A stretch of DNA of 64,000 bases from Deferribacteraceae bacterium V6Fe1 (GCA_022813675.1 CP063375.1:2266501-2330500), one strand, 5' to 3'. Counted from the first letter of the stretch, positions 1 to 64,000 are shown. The notes: generated by a model from the sequence alone, not told the origin. Program-made: numbers and translations.

Positions 1-205
1 CCGCACTGTCAAATATCTCTTTGGCTGTATCAAGAATTTTTGCACCTTCGTTTATATATTCTTCATCAGTAATACCGCTTCCAAGCCCCGCACCTTTTTG
101 AATCAATACCTCATGACCTGCTGCAACAAATTGATGTACACCCGCCGGTGTCATACTTACTCTGTTCTCATTGTTTTTAATTTCCTTTGGTACGCCAATA
201 ATCAT
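1..205 (-). CDS. ald: Alanine dehydrogenase, N-terminal part (cut by window edge)
   Basis: Only the first 68 codons lie in the window; the gene runs off the left edge. The reverse strand opens with [20 protein letters not shown], the highly conserved N-terminus of NAD-dependent alanine dehydrogenase (L-alanine + NAD to pyruvate + ammonia + NADH), followed by a [14 protein letters not shown] segment also typical of the family. The start ATG at 203-205 is preceded by a clear AGGAGT ribosome binding site. It is the last visible gene of a four-gene operon (dehydrogenase, antiporter, racemase-like protein, ald), which suggests it handles amino nitrogen or alanine released by the upstream steps. 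The family call is secure. The physiological direction cannot be read from the sequence. Confidence 0.9.
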
Positions 206-229
206 CAAATACTCCTTTCAATAATTTAA

Positions 230-940
230 TTATATTGCCGAGTTTATATAATTTACCATCGTTACAAAATCAAAAACTGGTTTGTCTGTTACTTTCCTAA
301 TTGATTCTGCAAAAGGTGGTAAATCCGTACACTCTAAAACAAGTGCACTAATATTTTGATTTTCATTTATAGCCTTTAGTGCTGTACCAATAACTTCTTT
401 TTCAATAATATCAAGATTCACATCTTCCTGAGGTGCCTCAAAAATCTTATTCCACTCATGGCATTCTTCCATACCATAAATACTTAAAGAAATATCAGAA
501 GATATACCGACTGCATGTAAATGCTCCTCTTTCAATGCTCTTTTTTTTGCAGTAATAACCGCAATAGTTTTATTTTTTCCAAACATGTTACTTATAAAAG
601 GAATTTGCAATAAACTTGAAGTAAAAACTGGTACATTTAGTGCCTCAGCCATTTCCCTTTGAAATATAGCATTAAAACCACAGCTAGTTGTTATCGCTTT
701 GACACCTTTTTCGACCATTTCTTTAGCTTCTTCAATCATCTTTTTCATAATATCATGGTCTGGATTTTCAAGTATTGTGTGGATATTAGCGCCTTCTACC
801 CGACGAAACATAACTGGGAAGTTATAAGTTTCAGGATTAGTGCTGTTACCTTTTAAGTATTCTAACTGCTCTAAACCTCGAGGTGATTGCCCTGCTTCCC
901 AACATAAAATCCCTATTCTTGCATTCTTACCTGAACTCAT
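230..940 (-). CDS. Asp/Glu/hydantoin racemase superfamily protein
   Basis: A 236-residue cytoplasmic protein with the two-cysteine signature of the Asp/Glu racemase superfamily: Cys87 in TTSCGFN and Cys204 in LECTDLPPF. In this family the two cysteines act as the opposed acid/base pair in cofactor-independent epimerisation. The N-terminal IGILCWEAG strand-loop is also family-like. The substrate cannot be deduced: members include aspartate racemase, hydantoin racemase, maleate isomerase and arylmalonate decarboxylase. It sits between an NhaC-type antiporter and alanine dehydrogenase in one operon, so an amino acid substrate is likely. Racemisation of an imported D- or L-amino acid is the simplest reading, but this is inference. 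Confidence 0.75.
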   Translation of the reverse strand: MSSGKNARIGILCWEAGQSPRGLEQLEYLKGNSTNPETYNFPVMFRRVEGANIHTILENPDHDIMKKMIEEAKEMVEKGVKAITTSCGFNAIFQREMAEALNVPVFTSSLLQIPFISNMFGKNKTIAVITAKKRALKEEHLHAVGISSDISLSIYGMEECHEWNKIFEAPQEDVNLDIIEKEVIGTALKAINENQNISALVLECTDLPPFAESIRKVTDKPVFDFVTMVNYINSAI

Positions 941-958
941 ATGTTAACCTCTTTTTAA

Positions 959-2377
959 TTACATGGTTAAATAACCAAATGCGAAAAAACCAATTGTAGC
1001 TAAAACACCTGCTAAAATTGCGTAAGGAACCTGTGTTGAAACATGATCCATATGATCACAACCTGCTCCAAATGAAGACAAACAAGTAGTATCTGAAATT
1101 GGAGAACAGTGATCACCAAATATACCTCCGCTAACTACAGAGCCTATTGTAACTAAAACAAACGTATTAATATCTCCACCTGACAAGTTTAATGCAATTG
1201 GCATAACAAATGGCATTAGCATTGCAAATGTTCCCCATGATGTACCAGTAAAAAAAGATATAAAAGAGCCTGTAATAAATGCTATAGCAGGTAGTAAGCC
1301 AGCTGTCATCCACCCTTCTGTCAATGATAATATATATTGCTGCGCGCCAAGTTTTTTAGATATTGTATTAATCGCATATGCTCCAGCTAAAATAAGTATA
1401 GCAGTAGTTACACCCTTTATACCTTTTATAGCCACGTCCATTGCATCTTTAATACCATTAAAGTATCCTCCTACTGTTAAAGCAATTATTTGATAAATTA
1501 TTGCAGCAAAAAATGACTCCAATATTTTTACACTGCCTAATTTTACAAAAGTGCCAATTGCAACTATAACTATAATCAAAACGGGTAAAAATAAATAAAC
1601 AAATAGATTAGTTTTTTTACCCTCTATAGGCTTAATCATATCTAACTCTTCTCCGGTCAAAGGAGTAGCTCCATCTCTTAATAATTTACCTTCTTCTGAA
1701 GCTCTTTTTTCTGCTTTTTTCATGGAGCCAAAATCAGGTATAATTTTAAATGCAATTAGACCAGATAATATGACAGCAAACCATCCATAGAAATTATAAG
1801 GTATTGATTTTATAAAATATGTCATTCCTGCATCTACATCTTTTATTGGTCCATACCCTTTAAGAAGTCCTGCTATGTAAACTGCCCAACCTGTTAAAGG
1901 GATCAAGGTACAAACAGGTGCACTCCCCGAATCCAAAAGATATGCCAGCTTTTCTCTTGAAACTTTGTGCTTATCTGTTATAGGTCTAGCTATTGGTCCG
2001 GAAAATAAAGTACTAAAATAATCACTTATGAAAATAAAAATTCCTAATATCCAAGCAAAAGCAGTGGCACCTCTTTGGGTTTTAATCTTAGTACTTGCCC
2101 AGTCAGCAAAAGCTGAAATAACACCACTTCTTAAATAAAAAGCAATCATTAAACCTACAGAAACTTCAATCATTACAATCCAAATGAAATCAGCATTGCC
2201 TAAAGACAGCTGAAATAACTTAGAAAGTCCTGTAGCAGGATCAAACCCAGCAATTATTACCCCAACAACACAACCAAGCAATAAAGAAAAAATTGCATCT
2301 TTTGTTAAAAATGCCAATACTAAAGCCACTAATACTGGGACTACAGATAAAAAACCTTTTGCAGCAATATGTTCCAT
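959..2377 (-). CDS. NhaC-family Na+/H+ (or amino acid/H+) antiporter
   Basis: A 472-residue integral membrane protein with about a dozen hydrophobic segments and the NhaC-family signatures FTGTSWGTFAMLMPF and FGDHCSPISDTTCLSSFGAG in the C-terminal half, the conserved ion-binding core of this family. Characterised relatives exchange Na+ for H+ or couple organic solutes to ions (for example malate/lactate exchange by MleN). The start ATG has an AGGAGG site about seven bases upstream. Its place between a saccharopine-dehydrogenase-like enzyme and an Asp/Glu-racemase-like protein suggests it moves the amino acid handled by this operon, or an exchange product, rather than serving general Na+ homeostasis. 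The solute is unknown. Confidence 0.85.
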   Translation of the reverse strand: MEHIAAKGFLSVVPVLVALVLAFLTKDAIFSLLLGCVVGVIIAGFDPATGLSKLFQLSLGNADFIWIVMIEVSVGLMIAFYLRSGVISAFADWASTKIKTQRGATAFAWILGIFIFISDYFSTLFSGPIARPITDKHKVSREKLAYLLDSGSAPVCTLIPLTGWAVYIAGLLKGYGPIKDVDAGMTYFIKSIPYNFYGWFAVILSGLIAFKIIPDFGSMKKAEKRASEEGKLLRDGATPLTGEELDMIKPIEGKKTNLFVYLFLPVLIIVIVAIGTFVKLGSVKILESFFAAIIYQIIALTVGGYFNGIKDAMDVAIKGIKGVTTAILILAGAYAINTISKKLGAQQYILSLTEGWMTAGLLPAIAFITGSFISFFTGTSWGTFAMLMPFVMPIALNLSGGDINTFVLVTIGSVVSGGIFGDHCSPISDTTCLSSFGAGCDHMDHVSTQVPYAILAGVLATIGFFAFGYLTM

Positions 2378-2402
2378 ATTTTCCTCCTAATATGTAATTA
2401 GC

Positions 2403-3647
2403 CTATGGCTCTAAACTACCATCCCATTTCTCTTCAAAACTATCTAAAACTATATTTCTTTTACCAAGTTCAGACATGAAATCCTCAAAAGGAACGTCAA
2501 AAGGAGTTAAAACTCCACTTTTTGAAATTCTGCCATCTAATATCATTTGGACACCGATAGAAACAGTAAAGCCTACTGTCCTTTGCATTGAAGTAAAACC
2601 AGTTTCAAGGTCTCTCTTATCAATAATTTGGTTAATAAATCTTACTGGTTTATTATTTTTGAATCCCCTTGCATCAACTCGAATTAAAGCGACATCTCTT
2701 TCATTTTCACCATAGAAAAATTTACTATTGTTACCTAATAAGCTTGCACAAAATTGTACTGGAGAAACTTTTAAACCATTACAATCAATAGGGTCCTCAT
2801 TAAGAAAACCACACTTGGCCATTTTGCTCCAAAATGAAGCATGTCCAGGCCACCTACAAATATACCTACCCATACTTTTGACATTATTTTTGATTCCCAA
2901 TAAATCAGCATAATGAACAGAATCACCATTAGGAAAACATTCTAAGTAATCTTTTAAAGATTCTATATTTAGCGTATGCGTATGTTCAGGTAAAAAAACT
3001 TCATCAGCCTGAACATTCACTACATCGTTATTTTTTATATACTTGGCAGGCCTAAGATAAGACCTCATAACACCAATAACTGACCAAGTAAACTTATATA
3101 GCAATGGACTTGTTTCTGCGGATTCCCTTTCTGGAAAACCTGCTCCATACGAATGTAAAGCTTCAACAGTGTCAAGTTTATCTATAACATTTTTAGTCAA
3201 AACTAAATCTATACCAGGATCCATACCAAATTCTTGAAGAATGGTAATATTTTTAGATTTTGAAATTTTATTTATTTGTTCAACCTCATACATTTGCTTT
3301 TTACGTTTACTAATATCCTGTTCGCCAGGATTAACTAAATACATTGAGCTAACAAGACTCACCCCAACTTCACTTGCAAGCTTTGCTACAGGCAATGCAA
3401 AAGGTCCAGGCAACACTTCTGCAACAATATCAACCTTTTCCATTAGCTTTTTTATTGATTCAAAATCAGAAGCATCTAACAATACAACTTCTAACTTCTC
3501 TTTACCATATATCTCTTGTAATTTTGAAATTTCAGAAGATATATCCGCAAGAATAACTTTTGATATACAATCATTCTTAATAAGGTCGTATAGAACTGCT
3601 TTACCTTGCATTCCATACCCTAACTGTAATACTTTCTTACCATTCAT
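2403..3647 (-). CDS. Saccharopine dehydrogenase-family oxidoreductase (lysine 6-dehydrogenase-like)
   Basis: A 414-residue NAD(P)-dependent oxidoreductase. The N-terminus VLQLGYGMQGKAVLYDL is a Rossmann GxGxxG fold, followed by an acidic strand end (ILADIS) and the family segments VAEVLPGPFALPVAKLA, QEFGMDPGIDLVL and LHSYGAGFPE, close in style to lysine 6-dehydrogenase and other saccharopine dehydrogenase-family enzymes. The likely reaction is oxidative deamination of an amino acid or cleavage of an imino-linked compound; the substrate is unproven. It is the first gene of the operon, with AGGAGGT six bases before the ATG. A strong promoter and a 16-bp palindrome lie just upstream, so its transcription is probably controlled by the divergent GntR protein. 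Confidence 0.75.
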   Translation of the reverse strand: MNGKKVLQLGYGMQGKAVLYDLIKNDCISKVILADISSEISKLQEIYGKEKLEVVLLDASDFESIKKLMEKVDIVAEVLPGPFALPVAKLASEVGVSLVSSMYLVNPGEQDISKRKKQMYEVEQINKISKSKNITILQEFGMDPGIDLVLTKNVIDKLDTVEALHSYGAGFPERESAETSPLLYKFTWSVIGVMRSYLRPAKYIKNNDVVNVQADEVFLPEHTHTLNIESLKDYLECFPNGDSVHYADLLGIKNNVKSMGRYICRWPGHASFWSKMAKCGFLNEDPIDCNGLKVSPVQFCASLLGNNSKFFYGENERDVALIRVDARGFKNNKPVRFINQIIDKRDLETGFTSMQRTVGFTVSIGVQMILDGRISKSGVLTPFDVPFEDFMSELGKRNIVLDSFEEKWDGSLEP

Positions 3648-3671
3648 TAAATTTACCTCCTTATGAAAACA

Positions 3672-3687
3672 TTAATGCATGCATTAA
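3672..3687. promoter_or_regulatory. Perfect 16-bp palindrome, candidate GntR operator
   Basis: TTAATGCATGCATTAA is its own reverse complement. It lies just downstream of the predicted -10 of the leftward operon promoter, so it covers the expected transcription start, and it is in the gap next to the divergent GntR/FCD regulator. Operators of this regulator class are short palindromes, so this is the best candidate site. Binding is inferred. Confidence 0.6.
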
Positions 3688-3699
3688 CAAGTTCTTTAA

Positions 3700-3728
3700 A
3701 AAATACCAAACACATGCAACTTTGTCAA
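3700..3728 (-). promoter_or_regulatory. Sigma-70-type promoter of the amino-acid operon
   Basis: On the minus strand TTGACA (3723-3728) is separated by exactly 17 bases from TATTTT (3700-3705). The predicted start near 3693 falls at the edge of the 16-bp palindrome, which would let a bound repressor block transcription. Confidence 0.6.
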
Positions 3729-3939
3729 TAAAACTTTATTTTAATTAGAAAATAATTTATGATAAAATATGAAGTGCTTATTACAAATTTCTTATTTTAC
3801 AACAAGATACATACAATAATTTAACTCAAAAATAAAACTTGATTTTTATTACTTTAACACAAAGAATAAAAATTTACTTGAATAAAAATTTAGTATATTT
3901 TACTTATGAAGCAACAAATTAACTATTTTATGGTGAACA

Positions 3940-4581
3940 ATGAATGCTGAGAAAAAAGCTTACCAATCAATAATAAACCTTATACTTAGTGGAGAATATT
4001 CTCCGGGTGATTTTTTACTTGAAACCGACATTTCTGTAAAGCTTGGAATGAGTAGAACGCCTGTTAGTAAAGCTCTTTCCATGCTAGTTAATGAAGGTTT
4101 TTTAAACAAAATGCCTAAAAAAGGTTGCTATATTCCCTTACCAACACCTCAGGATGCAGAACAAGTTTTTTATGCTAGAAAATCTGTTGAATCTTTTGCA
4201 GCTGAGGCAGCAGCGTTAAATGCAAGTGAAAACGAAATCATAGAATTAAGTGAAATAGTAAGAAATGATGAAGTTGCCTTATCATTAAATAATAAAGACC
4301 TTTACTTTAACACAAATGAAGACTTTCATATTCGGGTTGCCATGGCCTCTCATAATATATACATTGAAAAGTGGGTCAGGAATATCTTCCTGCGTTCACA
4401 TATCTACATTTTCTTCTTTGATAGTTTCTACAGATTTGGAAAAAATGATATTCCACAAAAAACTCCGGTGCAACACAGATCAATAGTTGAAGCAATAAAA
4501 GAAAGAAATCCTAAAAAGGCATCAGAATTAATGAAAGAACACATAGAATGGACTTATACTTCCCTAATTCAGAAGATATAA
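3940..4581 (+). CDS. GntR-family regulator with FCD effector domain
   Basis: A 213-residue transcription factor. Residues about 1-70 form the GntR winged helix (ETDISVKLGMSRTPVSKALSMLVNEGFLNKMPKKGCYI). The rest is an all-helical FCD ligand domain with the expected conserved residues (FYARKSVESFAAEAAA, the histidine in NEDFHIRVA, and HRSIVEAIKERNPKKASELMKEH). FCD domains bind carboxylic or amino acids, often with a metal. It is divergent from the amino-acid operon and separated from it by about 290 bases holding a strong promoter and a palindrome, so it most likely controls that operon in response to its substrate. The start at 3940 is preceded by GGTGA, a reasonable ribosome binding site. Confidence 0.85.
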   Translation: MNAEKKAYQSIINLILSGEYSPGDFLLETDISVKLGMSRTPVSKALSMLVNEGFLNKMPKKGCYIPLPTPQDAEQVFYARKSVESFAAEAAALNASENEIIELSEIVRNDEVALSLNNKDLYFNTNEDFHIRVAMASHNIYIEKWVRNIFLRSHIYIFFFDSFYRFGKNDIPQKTPVQHRSIVEAIKERNPKKASELMKEHIEWTYTSLIQKI

Positions 4582-4592
4582 CTATCAATGGA

Positions 4593-5378
4593 TTAATAAA
4601 AGAAATTTAACTCAGGTACACTCTTTATTTCACCAATTTCGTTGGCAAGCCTGTAAAATTCTTTTAATCCTGCAATATGTGTATCTGTCAGACTGTAGTC
4701 TATTGTTTCCCAATAATCTATAATCTGGTATGAAGTCAGCCCTTTAAAGTAATAATGGTCAATTAATGAAGAGAGATTTTGCTTACTGTCCTCTTTTATT
4801 TTTAATAAAAGTTTCTTAAACTCAATCATTTCATCCCTTTTGGTATTAACGGCCTCTTTAGTTACAAGCCACAAAGCATATACAAAAGGAAGTCCTGTAA
4901 AATTATTCCACTGCTCACCCAAATCATAAATATACTTAAAACCTTTTTTATAATATTCAAAAAGGGCTTTATCGCCTATATACAGATAGGCATCAGCATT
5001 ATTCTCATCAATTGTAAAATTAACTTCCATTTTGTAAAACTTTTTAAAAAGTATCTTTAAAAGCACGACGCTTGTCCCCGACTCAGAAGTCAGAAATATA
5101 TTTTTATGGCTCAGATAACCAATGTCATAGTTTGAAAACAAACACACACTTTTTACCTTAATTTTGCTGCTGATGGAAATATTTGGAATTATAAGGTAGT
5201 TATTACTATTTCTTGCGTACTCGATACTGCTGCATGGGGTAACATCTACCCCCCCTTCCCTTACAGCCCTATTTAGAAAGGAAGGGAATGCAGAGATAAA
5301 TTTTAACCCTTCACACCTCTTTAACCTATTGAAGATAGGAAACACATTTGCATAACTGATTTCACCTATATTCAGCAT
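4593..5378 (-). CDS. mqnA: Chorismate dehydratase, futalosine-route menaquinone biosynthesis
   Basis: A 261-residue protein of the periplasmic-binding-protein fold used by MqnA/MqnD. The motifs are family-typical: NIGEISYANVFPIF at the N-terminus, TSESGTSVVLLKILF, and DLGEQWNNFTGLPFVYALW. MqnA dehydrates chorismate to 3-enolpyruvylbenzoate, the first committed step of the futalosine route to menaquinone. This implies an organism that respires through menaquinone without the classical men genes. It is the last gene of a long leftward series: its ATG directly follows the mntP stop codon and its ribosome binding site lies inside mntP. No other mqn genes are in the window. It ends 11 bases from the convergent GntR gene, with no clear terminator between. 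Confidence 0.88.
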   Translation of the reverse strand: MLNIGEISYANVFPIFNRLKRCEGLKFISAFPSFLNRAVREGGVDVTPCSSIEYARNSNNYLIIPNISISSKIKVKSVCLFSNYDIGYLSHKNIFLTSESGTSVVLLKILFKKFYKMEVNFTIDENNADAYLYIGDKALFEYYKKGFKYIYDLGEQWNNFTGLPFVYALWLVTKEAVNTKRDEMIEFKKLLLKIKEDSKQNLSSLIDHYYFKGLTSYQIIDYWETIDYSLTDTHIAGLKEFYRLANEIGEIKSVPELNFFY

Positions 5379-5918
5379 TTATACCACCAAAAATTTTATC
5401 CCGATTATTACGAGCACAACTGCACCAACTTTTTCGGCAAAGTTGCCAAAAAAGTTTTTACTTTTATTTCCAAAATATACACCTAACAGAGACATCATTA
5501 GACAAACAACCCCGATAATACCTGCATTCAAAAATATACCCCCTTTCAGAAGGGGAAGAGCTATCCCTACCCCCAAAGCGTCCATACTTGTAGCAACAGA
5601 TAAAATTATAAGGGAAAACCCTTTTGTCGGGTCTTTTATATAACACTTCTCTTCAGATGATTTCATCGATTCTTTAAACATATTATAAGCTATAAAAAAG
5701 AGTATTAATGCCGCAATAATATTTAATCTATTAGAAAATTCATAGAGCTCTTTGCCGATAAATGCCCCTATCAAAGGCATAAAAAACTGAAAAAGTCCGA
5801 AATGCCAGGCAAGTCTAAAATAGTGTCTGTAACTGTTATACTTACATCCGACTCCAAATGAAACACTAAAAGCATCAATACTCATTGCAAACGCAATCAT
5901 AAATATTTCTATATTCAA
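5379..5918 (-). CDS. mntP: Manganese efflux pump MntP
   Basis: A 179-residue membrane protein with six predicted hydrophobic helices and the MntP-family motifs AFAMSIDAFSVSFGVG in helix 1 and SVATSMDALGVGIALP in the repeat half. The two conserved aspartates in these segments are needed for Mn2+ export in characterised MntP. Normal family length is about 185-190 residues. It sits nine bases downstream of an AspT-type carrier and directly upstream of mqnA. A DtxR/MntR-type regulator lies in the same gene run at 9842-10276, so Mn-responsive control within the cluster is plausible, although no operator was recognised. Confidence 0.88.
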   Translation of the reverse strand: MNIEIFMIAFAMSIDAFSVSFGVGCKYNSYRHYFRLAWHFGLFQFFMPLIGAFIGKELYEFSNRLNIIAALILFFIAYNMFKESMKSSEEKCYIKDPTKGFSLIILSVATSMDALGVGIALPLLKGGIFLNAGIIGVVCLMMSLLGVYFGNKSKNFFGNFAEKVGAVVLVIIGIKFLVV

Positions 5919-5926
5919 AATTTACC

Positions 5927-7501
5927 TCAAAGCTTTATAAGAATTTGAGACAATAACATAGTTAAAATAAGAGAAAAAGGGTACACCGCAGCATAACTCA
6001 CTGCAGGATAATCAGATTTTAAAATATTAGAAGACATTGTCAACGACGGGGTTGAAGTCATCCCACCTGAAATAAGTCCTAAAATTTCAATCATGTTCAT
6101 TCTTAGCACAAACCTTAATATAAAAGTAAAAACTGTCAGGGAGATAATAAGTGCAAACAATGCCAAAAATATTGGTGTAAATCCATTTGTTTTAATCGCT
6201 TCTACCAAATACTTACCTGCACTTGTCCCAATGGTAGCCATATATATAAGCTGTCCAAATGTTTTTAGTAATGTTGTAGAGTGTGGCGAAAGTTGCCAAA
6301 CAACGGGACCAGTTCTTCCAATCCTTCCCAAAATAAGAGAAGTTATTAGTATACCACCGATAAAACTTAATTTAAACTTGCCAAGAAAAGGCAAACTCAA
6401 AGGGATAAAGCCTACCAAAATCCCAATAACTATTCCGACAGAAATCGGTAAAAAATCTGCAGCAGGAAAAGCCATTAAATTATCACCTATAAGCTTTGTT
6501 ACCTGCTCTTCATACTTTTGAGGAACAGTAATGTAGAGCTTATCACCTAATAAAAGTGTTGTCTGAGGTTTTGCATCAAAATCTATCCCTGAACGTCTTA
6601 CTTTTGTAATCGTAACTCTCATTGCAAACAACTCTTTAATTTCACTAATCTTTTTCCCAACAATATTTTTATTGGAAACTAACAGTCTTAACACCTTCAT
6701 ATTGTCATGAAAATCAACATAACTGTCTATCTCTTCTCCAAGGATAATATTCATATTATCCACATGCTCTTTTCTTCCTGTCACTCTGACAATATCACCA
6801 AAATGTATTTGAGGGTCAACTTCATCTGCTTCAAATTCCGTTTCTATACGTTCAATTATGACATTGGACATATCTTCCAACTGGGATTTTCTTATAATTT
6901 TATTATTAAAATTTTCATTAGTGATTCTAAAGTTTTTAGATACAATTTTTGGATAATCCTTTTCTTTACTTAGCCTGTATCTTTCAACTTCCTTTTCCGC
7001 ATCAGACTTTAATAAAATCGGAATCATTCTGACCAAAAGCACCGTAACTATTATCCCAAAAGGGTAGACTATACCAAATATTACCGAAGTAACATGAGAA
7101 TTACTTATTTCTACCGTAGCTGCAAGGGCAGGAGCACTCGACATAATACCTGTAAATATACCTGCTATAACGTTATTATCATATTTCAATATCTTGCCAA
7201 TAATAAAAATTATCAAAAATATTGATGTAACAAGGCAAAAAGCATATAGATTTAGTACCAGCCCATTCTTTTTTATATTTTCAAAAAATCCAGGCCCGGA
7301 TTGCAAACCAACAGCATATATAAAAAACGCAAGTCCAAGATATTTAAACTCTGAAGGGAAACTTACTCCAAAATGTCCGGCAATTAATGCTATTATTAAA
7401 ATAGCCGAAATATCAAGGTAAAAACCTTTAACTTTGAGATTTCCAATAAAATATCCCAATGAAATTATTATAAAAAGATAGAGTACTGTGTATAATTCCA
7501 T
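5927..7501 (-). CDS. AspT/YidE-type exchanger with two RCK_C (TrkA-C) domains
   Basis: A 524-residue carrier built as two membrane modules (about residues 1-165 and 345-524) around a central soluble region containing two TrkA-C/RCK_C domains, each ending in a short regulatory strand such as GDIVRVTGRKEHV and GDKLYITVPQKYE. The repeated motifs GLAFFIYAVGLQSGPGF with GIMSSAPALAA, and GGMTSTPSLTM, are typical of the aspartate:alanine exchanger family. AspT itself exchanges aspartate for alanine; most homologues have unknown substrates. It starts two bases after the tetR stop, so the TetR regulator is cotranscribed with it. Confidence 0.85.
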   Translation of the reverse strand: MELYTVLYLFIIISLGYFIGNLKVKGFYLDISAILIIALIAGHFGVSFPSEFKYLGLAFFIYAVGLQSGPGFFENIKKNGLVLNLYAFCLVTSIFLIIFIIGKILKYDNNVIAGIFTGIMSSAPALAATVEISNSHVTSVIFGIVYPFGIIVTVLLVRMIPILLKSDAEKEVERYRLSKEKDYPKIVSKNFRITNENFNNKIIRKSQLEDMSNVIIERIETEFEADEVDPQIHFGDIVRVTGRKEHVDNMNIILGEEIDSYVDFHDNMKVLRLLVSNKNIVGKKISEIKELFAMRVTITKVRRSGIDFDAKPQTTLLLGDKLYITVPQKYEEQVTKLIGDNLMAFPAADFLPISVGIVIGILVGFIPLSLPFLGKFKLSFIGGILITSLILGRIGRTGPVVWQLSPHSTTLLKTFGQLIYMATIGTSAGKYLVEAIKTNGFTPIFLALFALIISLTVFTFILRFVLRMNMIEILGLISGGMTSTPSLTMSSNILKSDYPAVSYAAVYPFSLILTMLLSQILIKL

Positions 7502-7502
7502 A

Positions 7503-8084
7503 CTACTTAAAAGCTTTCAAAAATATTGGGAATAACTTTTCAGATGTTTCCTGCAAGTCCCATTCTCCACCTTTAAATATCCAAGTAGAAACAATTTCAT
7601 CCAATGTCCCAAAATATATTTCTCTTGCAAGATAAACATCTAAGTCCTTATTAAACACACCATTTTGAATACCTTCCTCAATAACCTGCTCGATTAATCT
7701 AAAGTAATTTTTTAGATGACGCCTTACTTTTACCCTCAAATCCTTAATAGGCTGCCTTAGCTCAATCTGTAATACATTAGCCAGATAAGGGGTCTCAGTC
7801 ATAACTTTAAAATGATACTTTAACAATGTCTTAAGCTTTTCTTCGGGGTTATCAATACCTGCAATCTCTTCTTTAGCCATGTTGACATACTCTTCAAGCT
7901 TTACCTTAAAGATAGTGACAAGTATATCTTCTTTATTGTTAAAGTAGTTGTATATTGTCCCGTCCGCTACTCCTGCGTCATTGGCAATATCTTTTACCTT
8001 TGCACCGTGAAAACCTTTCTGACCAATAATTTTAATGGCTGAGTCTAATATTTTGTCAAACTTATTAGCCTTATTATTTTCCAT
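7503..8084 (-). CDS. TetR-family transcriptional regulator
   Basis: About 193 residues. The N-terminal TetR helix-turn-helix is clear (KILDSAIKIIGQKGFHGAKV, then VADGTIYNYFNNKEDIL). The C-terminal ligand domain (LKTLLKYHFKVMTETPYLANVLQIEL and IFKGGEW) resembles the FadR/fatty-acid-responsive TetR group, which often binds long-chain acyl-CoA; that ligand is inferred from style only. I chose the ATG at 8082-8084, preceded by GGGAGG; an upstream TTG at 8096 would put the ribosome binding site inside the gene. The gene overlaps the end of proC by 11 bases. Confidence 0.85.
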   Translation of the reverse strand: MENNKANKFDKILDSAIKIIGQKGFHGAKVKDIANDAGVADGTIYNYFNNKEDILVTIFKVKLEEYVNMAKEEIAGIDNPEEKLKTLLKYHFKVMTETPYLANVLQIELRQPIKDLRVKVRRHLKNYFRLIEQVIEEGIQNGVFNKDLDVYLAREIYFGTLDEIVSTWIFKGGEWDLQETSEKLFPIFLKAFK

Positions 8085-8901
8085 TCTTCCTCCCAAGCTC
8101 TATCGATCTCATTGTAGCTGATTCCACTGCATTTATTAGAGTAGTTCTAAGACCACCTTGTTCGAGGGTATGAATACCTGCTATTGCTGTTCCACCCGGA
8201 GAAGTAACCATATCTTTTAATCTGCCAGGGTGCATGTCTGTTTCAATCTGAAGTTTTGCTGCTCCCATAACAGTCTGAGCTGCAAGCTTCATGGCAACGC
8301 TTCTGGATAACCCCATTTTTACACCGGCATCACTTAATGCTTCAATAATCATAAAAATATATGCCGGCCCGCTACCGGAAAGGCCTGTGACTGCATCCAT
8401 CTGACTCTCATCAACAACAGCGACTTTACCAACTGCATCAAAAATTTTATATGCTATCCTCAAATCATCTTCCGCAACATGTGCACCAGGCGCAATAGCT
8501 GTCGCACCTTCCAAAATAAGAGCAGGGGTATTTGGCATAGCCCTTACAATTTTTAAATCCTTTTCCACAATATTTTCTATATATTCAGTACTAATACCGG
8601 CAGCAATTGAAATAATTAATTTTGATTTATCAAGCTTTGGAGCTATTTCCTTTAATATCTTTTCAAAAATCTGAGGTTTTATCGCCAGAACTATAATATC
8701 GGATTCAGTTACGAGTTTTTCATTATCCTTAAACACTACATTTATACCATATTCACTTTTTAGAGAATCCAGTTTTTCAATATCCACATCACTTGCACTG
8801 ACAAAATCGCTCGGTACAAGATTTGCCTTCAAAATCCCTTTTATAAGTGCCGTTGCCATATTTCCAGCACCTATAAAACCTATCCTCTTATTCTCAAACA
8901 T
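8074..8901 (-). CDS. proC: Pyrroline-5-carboxylate reductase
   Basis: About 275 residues, the usual ProC length. Motifs: RIGFIGAGNMATALIKG (NADPH-binding Rossmann loop), IVLAIKPQ, VRAMPNTPALILEGATA, and the C-terminal signature LSGSGPAYIFMIIEALSDAGVKMGL followed by PGGTAIAGIHTLEQGGLR. It catalyses the last step of proline synthesis, reducing 1-pyrroline-5-carboxylate. The start used is the ATG at 8899-8901, which shares its A with the TGA stop of the upstream hydrolase (TGATG) and is preceded by GGGGG; an upstream in-frame GTG at 8922 is less likely. It is translationally coupled on both sides. Confidence 0.93.
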   Translation of the reverse strand: MFENKRIGFIGAGNMATALIKGILKANLVPSDFVSASDVDIEKLDSLKSEYGINVVFKDNEKLVTESDIIVLAIKPQIFEKILKEIAPKLDKSKLIISIAAGISTEYIENIVEKDLKIVRAMPNTPALILEGATAIAPGAHVAEDDLRIAYKIFDAVGKVAVVDESQMDAVTGLSGSGPAYIFMIIEALSDAGVKMGLSRSVAMKLAAQTVMGAAKLQIETDMHPGRLKDMVTSPGGTAIAGIHTLEQGGLRTTLINAVESATMRSIELGRKNGK

Positions 8902-9845
8902 CACATTACCCCCAATATCCACTCATAAATCTTAGAAAACAGATTATCCATTAATGGATTTTCATCTGTCGTAAGAATATGTTTTACTCTATTATCATCC
9001 AAAATATCAATAGTTTTTCTTTCTGTTCCAATTTGTTTGAAGTAGTATTCAGTATAACCTGAATCAATAATATCATCGTATTTTGACTGCACCACGTAGA
9101 CAGGGATTTTCATCTCAGGCAATAAAGGGATAAGATGCCTTGAAAGCTTTGTAAGCTGATAAATTCCTTCAACAGGTCTAACATTGTAATAATGGTCTGC
9201 AAACCTGTCTTCAAAATTTTCTTTTTTGCTAAATTTTATAAATTTTCTTAAAAACGGCACAAAAATAACCTTATTGCTTTTTATTTTAAAAGCCGGGGAA
9301 AGCATTATTAAGCCGTCTACTTTATTAAATATGGCAACCTCAGCTGCCAAAAGTCCACCCATCGACTGCCCAATAACAAATATCTTTTTATTAGTATTTT
9401 TCAGCACATAATAACCATATTTTAACCCTTCATACATATCCACAAATGTTAGTTTATTAATATTTTCCGGAGAAGAAGCATGACCCGGAAGTCTCACCCC
9501 GTAGACAGCAAAACCTTTTTCATTCAGATACTCACCCAAGGCTTTCATTTCAAAAGGTGAAGCGGTAAAGCCATGAATCAACAAGATACCTACATCATTT
9601 GACCCTTTAAGATAAAAAGGCATATTGTCTTTATTTTCTACACCTTCAGATATTGCTCTTTTAGTATCAAGAATAAAAAGCTCTTCAGGGTTTACCTGGG
9701 AAAGGTCAACATATGGCTTAATAATATTCTTATCTGGCGTCTTCATACTGTCGTACAAATAACCCCCCAGTACTCCAAAAATTATCCATGGGATTATAAA
9801 CCATTTTACAATTGAGCCGAGTATATTTCTGTCGCCTACTTTCAA
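8901..9845 (-). CDS. Membrane-anchored alpha/beta hydrolase (carboxylesterase/monoacylglycerol lipase-like)
   Basis: A 314-residue protein with one N-terminal hydrophobic segment (VKWFIIPWIIFGVLGGYLY), probably a membrane anchor, then an alpha/beta hydrolase domain. The oxyanion/HG motif is LLIHGFTASPFEM, the nucleophile elbow is IGQSMGGLLAAE (GxSxG with Ser), and the late DD and VKHILTTDENP segments would supply Asp and His. The closest familiar groups are carboxylesterases and monoacylglycerol lipases. Substrate unknown. It overlaps the preceding dtxR-type gene by four bases and proC by one, so it is part of the leftward cotranscribed set. Confidence 0.8.
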   Translation of the reverse strand: MKVGDRNILGSIVKWFIIPWIIFGVLGGYLYDSMKTPDKNIIKPYVDLSQVNPEELFILDTKRAISEGVENKDNMPFYLKGSNDVGILLIHGFTASPFEMKALGEYLNEKGFAVYGVRLPGHASSPENINKLTFVDMYEGLKYGYYVLKNTNKKIFVIGQSMGGLLAAEVAIFNKVDGLIMLSPAFKIKSNKVIFVPFLRKFIKFSKKENFEDRFADHYYNVRPVEGIYQLTKLSRHLIPLLPEMKIPVYVVQSKYDDIIDSGYTEYYFKQIGTERKTIDILDDNRVKHILTTDENPLMDNLFSKIYEWILGVM

Positions 9846-10276
9846 TTTTCATCACACTTTGATTTAAACTTGTCTATATTTACGCATTTTGTATCGCTTT
9901 CAAGGATAAAGTCAAGGAAACAGGACAATTTGTGAAAAATATCTTCATCAATCACATGCTCAATACGGCAGGCATTCTCTTCCGCTTCTTTTTCTTCAAC
10001 ATTTAAAATTTTAATCAAAAATTCTTTTATCCTTTTATGTCTGTGATATATCTGCTTTGCATATTCCAAACCTTCTTTCGTAAGTGTTATCCCTTTATAT
10101 CTATTGTAGTTTACATAACCTTTTTCAGCTAAATACTTTAATGCACTTGTAACAGACGGCTTTTTAACGTTTAGCATTTCAGAAATATCTGTAGACCTTG
10201 CAACTTCATGTTTGCTTTCAAGGATAAGTATAGCCTCAAGATAGTCTTCCATATTTTTCGTTAATTTATCGTCCAC
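9842..10276 (-). CDS. DtxR/MntR-family metal-dependent repressor
   Basis: A 144-residue regulator with the DtxR/MntR architecture: an N-terminal winged helix (NMEDYLEAILILES, then ARSTDISEMLNVKKPSVTSALKYLAEKGYVNYNRYKGITLT) and a helical metal-binding dimerisation region (AKQIYHRHKRIKEFL, RIEHVIDEDIFHKL). There is no SH3-like third domain, as in MntR. Candidate metal ligands are Glu, His and Cys residues in the HRHKR and IEHV segments. It starts at a GTG preceded by GAGGTGA. The presence of mntP further down the same gene run makes Mn2+ the most likely co-repressor, with iron as the alternative. Confidence 0.85.
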   Translation of the reverse strand: MDDKLTKNMEDYLEAILILESKHEVARSTDISEMLNVKKPSVTSALKYLAEKGYVNYNRYKGITLTKEGLEYAKQIYHRHKRIKEFLIKILNVEEKEAEENACRIEHVIDEDIFHKLSCFLDFILESDTKCVNIDKFKSKCDEN

Positions 10277-10317
10277 TTCTCACCTCGTGCGGATTATTAC
10301 ACACTTAGCAATAAATT

Positions 10318-11301
10318 TCAAATTACTTTTTTATCTATCCCTTCGTATAACACTTTAAAGAAAATATTCTTTTCCATTTCATATTTTGGAGCAAAATGAA
10401 AAAAATGGACAAATTTGCTGTTTGACAGTTTAAATATTTCTTTTGATAGCTCTAACGTTAAATGTTTCTTTTTTATAGCGTGCATAACATCTTTTTTCAA
10501 AAACATTGCCTCTATCATAAGTATATGGCTATCTTTTGCGAAATTAACGGCTTTCTTGAAATTTTCGTAAGTTGGTGCAAGGTCAGTAATATATGTAATA
10601 TCCTGTGGAGGTGCGTATAAAATAAGCTCATTTTCAAGGTCAATTACACTCTTTTTAACCATCTCCCCTTCCATTTCTACTTCAAAAAAACCGTTCTTGT
10701 CAAAACATCTCAATTTTGCTTTAAGCTCGGCAATCCAAGGCCCCTTTTTGTATCCAAATTGTTCTAGTGCATCCTTTTTCACACTTACATGGATATCTTC
10801 TCTGATTCTAAACCCCAAAGTAACAATACCATGGTCAAAAAATTCATAATCAAGAGTAAATCCATCACCTAAGCTAATTAATGTTCTTTCTTTTTCATAC
10901 TCCTGTGGCACAAACCCTTCGCAAGCCTTAAACACTGCACCTTTTATTTTATCCTCATGAAGCTCAATCGCTTCAATTACAAGAGTATAATTTTTTATGA
11001 GATTCCAGGTATAGCCTGCAAGCTTACCTTTTACATTATTTATAAAACCAGGCGGGCCAAAAAATCTTAATCTACTGTCAGCACGGATAAACCCTCTCAA
11101 CAAGCGGTCAAATCCGTAAAAATGGTCAATGTGAGTATGACTTACAAATACATCTGTAATGCTTAATACTTCGGAATTTGTTATGTTTCCTATTCTTCCA
11201 CAATCAAGCAAAAATGCCGTCTTTTTGTAGATATTCCTGACAAAAAATGCCGAATCTTCAAAAGGGGAATTTATCTTTTTTATTATAAAGTTATTTCTCA
11301 T
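10318..11301 (-). CDS. MBL-fold metallo-hydrolase (RNase Z-like)
   Basis: A 327-residue metallo-beta-lactamase-fold protein. The metal motif HxHxDH is present as SHTHIDHFYG (His55, His57, Asp59, His60), with a later FDHGIVTLGFRI segment and IEAMF plus HFFHFAPKY near the C-terminus as further ligand regions. Its size and the DHFYGFDRLLRG continuation suggest the RNase Z/ElaC-like group, and it could process tRNA 3' ends. It is more divergent than canonical RNase Z, so another phosphodiesterase role is possible. Its start overlaps the stop of the kinase gene by one base. Confidence 0.7.
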   Translation of the reverse strand: MRNNFIIKKINSPFEDSAFFVRNIYKKTAFLLDCGRIGNITNSEVLSITDVFVSHTHIDHFYGFDRLLRGFIRADSRLRFFGPPGFINNVKGKLAGYTWNLIKNYTLVIEAIELHEDKIKGAVFKACEGFVPQEYEKERTLISLGDGFTLDYEFFDHGIVTLGFRIREDIHVSVKKDALEQFGYKKGPWIAELKAKLRCFDKNGFFEVEMEGEMVKKSVIDLENELILYAPPQDITYITDLAPTYENFKKAVNFAKDSHILMIEAMFLKKDVMHAIKKKHLTLELSKEIFKLSNSKFVHFFHFAPKYEMEKNIFFKVLYEGIDKKVI

Positions 11302-12836
11302 TACTTATCAAAAATTTTATAGTTTTTTTCAATATTTTCTTCTACCCCGCTTGTCGTATCAATCAAAAAGTCACAACCAATATCTTCAAAAGATTCCTTT
11401 TGTTTAAAATAGAGTTCAGGTCGCCCGTCAGTGGCAATTTTTTTATCTTTTCTATCAGCAAGCCTTTTTAAAATCGTATTATCATCCGCTTCACATTTTA
11501 TTTTCAAAGGCTTTATATTAATATTTTCTTGAAATTGTCTCAAATATTCCTTTTTAGAAAAACTGCCGTCCACAATTGTCATCCTGTTAATTTTTAATTT
11601 TTCGTCCGCAAGTTTTCCTAACTCTTTGTAGATAGTTAGAGAATTTTCATATGAATATATCCCTTTATTAAAATCTTCATTTACCTTTTCAACTTTGTCT
11701 ATGTTGAAATATTCTTTTCTAAATTCATCCGTATTAACTCTAAAAGATGGGAGTTTTTGATTTAACATTTTTGAATTCTTGCTCTTGCCTGAGCCCATAA
11801 GACCGTAATAAATTACAAGTTTAGGCTCAATCATATTTAAAGCGTATGTCAGACTCAAATCAAGAAGCCTTTTTAACTTATCTAATTCCTCAAGATATTT
11901 TTCACTGCCTTCGTCAAGTCCGCTTAACATAAAACAAGCTATCTTAACCCTTACATACGCTCTGTAACATTTATAAAAATTTAAAAGTCTTAATGTATCG
12001 CTGTCATTATAAACTGTTAGAAATCCTTTAAGACATGCATCAGAAAGCCCTATCTCTCCGGTCTGGTCAAGCTCCATTAAAAGAAATCCAAAGTCAGAAA
12101 TCACATCATTATATCTAAATCTTTTATTAAATTCTATACAGTCTACAAGGCCAATACCGTTTTCATCTTCGTAAATATGCTCTAACCGTAAATCTCCATG
12201 ACCGTCAATAATATAACCGTCAGAAAGCCTTCTTTCAAAAAGCTCTTTATTTCCTTCAAGAAAACCTAATGTTTTGTCCTTAATAAACTCATAAATGCCA
12301 TTATCTATAAATTTACCTACAAAAGGTTCTGTTTGTTCGAAATTCTCCTGACAGTTTTTTAATATTACATCAAAGCTTCCATTCTCTTTAGCATTTTCGT
12401 AATTTGTATTGATACTTTTAAAAAGTGTCCCGATATGTTTACCTATCTCAAAAATATATTTTTCATCAACTTGGCTATTTTTTATTTTAGTCGATAAAAA
12501 ATTATTATCATCAATACGTTTCATCTTAAGGACATAATCAACCGTTACCAAAGTATTGTGAAAAGGGACAAGTACAAACTCTTTACCTCGTCTTGCTATC
12601 TTCAAAACCTCTTCATAAATCCCCTTTGAAAACCTTTCATTAAGCTCTTTTTCCAAGATACAATATATTTTTCTCTGAGTTGAAAGCTTAAAGTCCAGAA
12701 AACCAAAATCCACAGCTTTTTTCAACTTGTATACATAGTCCTTTGTAAGCATTACATAAGATATATGGGTTTCGATTATTTTTTCAGGCTTAACCAGCTC
12801 TTTTAAAATAAGTGCAGAGGGAGAGAGTTCGCTCAT
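11301..12836 (-). CDS. Fused aminoglycoside-phosphotransferase-like / P-loop kinase protein
   Basis: A 511-residue two-domain protein. The N-terminal 330 residues are of the APH/choline-kinase fold, with the catalytic loop DGHGDLRLEHIY and the metal-binding GLVDCIEFNKRFRYNDVISDFGF. The C-terminal 170 residues are a P-loop kinase or Zeta-toxin-like domain with Walker A YYGLMGSGKS and a lid segment ILKRLADRKD. This fusion is a recognised but functionally uncharacterised bacterial family; despite the APH label there is no reason to infer antibiotic resistance. It overlaps the upstream cysteine hydrolase by four bases (ATGA) and the downstream MBL gene by one. Confidence 0.8.
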   Translation of the reverse strand: MSELSPSALILKELVKPEKIIETHISYVMLTKDYVYKLKKAVDFGFLDFKLSTQRKIYCILEKELNERFSKGIYEEVLKIARRGKEFVLVPFHNTLVTVDYVLKMKRIDDNNFLSTKIKNSQVDEKYIFEIGKHIGTLFKSINTNYENAKENGSFDVILKNCQENFEQTEPFVGKFIDNGIYEFIKDKTLGFLEGNKELFERRLSDGYIIDGHGDLRLEHIYEDENGIGLVDCIEFNKRFRYNDVISDFGFLLMELDQTGEIGLSDACLKGFLTVYNDSDTLRLLNFYKCYRAYVRVKIACFMLSGLDEGSEKYLEELDKLKRLLDLSLTYALNMIEPKLVIYYGLMGSGKSKNSKMLNQKLPSFRVNTDEFRKEYFNIDKVEKVNEDFNKGIYSYENSLTIYKELGKLADEKLKINRMTIVDGSFSKKEYLRQFQENINIKPLKIKCEADDNTILKRLADRKDKKIATDGRPELYFKQKESFEDIGCDFLIDTTSGVEENIEKNYKIFDK

Positions 12837-13348
12837 ATTATTTCACCATTATGTACATTTTTTATCTGATAAAGACCGACTTCGTGACCATAATCATCAA
12901 GACCTATCACACAGTCTTTAGGAACAATTACTTTATAATTACGACTAACTGCGTCAGCTACCGTATATAGTACGCAAATATTTGTCACAAGCCCTGTAAC
13001 GATGAGCGTATCAATACCGTGCTTTTTCAAAATTTCATCTAAATTTGTGTTGTAAAACCCCGAATATCTCGTTTTAGGAACAATTATATCTTCACTTTCT
13101 GGAGCAAGCTCTTTGACTACCTTTGCCCCGTCAGTCCCTTCAACGCAGTGTTTAGGCCAAATCTCAAACTCTTTATCGTTGGCGTCATGATTATCACACA
13201 CATAAATAACGGGATAATTTTCTTTTTTGGCAATTTCTATCTGTTTCTTTATTGAGGGAATAATCTTTTCAGCACCTTTCACCTGCAAAGGAGCCCCTTC
13301 TAACACAAAATCATTAAGCATATCAACAATTATAAGAGCCTTTTTCAT
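12833..13348 (-). CDS. Cysteine hydrolase, nicotinamidase/isochorismatase family
   Basis: A 171-residue enzyme with the complete Asp-Lys-Cys triad of the family: Asp9 in LIIVDMLNDF, Lys92 in VPKTRYSGF and Cys125 in TGLVTNICVL, and the cis-peptide region before the Cys. CDNHDANDKEFEIWPKHC resembles the metal-binding loop (D-x-H-type) of nicotinamidase PncA, so nicotinamide to nicotinate in NAD salvage is the best guess. Related amidohydrolases acting on other amides or ureas cannot be excluded. It overlaps nfo by four bases and the downstream kinase by four. Confidence 0.78.
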   Translation of the reverse strand: MKKALIIVDMLNDFVLEGAPLQVKGAEKIIPSIKKQIEIAKKENYPVIYVCDNHDANDKEFEIWPKHCVEGTDGAKVVKELAPESEDIIVPKTRYSGFYNTNLDEILKKHGIDTLIVTGLVTNICVLYTVADAVSRNYKVIVPKDCVIGLDDYGHEVGLYQIKNVHNGEII

Positions 13349-14178
13349 ATGTCACCCCTCAAGCTCTTTAAGATTTCAATTTCACCTTTGTAAGTCTCCC
13401 CTTCTTTTACGGGAGTCTCTAAAATACCCAATACATTTTCAAATCTTCTATCGTTTACAACTCTTTTGAAAAAATCAATACCTATAGTCCCTTTCCCTAA
13501 AAGCTCATGTCTGTCAAGCTTTGAAGAGAAGTCTTTTTTAGAATCATTTAAGTGAAATACCTTTATTTTATCCCCAAATTTTGCAAAAAGCTCATCAAAA
13601 ACTTTGTCATATTGGTTTACTATGTCAAATCCGGCCGAATACATATGACATGAGTCAAGACATATATTGAGTTTATGAGAGTATTTTGACATATTAAAAA
13701 TTTTTTCAAAATGCTCAAGCTTATAACCAAGATTTGTCCCCTGCCCTGCAGTAATCTCCAAAAGTATAGAGGCTTCAAAACCATTTTCATCGTATGCTTT
13801 ATCAATCATTTGGGCAACAAGTTTGAGTCCTTCATCTTCACCCACTCCAAGATGTGAGCCCGGATGGATTACATAATATTTTATATTTAACTGGTCACAC
13901 CTTTTAAGCTCATCCACCATACTTAAATATGATTTTTCTTTAATATCCGGTTTAATAGAAGCCATATTAATGAGATAGCTACTGTGACAACAAACCGGTA
14001 AGCTATATTTATCATGAAGCTCAAAATATTTTTTTATGTCTTTGTCGCTAAGAGGTTTTGCTACCCAACGGTTTGAGTTTTTAACAAAAACCTGTATGCA
14101 CTCGCAACCGTCTGCTGCTCCCCTTTCAAAAGCCTTGTAAATACCACCGCTAATTGACTCGTGAGCACCTAAAAACAT
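13345..14178 (-). CDS. nfo: Endonuclease IV (AP endonuclease)
   Basis: A 277-residue TIM-barrel DNA repair enzyme that cuts at abasic sites. The sequence follows the family from the start: FLGAHESISGGIYKAFERG, then CIQVFVKNSNRW, VCCHSSYLINMAS, YVIHPGSHLGVGEDEGL, LLEITAGQGTNLG, ICLDSCHMYSAGFDI, FHLNDSKKDFSSKLDRHELLGKGTIG and ILETP, which include the metal-binding His, Glu and Asp ligands of the trinuclear Zn site. It is cotranscribed with fbp (six-base gap) and overlaps the following gene by four bases. Confidence 0.93.
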   Translation of the reverse strand: MFLGAHESISGGIYKAFERGAADGCECIQVFVKNSNRWVAKPLSDKDIKKYFELHDKYSLPVCCHSSYLINMASIKPDIKEKSYLSMVDELKRCDQLNIKYYVIHPGSHLGVGEDEGLKLVAQMIDKAYDENGFEASILLEITAGQGTNLGYKLEHFEKIFNMSKYSHKLNICLDSCHMYSAGFDIVNQYDKVFDELFAKFGDKIKVFHLNDSKKDFSSKLDRHELLGKGTIGIDFFKRVVNDRRFENVLGILETPVKEGETYKGEIEILKSLRGDI

Positions 14179-14184
14179 ATCGAT

Positions 14185-15177
14185 TTATTTACCCATAAAC
14201 TCTAAATACTTCTTTACTTCAAACTCCGAGCCTATAATTAGCGGAGTTTTTTGGTGTAGACTTTCAGGCACAATATCAAGGATATCTCTTTCTCCGTCAG
14301 TTGCCATTCCACCTGCTTGTTTGATTATAAATGCAAGTGGGTTAGCCTCATAGAGAAGTCTTAATTTACCTTTAGGATTTTTTGAATCACCTGGATAGAG
14401 AAAAATTCCACCTTTTAAAAGGTTTCTATGAAAATCAGCCACAAGTGAGCCGATATATCTGGTAGTATAGCTTCTCTCTTTATAATTCTTTATAAACTCC
14501 ACAAAATTTCTTATTCTGTCATCCCATTTGTGATAATTTGCCTCGTTGATGCTGTAAATTTTCCCTTCTTTCGGTACTTTCATGTCAGGATGCGAAAGTA
14601 TAAATTCGCCTACCGACGGGTCTAAAGTAAAACCGTTGACCCCATTTCCTGTCGTATAAACAAACATTGTACTTGAGCCGTAAATCACATAACCGCTCGC
14701 TACCAAATCGCGCCCAGGCTGTAAAAAATCTTCTTCACAGCCGTCAACAGAGCTGTCCGATTTTCTTTTATAAATACCAAATATTGTCCCGATACTTATG
14801 TTCACGTCTATGTTACTTGAGCCGTCAAGAGGGTCAAATACTACAAGATACTTACCCTTAGGATATTTACTCGGTATACGAATTACCTCATCGACCTCTT
14901 CGCTTGCCATTCCGCAAATCTGCCCTGTGTGGTCAAGTGCTTGAATCATCTTTTCATTGGCATATACATCAAGTTTTTGCTGCTCCTCACCATGATAATT
15001 GGTGCTGTCAGTTTTACCAATAATATTTACAAGGCCAGCTTTATTCACTTCTCTACTAATTATCTTTGCTGCAAAAGCAATCTGCTCTAAAATTAAAGTA
15101 AAATCTCCTGTTGCAGTTGGAAATTTTCTCTGTTCTTCAAGCAAAAATCTACTCAAATTTGTAAGCCCTTTACTCAT
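14185..15177 (-). CDS. fbp: Fructose-1,6-bisphosphatase, class I
   Basis: A 330-residue gluconeogenic phosphatase (fructose 1,6-bisphosphate to fructose 6-phosphate). The metal-binding signature FDPLDGSSNIDVN is intact, with SEEVDEVI upstream, FILSHPDMKVP, and YIGSLVADFHRNLLKGGIFLYPG and LYEANPLAFIIKQAGG downstream, as in class I enzymes. It is the first gene of the long leftward series that continues to mqnA. The start ATG has GGGGTGAG upstream. A gap of about 80 bases separates it from the epimerase gene. Confidence 0.94.
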   Translation of the reverse strand: MSKGLTNLSRFLLEEQRKFPTATGDFTLILEQIAFAAKIISREVNKAGLVNIIGKTDSTNYHGEEQQKLDVYANEKMIQALDHTGQICGMASEEVDEVIRIPSKYPKGKYLVVFDPLDGSSNIDVNISIGTIFGIYKRKSDSSVDGCEEDFLQPGRDLVASGYVIYGSSTMFVYTTGNGVNGFTLDPSVGEFILSHPDMKVPKEGKIYSINEANYHKWDDRIRNFVEFIKNYKERSYTTRYIGSLVADFHRNLLKGGIFLYPGDSKNPKGKLRLLYEANPLAFIIKQAGGMATDGERDILDIVPESLHQKTPLIIGSEFEVKKYLEFMGK

Positions 15178-15259
15178 ATCTCACCCCGAAAGTAAATTTT
15201 ATAAATTTCTAACAAATTATAATTCATAAATAAAGCAAAAATACCCGTTATTAAAATAA

Positions 15260-16231
15260 CTAATCCACTAACGGAATTTTTGAAGCAAATTCGTAATTAT
15301 CTTTATACCATTTTATAGTATTTTCTATCCCTTCTTCCAAAGAAACTTGAGGCTGCCACCCTAATATATTTTTTGCTTTTGACACTTCCGCCCATGTGGC
15401 AAGCATATCTGCCTTGTGAAATGGCTTATAATCATACTCCACTTTTTTATTTAGATATTTTGATATTAATTCTATGGCATATGATAGTTTGTGAGGGTTA
15501 TTGTTACCAAGATTAATTATTTCATAGCCAACATTTTTAAGTGCTTTTACCGTTCCGTCAGCAATATCCGTAACATATGTAAAATCTCTAGACTGACTGC
15601 CATCACCATACAAGGTAATAGGCACATTTTTATCTATAAGGCTTATAAACTTAAAAATACTCATATCAGGTCTGCCCGCAGGACCATACACGGTAAAATA
15701 TCTCACTATTGTAACATCTATTCCGTATAAGTAATTGTAAGTATAACATGACACTTCAGCACTTTTTTTAGACGCTGCATAAGGGGAAATCGGCGTATTG
15801 ACAGGCTTGTCCTCGCTAAAAGGGGTCTCAAGTCCTGCATAAAGACTTGAGGTTGATGCAAGCACAAATTTTTTGACACCATAATCTTTGCAAAGCTCAA
15901 GCAGATTAACTGTCCCTGTCGAATTTGTATCATAATAAACAAATGGATTTACAAGGCTGTATCTTACCCCCGCCCTTGCAGCCAAATTAATTACGGCATC
16001 TATTTTAAATGTCTGAAACAGTACACTCATCGCCTCAAAATCTGAAATATCGGCTTTAATAAATTTAAAATTTTTATTATTTTCAAATTGCTTGAGTCTA
16101 TACTCTTTAAGCTCCGGGCTGTAATAATCATTGAGATTATCAACTCCCACCACAAAGTGCCCTTCATCGAGAAGTTTTTTCAGCGTAAAAGATGCTATAA
16201 AACCTGCAACACCGGTCAACAGTATATTCAT
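15260..16231 (-). CDS. NAD-dependent sugar-nucleotide epimerase (UDP-glucuronate 4-epimerase-like)
   Basis: About 323 residues, an extended short-chain dehydrogenase. Motifs: ILLTGVAGFIASFTLKKLL (GxxGxxG NAD site), VGVDNLNDYYSPELK, NLAARAGVRYSLVNP, the Tyr-Lys pair in SPYAASKKSAE, and VRYFTVYGPAGRPDM. NDYYSPELK and ARAGVRYS are characteristic of UDP-glucuronate 4-epimerases, but UDP-glucose 4-epimerase is not ruled out. The usual GxxGFIG has Ala at its final glycine (GVAGFIA). I chose the ATG at 16229-16231, preceded by GAGGA, over the GTG at 16243, which overlaps the cysS stop. Cotranscribed with cysS. Confidence 0.82.
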   Translation of the reverse strand: MNILLTGVAGFIASFTLKKLLDEGHFVVGVDNLNDYYSPELKEYRLKQFENNKNFKFIKADISDFEAMSVLFQTFKIDAVINLAARAGVRYSLVNPFVYYDTNSTGTVNLLELCKDYGVKKFVLASTSSLYAGLETPFSEDKPVNTPISPYAASKKSAEVSCYTYNYLYGIDVTIVRYFTVYGPAGRPDMSIFKFISLIDKNVPITLYGDGSQSRDFTYVTDIADGTVKALKNVGYEIINLGNNNPHKLSYAIELISKYLNKKVEYDYKPFHKADMLATWAEVSKAKNILGWQPQVSLEEGIENTIKWYKDNYEFASKIPLVD

Positions 16232-16239
16232 GTTTATCC

Positions 16240-17670
16240 TCACCTAATTTTTTTAGCTCTAAATTTTGTACCTTCCAAAGTATCGAGAAGCTCTACACCC
16301 TTCTCTTTGAGATAATCCCTTATTTCATCCGCCTTTGCAAAATCTTTATTTTTTCTTGCCAAATTTCTTTCTTCTATCAGTTTGTTAAGCTCATCTTCAT
16401 CTATAATAAGATTTGCCTTAAACCACTCTTCAGGCTCTTTTTGAATAATCCCAAGCACATCAAGGCAAGCTGACTTAACCTTTTCTACGATTTCCAAAAG
16501 TAAGTTGTAGCTTTGCTCGTCAGGTTTATTTGTAAGAATTATGTTCAATGCTTTGACAAACTCAAAAAGATATGAAAGAGCAGCGGGTGTATTAAAATCA
16601 TCATCCATTGACTTTGTAAAACCTTCAAAAAAATCATTACCTGCTTTTTCAACCTCAACAGCCAAATTTTTTGATTTTTTAGTCGGTTTGTAACTTTTAA
16701 CCTCATCAAGCGCAGTATAAATTCTGTCAAGGGCACGCTCAGCCTCAATCAAATTATCCTGAGAAAAATCCAGAGGTGACCTGTAATGAGTGGTAAGTAA
16801 AAAATATCTTAATGCTTCCCTGTCAAATTCTTTTAAAATATCTTTTATGGTAAAAAAGTTGCCAAGAGATTTGGACATCTTTTCTTTGTTTATGTTCACA
16901 AAACCGTTATGCATCCAGTACTTTGCAAATGTTTTGTCTTCAGATGCCTCAGATTGGGCAATCTCATTTTCATGATGAGGAAATACAAGGTCTTTACCGC
17001 CACCGTGTATATCAAAAGGGATTCCCAATATTTTTGAGCTCATTGCACTGCACTCTATATGCCAACCCGGTCTTCCAAGCCCCCATGGACTTTGCCAGCC
17101 TGGCTCATTTTCCTTACTCTTTTTCCACAATGCAAAATCAAGGGGGTCTTCTTTTATTTCGTTAATATCTACCCTTGCCCCTGAAAGTAAATCATCAATG
17201 CTTCTATGGGAAAGCTTACCGTAATCTTTAAACGCCCTTACCCTGAAATATACATCCCCATTCTTTTCATAGGCATATCCCTTTTCTATCAATCTTTCAC
17301 AAAGGCCAATCATTTCATTGATAAATTCGGTAGCCTTTGGGGTATAATCAGGTCTATCCACCATAAGAGCAGCCATATCGTCATCATGAGATTTGATATA
17401 TCTGTCCGTAAGCTCTTTCCATGAAATGCCAAGTTCATTGCTCCTCTTGATAATCTTGTCGTCTATGTCGGTAAAATTTTTGACAAATGTAACCTTATAA
17501 CCTTTATATTTCAGATATTTCCTTATTACGTCAAATACTACCGAGCTTCTTGCATGCCCTATATGGCAATCATCATAAACAGTAACGCCACATACATACA
17601 TTTTTACTTCATCATCATGTATCGGCTCGAAAGTTTCCTTTTTGAGTGTCATCGTATTAAAAATTTCCAT
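16240..17670 (-). CDS. cysS: Cysteinyl-tRNA synthetase
   Basis: A 476-residue class I aminoacyl-tRNA synthetase. The N-terminus MYVCGVTVYDDCHIGHARS contains a zinc-binding Cys (Cys27) and the HIGH motif (residues 36-39). RPGWHIECSAMS holds a further Cys, and FPHHENEIAQSEA and the KMSKS motif (NKEKMSKSLGNFFTI) complete the active site. The C-terminal DALR-type helical region ends LIEERNLARKNKDFAKADEIRDYL, the usual CysRS tail. Normal length. It starts nine bases after the ABC ATPase gene and is followed by the epimerase, so the three form one leftward unit. Confidence 0.96.
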   Translation of the reverse strand: MEIFNTMTLKKETFEPIHDDEVKMYVCGVTVYDDCHIGHARSSVVFDVIRKYLKYKGYKVTFVKNFTDIDDKIIKRSNELGISWKELTDRYIKSHDDDMAALMVDRPDYTPKATEFINEMIGLCERLIEKGYAYEKNGDVYFRVRAFKDYGKLSHRSIDDLLSGARVDINEIKEDPLDFALWKKSKENEPGWQSPWGLGRPGWHIECSAMSSKILGIPFDIHGGGKDLVFPHHENEIAQSEASEDKTFAKYWMHNGFVNINKEKMSKSLGNFFTIKDILKEFDREALRYFLLTTHYRSPLDFSQDNLIEAERALDRIYTALDEVKSYKPTKKSKNLAVEVEKAGNDFFEGFTKSMDDDFNTPAALSYLFEFVKALNIILTNKPDEQSYNLLLEIVEKVKSACLDVLGIIQKEPEEWFKANLIIDEDELNKLIEERNLARKNKDFAKADEIRDYLKEKGVELLDTLEGTKFRAKKIR

Positions 17671-17679
17671 GGAGACTCC

Positions 17680-18597
17680 TTAATTTTTATTACACCTGTG
17701 GTAATGGTTATCATTTATATATTTTTTTTCAAGCTCTTTATTGCAAACTTCTTTGTCAAAAGATGGGCATCTGCCGGCAAAAGGGCAAGCAGCCTCTATT
17801 TTATTATCAAATTTAACGGTATTTAAATTTTTTGAAGAATCAATAAGACTCTTTGTATAAGGGTGCACAGGATTATTTATAATATCTTCGGTTTTACCAT
17901 ATTCCACATCCACCCCTTTATACATTACAATCGTATAGTCGCACAAAAAATTTACTACGGCCAAATCGTGAGAAATCAATATAATAGTTTTATTATCTCT
18001 TAATTTTAATTCTTTAAAAATATTTAATATTTGGGACTGCACCGACACATCAAGTGCACTGACAGGCTCATCAGCAATAATTACTTCAGGGTCTAAAACG
18101 AGTGCCCTTGCAATCGATATTCTCTGCCTCTGCCCGCCTGAAAACTCATGGGGATATCTGTATAAAAATTCCTCTTTTAACCCCACTTTGGCAAATGTCT
18201 GAATGAATATATCCATATAATCATTAGACTTAAAGTGTGCTTTAAAGCCATCCTTTAACATTGTGATAATTTTCAATCTTGGATTAAGACTTGAGTAAGG
18301 GTCTTGAAAAACTACCTGAACATTCTTTCTATAATCTTTATATGAAAGACTTTTCGCATCTATTATTTCCCCTTTGTAAAGGACTTCCCCTTTGTCAGGC
18401 TTTATAATATCTGCAATTATATTGGCAAGAGTAGTCTTTCCACTGCCCGATTCACCAACAATTCCAAGTGCAATGCCCGCACTTATCTTCAGTGAAACAT
18501 CATTGACAGCATTAACCTTTTCGGCAGAAGAGGAAAATATCCCTTCAGATATATTAAAAGTCTTAGATATATTTCTTACTTCAATTATGTTATTCAT
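17680..18597 (-). CDS. Peptide/opine-type ABC transporter ATP-binding protein (orphan, DppF/OppF-like)
   Basis: A 305-residue ABC ATPase: Walker A GESGSGKTT (residues 48-56), Q-loop VFQDPYSSLNPRL, signature SGGQRQRISIARAL, Walker B VIIADEPVSALDVSVQ, H-loop LISHDLAVV. The C-terminus VHPYTKSLIDS and CPFAGRCPS...C is the oligopeptide-transporter extension found in OppF/DppF. No permease, binding protein or partner ATPase is adjacent, so its partners must be elsewhere or it has been recruited to another transporter. The ATG has no ribosome binding site; a TATAAA lies nine bases upstream, suggesting a leaderless message. Confidence 0.87.
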   Translation of the reverse strand: MNNIIEVRNISKTFNISEGIFSSSAEKVNAVNDVSLKISAGIALGIVGESGSGKTTLANIIADIIKPDKGEVLYKGEIIDAKSLSYKDYRKNVQVVFQDPYSSLNPRLKIITMLKDGFKAHFKSNDYMDIFIQTFAKVGLKEEFLYRYPHEFSGGQRQRISIARALVLDPEVIIADEPVSALDVSVQSQILNIFKELKLRDNKTIILISHDLAVVNFLCDYTIVMYKGVDVEYGKTEDIINNPVHPYTKSLIDSSKNLNTVKFDNKIEAACPFAGRCPSFDKEVCNKELEKKYINDNHYHRCNKN

Positions 18598-18606
18598 ATT
18601 TTGGAA

Positions 18607-18636
18607 TTTATAGAAAATTTAACTATTCTGCAACAA
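18607..18636 (-). promoter_or_regulatory. Candidate promoter of the ABC ATPase-cysS-epimerase unit
   Basis: Minus strand TTGTTG (18631-18636), 18-base spacer, TATAAA (18607-18612). The predicted start is within two to four bases of the ATG at 18597, and no ribosome binding site is visible. Confidence 0.45.
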
Positions 18637-18661
18637 TAAAAAAGCCGGTCAAAACCGGCTT
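18636..18661 (-). terminator. Rho-independent terminator of the chemoreceptor gene
   Basis: Perfect 8-bp stem AAGCCGGT / ACCGGCTT with a four-base loop, read on the minus strand just after the chemoreceptor stop codon and followed by a run of six T. It separates the receptor gene from the ABC ATPase gene downstream. Confidence 0.9.
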
Positions 18662-18665
18662 ATTG

Positions 18666-20684
18666 TCAGATACTATATTTTTTAATTACCAAATTTAGCT
18701 CTTCGGCCATTTTTTCTATTTCACCCGAAAGTCCCACAATACTTTCGATAATAGCCCCATTCTCCTCAGCACTTTTTGAAATATTTGTAATGGAAGATGC
18801 TACCATGCTTATAGCCACATTAAGCTCTTCAGCCATCCTTTGAATCGGCATCATTGAATTTACAGCTACTTCCAAATCATTGGTTGCAAGATTAAAGCTC
18901 TCACCTACAGCACTTATCTCATCCGAGCCTTTTTCTATATTTTTTATACCCATATCAACCACACTCACGACTTCATCAACACTTTTTTGAATCACATTCA
19001 CTTTTTCCGATATATCTTTGGTAGAAAAAGCAGTCTTCTCAGCCAATTTTCTCACTTCATCGGCTACTACTGCAAATCCTCGACCATGCTCACCTGCACG
19101 GGCTGCCTCAATTGCGGCATTAAGTGCCAATAAGTTTGTCTGGTCTGCAATATCCATTATCAGTTTGATAATATCATTTATCTCATCGCTTGATTTTTTC
19201 AAATTCATCAAGCTCGCCGATGCCTCGGAAAACTCACCCACTATCCTTCTTATATTATCTATTGATTCCTGCAAACCTTTATTGCCGTTAAGTATCTCAC
19301 CCTTAGTAATATTTACATTACTTACGCTTTCCTGTATGTTTACCTCAATCTCCTCTGATGTGCTTGACATCTCTTCAGCAGCAGTTGCCGTCTGATTTAT
19401 CTCTTCGTTGATATTAATTGTAGACATCTTCATCTCTTCCATACCGTTCAGTGACTGATGACTTACCTCAAGCATAGAATTAGAGAAAGCGGCAATCTTC
19501 TCAACTAATGATTTTAAACTGTTTTTCATTTCATTTATCGCTTTTGTCAATACGGCAAGCTCATCTTTTTGATTTTCCGATACTTCCAAATCTTCTATAT
19601 TCAATCTGCCATCAATAATATTTTTAGCAACTTCCGTAATTTTTATGACAGGGGAAGAAATCCGATTTGCAGAAACAACTCCTATTACCAATGATAAAAT
19701 TATGGCAATTAAGATTGCAACAACAGAAAAATATCTACTCTTGTCTGAAATAGAGCCAATCGTTGTCAAACTTTTTTCAAAATTTTTCTGTGCAAAATCT
19801 AACTGCTGGACTACATATTTATCTAAGCTTAGTATATTATTTTCCATTTTCATTGTCATTTCGTTCAAAGAAAGCTGCAGATTAACCAATCTCATATACT
19901 TATTATACATTTCATCAATCAGCGGTCTTAGCTCCTCATTAGTTTTTACAATATTTTCAAGTCTTTCCCTATTCTTTGGGTCAGCTAATTGTTCTGGGGT
20001 AATACCTTGATATTTTTTACCATCAAGAATTGCTTGAGCCTTCAAAACCATTGTCTTAGAATAACTATTCATGGAAAGTTGGGCATCTTCTATTTCATAT
20101 TCGTCAGTTTGAGTGAGCATATAGTTTGCATAAACTTTAAGCTGCAAATCATCTTCCATAAGAGTGTTGAGTAGACTTAATGTTCCTGTCTTACTCTGCG
20201 GCGTAGTCTTAACCAATATTTCCACATACCCCTTAATCCTTCTGTAAAGGTCATCTATTTTTAAGGCAACCGCATCAACCTCTTTTTTAGTAGCGATATA
20301 TTCCTTCTTACTATTTACCATCCGCTCTATTGTTTCATTTAACTGTTTCAACTCATTGTCTAATCTTGAAGATATATTAGGATTTGTATCTTTTATGGAT
20401 AAAATAAGCTTCCCTAAGTCCTGATTTACACTTTTGATATTTTCAAACTCCTTATCAAGCTTTTGAAGATCATCTTCAGTCAAAATTGCACTGACTATAT
20501 TCGTAGCTTTCAAAAACCCGATATCAAAGTTTGAAATATCATTTAACAGACTGTTGTTAATAGTGATATCTTTATTAATGAAGTTTTTAATCTTTGAAAA
20601 ATAGCCCAGTGTTACCAATCCAAACACAACAATAATTAAAGTAATAATCAAATAAGAAAAAACTAACTTGAGTTTAATGTTCAT
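18666..20684 (-). CDS. Methyl-accepting chemotaxis protein
   Basis: A 672-residue transmembrane chemoreceptor. TM1 is residues about 8-28. A long, apparently all-helical periplasmic sensor follows (about residues 30-315, resembling the two-module helical-bundle type; ligand unknown). TM2 is about 320-342 ([20 protein letters not shown]), then a HAMP domain beginning [21 protein letters not shown], then the cytoplasmic signalling hairpin with the conserved tip [20 protein letters not shown] and [18 protein letters not shown]. No C-terminal CheR-binding pentapeptide is seen (ends NLVIKKYSI). It is monocistronic, with its own terminator and a sigma-28-type promoter upstream, consistent with coregulation with flagellar genes elsewhere in the genome. 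Confidence 0.94.
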
Positions 20685-20739
20685 TCGACACTCCTTGAAT
20701 AAAGACTTTCTGGTTCTCAGCTTCTTTTACTACATACTA

Positions 20740-20766
20740 AAATCGGCAAAATCAATACTTTCTTTA
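20740..20766 (-). promoter_or_regulatory. Sigma-28 (FliA)-type promoter of the chemoreceptor gene
   Basis: On the minus strand TAAAGAAA (20759-20766), 11-base spacer, GCCGATTT (20740-20747). The sigma-28 consensus is TAAAGTTT-N11-GCCGATAA, so both boxes and the exact spacing match well. It lies about 55 bases before the chemoreceptor ATG. Confidence 0.8.
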
Positions 20767-20804
20767 GAAAAATTACAAATCATTATTCACTTCAAATATA
20801 AAAC

Positions 20805-20833
20805 TTGAATTTATATCATTTGAAATATATCAT
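20805..20833 (+). promoter_or_regulatory. Candidate promoter of the flavodoxin operon
   Basis: TTGAAT (20805-20810), 17-base spacer, TATCAT (20828-20833). The predicted transcription start coincides with the ATG at 20840, and no ribosome binding site precedes that codon. Confidence 0.45.
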
Positions 20834-20839
20834 TCTGTT

Positions 20840-21460
20840 ATGATAAACAATTTTAATCCTAAAAATAAGCTGCTCACAATAGTTGCAAGCCCGAGAAAAA
20901 ATGGTAATTCTGAAGTTATTGCCAACTTATTTGTCAAAGGTGCAAAAACACTCAATTTGGAAACGGAAACCATAAACATCTCAGATTTAAAATTTTCATC
21001 ATGTGTTGGATGTGAATTATGCAGAAAAGATAATATATGCAAAAAATTTAACGACGATATGACGACCGTTTACAATAAAATTATAACCTCTAAAGGTCTT
21101 CTTTTGGTTTCGCCTGTCTACAACTACAACATTACGGCATGGATGAAAGCATTTTTAGACAGGCTATACTGTTTTTACGACTTTGAATTGCCCAGACCTG
21201 GGAAGTGGGGGAGTAAATTATCAAATCAAGGTAGACTTGCCGTAATCGCTTCCGTGTGTGAGCAGCTTGACGAAGAAGACATAGACTTTACCCTAAGTGC
21301 TATGAACAAGCCAATTCAAGCTTTGGGTTATAAAGTCATAAAAAAAATTAAAGTATTAGGTGCGTTTGAAAAAGGGGGTATACTTAAAAATAAAAGGATG
21401 TTGGCTGAAGTTGAAAAAGCCGGAAAAAATTTAGCTAAAAAACTATTAACTAACTATTAG
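20840..21460 (+). CDS. Flavodoxin-fold oxidoreductase with an iron-sulfur-flavoprotein-type Cys motif
   Basis: A 206-residue NADPH-dependent FMN reductase/flavodoxin-fold protein. The FMN phosphate loop is TIVASPRKNGNSEVIANLF and the flavin-contact loop is SPVYNYNITAWMKAFLDR. Between them Cys55, Cys58, Cys61 and Cys67 form CX2CX2CX5C, matching the compact cluster motif of archaeal-type iron-sulfur flavoproteins (CX2CX2CX4-7C), so a [4Fe-4S] cluster is possible. It opens a three-gene operon with a tautomerase and a nitroreductase. The ATG lacks a ribosome binding site and sits at the predicted transcription start. Function unknown; redox detoxification or quinone/flavin reduction are options. 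Confidence 0.8.
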   Translation: MINNFNPKNKLLTIVASPRKNGNSEVIANLFVKGAKTLNLETETINISDLKFSSCVGCELCRKDNICKKFNDDMTTVYNKIITSKGLLLVSPVYNYNITAWMKAFLDRLYCFYDFELPRPGKWGSKLSNQGRLAVIASVCEQLDEEDIDFTLSAMNKPIQALGYKVIKKIKVLGAFEKGGILKNKRMLAEVEKAGKNLAKKLLTNY

Positions 21461-21469
21461 GAGTAAAAA

Positions 21470-21868
21470 ATGCCTCATTTACAATTTGAGTTTAACTTCA
21501 ATATCTCAAAAGATGAAAAGAAAGTTTTTTCTGAAAAAATTATGTCAATTTTTTCGGAAATTATGGACACGGGGACAGGGCACATTGGGATAACTATAAG
21601 GGAGTTTGAAAAAGGCTCGCTTGTGATGGGTAGAATGAAAAACATCGACGAAAAGGTTGCTTTTATTAATGCGGATATCAGAGAAGGCAGAGTTTTTGAG
21701 AAAAGAAGGCAGCTTGCATTGAAATTTATGGATGAAATATATAATATATTTGCCGTACCAAAAGAGAATATGTATCTTGTATTTACCGAACACAAAGGTG
21801 ATGACTTTAATTTATACGAAAAAACACTGAAAAATTGGCAACCGAAGGAGGACCCTTTAAATGATTGA
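21470..21868 (+). CDS. Tautomerase-superfamily protein (CHMI/MIF-like)
   Basis: A 132-residue protein starting MPHLQFEFNFN, so that processing of Met exposes the catalytic Pro1 of the tautomerase superfamily. The length and the later GHIGITIREFEKG and EGRVFEKRRQLALKFMDEI segments fit the 5-carboxymethyl-2-hydroxymuconate isomerase (CHMI)-like branch rather than the roughly 60-residue 4-oxalocrotonate tautomerases. Substrate unknown. It starts nine bases after the flavodoxin gene with an AGGAG ribosome binding site, and its last eight bases overlap the nitroreductase start. Confidence 0.75.
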   Translation: MPHLQFEFNFNISKDEKKVFSEKIMSIFSEIMDTGTGHIGITIREFEKGSLVMGRMKNIDEKVAFINADIREGRVFEKRRQLALKFMDEIYNIFAVPKENMYLVFTEHKGDDFNLYEKTLKNWQPKEDPLND

Positions 21869-22382
21869 GGTTTTAAGAAAGAGAAGGAGCATAAGAAGCT
21901 TTCTACCTAAGCATATTGAACCTGAAAAGATTGAAATTTTAAAGGAAGCCGCACTTAGATCACCTACATCAAGAAATATCAATCCCACCGAATTTATTAT
22001 CGTCAAAGACAAGTTAATTTTGGAAAAGCTAAGCAAAGTAAAGGCCCACGGGGCAGAATTTTTAAGTAAATCAAATATTGCTTTTGTAGTAATCGGGGAT
22101 ACCAATAAGTCCGACACTTGTATAGAAGATTGCGCAATCGCTTCCATAATAATTCAGCTTACTGCCGAAAGTTTGGGGCTTGGAAGCTGCTGGGCTCAAA
22201 TAAGATTGCGCTATGATGAAAATAAAAATTTAGCTGAGAACAACGTAAGAAAAATATTAAATATTCCTGACAACTATCTTATCGAATCAATTATTGGAAT
22301 TGGGTATCCTGCAAGCAAACCAAAACCGATAGATTACTCAAAGTTACAACAAAGCAGAATTCATGAAGAAAGCTTTAATTAA
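21861..22382 (+). CDS. Nitroreductase-family FMN oxidoreductase
   Basis: A 173-residue NAD(P)H-dependent flavoprotein. The N-terminal FMN-binding RRSIRSFLPKHIE (the Arg-rich nitroreductase signature), AALRSPTSRNINP, and the C-terminal ESIIGIGYPASKPKP are family motifs. Short members such as this act on nitro compounds, quinones or unsaturated acids. It overlaps the tautomerase gene by eight bases, so translation is coupled. Together with the flavodoxin and tautomerase it forms a compact redox operon whose substrate is not evident. Confidence 0.87.
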   Translation: MIEVLRKRRSIRSFLPKHIEPEKIEILKEAALRSPTSRNINPTEFIIVKDKLILEKLSKVKAHGAEFLSKSNIAFVVIGDTNKSDTCIEDCAIASIIIQLTAESLGLGSCWAQIRLRYDENKNLAENNVRKILNIPDNYLIESIIGIGYPASKPKPIDYSKLQQSRIHEESFN

Positions 22383-22412
22383 ATACAATATATTGTTAGT
22401 TTGACATTTTAA

Positions 22413-22441
22413 TTGACAACATAAAAATTTAAATGTATATG
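22413..22441 (+). promoter_or_regulatory. Promoter of tRNA-Leu
   Basis: TTGACA (22413-22418), exact 17-base spacer, TATATG (22436-22441), 14 bases before the mature tRNA 5' end. Confidence 0.65.
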
Positions 22442-22455
22442 ATTTATCCTCATTT

Positions 22456-22540
22456 GCCGGAGTGGCGGAATTGGCAGACGCACCGGACTCAAAATCCGGC
22501 GGGCTAATCACCCGTGGGGGTTCGAGTCCCCCCTCCGGCA
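22456..22540 (+). tRNA. tRNA-Leu (anticodon CAA)
   Basis: An 85-base class II tRNA. The acceptor stem GCCGGAG pairs with CTCCGGC. The anticodon stem CCGGA/TCCGG carries loop CTCAAAA, giving anticodon CAA (Leu, TTG codon). A variable arm (GGCGGGCTAATCACCCG region) and a TTCGAGT T-loop follow. The discriminator is A and CCA is not encoded. Confidence 0.95.
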
Positions 22541-22761
22541 TTCTTGTTTTCATAAATGTCTGCATCACAAGTCTTCAAAATTCGATTTTTACAAAAAATA
22601 CAGACTTCATACTCTAATCAGAAGAATTGCAGGACAGTCAACATATTGAAAAAGCAAAACTAAAAGTTAATTTTTTATATCTGTTTTCATAACAGTAAAA
22701 AATTGAGAAGTTCTATCAAAGTCGGTTAATTTTATCATTTGGAATATCGAAGGGATTAAAA
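22541..22761. other. Intergenic gap between two tRNA genes
   Basis: About 220 AT-rich bases between the convergent tRNA genes. I see no open frame with a ribosome binding site, no convincing terminator, and no integrase remnant or attachment-site duplication next to either tRNA. Confidence 0.5.
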
Positions 22762-22838
<77 letters not shown>

Positions 22839-22852
22839 ATTGACGAGGAGTG

Positions 22853-22881
22853 TTTATAGAATAAAATATCCTCTTCGTCAA
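22853..22881 (-). promoter_or_regulatory. Promoter of tRNA-Pro
   Basis: Minus strand TTGACG (22876-22881), exact 17-base spacer, TATAAA (22853-22858), about 14 bases before the tRNA. It also forms part of an 11-bp imperfect inverted repeat (22840-22850 with 22871-22881), which I judge incidental. Confidence 0.65.
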
Positions 22882-22906
22882 CTACTTTTTTGACAATTAC
22901 GAAATT

Positions 22907-23755
22907 TTATTTAAACCTCGCTAATTCATCAGAAATATCACGCAATTTCCCTGTAGAATTAAGCAAAATATCATCTTTTAATTGCGGATGAAGAGAAGCA
23001 TACTCATCCCTTTCCTTTTTATAAATAATTCCTAAGGCAATTTTCTCTTTTTCCCAGATCTTTTTCATCGCATTATCAAAATTTGTAAAATCATAAGACT
23101 CGTCAAGTTTATAAATTCTCTCATCGTAATATTCGTAGCTATAGGTTTTCCCAAATGTCACACATGGCTGTAAAATATCAATATAAGCAAATCCTTTATA
23201 ATTAATCCCTGCTTTTATCAGCTCTTTCAAATGCTCTACTTCGCCAGAATATCCCCTTGCTACAAAGGTTGCTCCGGCATTAAGAGCTACTGCGAGAGGA
23301 TTTAGGGGTTCATCTATAACTCCGTGGGGAGTAGATTTACTCTTCAGCCCCTTATCCGTAGTAGGTGAAGCCTGCCCGGTAGTAAGCCCGTAAATATGAT
23401 TATCATGAACAAGATAAGTAACATCAAGGTTTCTTCTTATTGCGTGGATAAAGTGACCTACCCCCATACCGTAGCCATCACCATCACCACCATTAACTAC
23501 AACTGTTAATTTATGATTTGAAAGCTTTACGCCTGTTGCAACCGGAAGAGTTCTACCATGCAATGTATGAAAACCATAGGTTCTTAAATGATTTAGCATC
23601 TTACCTGAGCATCCGATGCCAGAAATATTTACTACATCCTTTCCACTAATTTCAAGGTCTGCCAATGCTCCCTTTATGGCATTCCATATTGCAAAATTGC
23701 CACATCCCGGACACCAAACAGGGATTTTTCCTGAATTAAATTCCATAGCCTTCAT
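22907..23755 (-). CDS. korB: 2-oxoacid:ferredoxin oxidoreductase, beta subunit (2-oxoglutarate synthase-like)
   Basis: A 282-residue thiamine-diphosphate subunit. Cluster cysteines appear at VWCPGCGNFAIW (Cys15, Cys18), GIGCSGKM and LQPCVTFG. The TPP/Mg motif is VNGGDGDGYGMGVGHFIHAIRRN with DNHIYGLTTGQASPTT. Together with the fused gamma-alpha subunit upstream (one-base gap) it forms the two-subunit KorAB-type enzyme, which interconverts 2-oxoglutarate and succinyl-CoA with ferredoxin. In anaerobes it serves oxidative or reductive TCA flux. Specificity for 2-oxoglutarate rather than pyruvate is the usual outcome for this architecture but is not proven here. Confidence 0.88.
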   Translation of the reverse strand: MKAMEFNSGKIPVWCPGCGNFAIWNAIKGALADLEISGKDVVNISGIGCSGKMLNHLRTYGFHTLHGRTLPVATGVKLSNHKLTVVVNGGDGDGYGMGVGHFIHAIRRNLDVTYLVHDNHIYGLTTGQASPTTDKGLKSKSTPHGVIDEPLNPLAVALNAGATFVARGYSGEVEHLKELIKAGINYKGFAYIDILQPCVTFGKTYSYEYYDERIYKLDESYDFTNFDNAMKKIWEKEKIALGIIYKKERDEYASLHPQLKDDILLNSTGKLRDISDELARFK

Positions 23756-23756
23756 A

Positions 23757-25442
23757 TCAATTCCCCCTCTTCACATATTCAATAATCTCTTCCACAAAAA
23801 ACGGCCTACCATCATACTTTAAATACTTATCTTTAATTACAATACCCGTCTTCTCGGCGATTACAGAAGCAAGTTGCCCTGTAAAGTTTGTTTCGATTGC
23901 CACAAGATTTTTATCTTTGAACATATTTTTAACTTGTTTCCAATCAATCGGGTTAATCGCAGAAAAATGTAAAAAATTAAATTTATCGTTATGCTTTAAT
24001 GCTTCCATAAGTGGTTGTTTGGTGGACCCCCAACATACAAAAGTAATTTCAGCATCTTTTGGGCCATAAAGTTTTGGAAGTGGAAGCTCTTTTTTGATAA
24101 ACTCCTCTTTTTTAAACCTTCTCTCTTGATTTTTAATTCTTGTTTTAGAATCAGTAGCCACAAAACCAAAATCATCATGTTCATTACCCGGAGCTTTATA
24201 AAGACCACCGGGTGTACCTGGATTTGATTTCATGGGTATACCATTTTCAACCTCTTTGTACCTCGGAAAAAACTCCATAGGTGCTTCACTATTCCCTTCA
24301 AATATAAACCCTCTATCTATTTTTAACCCGTTATCATTAAATATAGCTTCACAAAAATGTGATTCGGACAAAAATTTATCAGTCAACACAAAGACTGGCA
24401 CTTGATATCTGTCAGCAAGATTAAAGGCTTCAAAAGTCATATAAAACAATTCATTTAAATCGCCGGGGGTCAAAACAATTTTCACAAATTCGTCCTGAGA
24501 GATATTTAACACAAACTTTAAGTCAGCCTGCTCTGTCCATGTCGGCATCCCCGTAGCAGGCCCAGGCCTTTGACTTAGTGCTATCACCAATGGTGTTTCA
24601 GTAATTGCCGCAAGCCCTACCCCCTCAGTCATGAGGCTTAAGCCACCGCCAGAAGTGCCGGTCATTGCCCTGACACCTGCATAAGAAGCACCTATTGCCA
24701 TTATAATCCCAGAAATCTCATCCTCAGTATGCTTGACAATTATGCCATACTTTTCTTCAAGCTTTGCCAAATAGTGCAATATTGAAGAAGCAGGTGTCAT
24801 CGGATATGTGCTGTAAAATCCAAGCCCTGCCTTAACAGCTCCAAGTGCAATAGCCTCATTCCCTGTCATCAAAAGATTATCTTTAAAATTGCTGTTACCT
24901 TTTGGAGCTTTAAATTTCATTTCATCAAGACAAAACTCCATACCTATCTTAGCTGCAGATATATTCATATCCAAAACCTTAGCCGGATAGTTTTCCTCAA
25001 AAAGTTTAAATAAAATTTCCTCATCAATACCTAAAATCTTAGCCGAAACCCCAAGAGCAATAGAATTTTTAACGATATCAGGCAGCTCATTGTCTTTTAA
25101 AATCTTTTTAAAAGGGATATTTACCTTTTTGCACTCCAAGTCTTCTGTGCCTTTTATATTATCAAAATCTGCAATAACAATCATATTTTTCGTAATAGTC
25201 TCACTATCAAAAACTACCTTATCAAGAGCAACTAAAATATCGCACCTATTATAAACGGAAAAAACAGGCTTATCAGAAAAAGTAACATGATAATTGTTAT
25301 AACCGCCTCTGATAATTGAAGGATATTCCGGATAGCCGTGCACTGAATATCCGCTCCTTTTTAGTGCCATAGCAAACATTGGCCCGGCACTCATAATCCC
25401 AAACCCGGCTGGTCCGCCGATTTTCCAAGTAATCACACTCAT
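23757..25442 (-). CDS. korA: 2-oxoacid:ferredoxin oxidoreductase, fused gamma-alpha subunit
   Basis: A 561-residue fusion. Residues 1 to about 190 are the gamma domain (ITWKIGGPAGFGIMSAGPMFAMALKRSG, IIRGGYNNYHVTFSDKPV). Residues from about 195 are the alpha domain (LLMTGNEAIALGAVKAGLGFYSTYPMTPASSIL), with TGTSGGGLSLMTEGVGLA contacting the cofactor site and TWTEQADLKFV. It is the partner of korB, separated by one base. The 10-base gap to the upstream DUF2156 gene and the DUF2156/MATE overlap suggest one transcript of four genes. Confidence 0.9.
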   Translation of the reverse strand: MSVITWKIGGPAGFGIMSAGPMFAMALKRSGYSVHGYPEYPSIIRGGYNNYHVTFSDKPVFSVYNRCDILVALDKVVFDSETITKNMIVIADFDNIKGTEDLECKKVNIPFKKILKDNELPDIVKNSIALGVSAKILGIDEEILFKLFEENYPAKVLDMNISAAKIGMEFCLDEMKFKAPKGNSNFKDNLLMTGNEAIALGAVKAGLGFYSTYPMTPASSILHYLAKLEEKYGIIVKHTEDEISGIIMAIGASYAGVRAMTGTSGGGLSLMTEGVGLAAITETPLVIALSQRPGPATGMPTWTEQADLKFVLNISQDEFVKIVLTPGDLNELFYMTFEAFNLADRYQVPVFVLTDKFLSESHFCEAIFNDNGLKIDRGFIFEGNSEAPMEFFPRYKEVENGIPMKSNPGTPGGLYKAPGNEHDDFGFVATDSKTRIKNQERRFKKEEFIKKELPLPKLYGPKDAEITFVCWGSTKQPLMEALKHNDKFNFLHFSAINPIDWKQVKNMFKDKNLVAIETNFTGQLASVIAEKTGIVIKDKYLKYDGRPFFVEEIIEYVKRGN

Positions 25443-25451
25443 GTAAACTCC

Positions 25452-26300
25452 TTATTTTAAACTTACTCTATATTTTTTATACATAAAATCAGGGACATAT
25501 GATGATTTTGCTACCCTTAAAGCCATTTTACCTAAATCCTGCTCAAAATTTAACAGTTTGTATTTTTTAGGCAATCTTTTCGCAAAGTCATTATATATAA
25601 ATTGATATACCCCCTTAAACTTTCTTTTACCTTTTGCAAAGTGCAGCACAAATGTTTCCTCGTCAATCTCTTCTCCCAACACAAAACCTGCCGGCTCGTC
25701 ATCAGCATAGTATATAATACCACAAACTGATAGTTCATCCATAAGATTTAATGCTTCCTTGCATTGAAAATAATCGGTCTTTTCCGGCAATTCTTCAATA
25801 TCTGCAAGCCATACATCCAAAATATCATTTGCATCTTGCAGATACTCTTTCAACAATGGCCTTGATTCATATTCATAGCTTGTAATAAACTGTTTAAGCA
25901 AATTTCTCTTTTTATGAAGCTTCCTACCCTTAAGGGTTGATATCTTTTCTACGGTATAAATATAATCGGTATCCCCATCTCTAAAGGTAAACTCAAAATC
26001 TTCATCAAAATAATTTAACCATTTTTCATCTATAGGAAATATAAAATCATAATTTTTAGCGATACTTTTTAAATAATTTTTATCTATTTTGGAAACTTCA
26101 GCGGTAGGCATTATATATTTTTTATCATCATATGTTACACCTTCAATAAAAATTTCGTCATCAAAAACCACATTATATTTATGATTGTTGCGAAATAAAA
26201 ACAGGTTTGCAAAACTGTATTCGGAAATTTTTGTATCAACCTGTTTTAGTCTGTCAAACAACAACTCTCTATGGTTTAGCTCTAATTTTTCAGATTTCAT
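25452..26300 (-). CDS. DUF2156 (GNAT-like, phosphatidylglycerol lysyltransferase C-terminal type) protein
   Basis: A 282-residue soluble protein matching the DUF2156 pattern: SEYSFANLFLFRNNHKYNVV near the N-terminus, DANDILDVWLADIEELPEK in the middle, and a GNAT-like half CGIIYYADDEPAGFVLGEEI...FVLHFAKGKRKFKGVYQFIYNDFAK, ending FEQDLGKMALRVAKSSYVPD. The domain is structurally related to FemX/MprF aminoacyl-tRNA-dependent transferases. Standalone members are uncharacterised. It overlaps the MATE gene by 11 bases. Confidence 0.75.
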   Translation of the reverse strand: MKSEKLELNHRELLFDRLKQVDTKISEYSFANLFLFRNNHKYNVVFDDEIFIEGVTYDDKKYIMPTAEVSKIDKNYLKSIAKNYDFIFPIDEKWLNYFDEDFEFTFRDGDTDYIYTVEKISTLKGRKLHKKRNLLKQFITSYEYESRPLLKEYLQDANDILDVWLADIEELPEKTDYFQCKEALNLMDELSVCGIIYYADDEPAGFVLGEEIDEETFVLHFAKGKRKFKGVYQFIYNDFAKRLPKKYKLLNFEQDLGKMALRVAKSSYVPDFMYKKYRVSLK

Positions 26301-27606
26301 TTAATAACCACCTTCTTTTAAAATAATGTCTTCCTATCAAAAAGCATTGTATGAAAATAGAAATATTCATACTCCACCAAATTCCCGCCGGTCCATAATT
26401 TAGAACAATTCCTAATATAAAAGCAAGAGGAATTCTTATAAGCCACAAACTTGCGATTATTCTTATCATAACACTTTTTGTATCCCCAGCACCATTCAAC
26501 CCGCCGGACAAAATAACTCCAAATGCCATAAACGGCTCGCTAATCATGCTTATATAAAGATATGTGACACTCTCTTTCACAACATTTGCATTATCAGAAA
26601 GAAAGCCTGCGATATTTCTTGCAAAAACAATTATAATTAAAGTAATCACAGCTATCAAAACTGTCCCCATAATAGCGGTATAAAAACCTGACTTAAAAGC
26701 GTCCTCTTTTTTGTTTTCACCCAAAATATTGCCTACTAACACAGCATTTGCCATATTAAAAGCAAAGGCCGGTAAAAATATCGCTGCCTCTATCCTTAAA
26801 CCGTTAGTAAAGGCTGCCATTACATCGACACTTTTTTCAGGGAGGGATGCAATTATCAAAAAAAGCACAGTACTTCCAAATTGCCAACTTATCTGCAACA
26901 CCCCCGAAGGCCAGCCGATTTTAAAAACCCTTCTAACAAATTTTACCACAAAACTCTTGTGCACAAGAAACTTTTTTATATTATACATATTTATTAACGC
27001 AGCTAAAAATACTCCTATTACCGTAGAAAGCGCAATCCCCCTAAATCCAAGTGGCGTATAAAAAACAAATAAAAAATTAAGCATAATATTAGTCACCGCA
27101 GCCACACCCATTGAAAGCAGTGATATTTTAATTTTGGCTGTCGCTCTCAAAATTCCATTTGTATTGACCAAAAAATAGTGAAACATAAGTCCGAAAGCAT
27201 AGATTTGTATCAAAGGAGCCGCATATAGTTTTACCGATTGGGGTATTTTTAATGAATTAATGATAGGGCCGGACAAAAAAATCCCCAGCATACTTAAAAT
27301 CACCCCAAAAAAACCCGTCGCTACAAGTATTGAATAAATTGCGGAAGATAGCTCTTTTTTATCAGAAGCGGTAAATAGCCTTGATATCAGTGATACGCTT
27401 CCTACTGTAATGGCATTTGCCACCACTATAAATATGAAATAAATTTGTGATACAAGGCCTATAGATGCTTGAACCTCTTTCCCCACTTTACCAGCAATAT
27501 ATACATCCGTAAGACTAATAAAAAACTCAAACACCATAATAAGTATCATCGGCCAGCTCACCGACCAGCTTTTAACCAACAAATTTACTATGTTTTTATT
27601 CACCAT
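26290..27606 (-). CDS. MATE-family efflux transporter
   Basis: A 438-residue protein of about 12 transmembrane helices in two halves. Family motifs: WSVSWPMILIMVFEFFISLTDVYIAGKVG at the N-terminus, and GWPSGVLQISWQFGSTVLFLII beginning the second half. MATE proteins export organic cations or drugs in exchange for Na+ or H+; the substrate cannot be inferred. It is first in the unit with the DUF2156 protein and korAB. Its start faces the heme operon, separated by about 80 bases. Confidence 0.9.
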   Translation of the reverse strand: MVNKNIVNLLVKSWSVSWPMILIMVFEFFISLTDVYIAGKVGKEVQASIGLVSQIYFIFIVVANAITVGSVSLISRLFTASDKKELSSAIYSILVATGFFGVILSMLGIFLSGPIINSLKIPQSVKLYAAPLIQIYAFGLMFHYFLVNTNGILRATAKIKISLLSMGVAAVTNIMLNFLFVFYTPLGFRGIALSTVIGVFLAALINMYNIKKFLVHKSFVVKFVRRVFKIGWPSGVLQISWQFGSTVLFLIIASLPEKSVDVMAAFTNGLRIEAAIFLPAFAFNMANAVLVGNILGENKKEDAFKSGFYTAIMGTVLIAVITLIIIVFARNIAGFLSDNANVVKESVTYLYISMISEPFMAFGVILSGGLNGAGDTKSVMIRIIASLWLIRIPLAFILGIVLNYGPAGIWWSMNISIFIQCFLIGRHYFKRRWLLNEI

Positions 27607-27687
27607 TTAAAAAAATCCTTAACAAATCATTTGTTTTATATTACATTACTTCACGTTTAAAAAAAGTTTTTATTGTTGAGGTATAGC

Positions 27688-28476
27688 ATGCTGTACAGCA
27701 TAAATATATTTTTTTATATAGTTAGTTTTCTTCTTATTTTGTTTCACTTTTTTCATAACAATAGAAAATTATATTTATCTTCGCAAATAGCAATGTTTAT
27801 TTCAGTAAGTTTAAACATTGTCAACTTTATTTTAAGATGGGCAAGATTAAGTGAGTTTCCATCCAACAGCCTATTTGATGTGCTTAATCTGGTAATGCTT
27901 TTTCTTGGTGTTGGATACCTGGTAATGTTTGCAAAATACCGCAGACCATTTATATTATTATTTGTATTGCCTTTTATAATTGCTTCAGGGATAGGCGGTT
28001 TTATTTCAGAAAATATTGTTTATCATTCTAAGCCTTTATCAACATTTTGGATTTATATACATTTACCTCTGACAATAGGTGGTACAGCATTCTTTCTTAT
28101 AGCAGCACTTGCGGGAATTTTATATTTTCTACAAGAAAGGCAACTTAAAAATAAAAATTTCGGACTTATTTTTAAAAACTTTCCGCCACTTGAAACTATT
28201 AATAATATAAATATTTTCGCTCTATACACAGGGTTTGTGCTGTTTTCTGGGGGCATAGTTTCCGGAATAATCTGGGGGCTTCTCGAGTGGAATGGCACTT
28301 TGATGCTAACCTCGAAATTAGTTTTTTCATTTATAACTTGGATAGTGTTTGCAGTAATTATAATTGTAAAAAAAACAAAGGGGCTTACACCGAAAAAAAC
28401 AGCTACTTTAAGTATAATAGGCATTTTACTAATTTTACTCACATATCACGGTGTAGCTACATTTTTATTAAGGTGA
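27688..28476 (+). CDS. HemX/CcsA-like cytochrome c assembly-family membrane protein
   Basis: About 262 residues and eight predicted transmembrane helices. The pattern WIYIHLPLTIGGTAFFLIAALAGILYFLQERQLKNK is typical of the CcsA/CcmC/HemX heme-handling family. Where CcsA has the tryptophan-rich WWD motif, this protein has GIIWGLLEWNGT, a degenerate version, which fits HemX (next to hemA in Bacillus) better than a cytochrome c synthase. The ATG at 27688 is chosen because GAGGT lies just upstream; a TTG at 27673 is less likely. It ends three bases before hemA and opens the heme operon. Confidence 0.8.
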   Translation: MLYSINIFFYIVSFLLILFHFFHNNRKLYLSSQIAMFISVSLNIVNFILRWARLSEFPSNSLFDVLNLVMLFLGVGYLVMFAKYRRPFILLFVLPFIIASGIGGFISENIVYHSKPLSTFWIYIHLPLTIGGTAFFLIAALAGILYFLQERQLKNKNFGLIFKNFPPLETINNINIFALYTGFVLFSGGIVSGIIWGLLEWNGTLMLTSKLVFSFITWIVFAVIIIVKKTKGLTPKKTATLSIIGILLILLTYHGVATFLLR

Positions 28477-28479
28477 AAT

Positions 28480-29739
28480 ATGCAATTAGCAGTTGTCGGA
28501 CTTAATCATAATACAGCTTCAGTCGAGCTTAGAGAATGCTTGGCCGTGCCACAAGAGAGGATAGAGCAGATATATTCCGATATCCTCAAAAATGAAAGGA
28601 TATACGAAGCCCTTATACTTTCAACTTGCAATAGGGTGGAATATTACATAGTTACAGATGACTTTTTATGCAATGTTGAAAGTGTCCTCAAAATAGTTGC
28701 AGAAGAAAGTAAAATTCAACTTGATGAGCTTAAAAATCACACTTATACCTATTGTGGCAGAGATGCGATAAAGCATCTCTTTAAAGTTGCTTGCGGGCTG
28801 GATTCTCTTGTACTTGGTGAACCACAAATTTTTGGACAGGTAAAAGATGCGTTTGCAAATGCAAAAATTTACGGAAAAGTTGACAGATTTTTAAAGAAAC
28901 TTGAAGAATCAACAATAAAAATTGCAAAAAAGGTAAGGACTGACACTAAAATTGCAGAAAACCCTGTTTCCGTCAGTTATGCTGCCGTAGAGCTTGCCAA
29001 AAAGATATTTGGCAGTCTTAAAAACAAATCTGCCCTTATTATTGGCGCCGGTGAAATGTGTGAACTTGCCGCCAAACACCTTTCCACAACTGATATCAGC
29101 TCGATTGTAATTACCAATAGGACTTTTCAAAAGGCAGAGGCCCTTGCCAAAGAAGTTTCAGGGGTAGCAAAGCCATTTTCAAATATTAATGAGTATCTTG
29201 TTGATGCGGATATTATTATCAGCTCTACCGGTGCTCCGGACTACATCGTAAGATATGATGATGTAAAATCTATCATGCAAAAGAGAAAATATTCACCTAT
29301 GTTTTTTATAGATATTGCAGTACCAAGAGATATTGACCCTAAAATAAACGAAATTGAAAATACATATGTATATGACATTGACGATTTAAAATCTGTTGTA
29401 GAGGCGAATAAAAAGGCTCGTGAGAAGGAAGCTGTCAAAGCAATGGAGATGGTTGAAGAAGCGGTGGACAGCTTTTTTGGTTGGGTAAAATCGCTAAAAA
29501 TTGTTCCTACTATAAAAAATTTAAGACTGTACTTTGAAGAGATAAAAAATAATGAACTAATCCGCTTGAAAGAGAAACATAAAAACATGGATGAAACTTT
29601 GCTTAATTATGCACTCACGTCATATTTAAATAAGGTGCTGCACACTCCGTTGACAAATTTAAAAAACCTCGGGGCTGGCTCCGAGAAATATACATTGGCT
29701 GAGGCAGTTGAAATATTATTTAATTTAAAAGGAGAATAA
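28480..29739 (+). CDS. hemA: Glutamyl-tRNA reductase
   Basis: A 419-residue enzyme reducing Glu-tRNA to glutamate-1-semialdehyde, the first step of C5-pathway tetrapyrrole synthesis. The catalytic Cys lies in LILSTCNRVEYY. CGLDSLVLGEPQIFGQVKDAF, the NADPH-binding ALIIGAGEMCELAAKHL and IVITNRTFQKAEALA are all family signatures, and the dimerisation helix closes the protein. AAGGTGA precedes the ATG. hemL is not in the window. Confidence 0.96.
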   Translation: MQLAVVGLNHNTASVELRECLAVPQERIEQIYSDILKNERIYEALILSTCNRVEYYIVTDDFLCNVESVLKIVAEESKIQLDELKNHTYTYCGRDAIKHLFKVACGLDSLVLGEPQIFGQVKDAFANAKIYGKVDRFLKKLEESTIKIAKKVRTDTKIAENPVSVSYAAVELAKKIFGSLKNKSALIIGAGEMCELAAKHLSTTDISSIVITNRTFQKAEALAKEVSGVAKPFSNINEYLVDADIIISSTGAPDYIVRYDDVKSIMQKRKYSPMFFIDIAVPRDIDPKINEIENTYVYDIDDLKSVVEANKKAREKEAVKAMEMVEEAVDSFFGWVKSLKIVPTIKNLRLYFEEIKNNELIRLKEKHKNMDETLLNYALTSYLNKVLHTPLTNLKNLGAGSEKYTLAEAVEILFNLKGE

Positions 29740-30660
29740 ATGGAAAAGTTAGTTATCGGCACAAGAGGAAGCAAATTAGCCCTGTGGCAATCAAACTATA
29801 TTAAAAGTCTTATAGAAGAAAGATATGAAAATATAAAGGTTGAGCTTAAAATAATAAAAACTCAAGGGGATAAGATTTTGGATACCCCTCTTGCAAAAAT
29901 CGGTGGTAAAGGGCTTTTTGTCAAAGAGATAGAAAATGCTCTGCTTGATGGCAGTGCGGATATAGCCGTCCACAGTATGAAAGATGTCCCTATGGAGTTG
30001 CCTGAGGGGCTAATCCTTTTTGCGACACCATTAAGGGAAGAACCAAACGATGCTTTTTTATCTGTCAAGTTCAACAGTATTAGAGAATTACCCAAGAATG
30101 CAGTAGTTGGCACAAGCAGCCTAAGGCGTAAACTGCAACTTTTAAAGCTAAGAGAAGATCTCATTATCAAAGATTTAAGAGGTAATGTGGATACCAGAAT
30201 AAGAAAATTGGTTGATGGGGAGTTTGATGCCATCATCCTTGCCAAAGCAGGGTTAAACAGGCTTAAAATGACAGACTACATAAAAGAAACCATATCCATT
30301 GAAGATATACTTCCTGCAGTTTGCCAAGGGACAATCGGCATAGAGCTGAGGGAAAATGACAAAAAAACACAAGAAATAGTTTCCTTTATAAACCACGAAA
30401 CCACTATGATAAGGACAAAATGTGAGAGAGCATATCTTAAAAAATTACAGGGCGGATGCCAAGTGCCTATTGCCGGCTTCTCGCAGATAACTGACGATAA
30501 AATTTACTTGAAGGCGCTGCTTTCCTCCCTTGATGGCAAAACACACATTTATGAAGAAGGCTTTTCTTCAATAGACAAGGCCGAAGAGTTAGGAAAAAGC
30601 ATTGCTGAAAAAATATTAAACAGCGGCGGAAAAGAAATTTTAGAAGAAGTTTACTCGTAA
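29740..30660 (+). CDS. hemC: Porphobilinogen deaminase (hydroxymethylbilane synthase)
   Basis: A 306-residue enzyme that polymerises four porphobilinogens. Seen: LVIGTRGSKLALWQSNYI, IKTQGDKILDTPLAKIGGKGLFVKEIE, DIAVHSMKDVPMELPEGL, VGTSSLRRKLQLL, DLRGNVDTRIRKL, and the cofactor-attachment Cys in LQGGCQVPIAGFS. The ATG directly follows the hemA stop with no spacer, and its AGGAG site is inside hemA, so the two are translationally coupled. Confidence 0.96.
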   Translation: MEKLVIGTRGSKLALWQSNYIKSLIEERYENIKVELKIIKTQGDKILDTPLAKIGGKGLFVKEIENALLDGSADIAVHSMKDVPMELPEGLILFATPLREEPNDAFLSVKFNSIRELPKNAVVGTSSLRRKLQLLKLREDLIIKDLRGNVDTRIRKLVDGEFDAIILAKAGLNRLKMTDYIKETISIEDILPAVCQGTIGIELRENDKKTQEIVSFINHETTMIRTKCERAYLKKLQGGCQVPIAGFSQITDDKIYLKALLSSLDGKTHIYEEGFSSIDKAEELGKSIAEKILNSGGKEILEEVYS

Positions 30661-30662
30661 AT

Positions 30663-31373
30663 ATGAAAAATATTTTGGTAACAAGACAAGCCGAACAATC
30701 TGTTGACTTTATTAATCTACTTTCGAAGAACTTATTTTACCCTTTTCTGTTGCCAATGATTGAGACAATCGGCGTTGACTTTGTTACAAAAAAGCAGGTC
30801 TATGATTACATAATTTTCAGCAGCACAAATGCGGCAAAATTTTTCTTTTTAAAATCAAAGGCCAAAGGGGTAAAATATATTGCCGTAGGCAGCTCAACTG
30901 CAAAATATTTGGATACTTTCGGGGTTAATGCGTTTACACCAAAGGACGAGTTTTCAGCTGAAGGTCTGATAGAATATTTTAGAGACATTGATATTAAAGA
31001 TGCAAATATTTTGATACCTACCCCTGAAAAACACTCCGATTCACTTAAAAATTTCCTCGTTTCAAATGGAGCATTGGTTGAAACCGTAGTGGTTTATAAA
31101 ACAGATGAGGTTAAATATCCGACAGGGCATTTAAACAATTTTCTTTTGGAAAATAATATAGATACAGTTACATTTGCTTCACCTTCTGCAGCTAAAAGTT
31201 TTTTTTCTAATGCTGAGAAAAATAAAGATATATATAATTTAAAGTACATATCCATTGGCAAAACAACATATAGTTTTTTAAAAGAAAACTACAATATACA
31301 GTCACATTATCCTGATAAATATACTGTAGAGGGTATTGTGGAGCTTTTAAATGATATTAGGAGGAAAAAATGA
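30663..31373 (+). CDS. hemD: Uroporphyrinogen-III synthase
   Basis: A 236-residue two-lobed protein. HemD sequences diverge strongly, but the fold markers are present: [89 protein letters not shown], and [11 protein letters not shown]. It cyclises hydroxymethylbilane with ring-D inversion. Position between hemC and hemB (two-base gap, four-base overlap) supports the call. Confidence 0.9.
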
Positions 31374-32338
31374 GTTTTCCGGTAGTAAGACCAAGAAGAT
31401 TGAGAAAAAATGAGATCATAAGAAGTCTTGTAAGAGAAACAAAACTGACCCTTGATGATTTAATACAACCGCTTTTTGTAACCGAATTTGATGGGGTAAA
31501 AAAAGAGATAGCGTCAATGCCTGGTATCTACCAAATGGATATAGAAAATACTGTTAAAGAATGTATCGAGCTTGAAAAGTTGGGAATAAAAGCAATAATC
31601 CTTTTTGGAATACCAAAGCATAAAGATGAAATGGGGAGCGAAGCATACAACGATAATGGAATAATTCAAAAAGCGATAAAAGCAATTAAGGAAAATTGCA
31701 AAAATCTATATGTCATTACCGATGTATGTATGTGTGAATACACAAGCCACGGCCACTGCGGAATCATTAAGGACGGAGATGTAAACAATGACGAAACTCT
31801 AAAATATCTTGCACTTGAAGCACTGAGTCATGCAAAAGCAGGGGCTGATATGGTGGCTCCAAGCGATATGATGGACGGAAGGATAGCTGCCATCAGAGAT
31901 ATTTTGGATGGTAACGGATTTGAAAATATTCCGATTATGAGCTATTCAGCCAAATTTGCTTCAGCTTATTACGGGCCATTCAGAGATGCTGCAGAAAGTA
32001 CACCTCAGTTTGGAGATAGGAGAAGCTATCAAATGGATTCGGCCAACAGACTTGAAGCAATAAGGGAGTCAGAGCTTGATTTGATGGAGGGAGCAGATAT
32101 TTTAATGGTAAAACCTGCTCTTGCTTATCTTGATATTATCAGAGAAACAAAAGATACCTACAATGTGCCTTTGGCAGCTTACAACGTAAGCGGCGAATAT
32201 TCTATGATTATGGGTGCAATTGAAAGAGGATGGTTTGACAAAAACAGAATTATTTTGGAAACTCTGACATCTATAAAAAGAGCCGGAGCTGACCTCATAT
32301 TAACTTATTTTGCAAAAGAGGTTGCTAAAATTTTATGA
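31370..32338 (+). CDS. hemB: Delta-aminolevulinic acid dehydratase (porphobilinogen synthase)
   Basis: A 322-residue enzyme that condenses two 5-aminolevulinates. The N-terminus [20 protein letters not shown] is typical. [14 protein letters not shown] (C-x-C-x7-C) is the cysteine triad of the zinc-dependent type rather than the aspartate-rich Mg type. Active-site lysines are in [19 protein letters not shown] and [11 protein letters not shown]. The start overlaps the hemD stop by four bases (ATGA), and an AGGAGG site is in hemD. Confidence 0.96.
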
Positions 32339-33072
32339 ATTTAAATGAAAGCCTCGCATTCAGATGGTTAAGCGACAAATTGGAGCCTATAGAAATAAAG
32401 GCCCACAATAAGCTGGATAATTTGCTGTGTATAGACAGGCAAAAAAACCTTGCAATCAAGAACGTCAACTCTTTTGTTAACGGTGGTCCCTTCTTAAATA
32501 TGCTATTATGGGGGGAAAAGGGGTGTGGTAAATCGTCATTAATCAAGTCATTAGGCTTAAAATTTAAAAATGACGGATTAAAAATAGTCGAATACCTTGA
32601 TGATAATATTGTAGCCATCTTCAAGCTTTTCAAAATTGTCGATAATTATCCTCAATACAAATTTATTGTTTACTTTGACGATATCTCTTTTGATGAAGAC
32701 GATATTGTATTCAGGAGATTTAAATCTGCCATAGAAGGGAGTCTTCAAGACCCTCCTGAAAATGTAATGTTTGTAGTTACTTCTAACAGACGTCACCTTA
32801 TTGCCGAAAGGTCAGCAGATACGAATGATATTTACTCAAGGGATGATATTAATGAAAAATCCTCTCTTTTTGCAAGATTCGGGCTTACAATAGGATTTTA
32901 TCCACTTAAAAAGAGTGAATATCTTGATATTGTAAGATTTTATCTAAAACAATTTGGTATTAATGAAAATGAAGAACTACTTAAAGAGGCTGAAAATTTT
33001 GCAATCGAAAGGGGTGGCAGAAGCGGCAGGATAGCTAAGCAGTTTGCTGTTTACAGGCTGATTTCGGAATGA
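32335..33072 (+). CDS. DUF815-family AAA-type ATPase
   Basis: A 245-residue P-loop ATPase: Walker [12 protein letters not shown], Walker [15 protein letters not shown], sensor-like [12 protein letters not shown], and a C-terminal arginine-rich [12 protein letters not shown]. This matches the DUF815 family of small AAA proteins, of unknown function. It overlaps hemB by four bases and so appears to be the last gene of the heme operon, although a link to heme synthesis is not established. It ends seven bases from the convergent EAL-HDOD gene. Confidence 0.85.
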
Positions 33073-33078
33073 TTTACC

Positions 33079-34323
33079 CTATAAAAACTCCGTAATCTCA
33101 TTAAGCCATGCATAACTCCTCTGTTTTATTTCCGTAAAATCTTTATAGTCAATTTTTAAATCGTTTAATATTTTCAGCATATCATCATACAGCTCAAATT
33201 CGTCATACTCTATGACTTTCAACATTCTTCCCAATGGTCCTTCGTAAAAAAGGAGTGCTTTCTCCACCTCTTCGTCAAGGGCAAGCATTTTTATGAGCTC
33301 ATCTTTTGGCCTGCTAAACAAAGCATCAACAAGGGAGAAAAGCCCAACAAGAAAGGCTGTTTCCTTTTTTTCGTCGTTGTTTTTAAAAACTTCTGTTGCC
33401 AAAAGCTCCATCCCCTTTGCCCTGACAACAGCCGACTGAAACAAAGGGGAATTAACTGCATTTTTACCTTTTTGAGCAAAACTTAGAAGCATTAACCAAC
33501 TTTGTAGCTTTTTGAGTCCGATAAGACTGATGGCATGACGTATTGACTTAATCCTTGAACGGAAAAAAAATGCAGCAGAATTGACAAATTTTAAAAAATT
33601 ATAGCTTAATATGGGGTTTGTCTGAAAAACGTCCACAATTTTTCCGACATTTTCGTCCTTATTTATCATATTGATAATTTTAATTACAGTTAGCTTTGAA
33701 GGGTCAACCGCATCAGCTTCAAGAATTGTAGGTCTTGCAAAGAAAAATCCTTGAAACAAATGAAAACCAGCATCTTTACATTTGCTATATTCACTGTAAG
33801 TCTCGACCTTTTCTGCCAAAAGTTTTGCAGGAAGTTTATTTAAAATTTTTAGTTTTAAAGACAGATTGTCGTTTTTTACATTAGGATATTCTACCTTAAT
33901 ATAATCTACTTTATCAAAAAGCTTATTGAAATTATCCAGATAGTCAGAATCAAATACAAAATCATCAAGAGCAAACTTGTATCCCATTGCTTTCAATTCG
34001 CAAATCCTACTTGAAAGATAATCATCCACAATAGTGTCCTCGAGTATTTCCAAAACAAACTTATCCTTTGGAATAATCTCAACATAATCACTTAGCAAAA
34101 AATCTCTGTTTGTGTTTAAAAAACCAAGAGAGTTATGGAGCAAGCTCTGCGTGCCAAATCGTTCAAAGATATTGACAAGAGTAGTAGCAATAGAGCCAAA
34201 GGCATCTTTTATATTTGCAAGATTGTTATATTTATCATCCCTAAAAAGCAACTCATAGCCGTGTATAGATTGATTTGCATCTACAATAGGCTGCCTTCCG
34301 ATAAATATCCTCTCATTATTCAT
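33079..34323 (-). CDS. EAL-HDOD (YuxH-type) signalling protein
   Basis: About 414 residues. The N-terminal half is a degenerate EAL domain opening RIFIGRQPIVDANQSIHGYELLFRD (ELL in place of the catalytic EAL) with KFVLEILEDTIVDDY and KFALDDFVFDSDY. The C-terminal half is an HDOD domain (NPILSYNFLKFVNSAAFFFRSRIKSIRHAISLIG). Loss of EAL catalytic residues makes cyclic-di-GMP hydrolysis unlikely; such proteins usually act as signalling adaptors. The ATG at 34321-34323 has AAGGAT upstream. Confidence 0.88.
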   Translation of the reverse strand: MNNERIFIGRQPIVDANQSIHGYELLFRDDKYNNLANIKDAFGSIATTLVNIFERFGTQSLLHNSLGFLNTNRDFLLSDYVEIIPKDKFVLEILEDTIVDDYLSSRICELKAMGYKFALDDFVFDSDYLDNFNKLFDKVDYIKVEYPNVKNDNLSLKLKILNKLPAKLLAEKVETYSEYSKCKDAGFHLFQGFFFARPTILEADAVDPSKLTVIKIINMINKDENVGKIVDVFQTNPILSYNFLKFVNSAAFFFRSRIKSIRHAISLIGLKKLQSWLMLLSFAQKGKNAVNSPLFQSAVVRAKGMELLATEVFKNNDEKKETAFLVGLFSLVDALFSRPKDELIKMLALDEEVEKALLFYEGPLGRMLKVIEYDEFELYDDMLKILNDLKIDYKDFTEIKQRSYAWLNEITEFL

Positions 34324-34452
34324 CAAATTTATCCTTGTACTAATAAATTATACAGCTGAATCGGTAAAATTAAAATAATAGTATTATATTATTTAAAATA
34401 ATACCATATTTGTAACACAAACTCAAATTAAAAAAATTTTTACGTTTATAAT

Positions 34453-34549
34453 CATATGCTCTTATTTAAATTCTAAATTCAATATATTAGAATTTTTTAA
34501 TATTTAGCATATGCCTATTATTTCGCTATGATTTTATTATTGACATATG
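34453..34549. promoter_or_regulatory. Cluster of three CATATG elements upstream of the first DUF134 gene
   Basis: CATATG(C) occurs at 34453-34458, as the perfect palindrome GCATATGC at 34507-34514, and at 34544-34549, where it overlaps the -35 box TTGACA. The same elements recur upstream of psrA2 and of the binding-protein gene, so this looks like a shared operator set. The binding protein is unknown. Confidence 0.55.
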
Positions 34550-34568
34550 ACTAAAAAATTGCTATTCA
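34540..34568 (+). promoter_or_regulatory. Promoter of the first DUF134 gene
   Basis: TTGACA (34540-34545), exact 17-base spacer, TATTCA (34563-34568). A CATATG element overlaps the -35 box and spacer. The start codon follows 28 bases after the -10. Confidence 0.6.
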
Positions 34569-34596
34569 AACGATAGTTCATTATAGGAGAGTGTTT

Positions 34597-35034
34597 ATGT
34601 CAAGACCGCCAAAAAGAAGACTTGTAAGACATCGTCCAAGATTTTTTAAATTTGGTCCTATATGCAACGAGTGCCCCGATTTAGATGCCATAGAAATGAC
34701 TATAGACCAACTTGAGGCAATGAGACTTGCTGACCTTGAATGTTTAAGCCAAGAAGAAGCTGCCGATTCGATGAAAGTATCAAGACAAACATTTGGCAGA
34801 ATAGTTGAACAGGCAAGAAAAATAGTAACCGACGCTCTAATAAACGGAAAAATAATTAAAATCGGGTGTGATGAATATATCGACTTCCATAGCAGGGAGT
34901 TAAAGTGCATTAACTGCGGTCACGAATGGGAAGACAACTCGGGCTTTATACCGATAACGTATACTGCCCGGCATGCGGTTCAAAGGATATCATCAAAAGA
35001 AAAAGATGCGGACAAGGGTGTGAATGCCCTCTAA
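34597..35034 (+). CDS. DUF134 (UPF0251) HTH protein with C-terminal zinc ribbon, probably frameshifted
   Basis: The reading frame gives about 145 residues. Residues 1-95 are a DUF134 domain (RPPKRRLVRHRPRFFKFGP, TIDQLEAMRLADLECLSQEEAADSMKVSRQTFGRIVEQAR), a sigma-like helix-turn-helix. A C-terminal zinc ribbon begins KCINCGHEWEDN, but the frame then loses its second Cys pair. In the -1 frame the sequence continues VYCPACGSKDIIKRKRCGQG and stops at 35057, exactly the missing half. A single lost base near the GGG at 34941-34943 would explain this. The ATG at 34597 has AGGAGA upstream. Probable regulator of the adjacent psr operon; promoter elements suggest autoregulation. Confidence 0.8.
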   Translation: MSRPPKRRLVRHRPRFFKFGPICNECPDLDAIEMTIDQLEAMRLADLECLSQEEAADSMKVSRQTFGRIVEQARKIVTDALINGKIIKIGCDEYIDFHSRELKCINCGHEWEDNSGFIPITYTARHAVQRISSKEKDADKGVNAL

Positions 35035-35157
35035 AAGTACAAACACCTTTTATTTAATATCATCACCTAATCATTAGTTCACAATTGTACTCAAAATTTT
35101 AATCTTTTGCTCATAAAAATCAAATAATACTCGAACACTCTTTTTTTGGGAAAATTT

Positions 35158-35168
35158 TGAGCATTTGC
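35158..35168. promoter_or_regulatory. Near-match CATATGC element upstream of psrA1
   Basis: TGAGCATTTGC differs by one base from the TGAGCATATGC found upstream of psrA2. It lies about 35 bases before the predicted -35 of psrA1, which fits an activator or upstream operator position. Confidence 0.4.
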
Positions 35169-35201
35169 CATAAAGCCCTATGAAACATACAAAAAAAAGT
35201 A

Positions 35202-35230
35202 TTGACAGTTATTGTCATAAGTTTTATTTC
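35202..35230 (+). promoter_or_regulatory. Candidate promoter of psrABC-1
   Basis: TTGACA (35202-35207), exact 17-base spacer, TATTTC (35225-35230). A short inverted repeat TGACA-N5-TGTCA (35203-35217) overlaps the -35 and spacer and may be an operator. Confidence 0.5.
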
Positions 35231-35277
35231 AAACCATAGCTAATTAAGTTTTTATCAATAAAAACAGGGAGGCAACA

Positions 35278-37605
35278 ATGTCTTTATCAAAAGCCAAGCT
35301 AAGTAGGAGAAAGTTTCTTACTTTAAGTGGTGCTGCTTTGGCTACAGCAACGGCTGCTTCAAGTTTATCTTCGCTTAAAGCGGTTGCTTCAAGTGGCACA
35401 CAATCAGAATCAACAAACTCTAAAGGTAGAAAGTTTGTCTACAGCTCATGTGCTATCTGCGTTAACAAGTGCGGACTTGTCGCAGAAGTCAACAATGGTG
35501 TAATCAGAAAGCTTAACCCAAACCCAAACTTCTTCAAAAGTAGGGCTATGCTTTGCGCCAGAGGAAATGCAGGGGCAAAAGTTCCATATGACCCTGACAG
35601 ATTAAAAAAACCTTTAATAAGGGTTGGTGAAAGAGGTGAAGGCAAGTTTAAAGAGGTAAGCTGGGAAGAAGCTTACAATTACATTGCTGAAAACGTATTA
35701 AAAGTAATCAAAAAGTATGAAAATCGTTCTGCTATTGGTTTTGCATCAACAGAAGGCTTCCAAGAAGAATTTTTTATTCATCTTGCGAATATCGTCGGCT
35801 CAACCAATACAGTAAGACACCCTACCCTTTGTCTTGCTTCAAACATCCAAGGTTATTCTTCCGTTTACGGGACATTTCCGGATGCTGATATTTTAAATGC
35901 TGACTTTGTAGTTATGGCTGGCTCTAACAGAGCAGAGGCTATAATCACTCCTGATACTATCGACATGGCTAAAAACCATAAAAAACAGACTTTGGTATGT
36001 ATAGATCCGAGAGCTACAAAGACATCTGCTATAGCTGACAAATGGTATCCTATAAAACCTGGCACTGATTTGGCATTAGTACTCACAATGATTAACATAA
36101 TTATTTCTGAAAATCTCTATGACAAGGAATTTGTAGAAAAGTATACTCATGGCTTTCCAGAGTTGGCTGAACACGTCAAGCAATACACTGCCGAATGGGC
36201 AGAAAAAGAGTGTGAAATTCCTGCAAGTGAAATTTACTGGCTTGCAAGGGAATTTGCAAAAAATGCTCCTCAATCTGTTTGGTATCCTGGACGTAGAAGT
36301 TCTTTCTATGTAAATGACGTATACTACAGAAGGGCTTGCGCAATATTGAATGCAATTGTTGGCGCTTTTGACAGAAAAGGCGGTTTGGTTCCAAAAAGGG
36401 GAATAAAATTAAAAAAACATGATTTTGAATTTCCACTTTATGACTTCACTAAAAAGAGAATAGACTCAGGCACGCTTCCATTCTTAAACGAAAAATTGCC
36501 TGAAGAATTTAAAACATCAGCAGGCCTTCCGACTGACAGCTGTGCTTATATTTCAGAAAAAGACGGTAGCTGGGTAATTTACAGAGATGCAGCTCTTGCC
36601 GGAAATCCTTATCCACTTAAAGGTCTATTTGTTTATAAGCAAAATCCTGTTGAATCTGTACCTAACAGAAAGAAAACATTAGAATTTTTAAAGCAGATGG
36701 ATTTTATCTGCACAATAGATGTCACAATGAGTGATACCGCATTCTACTCAGACGTAATTTTACCTGAGTCTACATATCTTGAAAGATGGGACCCTGCTGA
36801 AAGTCTTGGCGGTATAGTACCAATAGTTGTAACAAGACAGCCGGTAATCGATCCTCTTTTTGACACTAAATCTATGCATCAGATAACAGTAGATTTGGCT
36901 AAAAAATTCTACGATATGCCTGAATTTTGGGAAGATTCCACAGAAGATGATAGGGAATATCTAAAAAAATACATCAAAGCAATGGATGTGCCGATGGAGC
37001 ACCTGATTGAAGAATCTCTGTCAGGTTACCCTGGTGCCTTTAAAATGTTAATGGAAAAAGGTGTATTTTATCTTAACGACAAACCTGTTTATGGCAAGCT
37101 ATTAGAAGATGGTGCCAGACTTAAAACAAGGACAGGTAAGATTGAGCTCTACAATGTTAAATATGCAGAAAGAGGGCTTGACCCATTGCCTGTTTACAGA
37201 AAGCCATCCCAAGGGAAACCTGGCCAATTTAGATTCGTAGTTGGACGTCATGGCCAGTTTACTCATGCATCTACTCAAAACAACATATATCTTCTTGAGG
37301 CATATGGAGATTATGAAAATGCTCTTTGGATAAACTCAAAAGTTGCTTTAGAAAGAGGGCTTAGAGCAGGTGACAAAGTAAAAGTTATCAGCAAGGCAGG
37401 GGAACAGATAGTAAAGGTAATGCCTACGGAATTTATTAGACCTGACATAGTCTTCTATGTACACGGTTTTGGCAGACTTTCTAAAGGTTTGAGCTTGGTA
37501 TACAACAAAGGAGCTTCTGAGGCTGCCATATTGTATGACTATGCAGAAACAATTTCAGGTAATGCCTGCTTACATGAAACATTTGTAGATGTTCAAAAAG
37601 TTTAA
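35278..37605 (+). CDS. Molybdopterin oxidoreductase catalytic subunit, polysulfide/thiosulfate reductase type (copy 1)
   Basis: A 775-residue periplasmic Mo/W enzyme, close to PsrA/PhsA length (about 760). It carries a twin-arginine signal peptide (SRRKFL, residues 9-14, then a hydrophobic stretch to about 37). One [4Fe-4S] cluster is bound by Cys58, Cys61, Cys65 and Cys93. Cys185 in VRHPTLCLASN is the expected metal ligand, and pterin-binding regions follow to the C-terminus. It reduces a sulfur compound with electrons from PsrB/PsrC; polysulfide, thiosulfate, tetrathionate or related oxyanions are all possible, since this family cannot be resolved by eye. AGGGAGG precedes the ATG. First of three genes. 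Confidence 0.88.
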   Translation: MSLSKAKLSRRKFLTLSGAALATATAASSLSSLKAVASSGTQSESTNSKGRKFVYSSCAICVNKCGLVAEVNNGVIRKLNPNPNFFKSRAMLCARGNAGAKVPYDPDRLKKPLIRVGERGEGKFKEVSWEEAYNYIAENVLKVIKKYENRSAIGFASTEGFQEEFFIHLANIVGSTNTVRHPTLCLASNIQGYSSVYGTFPDADILNADFVVMAGSNRAEAIITPDTIDMAKNHKKQTLVCIDPRATKTSAIADKWYPIKPGTDLALVLTMINIIISENLYDKEFVEKYTHGFPELAEHVKQYTAEWAEKECEIPASEIYWLAREFAKNAPQSVWYPGRRSSFYVNDVYYRRACAILNAIVGAFDRKGGLVPKRGIKLKKHDFEFPLYDFTKKRIDSGTLPFLNEKLPEEFKTSAGLPTDSCAYISEKDGSWVIYRDAALAGNPYPLKGLFVYKQNPVESVPNRKKTLEFLKQMDFICTIDVTMSDTAFYSDVILPESTYLERWDPAESLGGIVPIVVTRQPVIDPLFDTKSMHQITVDLAKKFYDMPEFWEDSTEDDREYLKKYIKAMDVPMEHLIEESLSGYPGAFKMLMEKGVFYLNDKPVYGKLLEDGARLKTRTGKIELYNVKYAERGLDPLPVYRKPSQGKPGQFRFVVGRHGQFTHASTQNNIYLLEAYGDYENALWINSKVALERGLRAGDKVKVISKAGEQIVKVMPTEFIRPDIVFYVHGFGRLSKGLSLVYNKGASEAAILYDYAETISGNACLHETFVDVQKV

Positions 37606-37617
37606 TAGAGGTGCAAA

Positions 37618-38172
37618 ATGAGTAAGAAAAAATATGCAATCGTCCTTGACGATTCAAAGTGTATAGACTGCAAGGCTTGTACCATGGCCTGCAAAATGGA
37701 AAATCACGTCCCTACCGGACTATACAACTATAGGATTTGGGTGGCTGAAAAACCTATAAGAGGACAATTTCCTAATGTAAAGAGAAGTTTTCAGCCTTCA
37801 CAATGTCAACAGTGTGAAAACCCTCCTTGTGTTCATGTTTGTCCTACAAGGGCTTCTTATCAAACTGAAGACGGTGTGGTACTTGTCGACCATGACAAGT
37901 GTATCCTCTGTAAATACTGTATGACAGCATGTCCATACGATGCAAGGTATGTAAATGAAGAGATTAAAGCAATTGATAAGTGTACTTTCTGTTATCATAG
38001 ATTGCCTGAAGGAAGACAACCTGCTTGTGTGGAAACTTGTCCACCTAAAGTAAGGGTTTTTGGAGATTTAAATGATCCTAACAGTGAAGTGTCAAAACTC
38101 TTAGTTGAACACGAAACATTTAACTTAAAGCCTGAAAAAGGCACAAAGCCTAAGCTTTACTACATAAGATAG
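37618..38172 (+). CDS. Four-cluster ferredoxin-like electron transfer subunit (PsrB-like, copy 1)
   Basis: A 184-residue iron-sulfur protein with four cysteine groups: CIDCKACTMAC, CQQCENPPCVHVC, CILCKYCMTAC and CTFC...CVETC, sixteen cysteines in all, enough for four [4Fe-4S] clusters. It matches the PsrB/DmsB/NrfC family that passes electrons from the quinol-oxidising membrane subunit to the catalytic subunit. It has no signal peptide of its own, so it is probably exported bound to PsrA via the Tat system. Spacing is 12 bases after psrA1 and 10 before psrC1. Confidence 0.92.
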   Translation: MSKKKYAIVLDDSKCIDCKACTMACKMENHVPTGLYNYRIWVAEKPIRGQFPNVKRSFQPSQCQQCENPPCVHVCPTRASYQTEDGVVLVDHDKCILCKYCMTACPYDARYVNEEIKAIDKCTFCYHRLPEGRQPACVETCPPKVRVFGDLNDPNSEVSKLLVEHETFNLKPEKGTKPKLYYIR

Positions 38173-38182
38173 GGAGGATAAT

Positions 38183-39367
38183 ATGACTACCCGTACAGAA
38201 ACTGTTGGAATTAATATTTTTGAAGGTAACAAGGAAATTTCCAATATATGGCTTGGCTTATTTTTAGTCTTGTCAGTATTTGGAATTTATGGCGTTGGGA
38301 ATGTCCTTCTTCATGGTCAGGAAGAATCCTTTGGTGTTACGAGAACTGTGCCATGGGGTATACTAATATCTACTTACGTCTTTTTCGTTGTATCAAGTAC
38401 AGGGCTTTGCCTTATTTCTTCAATGGGGCACGTATTTGGTATTGAAAAATATGAAGTCATAGGAAAGAGAGCAATCATTCTTGCAATTTTTACACTTATT
38501 TGCGGATTTGGCGTAATCGGAATGGAGCTTGGTCATCCATTTAGAATGATGATTTATAATGTAATTTCGCCAAACTTCCACTCTGCTATCTGGTGGATGG
38601 GTACTCTTTACGGTGTCTACCTTGTGTTCATAGGGATAGAGTTTTTCTTTCTTATGAAACACAACCATAAAGGGGCATTCTATGCCGGACTTGGAGGTTT
38701 TTTGGCAGGTATTTCAGCACACTCTAACCTTGGGGCGGTATTTGGTCTTCTTGAAGCAAGGCCATTCTGGCACGGACCATATCTTCCTATTTACTTTATC
38801 TTGTCTGCACTAATTTCAGGCTGCGCTTTAATAATCATTATCTTAAACGTTGCTCATAAAGGACCTGCTAATCTGCCTATCAGAGAGAAGGAAGCACTCT
38901 TAGGGATATCAAAAATATTCGGATTATTAATCGGTATCCTTATATTCTTTGACGTGTGGAAAATGATTAGTTCAATTTATGGTGCACCACCTGAAAAATA
39001 TGAAACAGTAATGCAGCTATTGACCGGCCAGTTATCTACAAATTTCTGGTTGTTTGAAACAGTATTCGGACTTCTCATACCTTTTGGTATTATCCTTCTC
39101 ACCAAAGGGAACAATATCAAAGCTTCCCTTGTAGCTGCCGTGTCAGCTGTAATCGGGATTTTCTTCATGAGATATGACCTTGTAATAGCCGGTCAGCTTT
39201 ATCCAATGAGAGCTGCTACACCCGGAGCGGGGGTTCAGGGTGCAACAGCAAATGGTTTTGTCACTTATGTTCCGACATTTACTGAAATCGCCATAGTAAT
39301 CGGAGCTATATCTTTCTGTTGTTTCCTATATCTTGCAGCAGAAAAATTCTTAAATCTCAACGAGTAA
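38183..39367 (+). CDS. NrfD/PsrC-type quinol-oxidising membrane subunit (copy 1)
   Basis: A 394-residue integral membrane protein with about nine to ten hydrophobic helices, of the NrfD/PsrC family. Conserved-looking segments are RTVPWGILISTYVFFVVSSTGLC, GMELGHPFRMMIYNVISPNFHSAIWWMG, and SNLGAVFGLLEARPFWHGPY. It is longer than the roughly 250-320 residues of the shortest PsrC proteins. It anchors the complex and takes electrons from menaquinol. A terminator hairpin follows immediately. Confidence 0.9.
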   Translation: MTTRTETVGINIFEGNKEISNIWLGLFLVLSVFGIYGVGNVLLHGQEESFGVTRTVPWGILISTYVFFVVSSTGLCLISSMGHVFGIEKYEVIGKRAIILAIFTLICGFGVIGMELGHPFRMMIYNVISPNFHSAIWWMGTLYGVYLVFIGIEFFFLMKHNHKGAFYAGLGGFLAGISAHSNLGAVFGLLEARPFWHGPYLPIYFILSALISGCALIIIILNVAHKGPANLPIREKEALLGISKIFGLLIGILIFFDVWKMISSIYGAPPEKYETVMQLLTGQLSTNFWLFETVFGLLIPFGIILLTKGNNIKASLVAAVSAVIGIFFMRYDLVIAGQLYPMRAATPGAGVQGATANGFVTYVPTFTEIAIVIGAISFCCFLYLAAEKFLNLNE

Positions 39368-39375
39368 TTTAATAG

Positions 39376-39412
39376 GGGAGGCAGCTAAATCAGCTGCTTC
39401 CCTCTTTTTCTG
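39376..39412 (+). terminator. Terminator between the convergent psr operons
   Basis: An 11-bp stem with one G-T pair (39376-39386 with 39392-39402), loop AAATC, followed on the plus strand by a T-rich tract. It ends psrABC-1 and overlaps the last codons of the opposing DUF134 gene. In the minus direction there is no good T-run. Confidence 0.8.
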
Positions 39413-39719
39413 TTTTATTTTCTTCTTGCACTATTTCAACATTTCCGCCTTCAATAACAAGTTTTTTGCCTTCCACAATAAATTCCGAAAGCTTTCTTCT
39501 TGCCTTTTCAACAACTCTTGAAAAAGTAGGTCTTGAAATATTCATTAACCTTGCTGCATCTTCATGGCTGAACCCTTCAAAATCAGCCAATCTGATGGCT
39601 TCATATTCATCTAAGGTCAAACCAATCTTCTTTAACCTGGCTGAAGGAATTCCGCTCGGTTTAAACTCCGATTGAGTCGGCGTTGACCTTACCACTCTTA
39701 ATTTATCAGTCCTAGCCAT
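39390..39719 (-). CDS. DUF134 (UPF0251) HTH protein, copy 2
   Basis: A 109-residue protein with the DUF134 helix-turn-helix: VRSTPTQSEFKPSGIPSARLKKIGLTLDEYEAIRLADFEGFSHEDAARLMNISRPTFSRVVEKARRK. Unlike the 34.6-kb paralogue it has no zinc ribbon and ends in a charged tail. It is the last gene of the psrABC-2 operon, 11 bases after psrC2, with an AGGAGT site. Family members are DNA-binding by fold, with unknown targets. The pairing of a DUF134 gene with each psr copy suggests operon-specific control. Confidence 0.85.
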   Translation of the reverse strand: MARTDKLRVVRSTPTQSEFKPSGIPSARLKKIGLTLDEYEAIRLADFEGFSHEDAARLMNISRPTFSRVVEKARRKLSEFIVEGKKLVIEGGNVEIVQEENKTEKEGSS

Positions 39720-39730
39720 GAAAACTCCTT

Positions 39731-40933
39731 TTAATGATGTTCATCTGTCTCCAAATTCAGAAACTTTTCAGCCATAAAGTAAAGAAACAAGAAAAGTCCC
39801 CAACCAAGTGCAAAAATCATCCATTCGCCGGCTGAAGGAGAATACTGGACAAGTCCGTTAACGGCCTCAACACCTGAGCCTTCAAGAGCCTTTCTCATTG
39901 GTGGCAACTGTCCAGCGACAACAAAGTCATACCTTGTAAAAAACAGACCTATCATAAAAATAATGCCTGCTACACCAAGTGCTTTAGTATTTTTTGCCTT
40001 AGTAAATACAATAATTAAGAATGGTATAATTACTGCAAGTCCAAGCTCACCAATCCAGAAATTTTTGCTCAATGGCCCTTTTATAAGTGCCATTGCTGAA
40101 AGGTAAGCATCTCCTGGCTGAGTGTATATAGAAGATAAAATCTTCCAAAGGTATAAAAATGCCATCAATGCAATCCCCATTCCCATAATTTTACCAAGCG
40201 CATTCATAGTTGAGTTAAGCTTTTCAGGAATATTCCATCCGTAAATGATGTTGTGAATTACCATTAAAAGTGCAGCACCTGCCGTGATGCCTGAGATTAC
40301 AAGAAAAGTTGAAAAATAAATCCCATGGTAGAATGGCCTTGCGTTAAGTGAACCAAAAACATATCCAAGGTTGCTTGTCGCAAATACACCAACCAAAAGA
40401 GCAAAAAAGCCAACTACTTTTGCTGTCTCATGATCTTTAGCTGTCTGGTTTGGCTTGAACACGAGATAAAGCTCAATTGCAAGAATTACAAGCTCTATAC
40501 CATAAAATACTCCCATCCAGACGATAGGTGCTGAAAGATTAGGGCTCAATATCATATAAATCATAAGCCTTATAGGGTGACCAATTTCCATTCCAATCTG
40601 AGTAAAACCTGCAAGAAGAATCACAAACGCCATGACAACAATTCTTTTACTTACTTTTGAATATTTCTCAAATCCGAATGCATGTCCAAGTCCGCCTATA
40701 AATGCCAAACCTGTAGATGTAATAACAAAATATGCATAAGTAGAAATTAATAGTCCCCAAGGTACTTCTCTTGTAACTCCATAAACTGCTTCATGACCTT
40801 TAAATAACACCTGCAAAGTTGCATAACCGCCAATTGCAAGCAAAATAAGTCCCAAAATTATAAAAGGGATAGGTGCTTTACTGGGATTTATCTGTATTAA
40901 GCTGCTACCTGTTTTTTCTACATGAGTTGCCAT
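39731..40933 (-). CDS. NrfD/PsrC-type quinol-oxidising membrane subunit (copy 2)
   Basis: A 400-residue paralogue of the copy-1 protein, with the same segments (REVPWGLLISTYAYFVITSTGLA, GMEIGHPIRLMIYMILSPNLSAPIVWMG, SNLGYVFGSLNARPFYHGIY, RYDFVVAGQLPPMRKA). About nine to ten transmembrane helices. It differs from copy 1 mainly in the soluble loops and N-terminus. Menaquinol oxidation and anchoring of the PsrAB-2 dimer are the expected roles. Ten bases downstream of psrB2. Confidence 0.9.
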   Translation of the reverse strand: MATHVEKTGSSLIQINPSKAPIPFIILGLILLAIGGYATLQVLFKGHEAVYGVTREVPWGLLISTYAYFVITSTGLAFIGGLGHAFGFEKYSKVSKRIVVMAFVILLAGFTQIGMEIGHPIRLMIYMILSPNLSAPIVWMGVFYGIELVILAIELYLVFKPNQTAKDHETAKVVGFFALLVGVFATSNLGYVFGSLNARPFYHGIYFSTFLVISGITAGAALLMVIHNIIYGWNIPEKLNSTMNALGKIMGMGIALMAFLYLWKILSSIYTQPGDAYLSAMALIKGPLSKNFWIGELGLAVIIPFLIIVFTKAKNTKALGVAGIIFMIGLFFTRYDFVVAGQLPPMRKALEGSGVEAVNGLVQYSPSAGEWMIFALGWGLFLFLYFMAEKFLNLETDEHH

Positions 40934-40943
40934 CTTTTCCTCC

Positions 40944-41501
40944 TTATTTAATTATATAATAGAGTCTTGGGTTGGTATTTCTATCTTCTTTAAGACGGTA
41001 ATACCTGTTTGTATCTAACAACTTGCTCACCTGACTATTTGGGTCATTTAAGTCCCCAAACACCCTAACCTTTGTAGGACAAGTTTCCACACATGCAGGC
41101 TCCCTGCCCTCAGCAAGTCTGTGATAACACATTGTACACTTATCAATTGCTTTATGGTGCTCATGAACAAACCTTGCGTCATATGGGCAAGCTGTCATAC
41201 ATGCCTTACATAAAATACATTTATCATAGTCAACCAACACTACACCTTCTGGAGTCTTATAAGTGGCATGAGTAGGACAAACACTCTCACAAGGTGTATT
41301 TTGGCAATGCTGACACTGAGAAGGCTCAAAATCTTGATGTAAATCAGGAAATTTTCCTTGTAATTCAAGGGCTGTAACCCATATCCTATAAGCACCATCC
41401 TCGTGAGGTACTTCATTCTCTACTCTACAAGCAACAGTACATGCCTTACAGTTCAAACATTTTTTTGTATCTAAAACAATGGCATATCTTTTCTCATTCA
41501 T
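40944..41501 (-). CDS. Four-cluster ferredoxin-like electron transfer subunit (PsrB-like, copy 2)
   Basis: A 185-residue paralogue of the copy-1 subunit with the same sixteen cysteines in four groups (CLNCKACTVAC, CQHCQNTPCESVC, CILCKACMTAC, CTMC...CVETC). No signal peptide, so probably co-exported with PsrA-2. Both copies end with nearly the same VRVFGDLNDPNS tail, followed by a variable basic C-terminus. Confidence 0.92.
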   Translation of the reverse strand: MNEKRYAIVLDTKKCLNCKACTVACRVENEVPHEDGAYRIWVTALELQGKFPDLHQDFEPSQCQHCQNTPCESVCPTHATYKTPEGVVLVDYDKCILCKACMTACPYDARFVHEHHKAIDKCTMCYHRLAEGREPACVETCPTKVRVFGDLNDPNSQVSKLLDTNRYYRLKEDRNTNPRLYYIIK

Positions 41502-41511
41502 TTTCTACTCC

Positions 41512-43836
41512 TTACGCCTTTTTTATTTCAACAAAGGTTTCGTGCATTGCAGCATTTCCTGAAATTGGCTCAATCTTATCTTCCAAAATTGCAGCTTGAG
41601 ATGCACCTTTATTATAGACAAGGGATAATCCTTTTGAAATTCTGCCAAAACCATGAGCGTAAAATACACAGTCAGGTCTTATCTTTTCTGTTACATAAGC
41701 CTTAACTTTCTGCTCACCAACCTTACTTTTGACAACAACATAGTCACCATTTTTGATACCGAGTCTTAGTGCCTCTTTAGTATTAATCCACAAGCTATTC
41801 TCTTTTTGTATCTGATGGAGATAGCCATTATTTTGAGTGCCGGCATGGGTATTCCAAGCATGTCTTCCAAGTATAAATCTATATTTTCCAGGCTCAGGTT
41901 GTGATGGTCTTCTGTATACAGGAAGCGGATCTAACCCCTTTTCCTCATACTTCAAATTATAAAGCTCAATTTTACCTGATTTTGTTTTAAATCTGGTATT
42001 TTCTTTTCTCATTTTACCGTATTGTGGTTTATCGGACAGATAAAAAACACCCTCTTTTTTAATCTGCTCAAATGCGCCGGGGTATTTTGACAACTGATGC
42101 TTAATAAACTCTTCCATTGGCTGGTTTAATATCTCTTCAACCAATGTTGCTTTGAAATCTTCTACATCAGCAGGATCAGCATCATCCCAAAGTGTCGGAA
42201 TTTTTAACATTTCATTTACAATGCCTGCAGCAATTTCTTGCATTGATTTTGTATTAAAAAGCGGGTCGATTACCGGCTGTCTAAATGTAACAATCGGCCA
42301 AATTCCTGATAAAGAATGGCAAGGGTCCCATCTTTCAAGGTATGTTGACTCAGGTAAAACAAGGTCAGAATACCATGCAGTTTCAGACATCTGTATATCG
42401 ATTGTGCAGATAAAGTCCATCTGCTCCATCATTTTTAAAGTCTTAGCTCTGTTTGGAGCTGACTCAACAGGGTTTTGTTTATATGTAATCATCCCTTTTA
42501 TAGGATATACATTCCCTTTTAAAGCAGCTTCTCTAAATGTTATCCAGCTACCATCTTTTTCCCCAAGGAATGTACAGGAGTCTGTCGGAAGCCCAGCAGC
42601 AGTCCTTTCATCTTTTGGAAGGATGCTGTCCAATGAGCCTATTTTTGCATCCAATCTACCCTCTGCCATTTCAAAGAAAGGAAATAAAGGGTCATGTTTT
42701 GCCAAAGGGATAGAACTTTTCGGAACAATACCTCCAGGAACATCCCAACTGCCAACTATTGCAGTTAATATCCCACAAGCTCTTCTCATATATGTATCGT
42801 TTACATACCAAGATGTTCTTCTGCCTGGGTAAACAAGACTTCTTGGGGCATATTTGGCAAATTGATGAGCTGTCCACCTAATTTCACTTGCTGGAATCTC
42901 ACACTCTTTTTCTGCCCATTCAGGTGTATATGGTTTGATGTGCTCTTTGAGTTTATCAAACCCGTAAGTAAACTTATCAACAAATTCCTTATCATAAAGC
43001 CCTTCTTCAACAATAACATTTGTTATTGCCAAGATAAAAGCCAAATCGGTGCCGGGCTTTATTGGATACCATTTATCTGCTTTTGTGGCTGTAAAAGTAA
43101 ATCTCGGATCAACATAAACAATTTGCTGCCCTTTTGGTCTGTTTTTCTGAAAGTCAATTGTATCAGGAGTAACAATTGATTCTGCTCTGTTTGCACCGAG
43201 CATAATTACAAATTCGGCTTGAGACATGTCAGCATCTGGCAATGTTCCAAAAACAGATGACCATCCCTGTATAACTGAAGCAAGACAAAGCGTAGGGTGC
43301 CTTACGGTATTGGTTGAACCGTAAGATTGAACCAAGAAATGAAAAAACTCTTCTTGAAACCCTTCCGTTGAATAAAATACAACTGATGACCTATTTTCAT
43401 ATTTTCTTTTGATTTCATCAAGATTTTTTGCAACTATTTTAAATGCCTCATCCCATGAAATCTCTTTAAACTGCCCTTCCCCCCTTTTTCCTACTCTTAA
43501 AAGAGGAGCTTTTAGCCTGTCAGGATTGTATGGCTCTTCGGCACCGGCATTCCCTCTGGCACAAAGCATTGACCTGCTCTTAAAAAACTTATGATTAGGA
43601 TTAAGTTTTTTGATTTTGCCATTTACTACTTCAGCTATGAGTCCACATTTATTGACACACATAGCGCAAGAAGATGGAACAAATTTGCGACCTAAACTCT
43701 TTGACTTACCTTCAGCATGCTCATTTGCAACGGCTTTGATTGTGCCAAGTCCGTTTGCTACTGATGCAGCTGCTAAAGTAACACCGGAAGCTGCTAAAAA
43801 CTTCCTTCTGCTTAGCTTTAAATTTGAAAAACTCAT
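41512..43836 (-). CDS. Molybdopterin oxidoreductase catalytic subunit, polysulfide/thiosulfate reductase type (copy 2)
   Basis: A 774-residue paralogue of the 35.3-kb enzyme, collinear over its whole length. Twin-arginine signal LSRRKFLAASG at residues 8-18. Cluster ligands are Cys57, Cys60, Cys64 and Cys92, and the putative Mo/W ligand is Cys184 in VRHPTLCLAS. Differences from copy 1 concentrate in the middle substrate-funnel region (for example GIVPKSSIPLAKHDPLFPFF against GLVPKRGIKLKKHDFEFPLY), so the two may prefer different sulfur compounds. GGGAGG precedes the ATG. Its promoter overlaps a GCATATGC element. Confidence 0.88.
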   Translation of the reverse strand: MSFSNLKLSRRKFLAASGVTLAAASVANGLGTIKAVANEHAEGKSKSLGRKFVPSSCAMCVNKCGLIAEVVNGKIKKLNPNHKFFKSRSMLCARGNAGAEEPYNPDRLKAPLLRVGKRGEGQFKEISWDEAFKIVAKNLDEIKRKYENRSSVVFYSTEGFQEEFFHFLVQSYGSTNTVRHPTLCLASVIQGWSSVFGTLPDADMSQAEFVIMLGANRAESIVTPDTIDFQKNRPKGQQIVYVDPRFTFTATKADKWYPIKPGTDLAFILAITNVIVEEGLYDKEFVDKFTYGFDKLKEHIKPYTPEWAEKECEIPASEIRWTAHQFAKYAPRSLVYPGRRTSWYVNDTYMRRACGILTAIVGSWDVPGGIVPKSSIPLAKHDPLFPFFEMAEGRLDAKIGSLDSILPKDERTAAGLPTDSCTFLGEKDGSWITFREAALKGNVYPIKGMITYKQNPVESAPNRAKTLKMMEQMDFICTIDIQMSETAWYSDLVLPESTYLERWDPCHSLSGIWPIVTFRQPVIDPLFNTKSMQEIAAGIVNEMLKIPTLWDDADPADVEDFKATLVEEILNQPMEEFIKHQLSKYPGAFEQIKKEGVFYLSDKPQYGKMRKENTRFKTKSGKIELYNLKYEEKGLDPLPVYRRPSQPEPGKYRFILGRHAWNTHAGTQNNGYLHQIQKENSLWINTKEALRLGIKNGDYVVVKSKVGEQKVKAYVTEKIRPDCVFYAHGFGRISKGLSLVYNKGASQAAILEDKIEPISGNAAMHETFVEIKKA

Positions 43837-43922
43837 AAAAAAAGCCTCCCTATGTTTTATTAGCTTATGCTACAAAAAATCTATCTAATATTCTATTATT
43901 TATATATTCCAAAATTGCATAC

Positions 43923-43950
43923 AATATACACTTTTTTTGAGCATATGCAA
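43923..43950 (-). promoter_or_regulatory. psrA2 promoter overlapping a GCATATGC element
   Basis: Minus strand TTGCAT (43945-43950), 16-base spacer, TATATT (43923-43928). The palindrome GCATATGC (43941-43948) overlaps the -35 box. The layout TTGCATATGCT-N11-TATATTGT is almost the same as upstream of the neighbouring binding-protein gene. Confidence 0.55.
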
Positions 43951-43951
43951 G

Positions 43952-44887
43952 CTAAAATCCCGCATAAGTAACAAATCCTCTTAACTTACCATCAAGATAC
44001 TTTAAGTCCCCCTTAAACTCTGGAGAATAATGAACATCAAACCCTTTTTTCTCTAACAAAGCCCTTGCTTCATCACTTAGAATAAACCTGATAAAGTCAG
44101 ACACATCCCGAGCATTGCCACTACCCTCTTTCACTGCCAATACAAAACTGATACAATCCCCGTAAAATCTTTTCAGGCTTCCGTCATGCTGAGGCAAATC
44201 GACATATGTCTTTCTATATTTGTCCCTAAAACAATCATCCGCCAAGCTCGCCATATTGGGCAACTCTATGTAGTTTAAGCCATTTTCTATTGCATAAGAT
44301 TTATATGTGATAAAGTAATCCACTTCGCCTTTCTTCACTGAATCTACTAACTGCTCAAACTTAGCAAACTTGACTGACCTTTTATACAAAGTGTCATACA
44401 GGCTCGACTGCGAATAATTGTAGGCTGACAGTTTTAACGCCAGCAATGGTCTAACATTGCATATTCTACTAAAGTCATTGACTAACCCAAACAAAACATC
44501 TTTTTTTCTTAAATAATATGGCCAATTCTCCCGATTTATTAACGTTGAAAACTTACTTTTATCAGCATAAGCCAATACCATCTGTCCTGCCGCAAAAGAT
44601 ATCATATAACTATAACTCTCAGCACTTTTTGTTGACATATGCTCTTTATTTCTCATTTCTGCCAACAAATATACTTCGGCGTCGCTACTTTGATTACCTT
44701 TTACATCATGCTTAACACTGCAATCTTCAGATAAAATTTCTATATCTCCATCTGGATATTTGTTGGCAAGCTCAGAAATTGCATTCATAAGCACATGTGG
44801 AACATAGATTTTCACTACAGCAAAACCATTTAGTGTACCAGCAAACACCATAAGTACAGTTAAAGAAATTACAAATCTTGTTCTCAT
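43952..44887 (-). CDS. Periplasmic molybdate/tungstate-type (WtpA/ModA-like) binding protein, orphan
   Basis: About 311 residues from the ATG at 44885-44887, which has GGAGGT upstream; a longer frame to 44929 lacks such a site. It begins with a classical signal peptide (MRTRFVISLTVLMVFAGTLN). The body is a type-2 periplasmic binding protein: VYLLAEMRNKEHM, MVLAYADKSKF, NWPYYLRKKDVLFGLV, VDYFITYKSYAIENGLNYIELP, FIRFILSDEARALLEKKGFD. The penultimate motif closely resembles the WtpA/ModA oxyanion-binding group, so molybdate or tungstate is the probable ligand. No permease or ATPase is adjacent. It lies just upstream of psrA2 in the same direction and shares its promoter type. Confidence 0.7.
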   Translation of the reverse strand: MRTRFVISLTVLMVFAGTLNGFAVVKIYVPHVLMNAISELANKYPDGDIEILSEDCSVKHDVKGNQSSDAEVYLLAEMRNKEHMSTKSAESYSYMISFAAGQMVLAYADKSKFSTLINRENWPYYLRKKDVLFGLVNDFSRICNVRPLLALKLSAYNYSQSSLYDTLYKRSVKFAKFEQLVDSVKKGEVDYFITYKSYAIENGLNYIELPNMASLADDCFRDKYRKTYVDLPQHDGSLKRFYGDCISFVLAVKEGSGNARDVSDFIRFILSDEARALLEKKGFDVHYSPEFKGDLKYLDGKLRGFVTYAGF

Positions 44888-44953
44888 GACATACCTCCAA
44901 ACTCTCAAATCAGGTGCTTGACCAAGCAAAAAAGTTGCATATAATTTTTATAT

Positions 44954-44959
44954 CATATG
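44954..44959. promoter_or_regulatory. CATATG element in the leader of the binding-protein gene
   Basis: CATATGC lies downstream of the predicted -10 and about 67 bases before the ATG, the second of three such elements in this gap. It could be a repressor site within the transcribed leader. Confidence 0.4.
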
Positions 44960-44976
44960 CCCTTTATGCACGACAC

Positions 44977-45003
44977 AATATACATAATTATAAGCATATG
45001 CAA
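44977..45003 (-). promoter_or_regulatory. Promoter of the binding-protein gene overlapping a GCATATGC element
   Basis: Minus strand TTGCAT (44998-45003), 15-base spacer, TATATT (44977-44982), with palindrome GCATATGC (44994-45001) over the -35. It is the partner of the near-identical psrA2 promoter. Confidence 0.55.
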
Positions 45004-45503
45004 GTATTTTTTTTTGACGTATGTTTAGATTAACAATCATTTATTTTTAGTCTATTTGCCCATTATTTAAAAATTATAATATATTAATATGTTAGAATGC
45101 ATATTAAAACAATTGGGTTTTGATTATTTCATAAAAAAAGTTTTAGATTAACATGAGATTAAATTGACATATGCTCATTAATTTTAATATAAACAGAGCC
45201 TGAAATTTTTATATATCAAGCAAATAAATAACACGCGTTATGTAAAATATAAGTTTGTCTTTCTATATTGGCATTTCTATGGGAATTTATATAAAATCTG
45301 CCTATTTTGTGCCGAAATGTATATCTTTACATCAAACAGCCATAATCCATTTTATAGGATGCAATTATTAATTTCACTTTAATTATACTTTTACGCGATT
45401 TTTGATCGGCTTAATGCTTTGACAATACGGCAATTATTATTACATAAAATAAATATTATAAGAATTAATGAAAGGCATTATGAATGATTTATTTTTACTA
45501 AAA
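45004..45503. other. Non-coding AT-rich gap of about 500 bases
   Basis: No open frame with a credible ribosome binding site on either strand. It contains a further CATATGC element at 45168-45173 and a good plus-strand promoter, TTGACA (45164-45169), 18-base spacer, TATAAA (45188-45193), pointing into the gap with no gene ahead. A small RNA is possible. No clear plus-strand terminator was found. Confidence 0.5.
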
Positions 45504-45533
45504 CTGCTGAGACGCAAATATACGTCTCAGCAG
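45497..45533 (-). terminator. Terminator of the MerR/chalcone-isomerase-like unit
   Basis: A perfect 11-bp stem (45504-45514 with 45523-45533) and an 8-base loop, followed on the minus strand by TTTTAGT. It lies 12 bases after the stop codon of the 45.5-kb gene. Confidence 0.85.
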
Positions 45534-45545
45534 GTCAAAATTGAA

Positions 45546-46088
45546 TTAATTACCCAACATCCCTTCTTTCAAACCATTATCCGCAGGCTTATCGCCAAAG
45601 TACACCTTCAATACGGCTTCTGCCAGCATCTTATCATTAAAAACGCCTATATTTTTACCGTTATATAGCACCGTTAAAGCATCACCTATAATTACCAAAT
45701 CAAGCTCGTCACTGCTAACCACATCAAAATTAAAAAGCTCAATAAAAGCTCTAAACCTGTCAATATCTTTTATCCCATTATCTTCAAAACCTTCAACAAA
45801 AGCCTCTCTCATCTTTTCAGCACCCACTTTTTTATACAAAAAATGCATCTTAATAGCCTTGGAATCCATACTCATAACTGACTGAACATCTTTTGCTCTG
45901 TTTTCAAGATATAGAGCCCCAACATAAACCTTAACAAAAAACTTTTTCCTCAAACCTGTACCATTTAACACCAGGTCTTTTCCGTTAAAACTATAACTAT
46001 CAGGGATATTGACACCCTCAACAGTTAAAGAAAAACCTGACATTGGCAAAATAGCCAACACAAACAGAAATACTAATAATCTTTTCAT
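45546..46088 (-). CDS. Secreted chalcone-isomerase-like family protein
   Basis: A 180-residue protein with a signal peptide (MKRLLVFLFVLAILPMSGFS). The remainder matches the bacterial chalcone isomerase-like family: VEGVNIPDSY, LVLNGTGLRKKFFVKVYVGALYLEN, AIKMHFLYKKVGAEKMREAFVEGFEDN, YNGKNIGVFNDKMLAEAVLKVYFGDKPAD. Bacterial members lack proof of isomerase activity and may bind fatty acids or other hydrophobic ligands in the periplasm. It is two bases downstream of the MerR gene, so coexpressed with it, and is closed by a strong terminator. Confidence 0.85.
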   Translation of the reverse strand: MKRLLVFLFVLAILPMSGFSLTVEGVNIPDSYSFNGKDLVLNGTGLRKKFFVKVYVGALYLENRAKDVQSVMSMDSKAIKMHFLYKKVGAEKMREAFVEGFEDNGIKDIDRFRAFIELFNFDVVSSDELDLVIIGDALTVLYNGKNIGVFNDKMLAEAVLKVYFGDKPADNGLKEGMLGN

Positions 46089-46090
46089 AA

Positions 46091-46492
46091 CTAGCCCCCA
46101 AATTTTAATTTTGTTACCTCTATTACTTTTGCTTTATACTCAAGTATATCATTTCTTAATGACGCTAGCTTGGCTATTTTGGCATCAATCTTAGAAATAT
46201 GAGCATCCAAAATCTCTACGAGTTTTGGCATAATATTATCAGGTGTCTGATGCACCTTATAAATATCTGCCAATTCCTGCATCTCTTTTAAACTAATTCC
46301 CAACTCTTTTAACTTAAGAATAAATTTCAATCTTTTAATATCATCCTTATCATACACTCTTATTCCGCCATCAAGTCTCTTAGGGTGGGTCATAAGACCA
46401 ATCTCTTCATAATACCTTATAGTCCTGGTTGTCACCCCAAGCATGGCAGCTACTTCACCAATCTGAAAATAGTCATTCCCTTCGATTTTCAT
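46091..46492 (-). CDS. MerR-family regulator (LiuR-like)
   Basis: A 133-residue protein with the MerR winged helix at the N-terminus (YFQIGEVAAMLGVTTRTIRYYEEIGLM, RVYDKDDIKRLKFILKLKELGISLKEMQEL) and a C-terminal coiled coil. It lacks the metal-binding cysteines of CueR/MerR types. Short cysteine-free MerR proteins next to acyl-CoA dehydrogenase/crotonase operons include LiuR, a regulator of branched-chain and fatty acid degradation, so acyl-CoA-related sensing is the best guess. ACGTTAA-containing sites occur upstream of both this gene and the divergent acyl-CoA operon. Confidence 0.82.
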   Translation of the reverse strand: MKIEGNDYFQIGEVAAMLGVTTRTIRYYEEIGLMTHPKRLDGGIRVYDKDDIKRLKFILKLKELGISLKEMQELADIYKVHQTPDNIMPKLVEILDAHISKIDAKIAKLASLRNDILEYKAKVIEVTKLKFGG

Positions 46493-46519
46493 AATCAGAA
46501 CACCTTTTTTTACTTTACC

Positions 46520-46529
46520 TTAACGTTAA
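46520..46529. promoter_or_regulatory. TTAACGTTAA palindrome, candidate MerR operator
   Basis: A perfect 10-bp palindrome, 15 bases downstream of the -10 of the MerR gene promoter and 27 bases before its ATG. It shares ACGTTAA with the site at 46715-46724. Autoregulation is inferred. Confidence 0.5.
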
Positions 46530-46544
46530 TTACATCCATTCAAT

Positions 46545-46572
46545 TTTATATAGTATTTTTTCTCTTTGTCAA
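46545..46572 (-). promoter_or_regulatory. Promoter of the MerR gene
   Basis: Minus strand TTGACA (46567-46572), 16-base spacer, TATAAA (46545-46550). Confidence 0.6.
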
Positions 46573-46703
46573 GAAAATTAACCAATATTTTTACAAGTTA
46601 CTCCACCTTCACAACCAATTATAAACTATAAATATTAAAGTGTTAAATAAATACCTTTGGTTACAGTGAATTTTTATTCAATTACTTCGATATACTGTTA
46701 TAT

Positions 46704-46737
46704 TATACTTGACATTTACGTTAAAAAGATTTATCTC
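46704..46737 (+). promoter_or_regulatory. Promoter/operator region of the acyl-CoA operon
   Basis: TATACT (46704-46709) could be a -10 with a weak -35, placing the start near 46716; alternatively TTGACA (46709-46714), 17 bases, TATCTC (46732-46737). In either case TTTACGTTAA (46715-46724) overlaps the start or the spacer, as expected of a MerR-type operator. Confidence 0.4.
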
Positions 46738-46771
46738 AATTTATGTGATAATATTTCATAAGGGGGAAAAT

Positions 46772-47557
46772 ATGCATTACGACTTTCTTAAACTTGAAAC
46801 AGATAAAAATATTTTGACTTTGACAATTTCAAGGCCTAATGCCCTTAATGCACTTAATGGCAAAGTCCTTGATGAACTTGAATGTGCACTATACGAAGCA
46901 AGCATAAACAAAGAAATCAAAGTGATAATTGTCACAGGTGATGGCGAGAAGGCCTTTGTGGCTGGTGCAGATATAAAAGAGATGTTAAATCTATCGGTTC
47001 AAGAAGCTGTCAATTTTTCTCGCAAAGGGCACGACATATTAAAATTAATAAGGAAAATGTCACAACCTGTAATCGCAGCTGTTAACGGATACGCACTTGG
47101 AGGAGGCTTTGAAATGGCACTTGCATGTGATATTATTTACGCAAGCCAAAATGCAAAATTTGGTTTTCCTGAAGTAACTCTTGGAATTATCCCTGGTTTC
47201 GGAGGCACACAAAACCTTTCAAGAATCACTGGAGAAAAAATTGCTAGCGAACTTATTTTTACGGGTAATATGATTACAGCCGAAAAAGCCAAACAGCTTA
47301 ATATAATTAATGAGGTATTCAGTTCAAAAGATGAGCTTTTGGAAAATGCCATTAAGACTGCTGAAAAAATCGCTTCCAACTCATCCATAGCGATATCATC
47401 GGCCAAAGATGCAATATTAAATGGGATAAATATGCCTCTTGAAGATTCATATCGATATGAAAGCACATTATTCGGAAATCTATTTGCCACAGAAGATCAA
47501 AAAGAAGGGATGACAGCCTTTACGGAAAAAAGAAAAGCAAACTTTAAAGGATTATAG
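46772..47557 (+). CDS. Enoyl-CoA hydratase/isomerase (crotonase family)
   Basis: About 261 residues, standard crotonase length. The oxyanion-hole region is AFVAGADIKEM and ALGGGFEMALACD, and both catalytic glutamates are present (in ALGGGFE and FPEVTLGI). It hydrates trans-2-enoyl-CoA, here most likely short-chain (crotonyl-CoA). I start it at the ATG at 46772, behind AAGGGGG; the frame extends upstream to 46709 but has no ribosome binding site there. First gene of a seven-gene rightward operon with 9-12-base gaps. Confidence 0.92.
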   Translation: MHYDFLKLETDKNILTLTISRPNALNALNGKVLDELECALYEASINKEIKVIIVTGDGEKAFVAGADIKEMLNLSVQEAVNFSRKGHDILKLIRKMSQPVIAAVNGYALGGGFEMALACDIIYASQNAKFGFPEVTLGIIPGFGGTQNLSRITGEKIASELIFTGNMITAEKAKQLNIINEVFSSKDELLENAIKTAEKIASNSSIAISSAKDAILNGINMPLEDSYRYESTLFGNLFATEDQKEGMTAFTEKRKANFKGL

Positions 47558-47568
47558 GAGGATAAATT

Positions 47569-48708
47569 ATGAATTTTGAATTATCTCAAGACCACAAAGT
47601 ATTGAGAGACACTGTAAAAGATTTTGTCAATAATGAAATAAGGCCTATAGCTATGGATATTGACAAAAATCATGAAATACCTTCAACTCTGATGAAAAAA
47701 ATCGGTGAAATGGGTTTTTTAGGTACATATATACCTGAAGAATACGGTGGCGCCGGACTTGATTACTTTTCTTACATTATAGTTGTGGAAGAAGTATCGA
47801 AAGCTTGCGGCTCAACAGGTGTAATGATTTCAGCTCACACCTCACTTGCATGTGACCCAATTTATCAGTTTGGAAACGAAGAGCAAAAGAAAGAATTTTT
47901 ACCTAAGCTTGCAAGCGGCGAAAAAATCGGCTGTATTCTTCTTACTGAGCCCGAAGCAGGTAGTGATGTAGCTAATATCTCTACTACATACAAAGAGGAC
48001 GGTGATAACTACATCATAAATGGCAGCAAAATTTTTATTACAAACGGTGGATTTAAAGGGATTGGGGTAGTTTTTGCGACAAAAGATAAGAGCTTGCAAC
48101 ACAAAGGTATTTCAGCTTTTATTGTTGATCTTGAGTCTGAAGGGGTTGAAATTCTTAAAAATGAAGAAAAATTAGGTATCAGAGGAAGTTATACAACTGC
48201 CTTTGCCCTTGATAACGTAAAAGTACCTAAGAAAAATCTACTTGGAAAAGAGGGTGACGGATTTAAAATTGCGATGGAAACTTTAAATGGTGGTCGTATC
48301 GGTATTGCTGCTCAGGCTCTTGGTATTGCTGAAGGTGCATTTGATAAAGCATTAGCTTATGCTCAGGAAAGAAAACAGTTTGGAAAACCGCTTTCAGCTT
48401 TTCAGGCAATCCAATTTAAAATAGCTGACATGGCTACAAAGATTGAAGCAAGCAAGCTTATTACTTACAAAGCAGCTTGGCTTAAAGATATGAAAAAAAC
48501 TAACGCAATAGAATCTGCGATGGCAAAAATGTACGCATCAGAAACAGCTACATTTGTAACTAAAGAAGCAATTCAAATTCATGGTGGATACGGATATATC
48601 TGTGAATATGAAGTAGAAAGAATGTTTAGAGATGCCAAAATTACTGAGATTTATGAAGGAACAAACGAAGTTCAAAGAATAGTTATTTCAAAAATGCTAT
48701 TTAAATAG
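47569..48708 (+). CDS. Short-chain acyl-CoA dehydrogenase
   Basis: A 379-residue FAD enzyme. Signature 1 is CILLTEPEAGSDVANIST, and signature 2 near the C-terminus is AIQIHGGYGYICEYEVERMFRDAKI, followed by TEIYEGTNEVQRIVI, whose Glu is the catalytic base. Length and the AHTSLACDPIYQFGNEEQK region resemble butyryl-CoA dehydrogenase. Electrons go to the ETF encoded downstream, then through the membrane FeS protein to menaquinone. AGGAGG precedes the ATG. Confidence 0.94.
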   Translation: MNFELSQDHKVLRDTVKDFVNNEIRPIAMDIDKNHEIPSTLMKKIGEMGFLGTYIPEEYGGAGLDYFSYIIVVEEVSKACGSTGVMISAHTSLACDPIYQFGNEEQKKEFLPKLASGEKIGCILLTEPEAGSDVANISTTYKEDGDNYIINGSKIFITNGGFKGIGVVFATKDKSLQHKGISAFIVDLESEGVEILKNEEKLGIRGSYTTAFALDNVKVPKKNLLGKEGDGFKIAMETLNGGRIGIAAQALGIAEGAFDKALAYAQERKQFGKPLSAFQAIQFKIADMATKIEASKLITYKAAWLKDMKKTNAIESAMAKMYASETATFVTKEAIQIHGGYGYICEYEVERMFRDAKITEIYEGTNEVQRIVISKMLFK

Positions 48709-48717
48709 GAGTAATAG

Positions 48718-50703
48718 ATGGAAGCTACTAGACAGATTTATTGGAATGTTGGACATGGTGTATTAATTCCTATGTACCTTTTGGCCATACTGGCTATTGG
48801 GTCTATAGTCTATAACTTTATAAAAAGATCAGCCGTATACAAACAAGGCAAATCACTTGACAGATATTCAGATTGGCCAGATAGGTTAAATATTGCCCTG
48901 AAAAATGTGCTTGGGCAGGTAAAAGTTTTAAATTCTCCTGCCGGGATTTTCCATGCATTTTTCTTTTGGGGTTTTTTAATCCTTGTAATAGGCACTACTC
49001 TGGTTTTTATCCAAGCTGACTTTTTACACCCTTTATTTGGAATAATTTTCCTAAAAGGTACATTTTATAAGATATTCTCTTTAGCTTTGGATATTGCCGG
49101 TTTTGTGGCAATTGTTATGCTTTTAGGTTTTTTAATAAGAAGATTTATCTTTAAACCTAAAGGGCTTGAAACTACAAAAGATGATTACATTATGCACGGC
49201 TTACTATTTGCAATACTGATAACCGGTTTTGTAATAGAAGGGTTTAGAATGGCAGCAACCGAGCTAAACCAAAATCCAGAGTTAGCTAAGTGGTCACCGA
49301 TTGGTCTACTGTTTGCCAAAGCATATGTAAATATGCCTGAAAGCACCCTTCTTGCAATGCATAAATCATTCTGGTGGATACATTTACTCCTTGTAATGGG
49401 ATTTTTCGTTTCTATCCCTTTTATTAAATTTAGGCATATACTTACTACTTCGGCAAACTACTTCTTCACAGATTTGAGAAGAAAAGGCTCTATAGACACA
49501 ATTGATATGGAAAATGAAGAAGCTGAAAGCTTTGGTGTAAGCAAGGTAGCTGAGCTTACCTGGAAAGATATATTTGATAGTGATGCATGTACCAAGTGTA
49601 AAAGATGTCAGGACAGATGTCCTGCATATAACACCGATAAGCCTCTCTCCCCAATGAAGCTTATCGCAGATATCGGTGATGTAGCATTTAATTCACCGGA
49701 TGCGAATTTAATTGAAAAAGTATCTAAAGATGTCTTATGGTCATGTACAACCTGCCGTGCCTGTCAGGAAATATGCCCTGCAAATATCGAACATGTAAAC
49801 AAAATTATAGATATGAGACGTAACCTTGTCCTTATGGAAGGGGAGTTCCCCGGTGAAGAGGTTATGCTTGCAATGGATAATATGGAAGTCAACGGCAACC
49901 CTATGGGCATGGGCTTCGCATCAAGAGGCGATTTTGCTAAAGATTTAAATGTAAAACTCCTTGCTGAAGACAGTAACGTTGACATTATGTATTTTGTTGG
50001 TTGTTATGCATCATTTGATAAGAGAAATCAAAAAATTGCCAAAAATTTTATAGAGCTTTGTAACCTTGCAGGTATAAAAGTAGGTATCCTTGGCAAAGAG
50101 GAAAAATGCTGCGGTGAGCCTGCAAGAAAGCTTGGAAATGAATACCTATATCAAACTTTAGCATCTGAAAACATTGAAAAAATTAAAAAATATAATGTTA
50201 AAAAGATTGTTACCACATGCCCTCACTGCCTTAATACTTTAGGTAGAGATTATAAAGATTTGGGGCTTGAAATTGAAGTGGAGCACTACACAACATATCT
50301 TCACAAACTGCTTAACACAGGAAAACTTAAGATTTCAAACAAAGAAGCCCTAGAGTGCACTTATCACGACTCCTGTTATATCGGAAGATATATGGATATC
50401 TATGATGAACCAAGAGAAATCTTAAGTGCACTTGGAGCTGAAATTAAAGAGATGAAGAGAAGTAAAGCTGAAAGTTTCTGCTGTGGAGCTGGTGGCGGTA
50501 GAATTATCGCCGAAGAAAATATCGGTGAAAAAATCAGTGTCAAAAGGGTAAAAATGGCTGAGGAAACAGGGGTAGAAACTCTTATTTCTAACTGTCCATT
50601 CTGTATGACAATGTTTGAAGACGGCCTTAAAATGGCTGAACTTGACGGTAAAATGAAAGTTAAAGATTTATCAGAAGTTTTAATAGAAAGAGTTGAAAAA
50701 TAA
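48718..50703 (+). CDS. Membrane FeS / cytochrome-b-type ETF:menaquinone oxidoreductase (EMO-like)
   Basis: A 661-residue protein. Residues about 10-245 contain six hydrophobic helices with histidines placed as in nitrate-reductase-gamma/cytochrome-b modules (NSPAGIFHAFFFWGFL, LLAMHKSFWWIHLLLV). Two ferredoxin motifs follow (CTKCKRCQDRCP and CTTCRACQEICP), then two CCG domains of HdrD type (EKCCGEPARKLG, SFCCGAGGGR). This layout matches the membrane ETF:(methyl)menaquinone oxidoreductase described in anaerobic acid degraders. It sits between the acyl-CoA dehydrogenase and etfBA genes, the expected context for moving acyl-CoA electrons into the menaquinone pool. Confidence 0.88.
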   Translation: MEATRQIYWNVGHGVLIPMYLLAILAIGSIVYNFIKRSAVYKQGKSLDRYSDWPDRLNIALKNVLGQVKVLNSPAGIFHAFFFWGFLILVIGTTLVFIQADFLHPLFGIIFLKGTFYKIFSLALDIAGFVAIVMLLGFLIRRFIFKPKGLETTKDDYIMHGLLFAILITGFVIEGFRMAATELNQNPELAKWSPIGLLFAKAYVNMPESTLLAMHKSFWWIHLLLVMGFFVSIPFIKFRHILTTSANYFFTDLRRKGSIDTIDMENEEAESFGVSKVAELTWKDIFDSDACTKCKRCQDRCPAYNTDKPLSPMKLIADIGDVAFNSPDANLIEKVSKDVLWSCTTCRACQEICPANIEHVNKIIDMRRNLVLMEGEFPGEEVMLAMDNMEVNGNPMGMGFASRGDFAKDLNVKLLAEDSNVDIMYFVGCYASFDKRNQKIAKNFIELCNLAGIKVGILGKEEKCCGEPARKLGNEYLYQTLASENIEKIKKYNVKKIVTTCPHCLNTLGRDYKDLGLEIEVEHYTTYLHKLLNTGKLKISNKEALECTYHDSCYIGRYMDIYDEPREILSALGAEIKEMKRSKAESFCCGAGGGRIIAEENIGEKISVKRVKMAEETGVETLISNCPFCMTMFEDGLKMAELDGKMKVKDLSEVLIERVEK

Positions 50704-50715
50704 ACGGAGGTAGTC

Positions 50716-51483
50716 ATGAAAGTACTGGTTTGTATTAAGCAGGTTCCTGATATGGAATCAAAATTTAAGGTAGCATCAAACAATGTATGGTATGAAGACA
50801 CTGACCTTGCATATCGTATGAATGAATATGACGAATATGCAGTTGAGCAAGCTGTAAGATTAAAAGAGCAAGTTGGTGATTGTGATGTTACAGTATTATC
50901 TATCGGACCTGAAAGGGTAAAAGAAGCTATCAAAAAGGCACTTGCAATGGGGTGTGATAGAGGTGTTCATATTAATGACAACGACTATTATTCAAAAGAC
51001 CCTTATCAAAAAGCCCAAATGATTGCTGAATTTGCTAAAGATAAAAGTTTTGACATTATTTTTACAGGCCTTCAATCTCAAGATACCGGCAGTGCTCAGG
51101 TAGGGGTACTTTTAGGAGAACTTTTAGAACTTCCTGTAGTAACAACAATAGTTTCTTTTGAATACAATAACGGTGAAGTAACAGTTAAAAGAGAGCTTGA
51201 GGGTGGTAAAAAGAGTATAATAAAAGTTAAAGTGCCTGCAGTATTTACTTGTCAATTAGGACTTAATGAACCAAGATACCCTACCCTGCCAAATATTATG
51301 AAAGCTAAGAAAAAAGAGATTTTAACTTTTGAAGCAAGTGAGCTTCTTAAAGTTGAAAATCTTGTTACAACAGCTAAAATGGCATTCCCTGAAAAGAAAG
51401 GTGGCGCTCAAATTCTTGAAGGTGATGTTGCTGAATTAGTTGATAAAGTTGTTAAAATTTTAAAAGAAAAGTCATTGGTGTAG
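50716..51483 (+). CDS. etfB: Electron transfer flavoprotein, beta subunit
   Basis: A 255-residue EtfB: KVLVCIKQVPDMESKFKV at the N-terminus, MNEYDEYAVEQAVRLKEQ, VTVLSIGPERVKEAIKKALAMGCDRGVHI, and DIIFTGLQSQDTGSAQVG with LGEL. The sequence is of the ordinary acyl-CoA dehydrogenase partner type. It dimerises with EtfA and carries AMP or FAD. AGGAGG-type site (CGGAGG) upstream. Confidence 0.94.
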   Translation: MKVLVCIKQVPDMESKFKVASNNVWYEDTDLAYRMNEYDEYAVEQAVRLKEQVGDCDVTVLSIGPERVKEAIKKALAMGCDRGVHINDNDYYSKDPYQKAQMIAEFAKDKSFDIIFTGLQSQDTGSAQVGVLLGELLELPVVTTIVSFEYNNGEVTVKRELEGGKKSIIKVKVPAVFTCQLGLNEPRYPTLPNIMKAKKKEILTFEASELLKVENLVTTAKMAFPEKKGGAQILEGDVAELVDKVVKILKEKSLV

Positions 51484-51492
51484 GGGGTTGAT

Positions 51493-52401
51493 ATGAAAGT
51501 ATTATTAGTTGCAGAATATAGAGAAAAAGCTCTTTTGGAAACAATATATGAATTAAATGGATTTGCAAATAGCCTGAATGCTGAAAAAGTTTTCTTTGCA
51601 GTGGGCTATGAAAGTAACCTTCCTAAAGTAGCAGGCAAACTTTACCTTGCCGATGCTGAAAAATATGGAGAGTATAACCCTGGTGTACACAAGGAGCTTA
51701 TAAAGCAAGTTGTTGAAAAAGAAAATCCTGATTATATTGTATTTTCTCACTCTTCATACGGCTGGGATTTAGCTCCAAGAGTAGCAGCTGCATTAAAAGT
51801 AGGTCAGCTAACTGAAGTAGTAGCTATCGAAGATAATACATTTGTAGTACCAAGCTGTAATGCAAAGCTTAGAAGATTTGTAAGACATACTCCTGGTAAA
51901 GCCGTGCTTACAATTCAGGCAGGAGCATTTGCACCTGTGGTAGATTCTGCAAGCCCTGAAGTAGAAAAAATTGAAGCCTCTGCTCAGGCAAAATTAGAGT
52001 TTGTAGGATATGAAGAAGCTGAAGCTAAATCAGTAGACTTAACTAAAGCTGAAATTATTGTAACTGCCGGTAGAGGGATAGGTAAACCTGACAATGTACC
52101 TGTTATCGAAGAGTTGGCTAAGGCTCTTGGTGGGGAGCTCGGTGCAAGCCGTCCGGTAGTTGACGCAGGTTGGGTAGACCATTCAAGACAGGTAGGTACA
52201 ACAGGACAGACTGTTTCTCCAAAGCTTTATGTAGCTTGCGGTGTATCAGGAGCGATTCAGCACTTGGCAGGTATGAAAAAGTCTGACTATATAATAGCGA
52301 TTAACACAGATAAAGATGCACCAATTGCTGAAGTGGCTGATGTGCTTGTAGTTGCTGACGTTATGCAATTTGTACCGGCCTTGACTTCAAAATTAAAATA
52401 A
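51493..52401 (+). CDS. etfA: Electron transfer flavoprotein, alpha subunit
   Basis: A 302-residue EtfA with the C-terminal FAD domain: ELGASRPVVDAGWVDHSRQVGTTGQTVSPKLYVACGVSGAIQHLAGMKKSDYIIAINTDKDAPIAEVAD. The arginine and serine/threonine contacts for FAD are in the DAGW..SRQVGTTGQ segment. It has no ferredoxin domain at the N-terminus, so it is not of the extended bifurcating type. Confidence 0.94.
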   Translation: MKVLLVAEYREKALLETIYELNGFANSLNAEKVFFAVGYESNLPKVAGKLYLADAEKYGEYNPGVHKELIKQVVEKENPDYIVFSHSSYGWDLAPRVAAALKVGQLTEVVAIEDNTFVVPSCNAKLRRFVRHTPGKAVLTIQAGAFAPVVDSASPEVEKIEASAQAKLEFVGYEEAEAKSVDLTKAEIIVTAGRGIGKPDNVPVIEELAKALGGELGASRPVVDAGWVDHSRQVGTTGQTVSPKLYVACGVSGAIQHLAGMKKSDYIIAINTDKDAPIAEVADVLVVADVMQFVPALTSKLK

Positions 52402-52411
52402 GGAAAACAAG

Positions 52412-52714
52412 ATGCTTGAAAATATATTAAAGGAAGCTACAGAAAAGTATACTCCAATGGACAAGGAGTATACTTTTTACTTCGTGTTTGATGACGACAA
52501 AAAATATACTATTTTCGCCAAAAACGATGGTTTAACTGTCGAAGAAGGTAAAAAAGTTGAAGATGCCAATTGCGTATGCAAGATGACATCTGAGCTTTTT
52601 GAAAAAGTGTGGTATGAAAATTATAAGCCGGGGATGAAAGAAATTTTCTCCGGCACATTAAAGACAAACAACCCTGAGCTTTTACAAAAATTCTTAAAAG
52701 CTTGTGGCAAATAG
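52412..52714 (+). CDS. SCP2 sterol-carrier-domain-like small protein
   Basis: A 100-residue protein with the SCP2-like pattern: YTFYFVFDDDKKYTIFAKNDGLTVEEGKKVEDANCVCKMTSELFEKVWYENYKPGMKEIFSGTLKTNNPELLQKFL. Bacterial single-domain SCP2 proteins bind fatty acyl groups or other lipids. In this beta-oxidation operon a role in presenting acyl-CoA or fatty acid is plausible. Gaps to its neighbours are about 10 bases. Confidence 0.72.
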   Translation: MLENILKEATEKYTPMDKEYTFYFVFDDDKKYTIFAKNDGLTVEEGKKVEDANCVCKMTSELFEKVWYENYKPGMKEIFSGTLKTNNPELLQKFLKACGK

Positions 52715-52722
52715 GAGAAATT

Positions 52723-53694
52723 ATGTTTAAAACAGTTTTAACAGAAAGACTAAATATACAATACCCCATCATACAGGGCGGTATGATGTGGATTTCAAGA
52801 GCTGAGCTTGTGTCAAGCGTATCTAATGCCGGCGGGCTTGGAATTATCACCGCTCTTTCTTTTGATACCCCTGAAAAATTGGCTGGAGAAATCGATAAAA
52901 CAAAAAAATTAACTGACAAGCCTTTTGGCGTTAATTTAACTTTTTTACCAACATTAAGGCCGATTAATTATGACGCTTACATTGATGTAATAATTGAAAA
53001 AGGGATAAAAATAATTGAAACTGCCGGAAGAAATCCGGAAAATTACATGCAAAAATTTAAAGACAACGGTATTACAGTTATTCACAAATGTACATCGGTA
53101 AGACATGCACTTAAGGCAGAAAAAATCGGATGTGACTTTGTAAGTATTGACGGATTTGAATGTGCCGGACACCCCGGTGAAGACGATGTAACAAGCCTAA
53201 TTCTTATCCCAAGAGCAAAAGATGAGCTTAAAATACCAATAATCGCTTCAGGCGGTTTTGCTGACGGTAGAGGGCTTGTAGCAGCACTTGCACTTGGTGC
53301 TGAAGGGATTAATTTAGGCACAAGATTCGTGGGCACTGTTGAAGCTCCTGTCCATGAAAATATTAAGAAAAGACTTCTTGAAGCAAAAGAAACTGACACT
53401 ATGCTTGTAGAAAGAAGCCTTAAAAATACTGTAAGAGTATTAAGAAATGCTCACGCGGAAAAAATATTGGAAATGGAAAATAATGGAGCTACTTTACAAG
53501 AATTAGCACCACTTCTCAGTGGTTTAAGGGGGCTAAAAGCTATTCAAACAGGTGAGACAGAAGATTCACTCTTTGCCTGTGGACAAGCGGTGGGCCTTGT
53601 GTATGACATCCCTACAGTTGGCGAGCTTGTTTCAAGAATCGTCAAAGAAGCAAAAGAGATAGTTGAAAACAGATTAAAAAATATTGTTTCATAA
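52723..53694 (+). CDS. Nitronate monooxygenase-family FMN oxidoreductase
   Basis: About 323 residues, an FMN TIM barrel of the 2-nitropropane dioxygenase/NMO family: YPIIQGGMMWISRAELVSSVSNAGGLGIITA, DGFECAGHPGEDDV, IIASGGFADGRGLVAALALGAEGINLGTRFVGT. The same fold includes the enoyl-ACP reductase FabK. As an anaerobe's beta-oxidation operon member, an oxygen-dependent nitronate role looks unlikely, so the real substrate may be an acyl derivative. I start it at the ATG at 52723 behind AGGAGA. Last gene before the terminator. Confidence 0.82.
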   Translation: MFKTVLTERLNIQYPIIQGGMMWISRAELVSSVSNAGGLGIITALSFDTPEKLAGEIDKTKKLTDKPFGVNLTFLPTLRPINYDAYIDVIIEKGIKIIETAGRNPENYMQKFKDNGITVIHKCTSVRHALKAEKIGCDFVSIDGFECAGHPGEDDVTSLILIPRAKDELKIPIIASGGFADGRGLVAALALGAEGINLGTRFVGTVEAPVHENIKKRLLEAKETDTMLVERSLKNTVRVLRNAHAEKILEMENNGATLQELAPLLSGLRGLKAIQTGETEDSLFACGQAVGLVYDIPTVGELVSRIVKEAKEIVENRLKNIVS

Positions 53695-53709
53695 TATAAG
53701 ACGTTTTAC

Positions 53710-53735
53710 GGGGAGCTTATGCTCCCCTTCTTTTA
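53710..53735 (+). terminator. Terminator of the acyl-CoA/ETF operon
   Basis: Perfect 7-bp stem GGGGAGC/GCTCCCC with a TTAT loop, followed on the plus strand by a T-rich tract. The loop and right arm also encode the last codons and stop of the convergent bioC gene. Confidence 0.85.
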
Positions 53736-54466
53736 TTACCTATAAAATACCCTATCTTATATGTAACAGGAATTTTGTTATCCATAGAAAACATCTTTGT
53801 ATAGTAATCAATAAAAGAAAAAAGCCTTTTTTTCCCTATATTTTTATCCGCTCTGACCGTTGCACCTGTTGATTTATGCTGCTTTAAAAACTCCAAAACA
53901 TTATCATACCACAATATATATTCTCTTTCATAATAATAAGTTACGTCAAAATTACATTCATAACAATTTGTTAAGTAATAATCTATCGTTTTCATATCCA
54001 AAACTTTTCCAAAGCCGGTAAGTTTATTAACTTCACCCATTTCACTGAAAGTGCCCTTCAAAAACACATTAAAACCTAATTGACAACGTGTTGTCCCTAC
54101 TCTATCCACTTCCTCTAAAAGTCTTTTTATATCTTCAATCCACTGAAAAGTTGATGAAGAAACTACCGTATCAAAAATATTATTTTTAAAAGGCAGGTGT
54201 AATATGTCCCCTTGCACCTTATTAACTTCTTGATTTAGCTTTATAAAATTATAAGCCAAGTCAACACAGGTTAAAATATTACAATTAAAGTTCTGCTTTA
54301 AAAGAGTTGTGAAAATACCGCTGCCCGCCCCAAGCTCCAATATATTTACACAATTATTTTTGAAACTAACATCTAAAATATTCAAAAGCTCTTTAGCAAC
54401 CACATGTTGTATTTTAGCATATTTTTCGTAATCCAAAGCCCTTTTGTCAAAACTACAAGCCTGCAT
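53717..54466 (-). CDS. bioC: Malonyl-ACP O-methyltransferase
   Basis: About 249 residues of the SAM methyltransferase fold: ILELGAGSGIFTTLL (motif I), CVDLAYNFIKLN, VQGDILHLPFKNNIFDTVVSSSTFQWI. BioC methylates malonyl-ACP to start pimeloyl chain assembly on the fatty-acid enzymes. The N-terminal FDKRALDYEKYAKIQ is the BioC-typical opening. The start is uncertain; I use the ATG at 54464-54466, with AAGG 12 bases upstream, rather than the TTG at 54490. Last gene of the biotin operon, overlapping the esterase gene by 14 bases. Confidence 0.88.
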   Translation of the reverse strand: MQACSFDKRALDYEKYAKIQHVVAKELLNILDVSFKNNCVNILELGAGSGIFTTLLKQNFNCNILTCVDLAYNFIKLNQEVNKVQGDILHLPFKNNIFDTVVSSSTFQWIEDIKRLLEEVDRVGTTRCQLGFNVFLKGTFSEMGEVNKLTGFGKVLDMKTIDYYLTNCYECNFDVTYYYEREYILWYDNVLEFLKQHKSTGATVRADKNIGKKRLFSFIDYYTKMFSMDNKIPVTYKIGYFIGNKRRGA

Positions 54467-55043
54467 ACTTAATAATAACCTTTTCGTCAATAAAATGAGG
54501 CTGGCAAAGCTCTATAAATCTTGCATTTTCAAACAGATTTAAGACAGTATCTATCTCTTTTCTTTTGACTATTTTATCCTCGTTACCATACAGAATATTT
54601 ATTTTAACTGAATTACACCCTTTATCCACTTTTGAGTGTTTCAAAAACTCAAGCCCTGTTTCTAATTTAAAAATATCTTCAAGGTTTAATTTTATTTTAC
54701 CCCTAAATCCGCATTTTAAGTAAAAACTTTCCATTGTGCCTAAAAAGTCAGTATTTAGGCTTTTTATCATTATATCTAATGCCTTTTTACTAAAAGAATT
54801 GGTAAAATCACTAAAGGGTGCAACTAAAATTACTTTTTTCCACCTATCAATATATCTCCAGACTGCCTTAGATAAAATATGTGCTCCTGTTGACCATCCG
54901 ACAATAATATCACCGCCTGCAGAAATTGTGTCTTCGATATATTTATCACTGTGTATAAATGGGATGCAGAAATTTGTCACTTTAGGAATATGCTCAAACA
55001 TTGCCGGGTAACCGCCCCACCCTGAAATAAAGACATTCTTCAT
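54453..55043 (-). CDS. Short alpha/beta hydrolase in the biotin operon, probable pimeloyl-ACP methyl ester esterase
   Basis: A 196-residue alpha/beta hydrolase: FISGWGGYPAMFEHI at the oxyanion strand, nucleophile elbow VGWSTGAHIL (Ser51), Asp156 in LYGNEDKIV, and His183 in CQPHFIDE form a full triad. Its place between bioF and bioC, with four- and 14-base overlaps, points to cleavage of pimeloyl-ACP methyl ester, the role of BioH in E. coli and BioG, BioJ, BioK or BioV elsewhere. The GWG and WSxG motifs are closest in style to BioG, but overall similarity by eye is weak, so it may be a separate family. Confidence 0.7.
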   Translation of the reverse strand: MKNVFISGWGGYPAMFEHIPKVTNFCIPFIHSDKYIEDTISAGGDIIVGWSTGAHILSKAVWRYIDRWKKVILVAPFSDFTNSFSKKALDIMIKSLNTDFLGTMESFYLKCGFRGKIKLNLEDIFKLETGLEFLKHSKVDKGCNSVKINILYGNEDKIVKRKEIDTVLNLFENARFIELCQPHFIDEKVIIKYAGL

Positions 55044-56188
55044 AAAGTATTTACCAAAGAGTCCGCTATTTTATAAATATCAGATAAATCAAAATCAGCT
55101 CTTAAACTCACCCTAAGCCTTGGAGTTGTAACAGTCGGCCTTCTGGCAACAGCCACATAGATACCTAACTTAAGGAGTTTATTCTGAGCCTGTAATGCCT
55201 TGTTATTATCACTTACAACTATCGGAAAAATCTGACTCATAGAGTTTAAAAAATCTATCTTTTTTTCTTGAAGTAATTTTCTGAATATTTCACAATATGT
55301 TATAAGTTTACCGCCATATTGTTCGAAATTTTCTTTCAGCAACTCAATAGCTTTTAGATTGCCTCCAACTATTGACGGGGGGAGTGAAGTAGTATAAATA
55401 AATCCCCGCCCCTTATTTATCAGATATTCAACCAGCTCACTCTTTGCACAAATATATGCACCAAATCCACCTAAAGCCTTGCTGAATGTTCCCATATTGA
55501 TATCTATATCTTTTTCAACCTCATATTCATGCGCTAATCCCCTACCTTTGCCAAATAAACCAGTCCCATGGGCTTCATCAATTACTAATAAAAATCTGTA
55601 ACTTGCCTTTAAATTTACAATTTCTCTTAACCTTACTCTATCACCATCCATACTAAAAATTGTATCAGTAATCACAATTTTTTCTGGAAATGCTGAGTAT
55701 TTTTTTAACAGCTCTTCGAGATGAGATACATCGTTATGGCGATAACGCACCATTTTTGCCCCACTTAAGCGTATCCCGTCATAAATGCTTGCGTGGTTTA
55801 GTTTATCCGTAAAAATAATCGTATCGGGAGTTGCTAATGTGCTTACAATCAATAAATTTGCAATATAGCCGCTATTAACAATAAGACACGATTCATAACC
55901 TTTAAAATCAGCTAACTCTTTTTCAAGTCTATTATAAATATTATAGTTTCCTGACACTACTCTTGAGCCGCCGGAAGAATTTCCATAATCTTTTATGGCA
56001 TCTAATGCTGCTAACTTTATCTCTTCGTTTTGAGAAAATCCTAGATAATCGTTACTGGCACAGTTAAGAGCACAAATATTATTTACAATTATATTTTTGC
56101 CACACTGTCTTTGAATTTCAGGTATTTTTCTATAAAGACCTTCACTTTTAATAGTTTCAAGCTCTTTTGCTATATCAAAGTATTTCAT
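55040..56188 (-). CDS. bioF: 8-amino-7-oxononanoate synthase
   Basis: A 382-residue PLP enzyme of the alpha-oxoamine synthase family. ALNCASNDYLGFSQNEEIKLAA, GNSSGGSRVVSGNYNIYNRLEKELA, LVIDEAHGTGLFGKGRG, and the PLP lysine in MGTFSKALGGFGAYI are all present. It condenses pimeloyl-ACP with alanine. Its start codon overlaps the bioB stop by one base (TAATG) and its stop overlaps the esterase start by four, so translation is coupled on both sides. Confidence 0.94.
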   Translation of the reverse strand: MKYFDIAKELETIKSEGLYRKIPEIQRQCGKNIIVNNICALNCASNDYLGFSQNEEIKLAALDAIKDYGNSSGGSRVVSGNYNIYNRLEKELADFKGYESCLIVNSGYIANLLIVSTLATPDTIIFTDKLNHASIYDGIRLSGAKMVRYRHNDVSHLEELLKKYSAFPEKIVITDTIFSMDGDRVRLREIVNLKASYRFLLVIDEAHGTGLFGKGRGLAHEYEVEKDIDINMGTFSKALGGFGAYICAKSELVEYLINKGRGFIYTTSLPPSIVGGNLKAIELLKENFEQYGGKLITYCEIFRKLLQEKKIDFLNSMSQIFPIVVSDNNKALQAQNKLLKLGIYVAVARRPTVTTPRLRVSLRADFDLSDIYKIADSLVNTL

Positions 56189-57147
56189 TAAAATACCTTG
56201 TAACCATTCTTTTTTATCATCTCCAAATCTTCATCATACCGCCTCCCCTTCATAGTAAGGTAATCACCCGTCATGATTCCACTTGCACCGGCGTCAAATA
56301 CTTTTTCATGATGATAAGACAAATTTTCAACCCTGCCACCACAGATAATCACCTCTTTATCCGGAAAATAAAACCTGAAAAAAGCTATTATTTTTAAACA
56401 TTTTTCAGGAGTAAGCAGTTTGTAGTCCTGCATCGGCGTACCTTTTATTGGATTTAAAAAGTTAATAGGGATAGCATCTACATCAAGCTCTTTTAAAACT
56501 TCTGCTAACTCTAAAATATCACTATCAGACTCCCCCATACCAAAAATGCCACCGCAACAAACACTAAAGCCCATCTCTTTAGCCTTTTTAACTGTATTTA
56601 TCCTTTCTTCATAAGTGTGTGTTGTGCATATATTGTTATAAAAACTTCTCGAAGTCTCAAGGTTATGATGATATCGGGAAATACCCGACTCTTTCAACAT
56701 TTTAAGTTCATCTTCACTCAATATCCCAAGAGATGCACAAAAATTTTTATTTGTATCTGTATCTTCAATAGTTTTAGTCAACTTTTTGACCTCTTGTTTA
56801 AGCAATTTTTTCCCTGAAGATACGAAAGATAATCGGTGAATTTCATTATCTATGTTATTGTAAATAAACTTATATATTATTTCATCCTCAACAAATGGAT
56901 ACTTAACTATATCCGAATTGTAATGTATCGATTGACCACAATATTTACAGTCTTCCGAGCATGCACCCGATTTTGTATTTAATATGCTACACAAGTGAAC
57001 AGTATCTTTAAAAAAATGTTTCCTTATTTTTGATGCTCCTTTTATAACAGCCTCATAATCTTCCGCATTAAGAATTGATAAAAGCTCATTATCTGCAAGC
57101 AGTTCTCCGTTTAAAACCTTTTCTGACAATTTTTCAAATCTGTTCAT
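56188..57147 (-). CDS. bioB: Biotin synthase
   Basis: About 319 residues, a radical-SAM enzyme inserting sulfur into dethiobiotin. The CxxxCxxC cluster motif is CSEDCKYCGQS (Cys63, Cys67, Cys70). HHNLETSRSFYNNICTTHTYEERINTV carries the further Cys, CCGGIFGMGES contributes cluster or SAM contacts, and the C-terminal VIICGGRVENLSYHHEKVFDAGASGIMTGDYLT is family-typical. The ATG at 57145-57147 is preceded by GGAGA. It overlaps bioD by 14 bases. Confidence 0.95.
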   Translation of the reverse strand: MNRFEKLSEKVLNGELLADNELLSILNAEDYEAVIKGASKIRKHFFKDTVHLCSILNTKSGACSEDCKYCGQSIHYNSDIVKYPFVEDEIIYKFIYNNIDNEIHRLSFVSSGKKLLKQEVKKLTKTIEDTDTNKNFCASLGILSEDELKMLKESGISRYHHNLETSRSFYNNICTTHTYEERINTVKKAKEMGFSVCCGGIFGMGESDSDILELAEVLKELDVDAIPINFLNPIKGTPMQDYKLLTPEKCLKIIAFFRFYFPDKEVIICGGRVENLSYHHEKVFDAGASGIMTGDYLTMKGRRYDEDLEMIKKNGYKVF

Positions 57148-57769
57148 CAAATATTCTCCTTATTTCCTCATCACTTGGAAACTTTTTCATCACCGGAACA
57201 CGCAAAACAGGTAACTGTGTCATTTCGCAAATAGTAGCATAGTTGTAGCTTTCAGGGTTATATCTATTTAGAACGATAAAAGATACCTTACAGTTATATG
57301 CAACAAGGGAATTTAAAGTAAGTAAAGTATGATTTATCGTACCTAGAGTATCCTCTGCCACAACTATTGTCGGTAATGAAATTCTTTTTATAATATCTAT
57401 CATGTAAAGTTTTTTTCCAATTGGAACAAATACACCACCTGCTCCTTCTACTACTATTTTTTTATCCAAAGAATCGGGAAGAGTAATCCTGTTTAGGTCA
57501 ATATTAACATTTGCTTTCTCAGCTGCATAGTGAGGTGATACCGGCTCTTTAAAATGATATTTCTCTTCAATAAAATGGCTTTCATCTAAACATGTATTCT
57601 CCTTCACAATGTCCCTATCCTTTTCGCCGGTTTGAATAGGCTTGAAATATACGCCCTTTGTATATTTCAGTAAAATAGATGAAAAAAATGTTTTACCTAT
57701 ATCTGTATTTGTTCCAGTGACAAAGAAACCTTTTGAATCCTCAATTACTTCTTTGAAAATTCTTCCCAT
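57134..57769 (-). CDS. bioD: Dethiobiotin synthetase
   Basis: About 211 residues. The P-loop FVTGTNTDIGKTFFSSILL, YFKPIQTGEKDRDI and IVVEGAGGVFVPI are the BioD motifs for ATP, DAPA carbamate and Mg2+. The start is uncertain: the ATG at 57767-57769 lies inside the bioA 3' end with only a weak GAG upstream, and a GTG at 57793 is the alternative. Both overlap bioA, as expected of this compressed operon. Confidence 0.93.
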   Translation of the reverse strand: MGRIFKEVIEDSKGFFVTGTNTDIGKTFFSSILLKYTKGVYFKPIQTGEKDRDIVKENTCLDESHFIEEKYHFKEPVSPHYAAEKANVNIDLNRITLPDSLDKKIVVEGAGGVFVPIGKKLYMIDIIKRISLPTIVVAEDTLGTINHTLLTLNSLVAYNCKVSFIVLNRYNPESYNYATICEMTQLPVLRVPVMKKFPSDEEIRRIFDEQI

Positions 57770-59037
57770 ATTGACTCTAATGCCGCCTTGCACAATTTTT
57801 TAAGAGAATCCTCACAAATAATGTATGGTGGCATAATATACACAAGATTTTTAAATGGCCTAACCCATACTCCTCGTTGCACAAATTTGGGGGTAATTGT
57901 CCTTAAATTAATGTACTCTTTTAATTCAATAACCCCTATACTACCTAACACCCTTACATCTTTAACAAAATCAAATTCTTTAGCTTCAAAGAAATATTTT
58001 TTCATCGTATTCTGCAAAAATGACATTACTTTTTGAGTATCATAGCTTTTAAGCAAAGTAACGCTTGCATTGGCACATTCACATGCAAGTGGATTAGCCA
58101 TAAATGTGGGACCATGCATAAAGGCTCCGGGGCCACTTTCTGAACAAACAACATCAATAACTTTTTGAGTAGTGCCGACAGCTGCAAAGCTCATATACCC
58201 GCCTGTAATTGCCTTGCCAAGACAGATAATATCCGGAATAATGTTAGAATGCTCGAATGCAAACATTTTCCCTGTCCTACCAAAACCGGTTGCTACCTCA
58301 TCAAATATCAGCAAAATAGAATATCTATCACATAACTCTCTAAGTTTATTAAGAAATTCTGGATGGTATAACCACATGCCACCTGCACCCTGAACAATAG
58401 GCTCAATTATTACAGCAGCAATCTCATCACTGTGCTTCTCCAAAATTTCTTCTACTTGCAAGTGATCATTTTCATAAATATCATCAAATTTTGACTTAGG
58501 CCTTGGAGCAAAAATGTTCTTATGCAATACATTAGCAAACTCTTTGTGCATACTATTTATCGGGTCGCACAAAGACATTGCCATAAAAGTATCCCCATGA
58601 TATGCACCGCAAAATGATAAAATCTTACTTTTATGTTTATTTCCTTGAGCCATATGATACTGAAAAGCCATTTTAACAGCTACTTCCACAGAAACAGAGC
58701 CTGAATCACAAAAGAAAAACTTATCAAAATGACAACTTGATATTTTATAAAGATTTTCTGCCAGTTTTACGGCAGGCTCATGTGTTAGACCACCAAACAT
58801 AACATGAGAAATCTTATCTATCTGACTTTTCAAAGCGTCATTAATATACTTATTATTGTAGCCATGAATAACACTCCACCATGATGACATTCCGTCTATA
58901 AGTATTGTCCCATCAGTAAGGTATAAAAACTCTTTATCTCCACCTTTTACAGGCAGCACGTCAATGGGATTTACCGAAGAATCATAAGGATGAAGTAAAA
59001 ATCTCCTGTCTTTTTCTATAATCTCACTAAAATTCAT
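57745..59037 (-). CDS. bioA: Adenosylmethionine-8-amino-7-oxononanoate (DAPA) aminotransferase
   Basis: A 430-residue class III PLP aminotransferase: RFLLHPYDSS, LIDGMSSWWSVIHGYNN, FCGAYHGDTFMAMSLCDP, LIFDEVATGFGRTGKMFAFEH, and the PLP lysine in CLGKAITGGYMSF. The W-rich SSWW and the dedicated HGDT stretch separate it from other class III enzymes. First gene of bioADBF-esterase-C. No ribosome binding site precedes the ATG, and a TATAAT ends 11 bases upstream, implying a near-leaderless mRNA. The BirA-type operator lies directly upstream. Confidence 0.94.
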   Translation of the reverse strand: MNFSEIIEKDRRFLLHPYDSSVNPIDVLPVKGGDKEFLYLTDGTILIDGMSSWWSVIHGYNNKYINDALKSQIDKISHVMFGGLTHEPAVKLAENLYKISSCHFDKFFFCDSGSVSVEVAVKMAFQYHMAQGNKHKSKILSFCGAYHGDTFMAMSLCDPINSMHKEFANVLHKNIFAPRPKSKFDDIYENDHLQVEEILEKHSDEIAAVIIEPIVQGAGGMWLYHPEFLNKLRELCDRYSILLIFDEVATGFGRTGKMFAFEHSNIIPDIICLGKAITGGYMSFAAVGTTQKVIDVVCSESGPGAFMHGPTFMANPLACECANASVTLLKSYDTQKVMSFLQNTMKKYFFEAKEFDFVKDVRVLGSIGVIELKEYINLRTITPKFVQRGVWVRPFKNLVYIMPPYIICEDSLKKLCKAALESIWEEFSKK

Positions 59038-59048
59038 GGAGATTAAAT

Positions 59049-59077
59049 ATTATAAACTACCACATTTGTCAACCTGA
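59049..59077 (-). promoter_or_regulatory. Candidate promoter of the biotin operon
   Basis: Minus strand TATAAT at 59049-59054, 11 bases before the bioA ATG. With a 17-base spacer the -35 (59072-59077, TCAGGT) is weak and falls inside the BirA-type operator, so bound BirA would occlude it. Confidence 0.5.
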
Positions 59078-59096
59078 TATAAAAAATGGTTAACAA
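59066..59096. promoter_or_regulatory. BirA-type operator between bioA and birA
   Basis: TTGTCAACC (59066-59074) and GGTTAACAA (59088-59096) form an inverted repeat with 9-bp arms and one mismatch, separated by 13 bases. The known BirA signal is TTGTAAACC and its inverse with a 14-16-base gap. It lies between the divergent bioA and birA starts. Sequence match and location make regulation by the adjacent BirA very likely. Confidence 0.78.
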
Positions 59097-59104
59097 ATAT
59101 TGTT

Positions 59105-59132
59105 TTGAAAAATAATATTTTATCTGTATAAT
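59105..59132 (+). promoter_or_regulatory. Promoter of birA (leaderless)
   Basis: TTGAAA (59105-59110), 16-base spacer, perfect TATAAT (59127-59132). The birA ATG begins only six bases after the -10, so the transcript should start at or next to the A of ATG. Confidence 0.6.
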
Positions 59133-59137
59133 TAGTT

Positions 59138-59890
59138 ATGTTTAACAAAAATGAGTTAGAAGTAATAAAACTGTTATCCTTAAATGATTGGGTTTCAGGT
59201 GAAAAAATTGCTGAAGAATTAAATATTAGCCGTACTGCAGTATGGAAGTGTATAAAAAAATTATCTAACTTTGGATATGAAATAATCTCTGTTCGAAAAA
59301 AGGGGTATCAACTATTAACTCAAAGTAAGCTGCACCCTGTAGTATGCATGTTGGAAAATATTTCGACATGTTTTGGCAAGATACAATACTTCAAAGAAAT
59401 AGACTCTACACAAAAAGAAACTCTTCGAAAAATATATGAATCTAAACATAATATTTTGATTTTAACAGACAGACAAACAGAGGGCAGAGGAAAGGAAAAT
59501 TCAAAATGGCCTTCACCTGAAGGTGGACTCTATTTTTCTATTGGGTTATTGCCGCAATATATGAAACAAAAAGATTTAAATACAATTATAGATATTGCAA
59601 AGCAAGGTATTAAAAGTAGTTTAGCAAAGTATGGCATAGAAACAGAAATTTTGGACAATAGTTTTCTCATTAATGGGAAAAAAATCGGGGGTTTGCTTGA
59701 AGAGCATTTTTGTGAAGGGGAGAAGCTAATATTTATAGTTATCGGAATAGGCTTATACATTTCAGCCGAAGCCGGCAACGTTACTACCATTTCTGAAGTT
59801 ACAGGTAAAACAATCGACAGATGGGAGCTCTTAGCAAATTTTCTCGAGCTATTTTGTAAAAAAGTCAAGCATTCAAAAGGGTTGCTCTAG
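59138..59890 (+). CDS. birA: Biotin-protein ligase / biotin operon repressor, lacking the C-terminal domain
   Basis: A 250-residue BirA. Residues 1-60 are a winged helix (WVSGEKIAEELNISRTAVWKCIKKLSNFGYEI, then RKKGYQLL). Residues about 65-245 are the ligase core, with IDSTQKE, DRQTEGRGKENSKWPSPEGG and KKIGGLLEEHF. The biotinoyl-AMP loop, GRGRRGR in E. coli, reads GRGKENS here, so the position of E. coli Arg118 is Lys119. The SH3-like C-terminal domain (about 50 residues in E. coli) is absent: the frame stops soon after DRWELLANFLELF and no remnant follows. The helix-turn-helix and adjacent operator indicate a dual ligase-repressor. Its end overlaps corA by 26 bases, tail to tail. Confidence 0.9.
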   Translation: MFNKNELEVIKLLSLNDWVSGEKIAEELNISRTAVWKCIKKLSNFGYEIISVRKKGYQLLTQSKLHPVVCMLENISTCFGKIQYFKEIDSTQKETLRKIYESKHNILILTDRQTEGRGKENSKWPSPEGGLYFSIGLLPQYMKQKDLNTIIDIAKQGIKSSLAKYGIETEILDNSFLINGKKIGGLLEEHFCEGEKLIFIVIGIGLYISAEAGNVTTISEVTGKTIDRWELLANFLELFCKKVKHSKGLL

Positions 59891-60965
59891 CCTTAATATT
59901 GCTTCTAATTTCACAGCCACTTTTTCTTTCTGAAGAAAAAAACAGTCCAAATGATATGGAAATTATTACAATCCATACACCTAAATATCCTAATTTCCAT
60001 TTCAATTCAGGCATATATTCAAAATTCATTCCGTAAACTCCAACTATAAAAGTTAAAGGGATAAAAATAGTAGACATAATGGTTAAAGTCTTCATTATAT
60101 CATTCATTTTGTAGCTAATACTTGAAAGATAAGTATCTAACATTCCTGATAAGATATCCCGATAATTTTCTATCGAGTCTATTATCTGTATTGTATGGTC
60201 GTAAACATCCCTAATATATATTATAGTAGAATCCTGAATCAACTGAGTCTCCATCCGCTCAAATTTACTTACCAACTCCCTCAACGGCCAAACAGACCTT
60301 CTTATTGAAATCATCTGCCTTTTCAATATGTGGATTTTCTCCAGTAAGTCGCTTGTTGGATTATCTAAAAGCCTATCTTCAATTGTTTCAATATTATCTC
60401 CCAAAGTTTCAATAACGACAAAATAATTATCTACTATCGCATCGATAAGGCTATAAGCAAGATAGTCAGATTTTAGTTTATTTATCCTAAATTTTTTACT
60501 TCGTATCCTTTCCCTCAATGGTTCGAAAATATTGATAGGTTTTTCCTGAAAAGTAATAACATAATTTTCACCTAAAACCATACTAATCTGCTCATCGATT
60601 ACTTCACTATTTTCAAAGTAAAACATTCTTAATATAATAAAAATATAATCATCCAAATCTTCAACCTTTGGTCTTTGGTCCAAATGTACAATATCTTCCT
60701 GCACCAACGGGTGTATTGAAAATTTTGAGCATATATCCTGAATGAGTTCGACATTGTGAAGTCCATGCACATCAATCCAGGTAACAGTATCATCCCTTAC
60801 CAGTTCAGTTATTTTTTCAGGAGTCTGAATATTAAATTCGGTAACATTCTTTTCAGCATATTGAATAATATTGATATTAGGTTTTTCGACCTTCTGCTCC
60901 CCCACAAATATAGGTTTACCTGGTGGCAACCCGGCTTTCTTTGAATAGCTTTTTTTATTTTTCAT
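59865..60965 (-). CDS. corA: CorA-family magnesium/cobalt channel
   Basis: About 367 residues. The cytoplasmic N-terminal funnel contains DVHGLHNVELIQDICSKFSIHPLVQEDI and QRPKVEDLDDYIFIILRMF. Two C-terminal transmembrane helices follow, with the signature VYGMNFEYMPEL (GMN plus MPEL loop) between them. It mediates Mg2+ (or Co2+) influx. The ATG at 60965 is preceded by GAGG; further in-frame ATG codons at 60971 and 60980 and a longer frame to 61028 have no better site. Confidence 0.92.
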   Translation of the reverse strand: MKNKKSYSKKAGLPPGKPIFVGEQKVEKPNINIIQYAEKNVTEFNIQTPEKITELVRDDTVTWIDVHGLHNVELIQDICSKFSIHPLVQEDIVHLDQRPKVEDLDDYIFIILRMFYFENSEVIDEQISMVLGENYVITFQEKPINIFEPLRERIRSKKFRINKLKSDYLAYSLIDAIVDNYFVVIETLGDNIETIEDRLLDNPTSDLLEKIHILKRQMISIRRSVWPLRELVSKFERMETQLIQDSTIIYIRDVYDHTIQIIDSIENYRDILSGMLDTYLSSISYKMNDIMKTLTIMSTIFIPLTFIVGVYGMNFEYMPELKWKLGYLGVWIVIISISFGLFFSSERKSGCEIRSNIKARATLLNA

Positions 60966-61083
60966 AATCATCCTCGCCATGCAAATTCTATATTCGCTTA
61001 AATAGCAAGTCAAATATTTATTTTGCAAATGTGAGGTAACTTTAAAAAGAAGATATGTTGACTAAAAATTAATTTCATATAAA

Positions 61084-61093
61084 ATGTCGACAT
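61084..61093. promoter_or_regulatory. ATGTCGACAT palindrome, candidate GntR operator
   Basis: A perfect 10-bp palindrome, 19 bases before the start of the adjacent GntR/FCD gene. It fits the TGT-N2-ACA half-site pattern known for FadR-subfamily GntR proteins, suggesting autoregulation. Confidence 0.5.
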
Positions 61094-61112
61094 TATACAG
61101 GAGAATAAAATT

Positions 61113-61751
61113 ATGCTGGAAAAAAGCACTTATAGAGATCACGTCATTGACTATATATATAAATCAATTTTAAGCGGCAATATTAATCATGGCGACAGGA
61201 TAATAGAAAGCCTTGTTTCAAAGGAGCTCGGCATAAGCAGAGCACCTGTCAGAGAAGCTTTAAGAGAGCTCGTAGCAGAAGGGATACTCATTTACAAGCC
61301 TCAGGTAGGCTATTTTGTGATTGAGATTACAAAACAGCAGGTTTTAAATACCTATGAGACTAGAGGTGTGCTTGAAGGATTTGCAGCAAGAACAGCAATA
61401 AATAAATTTACAGAACAAGATATTGATACATTGTATGAAATTTTAGACAATATGGAAAAACTCGCTTTTGAAAATAAGCATATTGAATTTATTAACATCG
61501 GTCACCAATTTCATGAGTTTATCTTTACCAAATCGCCAAATAATGAAGTTATTGAATTTACAAAAAAACTTTCACTGAAATCCCATATCTTTTTTAATAA
61601 ATATTGGATGAAAATTTACAGCCCAAAAAACATAAGAAAAAGACATGAGGCTATAATTATTTCCATAAAAGATAAAGATGGAAAAAAATTAGAAGAAACC
61701 ATTAGGGAGCACTACAGCTCAACAGCCATGAAAATTGTAAGTTTATTATAA
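61113..61751 (+). CDS. GntR-family regulator with FCD domain
   Basis: A 212-residue regulator: winged helix (DRIIESLVSKELGISRAPVREALRELVAEGILIYKPQVGYFV) and an FCD domain (YETRGVLEGFAARTA, NIGHQFHEFIF, RHEAIIISIKDKDGKKLEETIREH) with the conserved metal-binding histidines. The two acyl-CoA ligase genes follow in the same direction after a 137-base gap, so control of fatty acid or organic acid activation is likely. AGGAGA precedes the ATG. It is only distantly similar to the 3.9-kb GntR protein. Confidence 0.88.
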   Translation: MLEKSTYRDHVIDYIYKSILSGNINHGDRIIESLVSKELGISRAPVREALRELVAEGILIYKPQVGYFVIEITKQQVLNTYETRGVLEGFAARTAINKFTEQDIDTLYEILDNMEKLAFENKHIEFINIGHQFHEFIFTKSPNNEVIEFTKKLSLKSHIFFNKYWMKIYSPKNIRKRHEAIIISIKDKDGKKLEETIREHYSSTAMKIVSLL

Positions 61752-61888
61752 TTTGCAGATATTTTAACTCGCTCATCAGTCAAAAAAATCTATTATCAGT
61801 AAACTTTGTATTGTAATTTTAAACATTTTATGATAGTGAAACCAACTTGTAAAGCAAAACTTTAAAAAGTTTTAAGGAGGCTTAAAAA

Positions 61889-63535
61889 ATGTTTACAATT
61901 ATAGAAAAAACAATCGGTGATTATTTAAGTGAGATTGTGGAAAAATTCCCCGAAAATGATGCCGTTGTATACCCTTTTAGAAATATAAGGCTCAATTATA
62001 AAGAATTTGACGAACTAACTGACAAGCTTGCGAAAGGACTTTTGGCAAGTGGTCTTAAAAAAGGGGATCATGTTGCAATATGGGCACACAATATCCCAGA
62101 GTGGATTTACCTTCTCTTTGCCACCGCAAAAATCGGCGTTGTGACTGTTACAGTCAATACCCTTTATAAAGCCCACGAATTAAAATACCTTCTTAACCAA
62201 TCGGACAGTAAGGCACTATTTATGGTCAAAGGGCTAAAGTCCGATTATGTGGAAACTATTTATGAAATTTTGCCTGAGCTTAAAAATGCCAATGATACTA
62301 AAATTAATAATGAATCACTTCCGCTCCTTGAAAAGATATACTTTATAGGTGAAAATACCCCAAACGGCATGATTGATTTTAACACTTTATACGATATGGC
62401 TGAAAAAATTTCAGATGACGAGCTTGAGCAGGTCAAAAAATCCCTTGATAGGCATGATGTAATAAATATGCAATACACATCTGGCACAACAGGGTTTCCT
62501 AAAGGGGTCATGCTGTCACATTTTAACGTCTTAAACAATGCATATGCCATCGCGTTAGGGATGAATTTTACAGATAAAGACAGACTTTGCATACCGGTGC
62601 CTTTCTTCCACTGTTTTGGGTTAGTGCTTAGTATATTGGTTTGCTTAAGCACAGGTGCTACAATGGTGCCTGTAGAAAGTTTTAATCCGGTAGATGTGCT
62701 GAAAACTGTAGAAGCTGAAAAGTGTACGGCTCTGCACGGGGTACCCACTATGTTTATTTCCGAATTAAATTTACTTGATAAAGAAAAATACGATACTTCA
62801 TCTTTGAGAACAGGTATTATGGCAGGTTCACTCTGCCCTGTTGAAGTAATGAAGGCAGTTATAACTAAGATGAATATGAGTGAAATTACTATCGTATATG
62901 GTCTTACAGAAGCCTCACCTGGACTTACAATGACAAAAATTGATGACCCTGTTGAAAAAAGGGTTGAAACAGTAGGTAAGGAAATGCCTGGAGCCGAAAT
63001 AAAAATTGTTAACCCTGAAACTGAAAAAGAATGCCCTGCAAATGTACAAGGAGAGCTATGGGCAAGAGGATATAACATTATGAGAGGCTACTATAAAATG
63101 GAAGAAGCCACAAAACATGCCTTTAGCAATGACGGATGGCTTAGGACAGGTGATTTGGCGGTAAAGACTGAAGATGGTTATTATAAAATTACCGGCAGGA
63201 TAAAAGATATGATTATCCGAGGCGGAGAAAATATTTACCCAAAAGAGATTGAAGAATTTTATTATACGCATCCGAAAATTCAAGACATTCAGGTAGCAGG
63301 TGTCGCAGATAAAAAATACGGTGAAGAAGTAATGGCATTTGTTATTGTTAAGGAAGGGGAAACACTTACTGAGGATGAATTGAGAAGTTATGCTAAAGGT
63401 AAAATTGCTGACTTTAAAATTCCAAGATATTTTGCGTTTGTAACAGAATATCCTATGACAGCAAGTGGAAAGATACAAAAATATAAGCTAACCGAATTAG
63501 GAAACAAACTACTACAAGAAGCAGTAGCAAATTAA
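61889..63535 (+). CDS. AMP-forming acyl-CoA ligase (fatty-acid-CoA ligase-like)
   Basis: A 548-residue member of the ANL superfamily. P-loop A3 MQYTSGTTGFPKGVMLSH, A5 IVYGLTEASPG, A7 GWLRTGDLAVK, A8 YKITGRIKDMIIRGGENIYPKEIE, and the A10 lysine in TASGKIQKYKL are all present. The FPKGVMLSHFNVLNN and GENIYPKEIE segments resemble medium- and long-chain acyl-CoA synthetases and would feed the beta-oxidation operon at 46.8 kb. AAGGAGG precedes the ATG. Confidence 0.92.
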   Translation: MFTIIEKTIGDYLSEIVEKFPENDAVVYPFRNIRLNYKEFDELTDKLAKGLLASGLKKGDHVAIWAHNIPEWIYLLFATAKIGVVTVTVNTLYKAHELKYLLNQSDSKALFMVKGLKSDYVETIYEILPELKNANDTKINNESLPLLEKIYFIGENTPNGMIDFNTLYDMAEKISDDELEQVKKSLDRHDVINMQYTSGTTGFPKGVMLSHFNVLNNAYAIALGMNFTDKDRLCIPVPFFHCFGLVLSILVCLSTGATMVPVESFNPVDVLKTVEAEKCTALHGVPTMFISELNLLDKEKYDTSSLRTGIMAGSLCPVEVMKAVITKMNMSEITIVYGLTEASPGLTMTKIDDPVEKRVETVGKEMPGAEIKIVNPETEKECPANVQGELWARGYNIMRGYYKMEEATKHAFSNDGWLRTGDLAVKTEDGYYKITGRIKDMIIRGGENIYPKEIEEFYYTHPKIQDIQVAGVADKKYGEEVMAFVIVKEGETLTEDELRSYAKGKIADFKIPRYFAFVTEYPMTASGKIQKYKLTELGNKLLQEAVAN

Positions 63536-63553
63536 TATTATTTTGGGGGTTTT

Positions 63554-64000
63554 ATGTTAGGAGATATTAGAAAAGAAGATTTTAAAATTGAAGTGCCTGA
63601 GTATTTTAATTTTGGCTTTGACGTTGTAGACAAGTGGGCCGAAATTGATGACAAAGTTGCTCTAATATGGATTGATACTGACGGTAAAAATTATAAAGAG
63701 TACAGATTTTCTGATTTGAAAAAAATGTCGGACAAGTTTGCTAATATTCTAATCGACAGAGGGTATAAAAATGGGGATATGCTCTACGTAATGGTGCCGA
63801 GAGTGCCTGAATGGTATGCGGTAATGCTCGGTTGCTTTAAGGTAGGGGTAGTGCCTATGCCTGCGCCAAAAATTTTAAGACCAAAAGATATAAACTATAG
63901 ACTTAAAAAATCTGAAGCAAAAGGTGCAGTGGTATATCACAATGTCCTTGATAAAATGCTCGAATCAGACACTTCTGAGCTTTCCCACAAAATGGTAATC
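63554..64000 (+). CDS. Second AMP-binding acyl-CoA ligase, N-terminal part (cut by window edge)
   Basis: The first 149 codons of a further ANL-family enzyme, beginning MLGDIRKEDFKIEVPEYFNF and including NGDMLYVMVPRVPEWYAVMLGCFKVGVVPMPAPKIL, the usual N-terminal domain. The FNFGFDVVDKWAE opening is typical of the medium-chain/benzoate acyl-CoA synthetase branch. The start is set by GGGGG four bases before the ATG. It follows the first ligase after 18 bases, in the same operon. Substrate cannot be judged from this fragment. Confidence 0.85.
   Translation, partial: MLGDIRKEDFKIEVPEYFNFGFDVVDKWAEIDDKVALIWIDTDGKNYKEYRFSDLKKMSDKFANILIDRGYKNGDMLYVMVPRVPEWYAVMLGCFKVGVVPMPAPKILRPKDINYRLKKSEAKGAVVYHNVLDKMLESDTSELSHKMVI

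Follow-up and report, generated by a model that had tools for sequence, protein, structure and literature searches.

Copies of the palindrome GCATATGC and of shorter CATATG(C) elements flank two psr operons and a Mo/W-type binding-protein gene in Deferribacteraceae bacterium V6Fe1, which raises the question of what these boxes are and which protein reads them. The preliminary description took them for the box of an unrecognised regulon that controls sulfur-compound respiration together with molybdate/tungstate uptake, and named the DUF134 proteins as candidate binders. We examined the whole 64,000-nt stretch (the window), the complete genome (2,358,333 bp; 2.36 Mb) and DUF134 loci of other bacteria. 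The comparisons indicate that DUF134 very probably binds DNA at the GCATATGC boxes. The block is built of two convergent units, DUF134a-psrA1B1C1 on the plus strand and binding protein-psrA2B2C2-DUF134b on the minus strand, with the following genes.

34597..35034, plus strand: DUF134a; helix SRQTFGR; Pfam DUF134, 63.9 bits (cut-off 27)
35278..37605, plus strand: psrA1, molybdopterin oxidoreductase (PhsA/PsrA-like); Pfam and NCBIfam
37618..38172, plus strand: psrB1, 4Fe-4S protein; Pfam
38183..39367, plus strand: psrC1, NrfD-type membrane subunit; Pfam
39390..39719, minus strand: DUF134b, final gene of the second psr operon; helix SRPTFSR; Pfam DUF134, 84.1 bits (cut-off 27)
39731..40933, minus strand: psrC2; open reading frame matching psrC of relatives
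40944..41501, minus strand: psrB2; open reading frame matching psrB of relatives
41512..43836, minus strand: psrA2; nearest NCBIfam family PhsA, below cut-off
43952..44929 (probable start 44887), minus strand: binding-protein gene, SBP_bac_11 (PF13531); nearest named family tungstate WtpA, far below cut-off

The closest NCBIfam family of the psrA proteins is the thiosulfate reductase PhsA, with scores below the cut-off. The DUF134a protein ends in a Cys-rich zinc ribbon. In V6Fe1 its gene has lost 1 bp near 34955 (CCGG to CCG in the alignment with sister species G002), and the frame stops early at 35034; in the frame of relatives, whose genes are intact, it would reach 35057. With this deletion the conserved zinc-ribbon tail is no longer in frame, and the helix-turn-helix (HTH) is unaffected; the deletion may be a mutation or a sequencing error. 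V6Fe1 has a third, divergent DUF134 gene (C1:1628241-1628501, helix SQSTFQR) between accD-like and hemE-like genes, and no box was found in its upstream region. An Rfam search of 33000-47000 at E up to 1 returned no riboswitch, of the Moco class or any other.

The palindrome starts at five positions in the window (1374, 34507, 43941, 44994 and 62540; exact match), as compared to 0.92 +/- 0.97 expected from 100 dinucleotide shuffles, none of which reached five. This agrees with the earlier estimate of about one copy or less per 64 kb, and the copies at 1374 and 62540 are the two that had been reported outside the block. The block palindromes had been placed at 34507-34514, 43941-43948 and 44994-45001, with CATATG(C) elements at 34453, 34544, 44954 and 45168 and the variant GCATTTGC at 35161-35168; all these coordinates are correct and all these copies are intergenic, unlike an extra CATATGC at 44636 within the binding-protein gene. 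To score the boxes we used model R1, a sequence-only model of 22 positions trained on 36 boxes from other genomes, V6Fe1 being excluded. The boxes, listed without strand, are as follows: three for DUF134a, one each for psrA1 and psrA2, and two near and one distal for the binding-protein gene.

34445..34466: distal box of the DUF134a promoter, CATATGC core at 34453; R1 12.7 bits; equivalents lie 55-56 bp 5' of the next box in relatives
34500..34521: box GCATATGC at 34507-34514, DUF134a promoter; R1 15.9 bits, the genome's best among the candidates scored; conserved in L060-L066
34536..34557: box overlapping the DUF134a -35 (TTGACATATG); R1 8.3 bits; retained in L060 and L061
35154..35175: box GCATTTGC at 35161-35168, psrA1 promoter; R1 12.8 bits; 37 bp 5' of TTGACA, position conserved in relatives
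43934..43955: box GCATATGC at 43941-43948, psrA2 promoter, in the -35 region on the minus strand; exact match; same place in L060, L063, L065 and L093
44946..44967: box CATATGC at 44954, binding-protein promoter; R1 11.6 bits
44987..45008: box GCATATGC at 44994-45001, binding-protein promoter; R1 14.5 bits; retained in L060 and L093
45160..45181: distal box, CATATGC at 45168; R1 11.5 bits; retained in L060

Every good R1 match in the window fell inside the block, and nothing elsewhere rose above noise. Genome-wide, with 150 of 1,958 first-look candidates fully scored, the top five matches and most of the top places lay in C1:2,300,946-2,311,680, which is the psr block. The 34 genomic copies of GCATATGC are about the number given by the scaled shuffle mean of the window, so that there is no overall over-representation. 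By inspection of open reading frames, 29 of them are in reading frames and five are intergenic, and three of these five are in the psr/DUF134 block; the palindrome is thus less frequent in unrelated intergenic regions than here, and the equal frequency that had been named beforehand as refuting the proposal was not observed. The intergenic match at C1:1684939 was rejected as a further DUF134 site on account of its flanks, and those at C1:660475 and C1:493263 for want of a plausible target gene. The sequence TTTAGCATATGTTTTAT at C1:716571, about 150 bp 5' of a NiFe-hydrogenase small-subunit gene, is a weak additional candidate site. A genome-wide scan with the degenerate pattern RGCAWATGCY was too loose to be informative. 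The boxes of the psr block are genuine and non-random, and the predicted DUF134 regulon of V6Fe1 is essentially local, comprising almost only this block.

The arrangement of DUF134a next to psr is retained in several families of the Deferribacterales, and the box is present upstream of DUF134a, psrA1, psrA2 and the binding-protein gene in families other than that of V6Fe1. When all 8-mers were counted in 24 upstream regions of DUF134a, psr and binding-protein genes from these other families, GCATATGC ranked first (10 of 24 regions vs. 0.18 expected), and GCAAATGC was likewise enriched. In DUF134a promoters across the order, neighbouring boxes are 55-56 bp from each other; in psrA1 promoters this spacing is about 55-58 bp. 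In both, the proximal box is mostly 27-37 bp 5' of TTGACA. Fourteen DUF134a-type loci gave 64 match rows at E up to 0.5; the rows list both strands and hence represent fewer distinct sites, many of which also trained the model. One DUF134a locus with psr (L069) yielded no box. Conservation upstream of orthologous psr operons, which the preliminary description had made a test of its proposal, was thus found in other families and was missing where the neighbouring DUF134a is missing: six psr loci of genera g2, g6 and g13 without adjacent DUF134a (29.7 kb) had zero model matches even at E = 10. In genomes where DUF134 is unlinked to psr, the box still adjoins DUF134 or its Nitro_FeMo-Co partner. 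In one genus with DUF134a (G014 and G027), strong model sites lie near multiheme-cytochrome-like genes and a Nitro_FeMo-Co gene (L244, L246, L247, L248 and L252), hinting at a larger predicted DUF134a regulon there.

A collection covering 84,980 species was then searched for DUF134 genes by protein patterns alone, and the organisms recovered include Chlorobiota, Spirochaetes, Elusimicrobia, Planctomycetes, Acidobacteria, Neomarinimicrobiota and Thermodesulfobacteriota. As the search was seeded by the SRQTF-type alignment A2, the set favours this type of helix. Among 38 upstream regions that were parsed, GCATATGC was by far the most enriched 8-mer (29 of 38 vs. 0.24 expected), and across phyla the box extends to RTTATTRGCATATGCYAATAAY / TTATTRGCATATGCYAATAA. 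With an improved start-site method, the palindrome was within 150 bp of 44 of 76 DUF134 genes vs. 21 of 367 other genes at the same loci, many of the 21 sharing the DUF134 intergenic region. Plasmid records, among them those of Klebsiella, Citrobacter, Morganella, Proteus, Clostridia and Negativicutes, showed the CATATG box upstream of nine of eleven DUF134 genes and a CAAATG form upstream of the remaining two. Enterobacterial plasmids, conjugative and others (L254, L255, L261 and L262), carry a DUF134-NifX gene pair with two tandem boxes upstream. A search of phage records found no DUF134 relatives. About one third of the SRQTF-type genes examined had no clear box in 300 bp of upstream sequence (GC-rich Spirochaetes, Myxococcota and a second Chlorobi copy), and in some Chlorobi the box precedes another nearby gene and not DUF134. 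Most genes for SRPTFSR proteins, the DUF134b type, had upstream regions without a convincing box.

The recognition helix of DUF134 occurs in several variants (SRQTFGN, SRQTFGR, ARTTVQ, SRGTxQR and SRPTFSR), and the box changes with it. Where residue 7 of the helix is Asn, the outer base 5 of the half-site is A in 60 of 60 half-sites; where it is Arg, 38 of 46 half-sites have C or T there (Fisher 3e-21, with no correction for ancestry). On a protein tree built with residue 7 masked, whose backbone support is low, parsimony gave six residue changes and seven changes of box class following them. Residue 3 tracks base 3 of the half-site: Q or G goes with C, and T, A or P tend to go with T (p = 2e-9, uncorrected). 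In an AlphaFold2 model of a DUF134 homologue (pLDDT 88), residues 3 and 7 belong to the opening turns of the recognition helix. The HTH of the model fits onto sigma region 4 and onto a DeoR-operator complex to within 0.7-0.9 A across 40-50 residues. No other result, in our view, argues as strongly as the covariation of helix and box that DUF134 itself is the reader.

Because the palindrome precedes DUF134 genes in many phyla and changes with the recognition helix, DUF134 is very probably the reader, and the proposal of DUF134 as binder gains support from psr-unlinked DUF134 genes that carry the box in many phyla and on plasmids as well as from the covariation. We hold with considerable confidence that the boxes are DUF134 operators, that DUF134 is an autoregulatory HTH regulator, and that DUF134a was recruited to the psr operons and the Mo/W-type binding-protein gene. 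A DUF134 dimer would recognise both halves of a palindrome of about 22 bp centred on CATATG, with residues of the recognition helix setting the bases that flank this core. The sequences themselves show that the box is conserved, that it is spread across phyla, that it occurs together with DUF134a and that it covaries with the helix; physical binding, dimerisation, the sign of regulation and the ligand are what we infer from such comparisons. The proposal of a regulon of psr and Mo/W uptake is supported and reaches beyond this locus; in V6Fe1 the predicted regulon is nearly confined to the block, and the link to Mo/W is circumstantial.

We considered whether the boxes might have another origin or another reader. 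That they reflect chance, composition, restriction or methylation, or promoter sequence without a dedicated regulator could be argued from the lack of genome-wide over-representation and from CATATG doubling as a restriction-enzyme site, but their location, their conservation and their co-occurrence with DUF134a make this extremely improbable. A different regulator, for example a CRP/FNR-type or a Mo-responsive protein with the DUF134 genes only among its targets, appears very unlikely. The TTGACATATG/TTGAG..CAA edges do superficially resemble CRP/FNR half-sites, and redox genes are often found near DUF134 loci. The box accompanies DUF134 through many phyla and plasmids despite differing neighbours, however, and no other regulator family recurs in scans of those neighbours; the psr loci that lack both DUF134a and the box, and the covariation with the DUF134 helix, also speak against such a protein. 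It is very unlikely, too, that DUF134b rather than DUF134a is the main binder in the block, even though DUF134b is intact and ends the second psr operon while DUF134a is frameshifted in V6Fe1. The few boxes associated with its SRPTFSR helix read AACATATGTT, whereas psr-unlinked SRQTF-type genes carry exactly the box of the block, and the frameshift spares the HTH of DUF134a.

The sign of regulation is best approached from the promoters. Outside the Deferribacterales, the box centre is either 34-41 bp or 18-19 bp 3' of TTGACA, which would place the box over the -10/start region or over the spacer within the DUF134 promoter. This is the usual layout of an autorepressor, and we propose that the ancestral role of the box was autoregulation, most likely by repression. 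In the Deferribacterales, the paralogue DUF134a (SRQTFGR) would also have taken over the neighbouring psrABC operons and, in the genus of V6Fe1, the Mo/W-type binding-protein gene. Here the boxes are 27-37 bp 5' of the -35, often paired, or on the -35 itself, which we read as activation of psr by DUF134a, possibly with repression of its own gene, although repression is also possible. Several boxes had been described as overlapping a -35; this is borne out at 34540 (DUF134a) and for TTGCATATGC on the minus strand before psrA2 and the binding-protein gene, but not for TTGACATATGC at 45164, which reads on the plus strand while the downstream genes are on the minus strand and so is not their -35. 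A variant of the main reading, whose probability overlaps with it, makes DUF134a purely a repressor, at psr as well, relieved by substrate or cofactor. The overlap of the box with core promoter elements beyond the order and of several window boxes with the -35 favours this variant, and at psrA2, where the box is close to the -35, repression is as plausible as activation. The main boxes of psrA1 and DUF134a, 27-37 bp 5' of TTGACA with conserved spacing, would be unusual for a simple repressor, and we give pure repression a substantial chance that falls somewhat short of even. A second conserved element, TGTATATTGTATRCAAT, lies 3' of the box in psrA2 promoters across families (43915-43930, minus strand, in the window), and the binding-protein promoter carries a shorter form of it; it could be an extended -10 or the site of another regulator.

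The C-terminal zinc-ribbon or Cys-rich tail is probably the sensor of a signal related to metals or sulfur. In DUF134 proteins of the Spirochaete type, about 222-227 aa long, the C-terminus is a Nitro_FeMo-Co-like domain (L115, L133, L148, L153, L157, L162, L166, L167 and L178; confirmed by Pfam in L166 and L133), an arrangement that suggests an integral sensor of metal clusters. Nitro_FeMo-Co proteins account for 17 of 47 downstream genes in DUF134 operons, where NUBPL-type ATPases and ferredoxins are also frequent. Divergent genes on a shared box region include those for aldehyde ferredoxin oxidoreductase, MoeA, a WtpA-type binding protein and cytochrome bd. From these partners and the divergent Mo/W genes, our best guess is that the signal is a Mo/W-sulfur species or sulfide. 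More tentatively, and as a possibility that we rate as somewhat less likely than not, DUF134 proteins may be phylum-spanning one-component regulators of metal-sulfur cofactor biology (Mo/W enzymes, Nitro_FeMo-Co proteins and NUBPL-type iron-sulfur carriers) with a two-residue code (residues 3 and 7) and a tail or fused domain sensing Mo/W-sulfur species or sulfide, which in the Deferribacterales would switch polysulfide/thiosulfate respiration.

Both DUF134 proteins of the block match the Pfam family DUF134/UPF0251 (PF02001; PRK04217 'hypothetical protein' in NCBIfam) above the cut-off, with an HTH like that of sigma-70 region 4. Pfam and NCBIfam assign the family neither a function nor an operator, and searches of the open-licence literature by family name and by box sequence yielded no description of either. 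The analysis offers a testable function, an operator and a two-position specificity code for a widespread family listed as unknown. It also offers a candidate regulator of sulfur-compound respiration for a phylum in which the literature search found no described one, and it ties this respiration to Mo/W and Nitro_FeMo-Co-type genes. Because DUF134-NifX pairs are present on conjugative plasmids of Klebsiella and Citrobacter, the regulator-operator pair should be accessible to reporters in ordinary laboratory strains of E. coli.

Several known systems invite comparison. CRP/FNR-type sites (TTGAT-N4-ATCAA) are likewise short palindromes near the -35, but the DUF134 box has a fixed CATATG core and GC flanks and covaries with DUF134, not with a CRP-type protein. 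The ModE regulon is similar in that molybdoenzyme and Mo uptake genes are under its control. Its operator consensus is ATCGCTATATA-N6-TATATAACGAT (PMC2700814), which the box consensus ATTATNRGCATATGCYNATAAT does not resemble, and the protein family is also different; the boxes were therefore rejected as ModE operators. The predicted fold of the DUF134 HTH is like that of sigma-70 region 4 and DeoR-SorC proteins. Identity as a sigma factor (ECF or sigma-70) was rejected, as the region-4 matches are weak, region 2 is absent and the proteins have 109-162 aa; DUF134 also lacks the DeoR effector domain and has a C-terminal zinc ribbon or Nitro_FeMo-Co domain. The target of sigma region 4 is the -35 hexamer, whereas the putative DUF134 operator is a 22-bp palindrome. 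Autoregulation by an HTH protein through a palindromic operator is of an ordinary kind; the assignment of such a system to DUF134 and the breadth of that assignment appear to be new.
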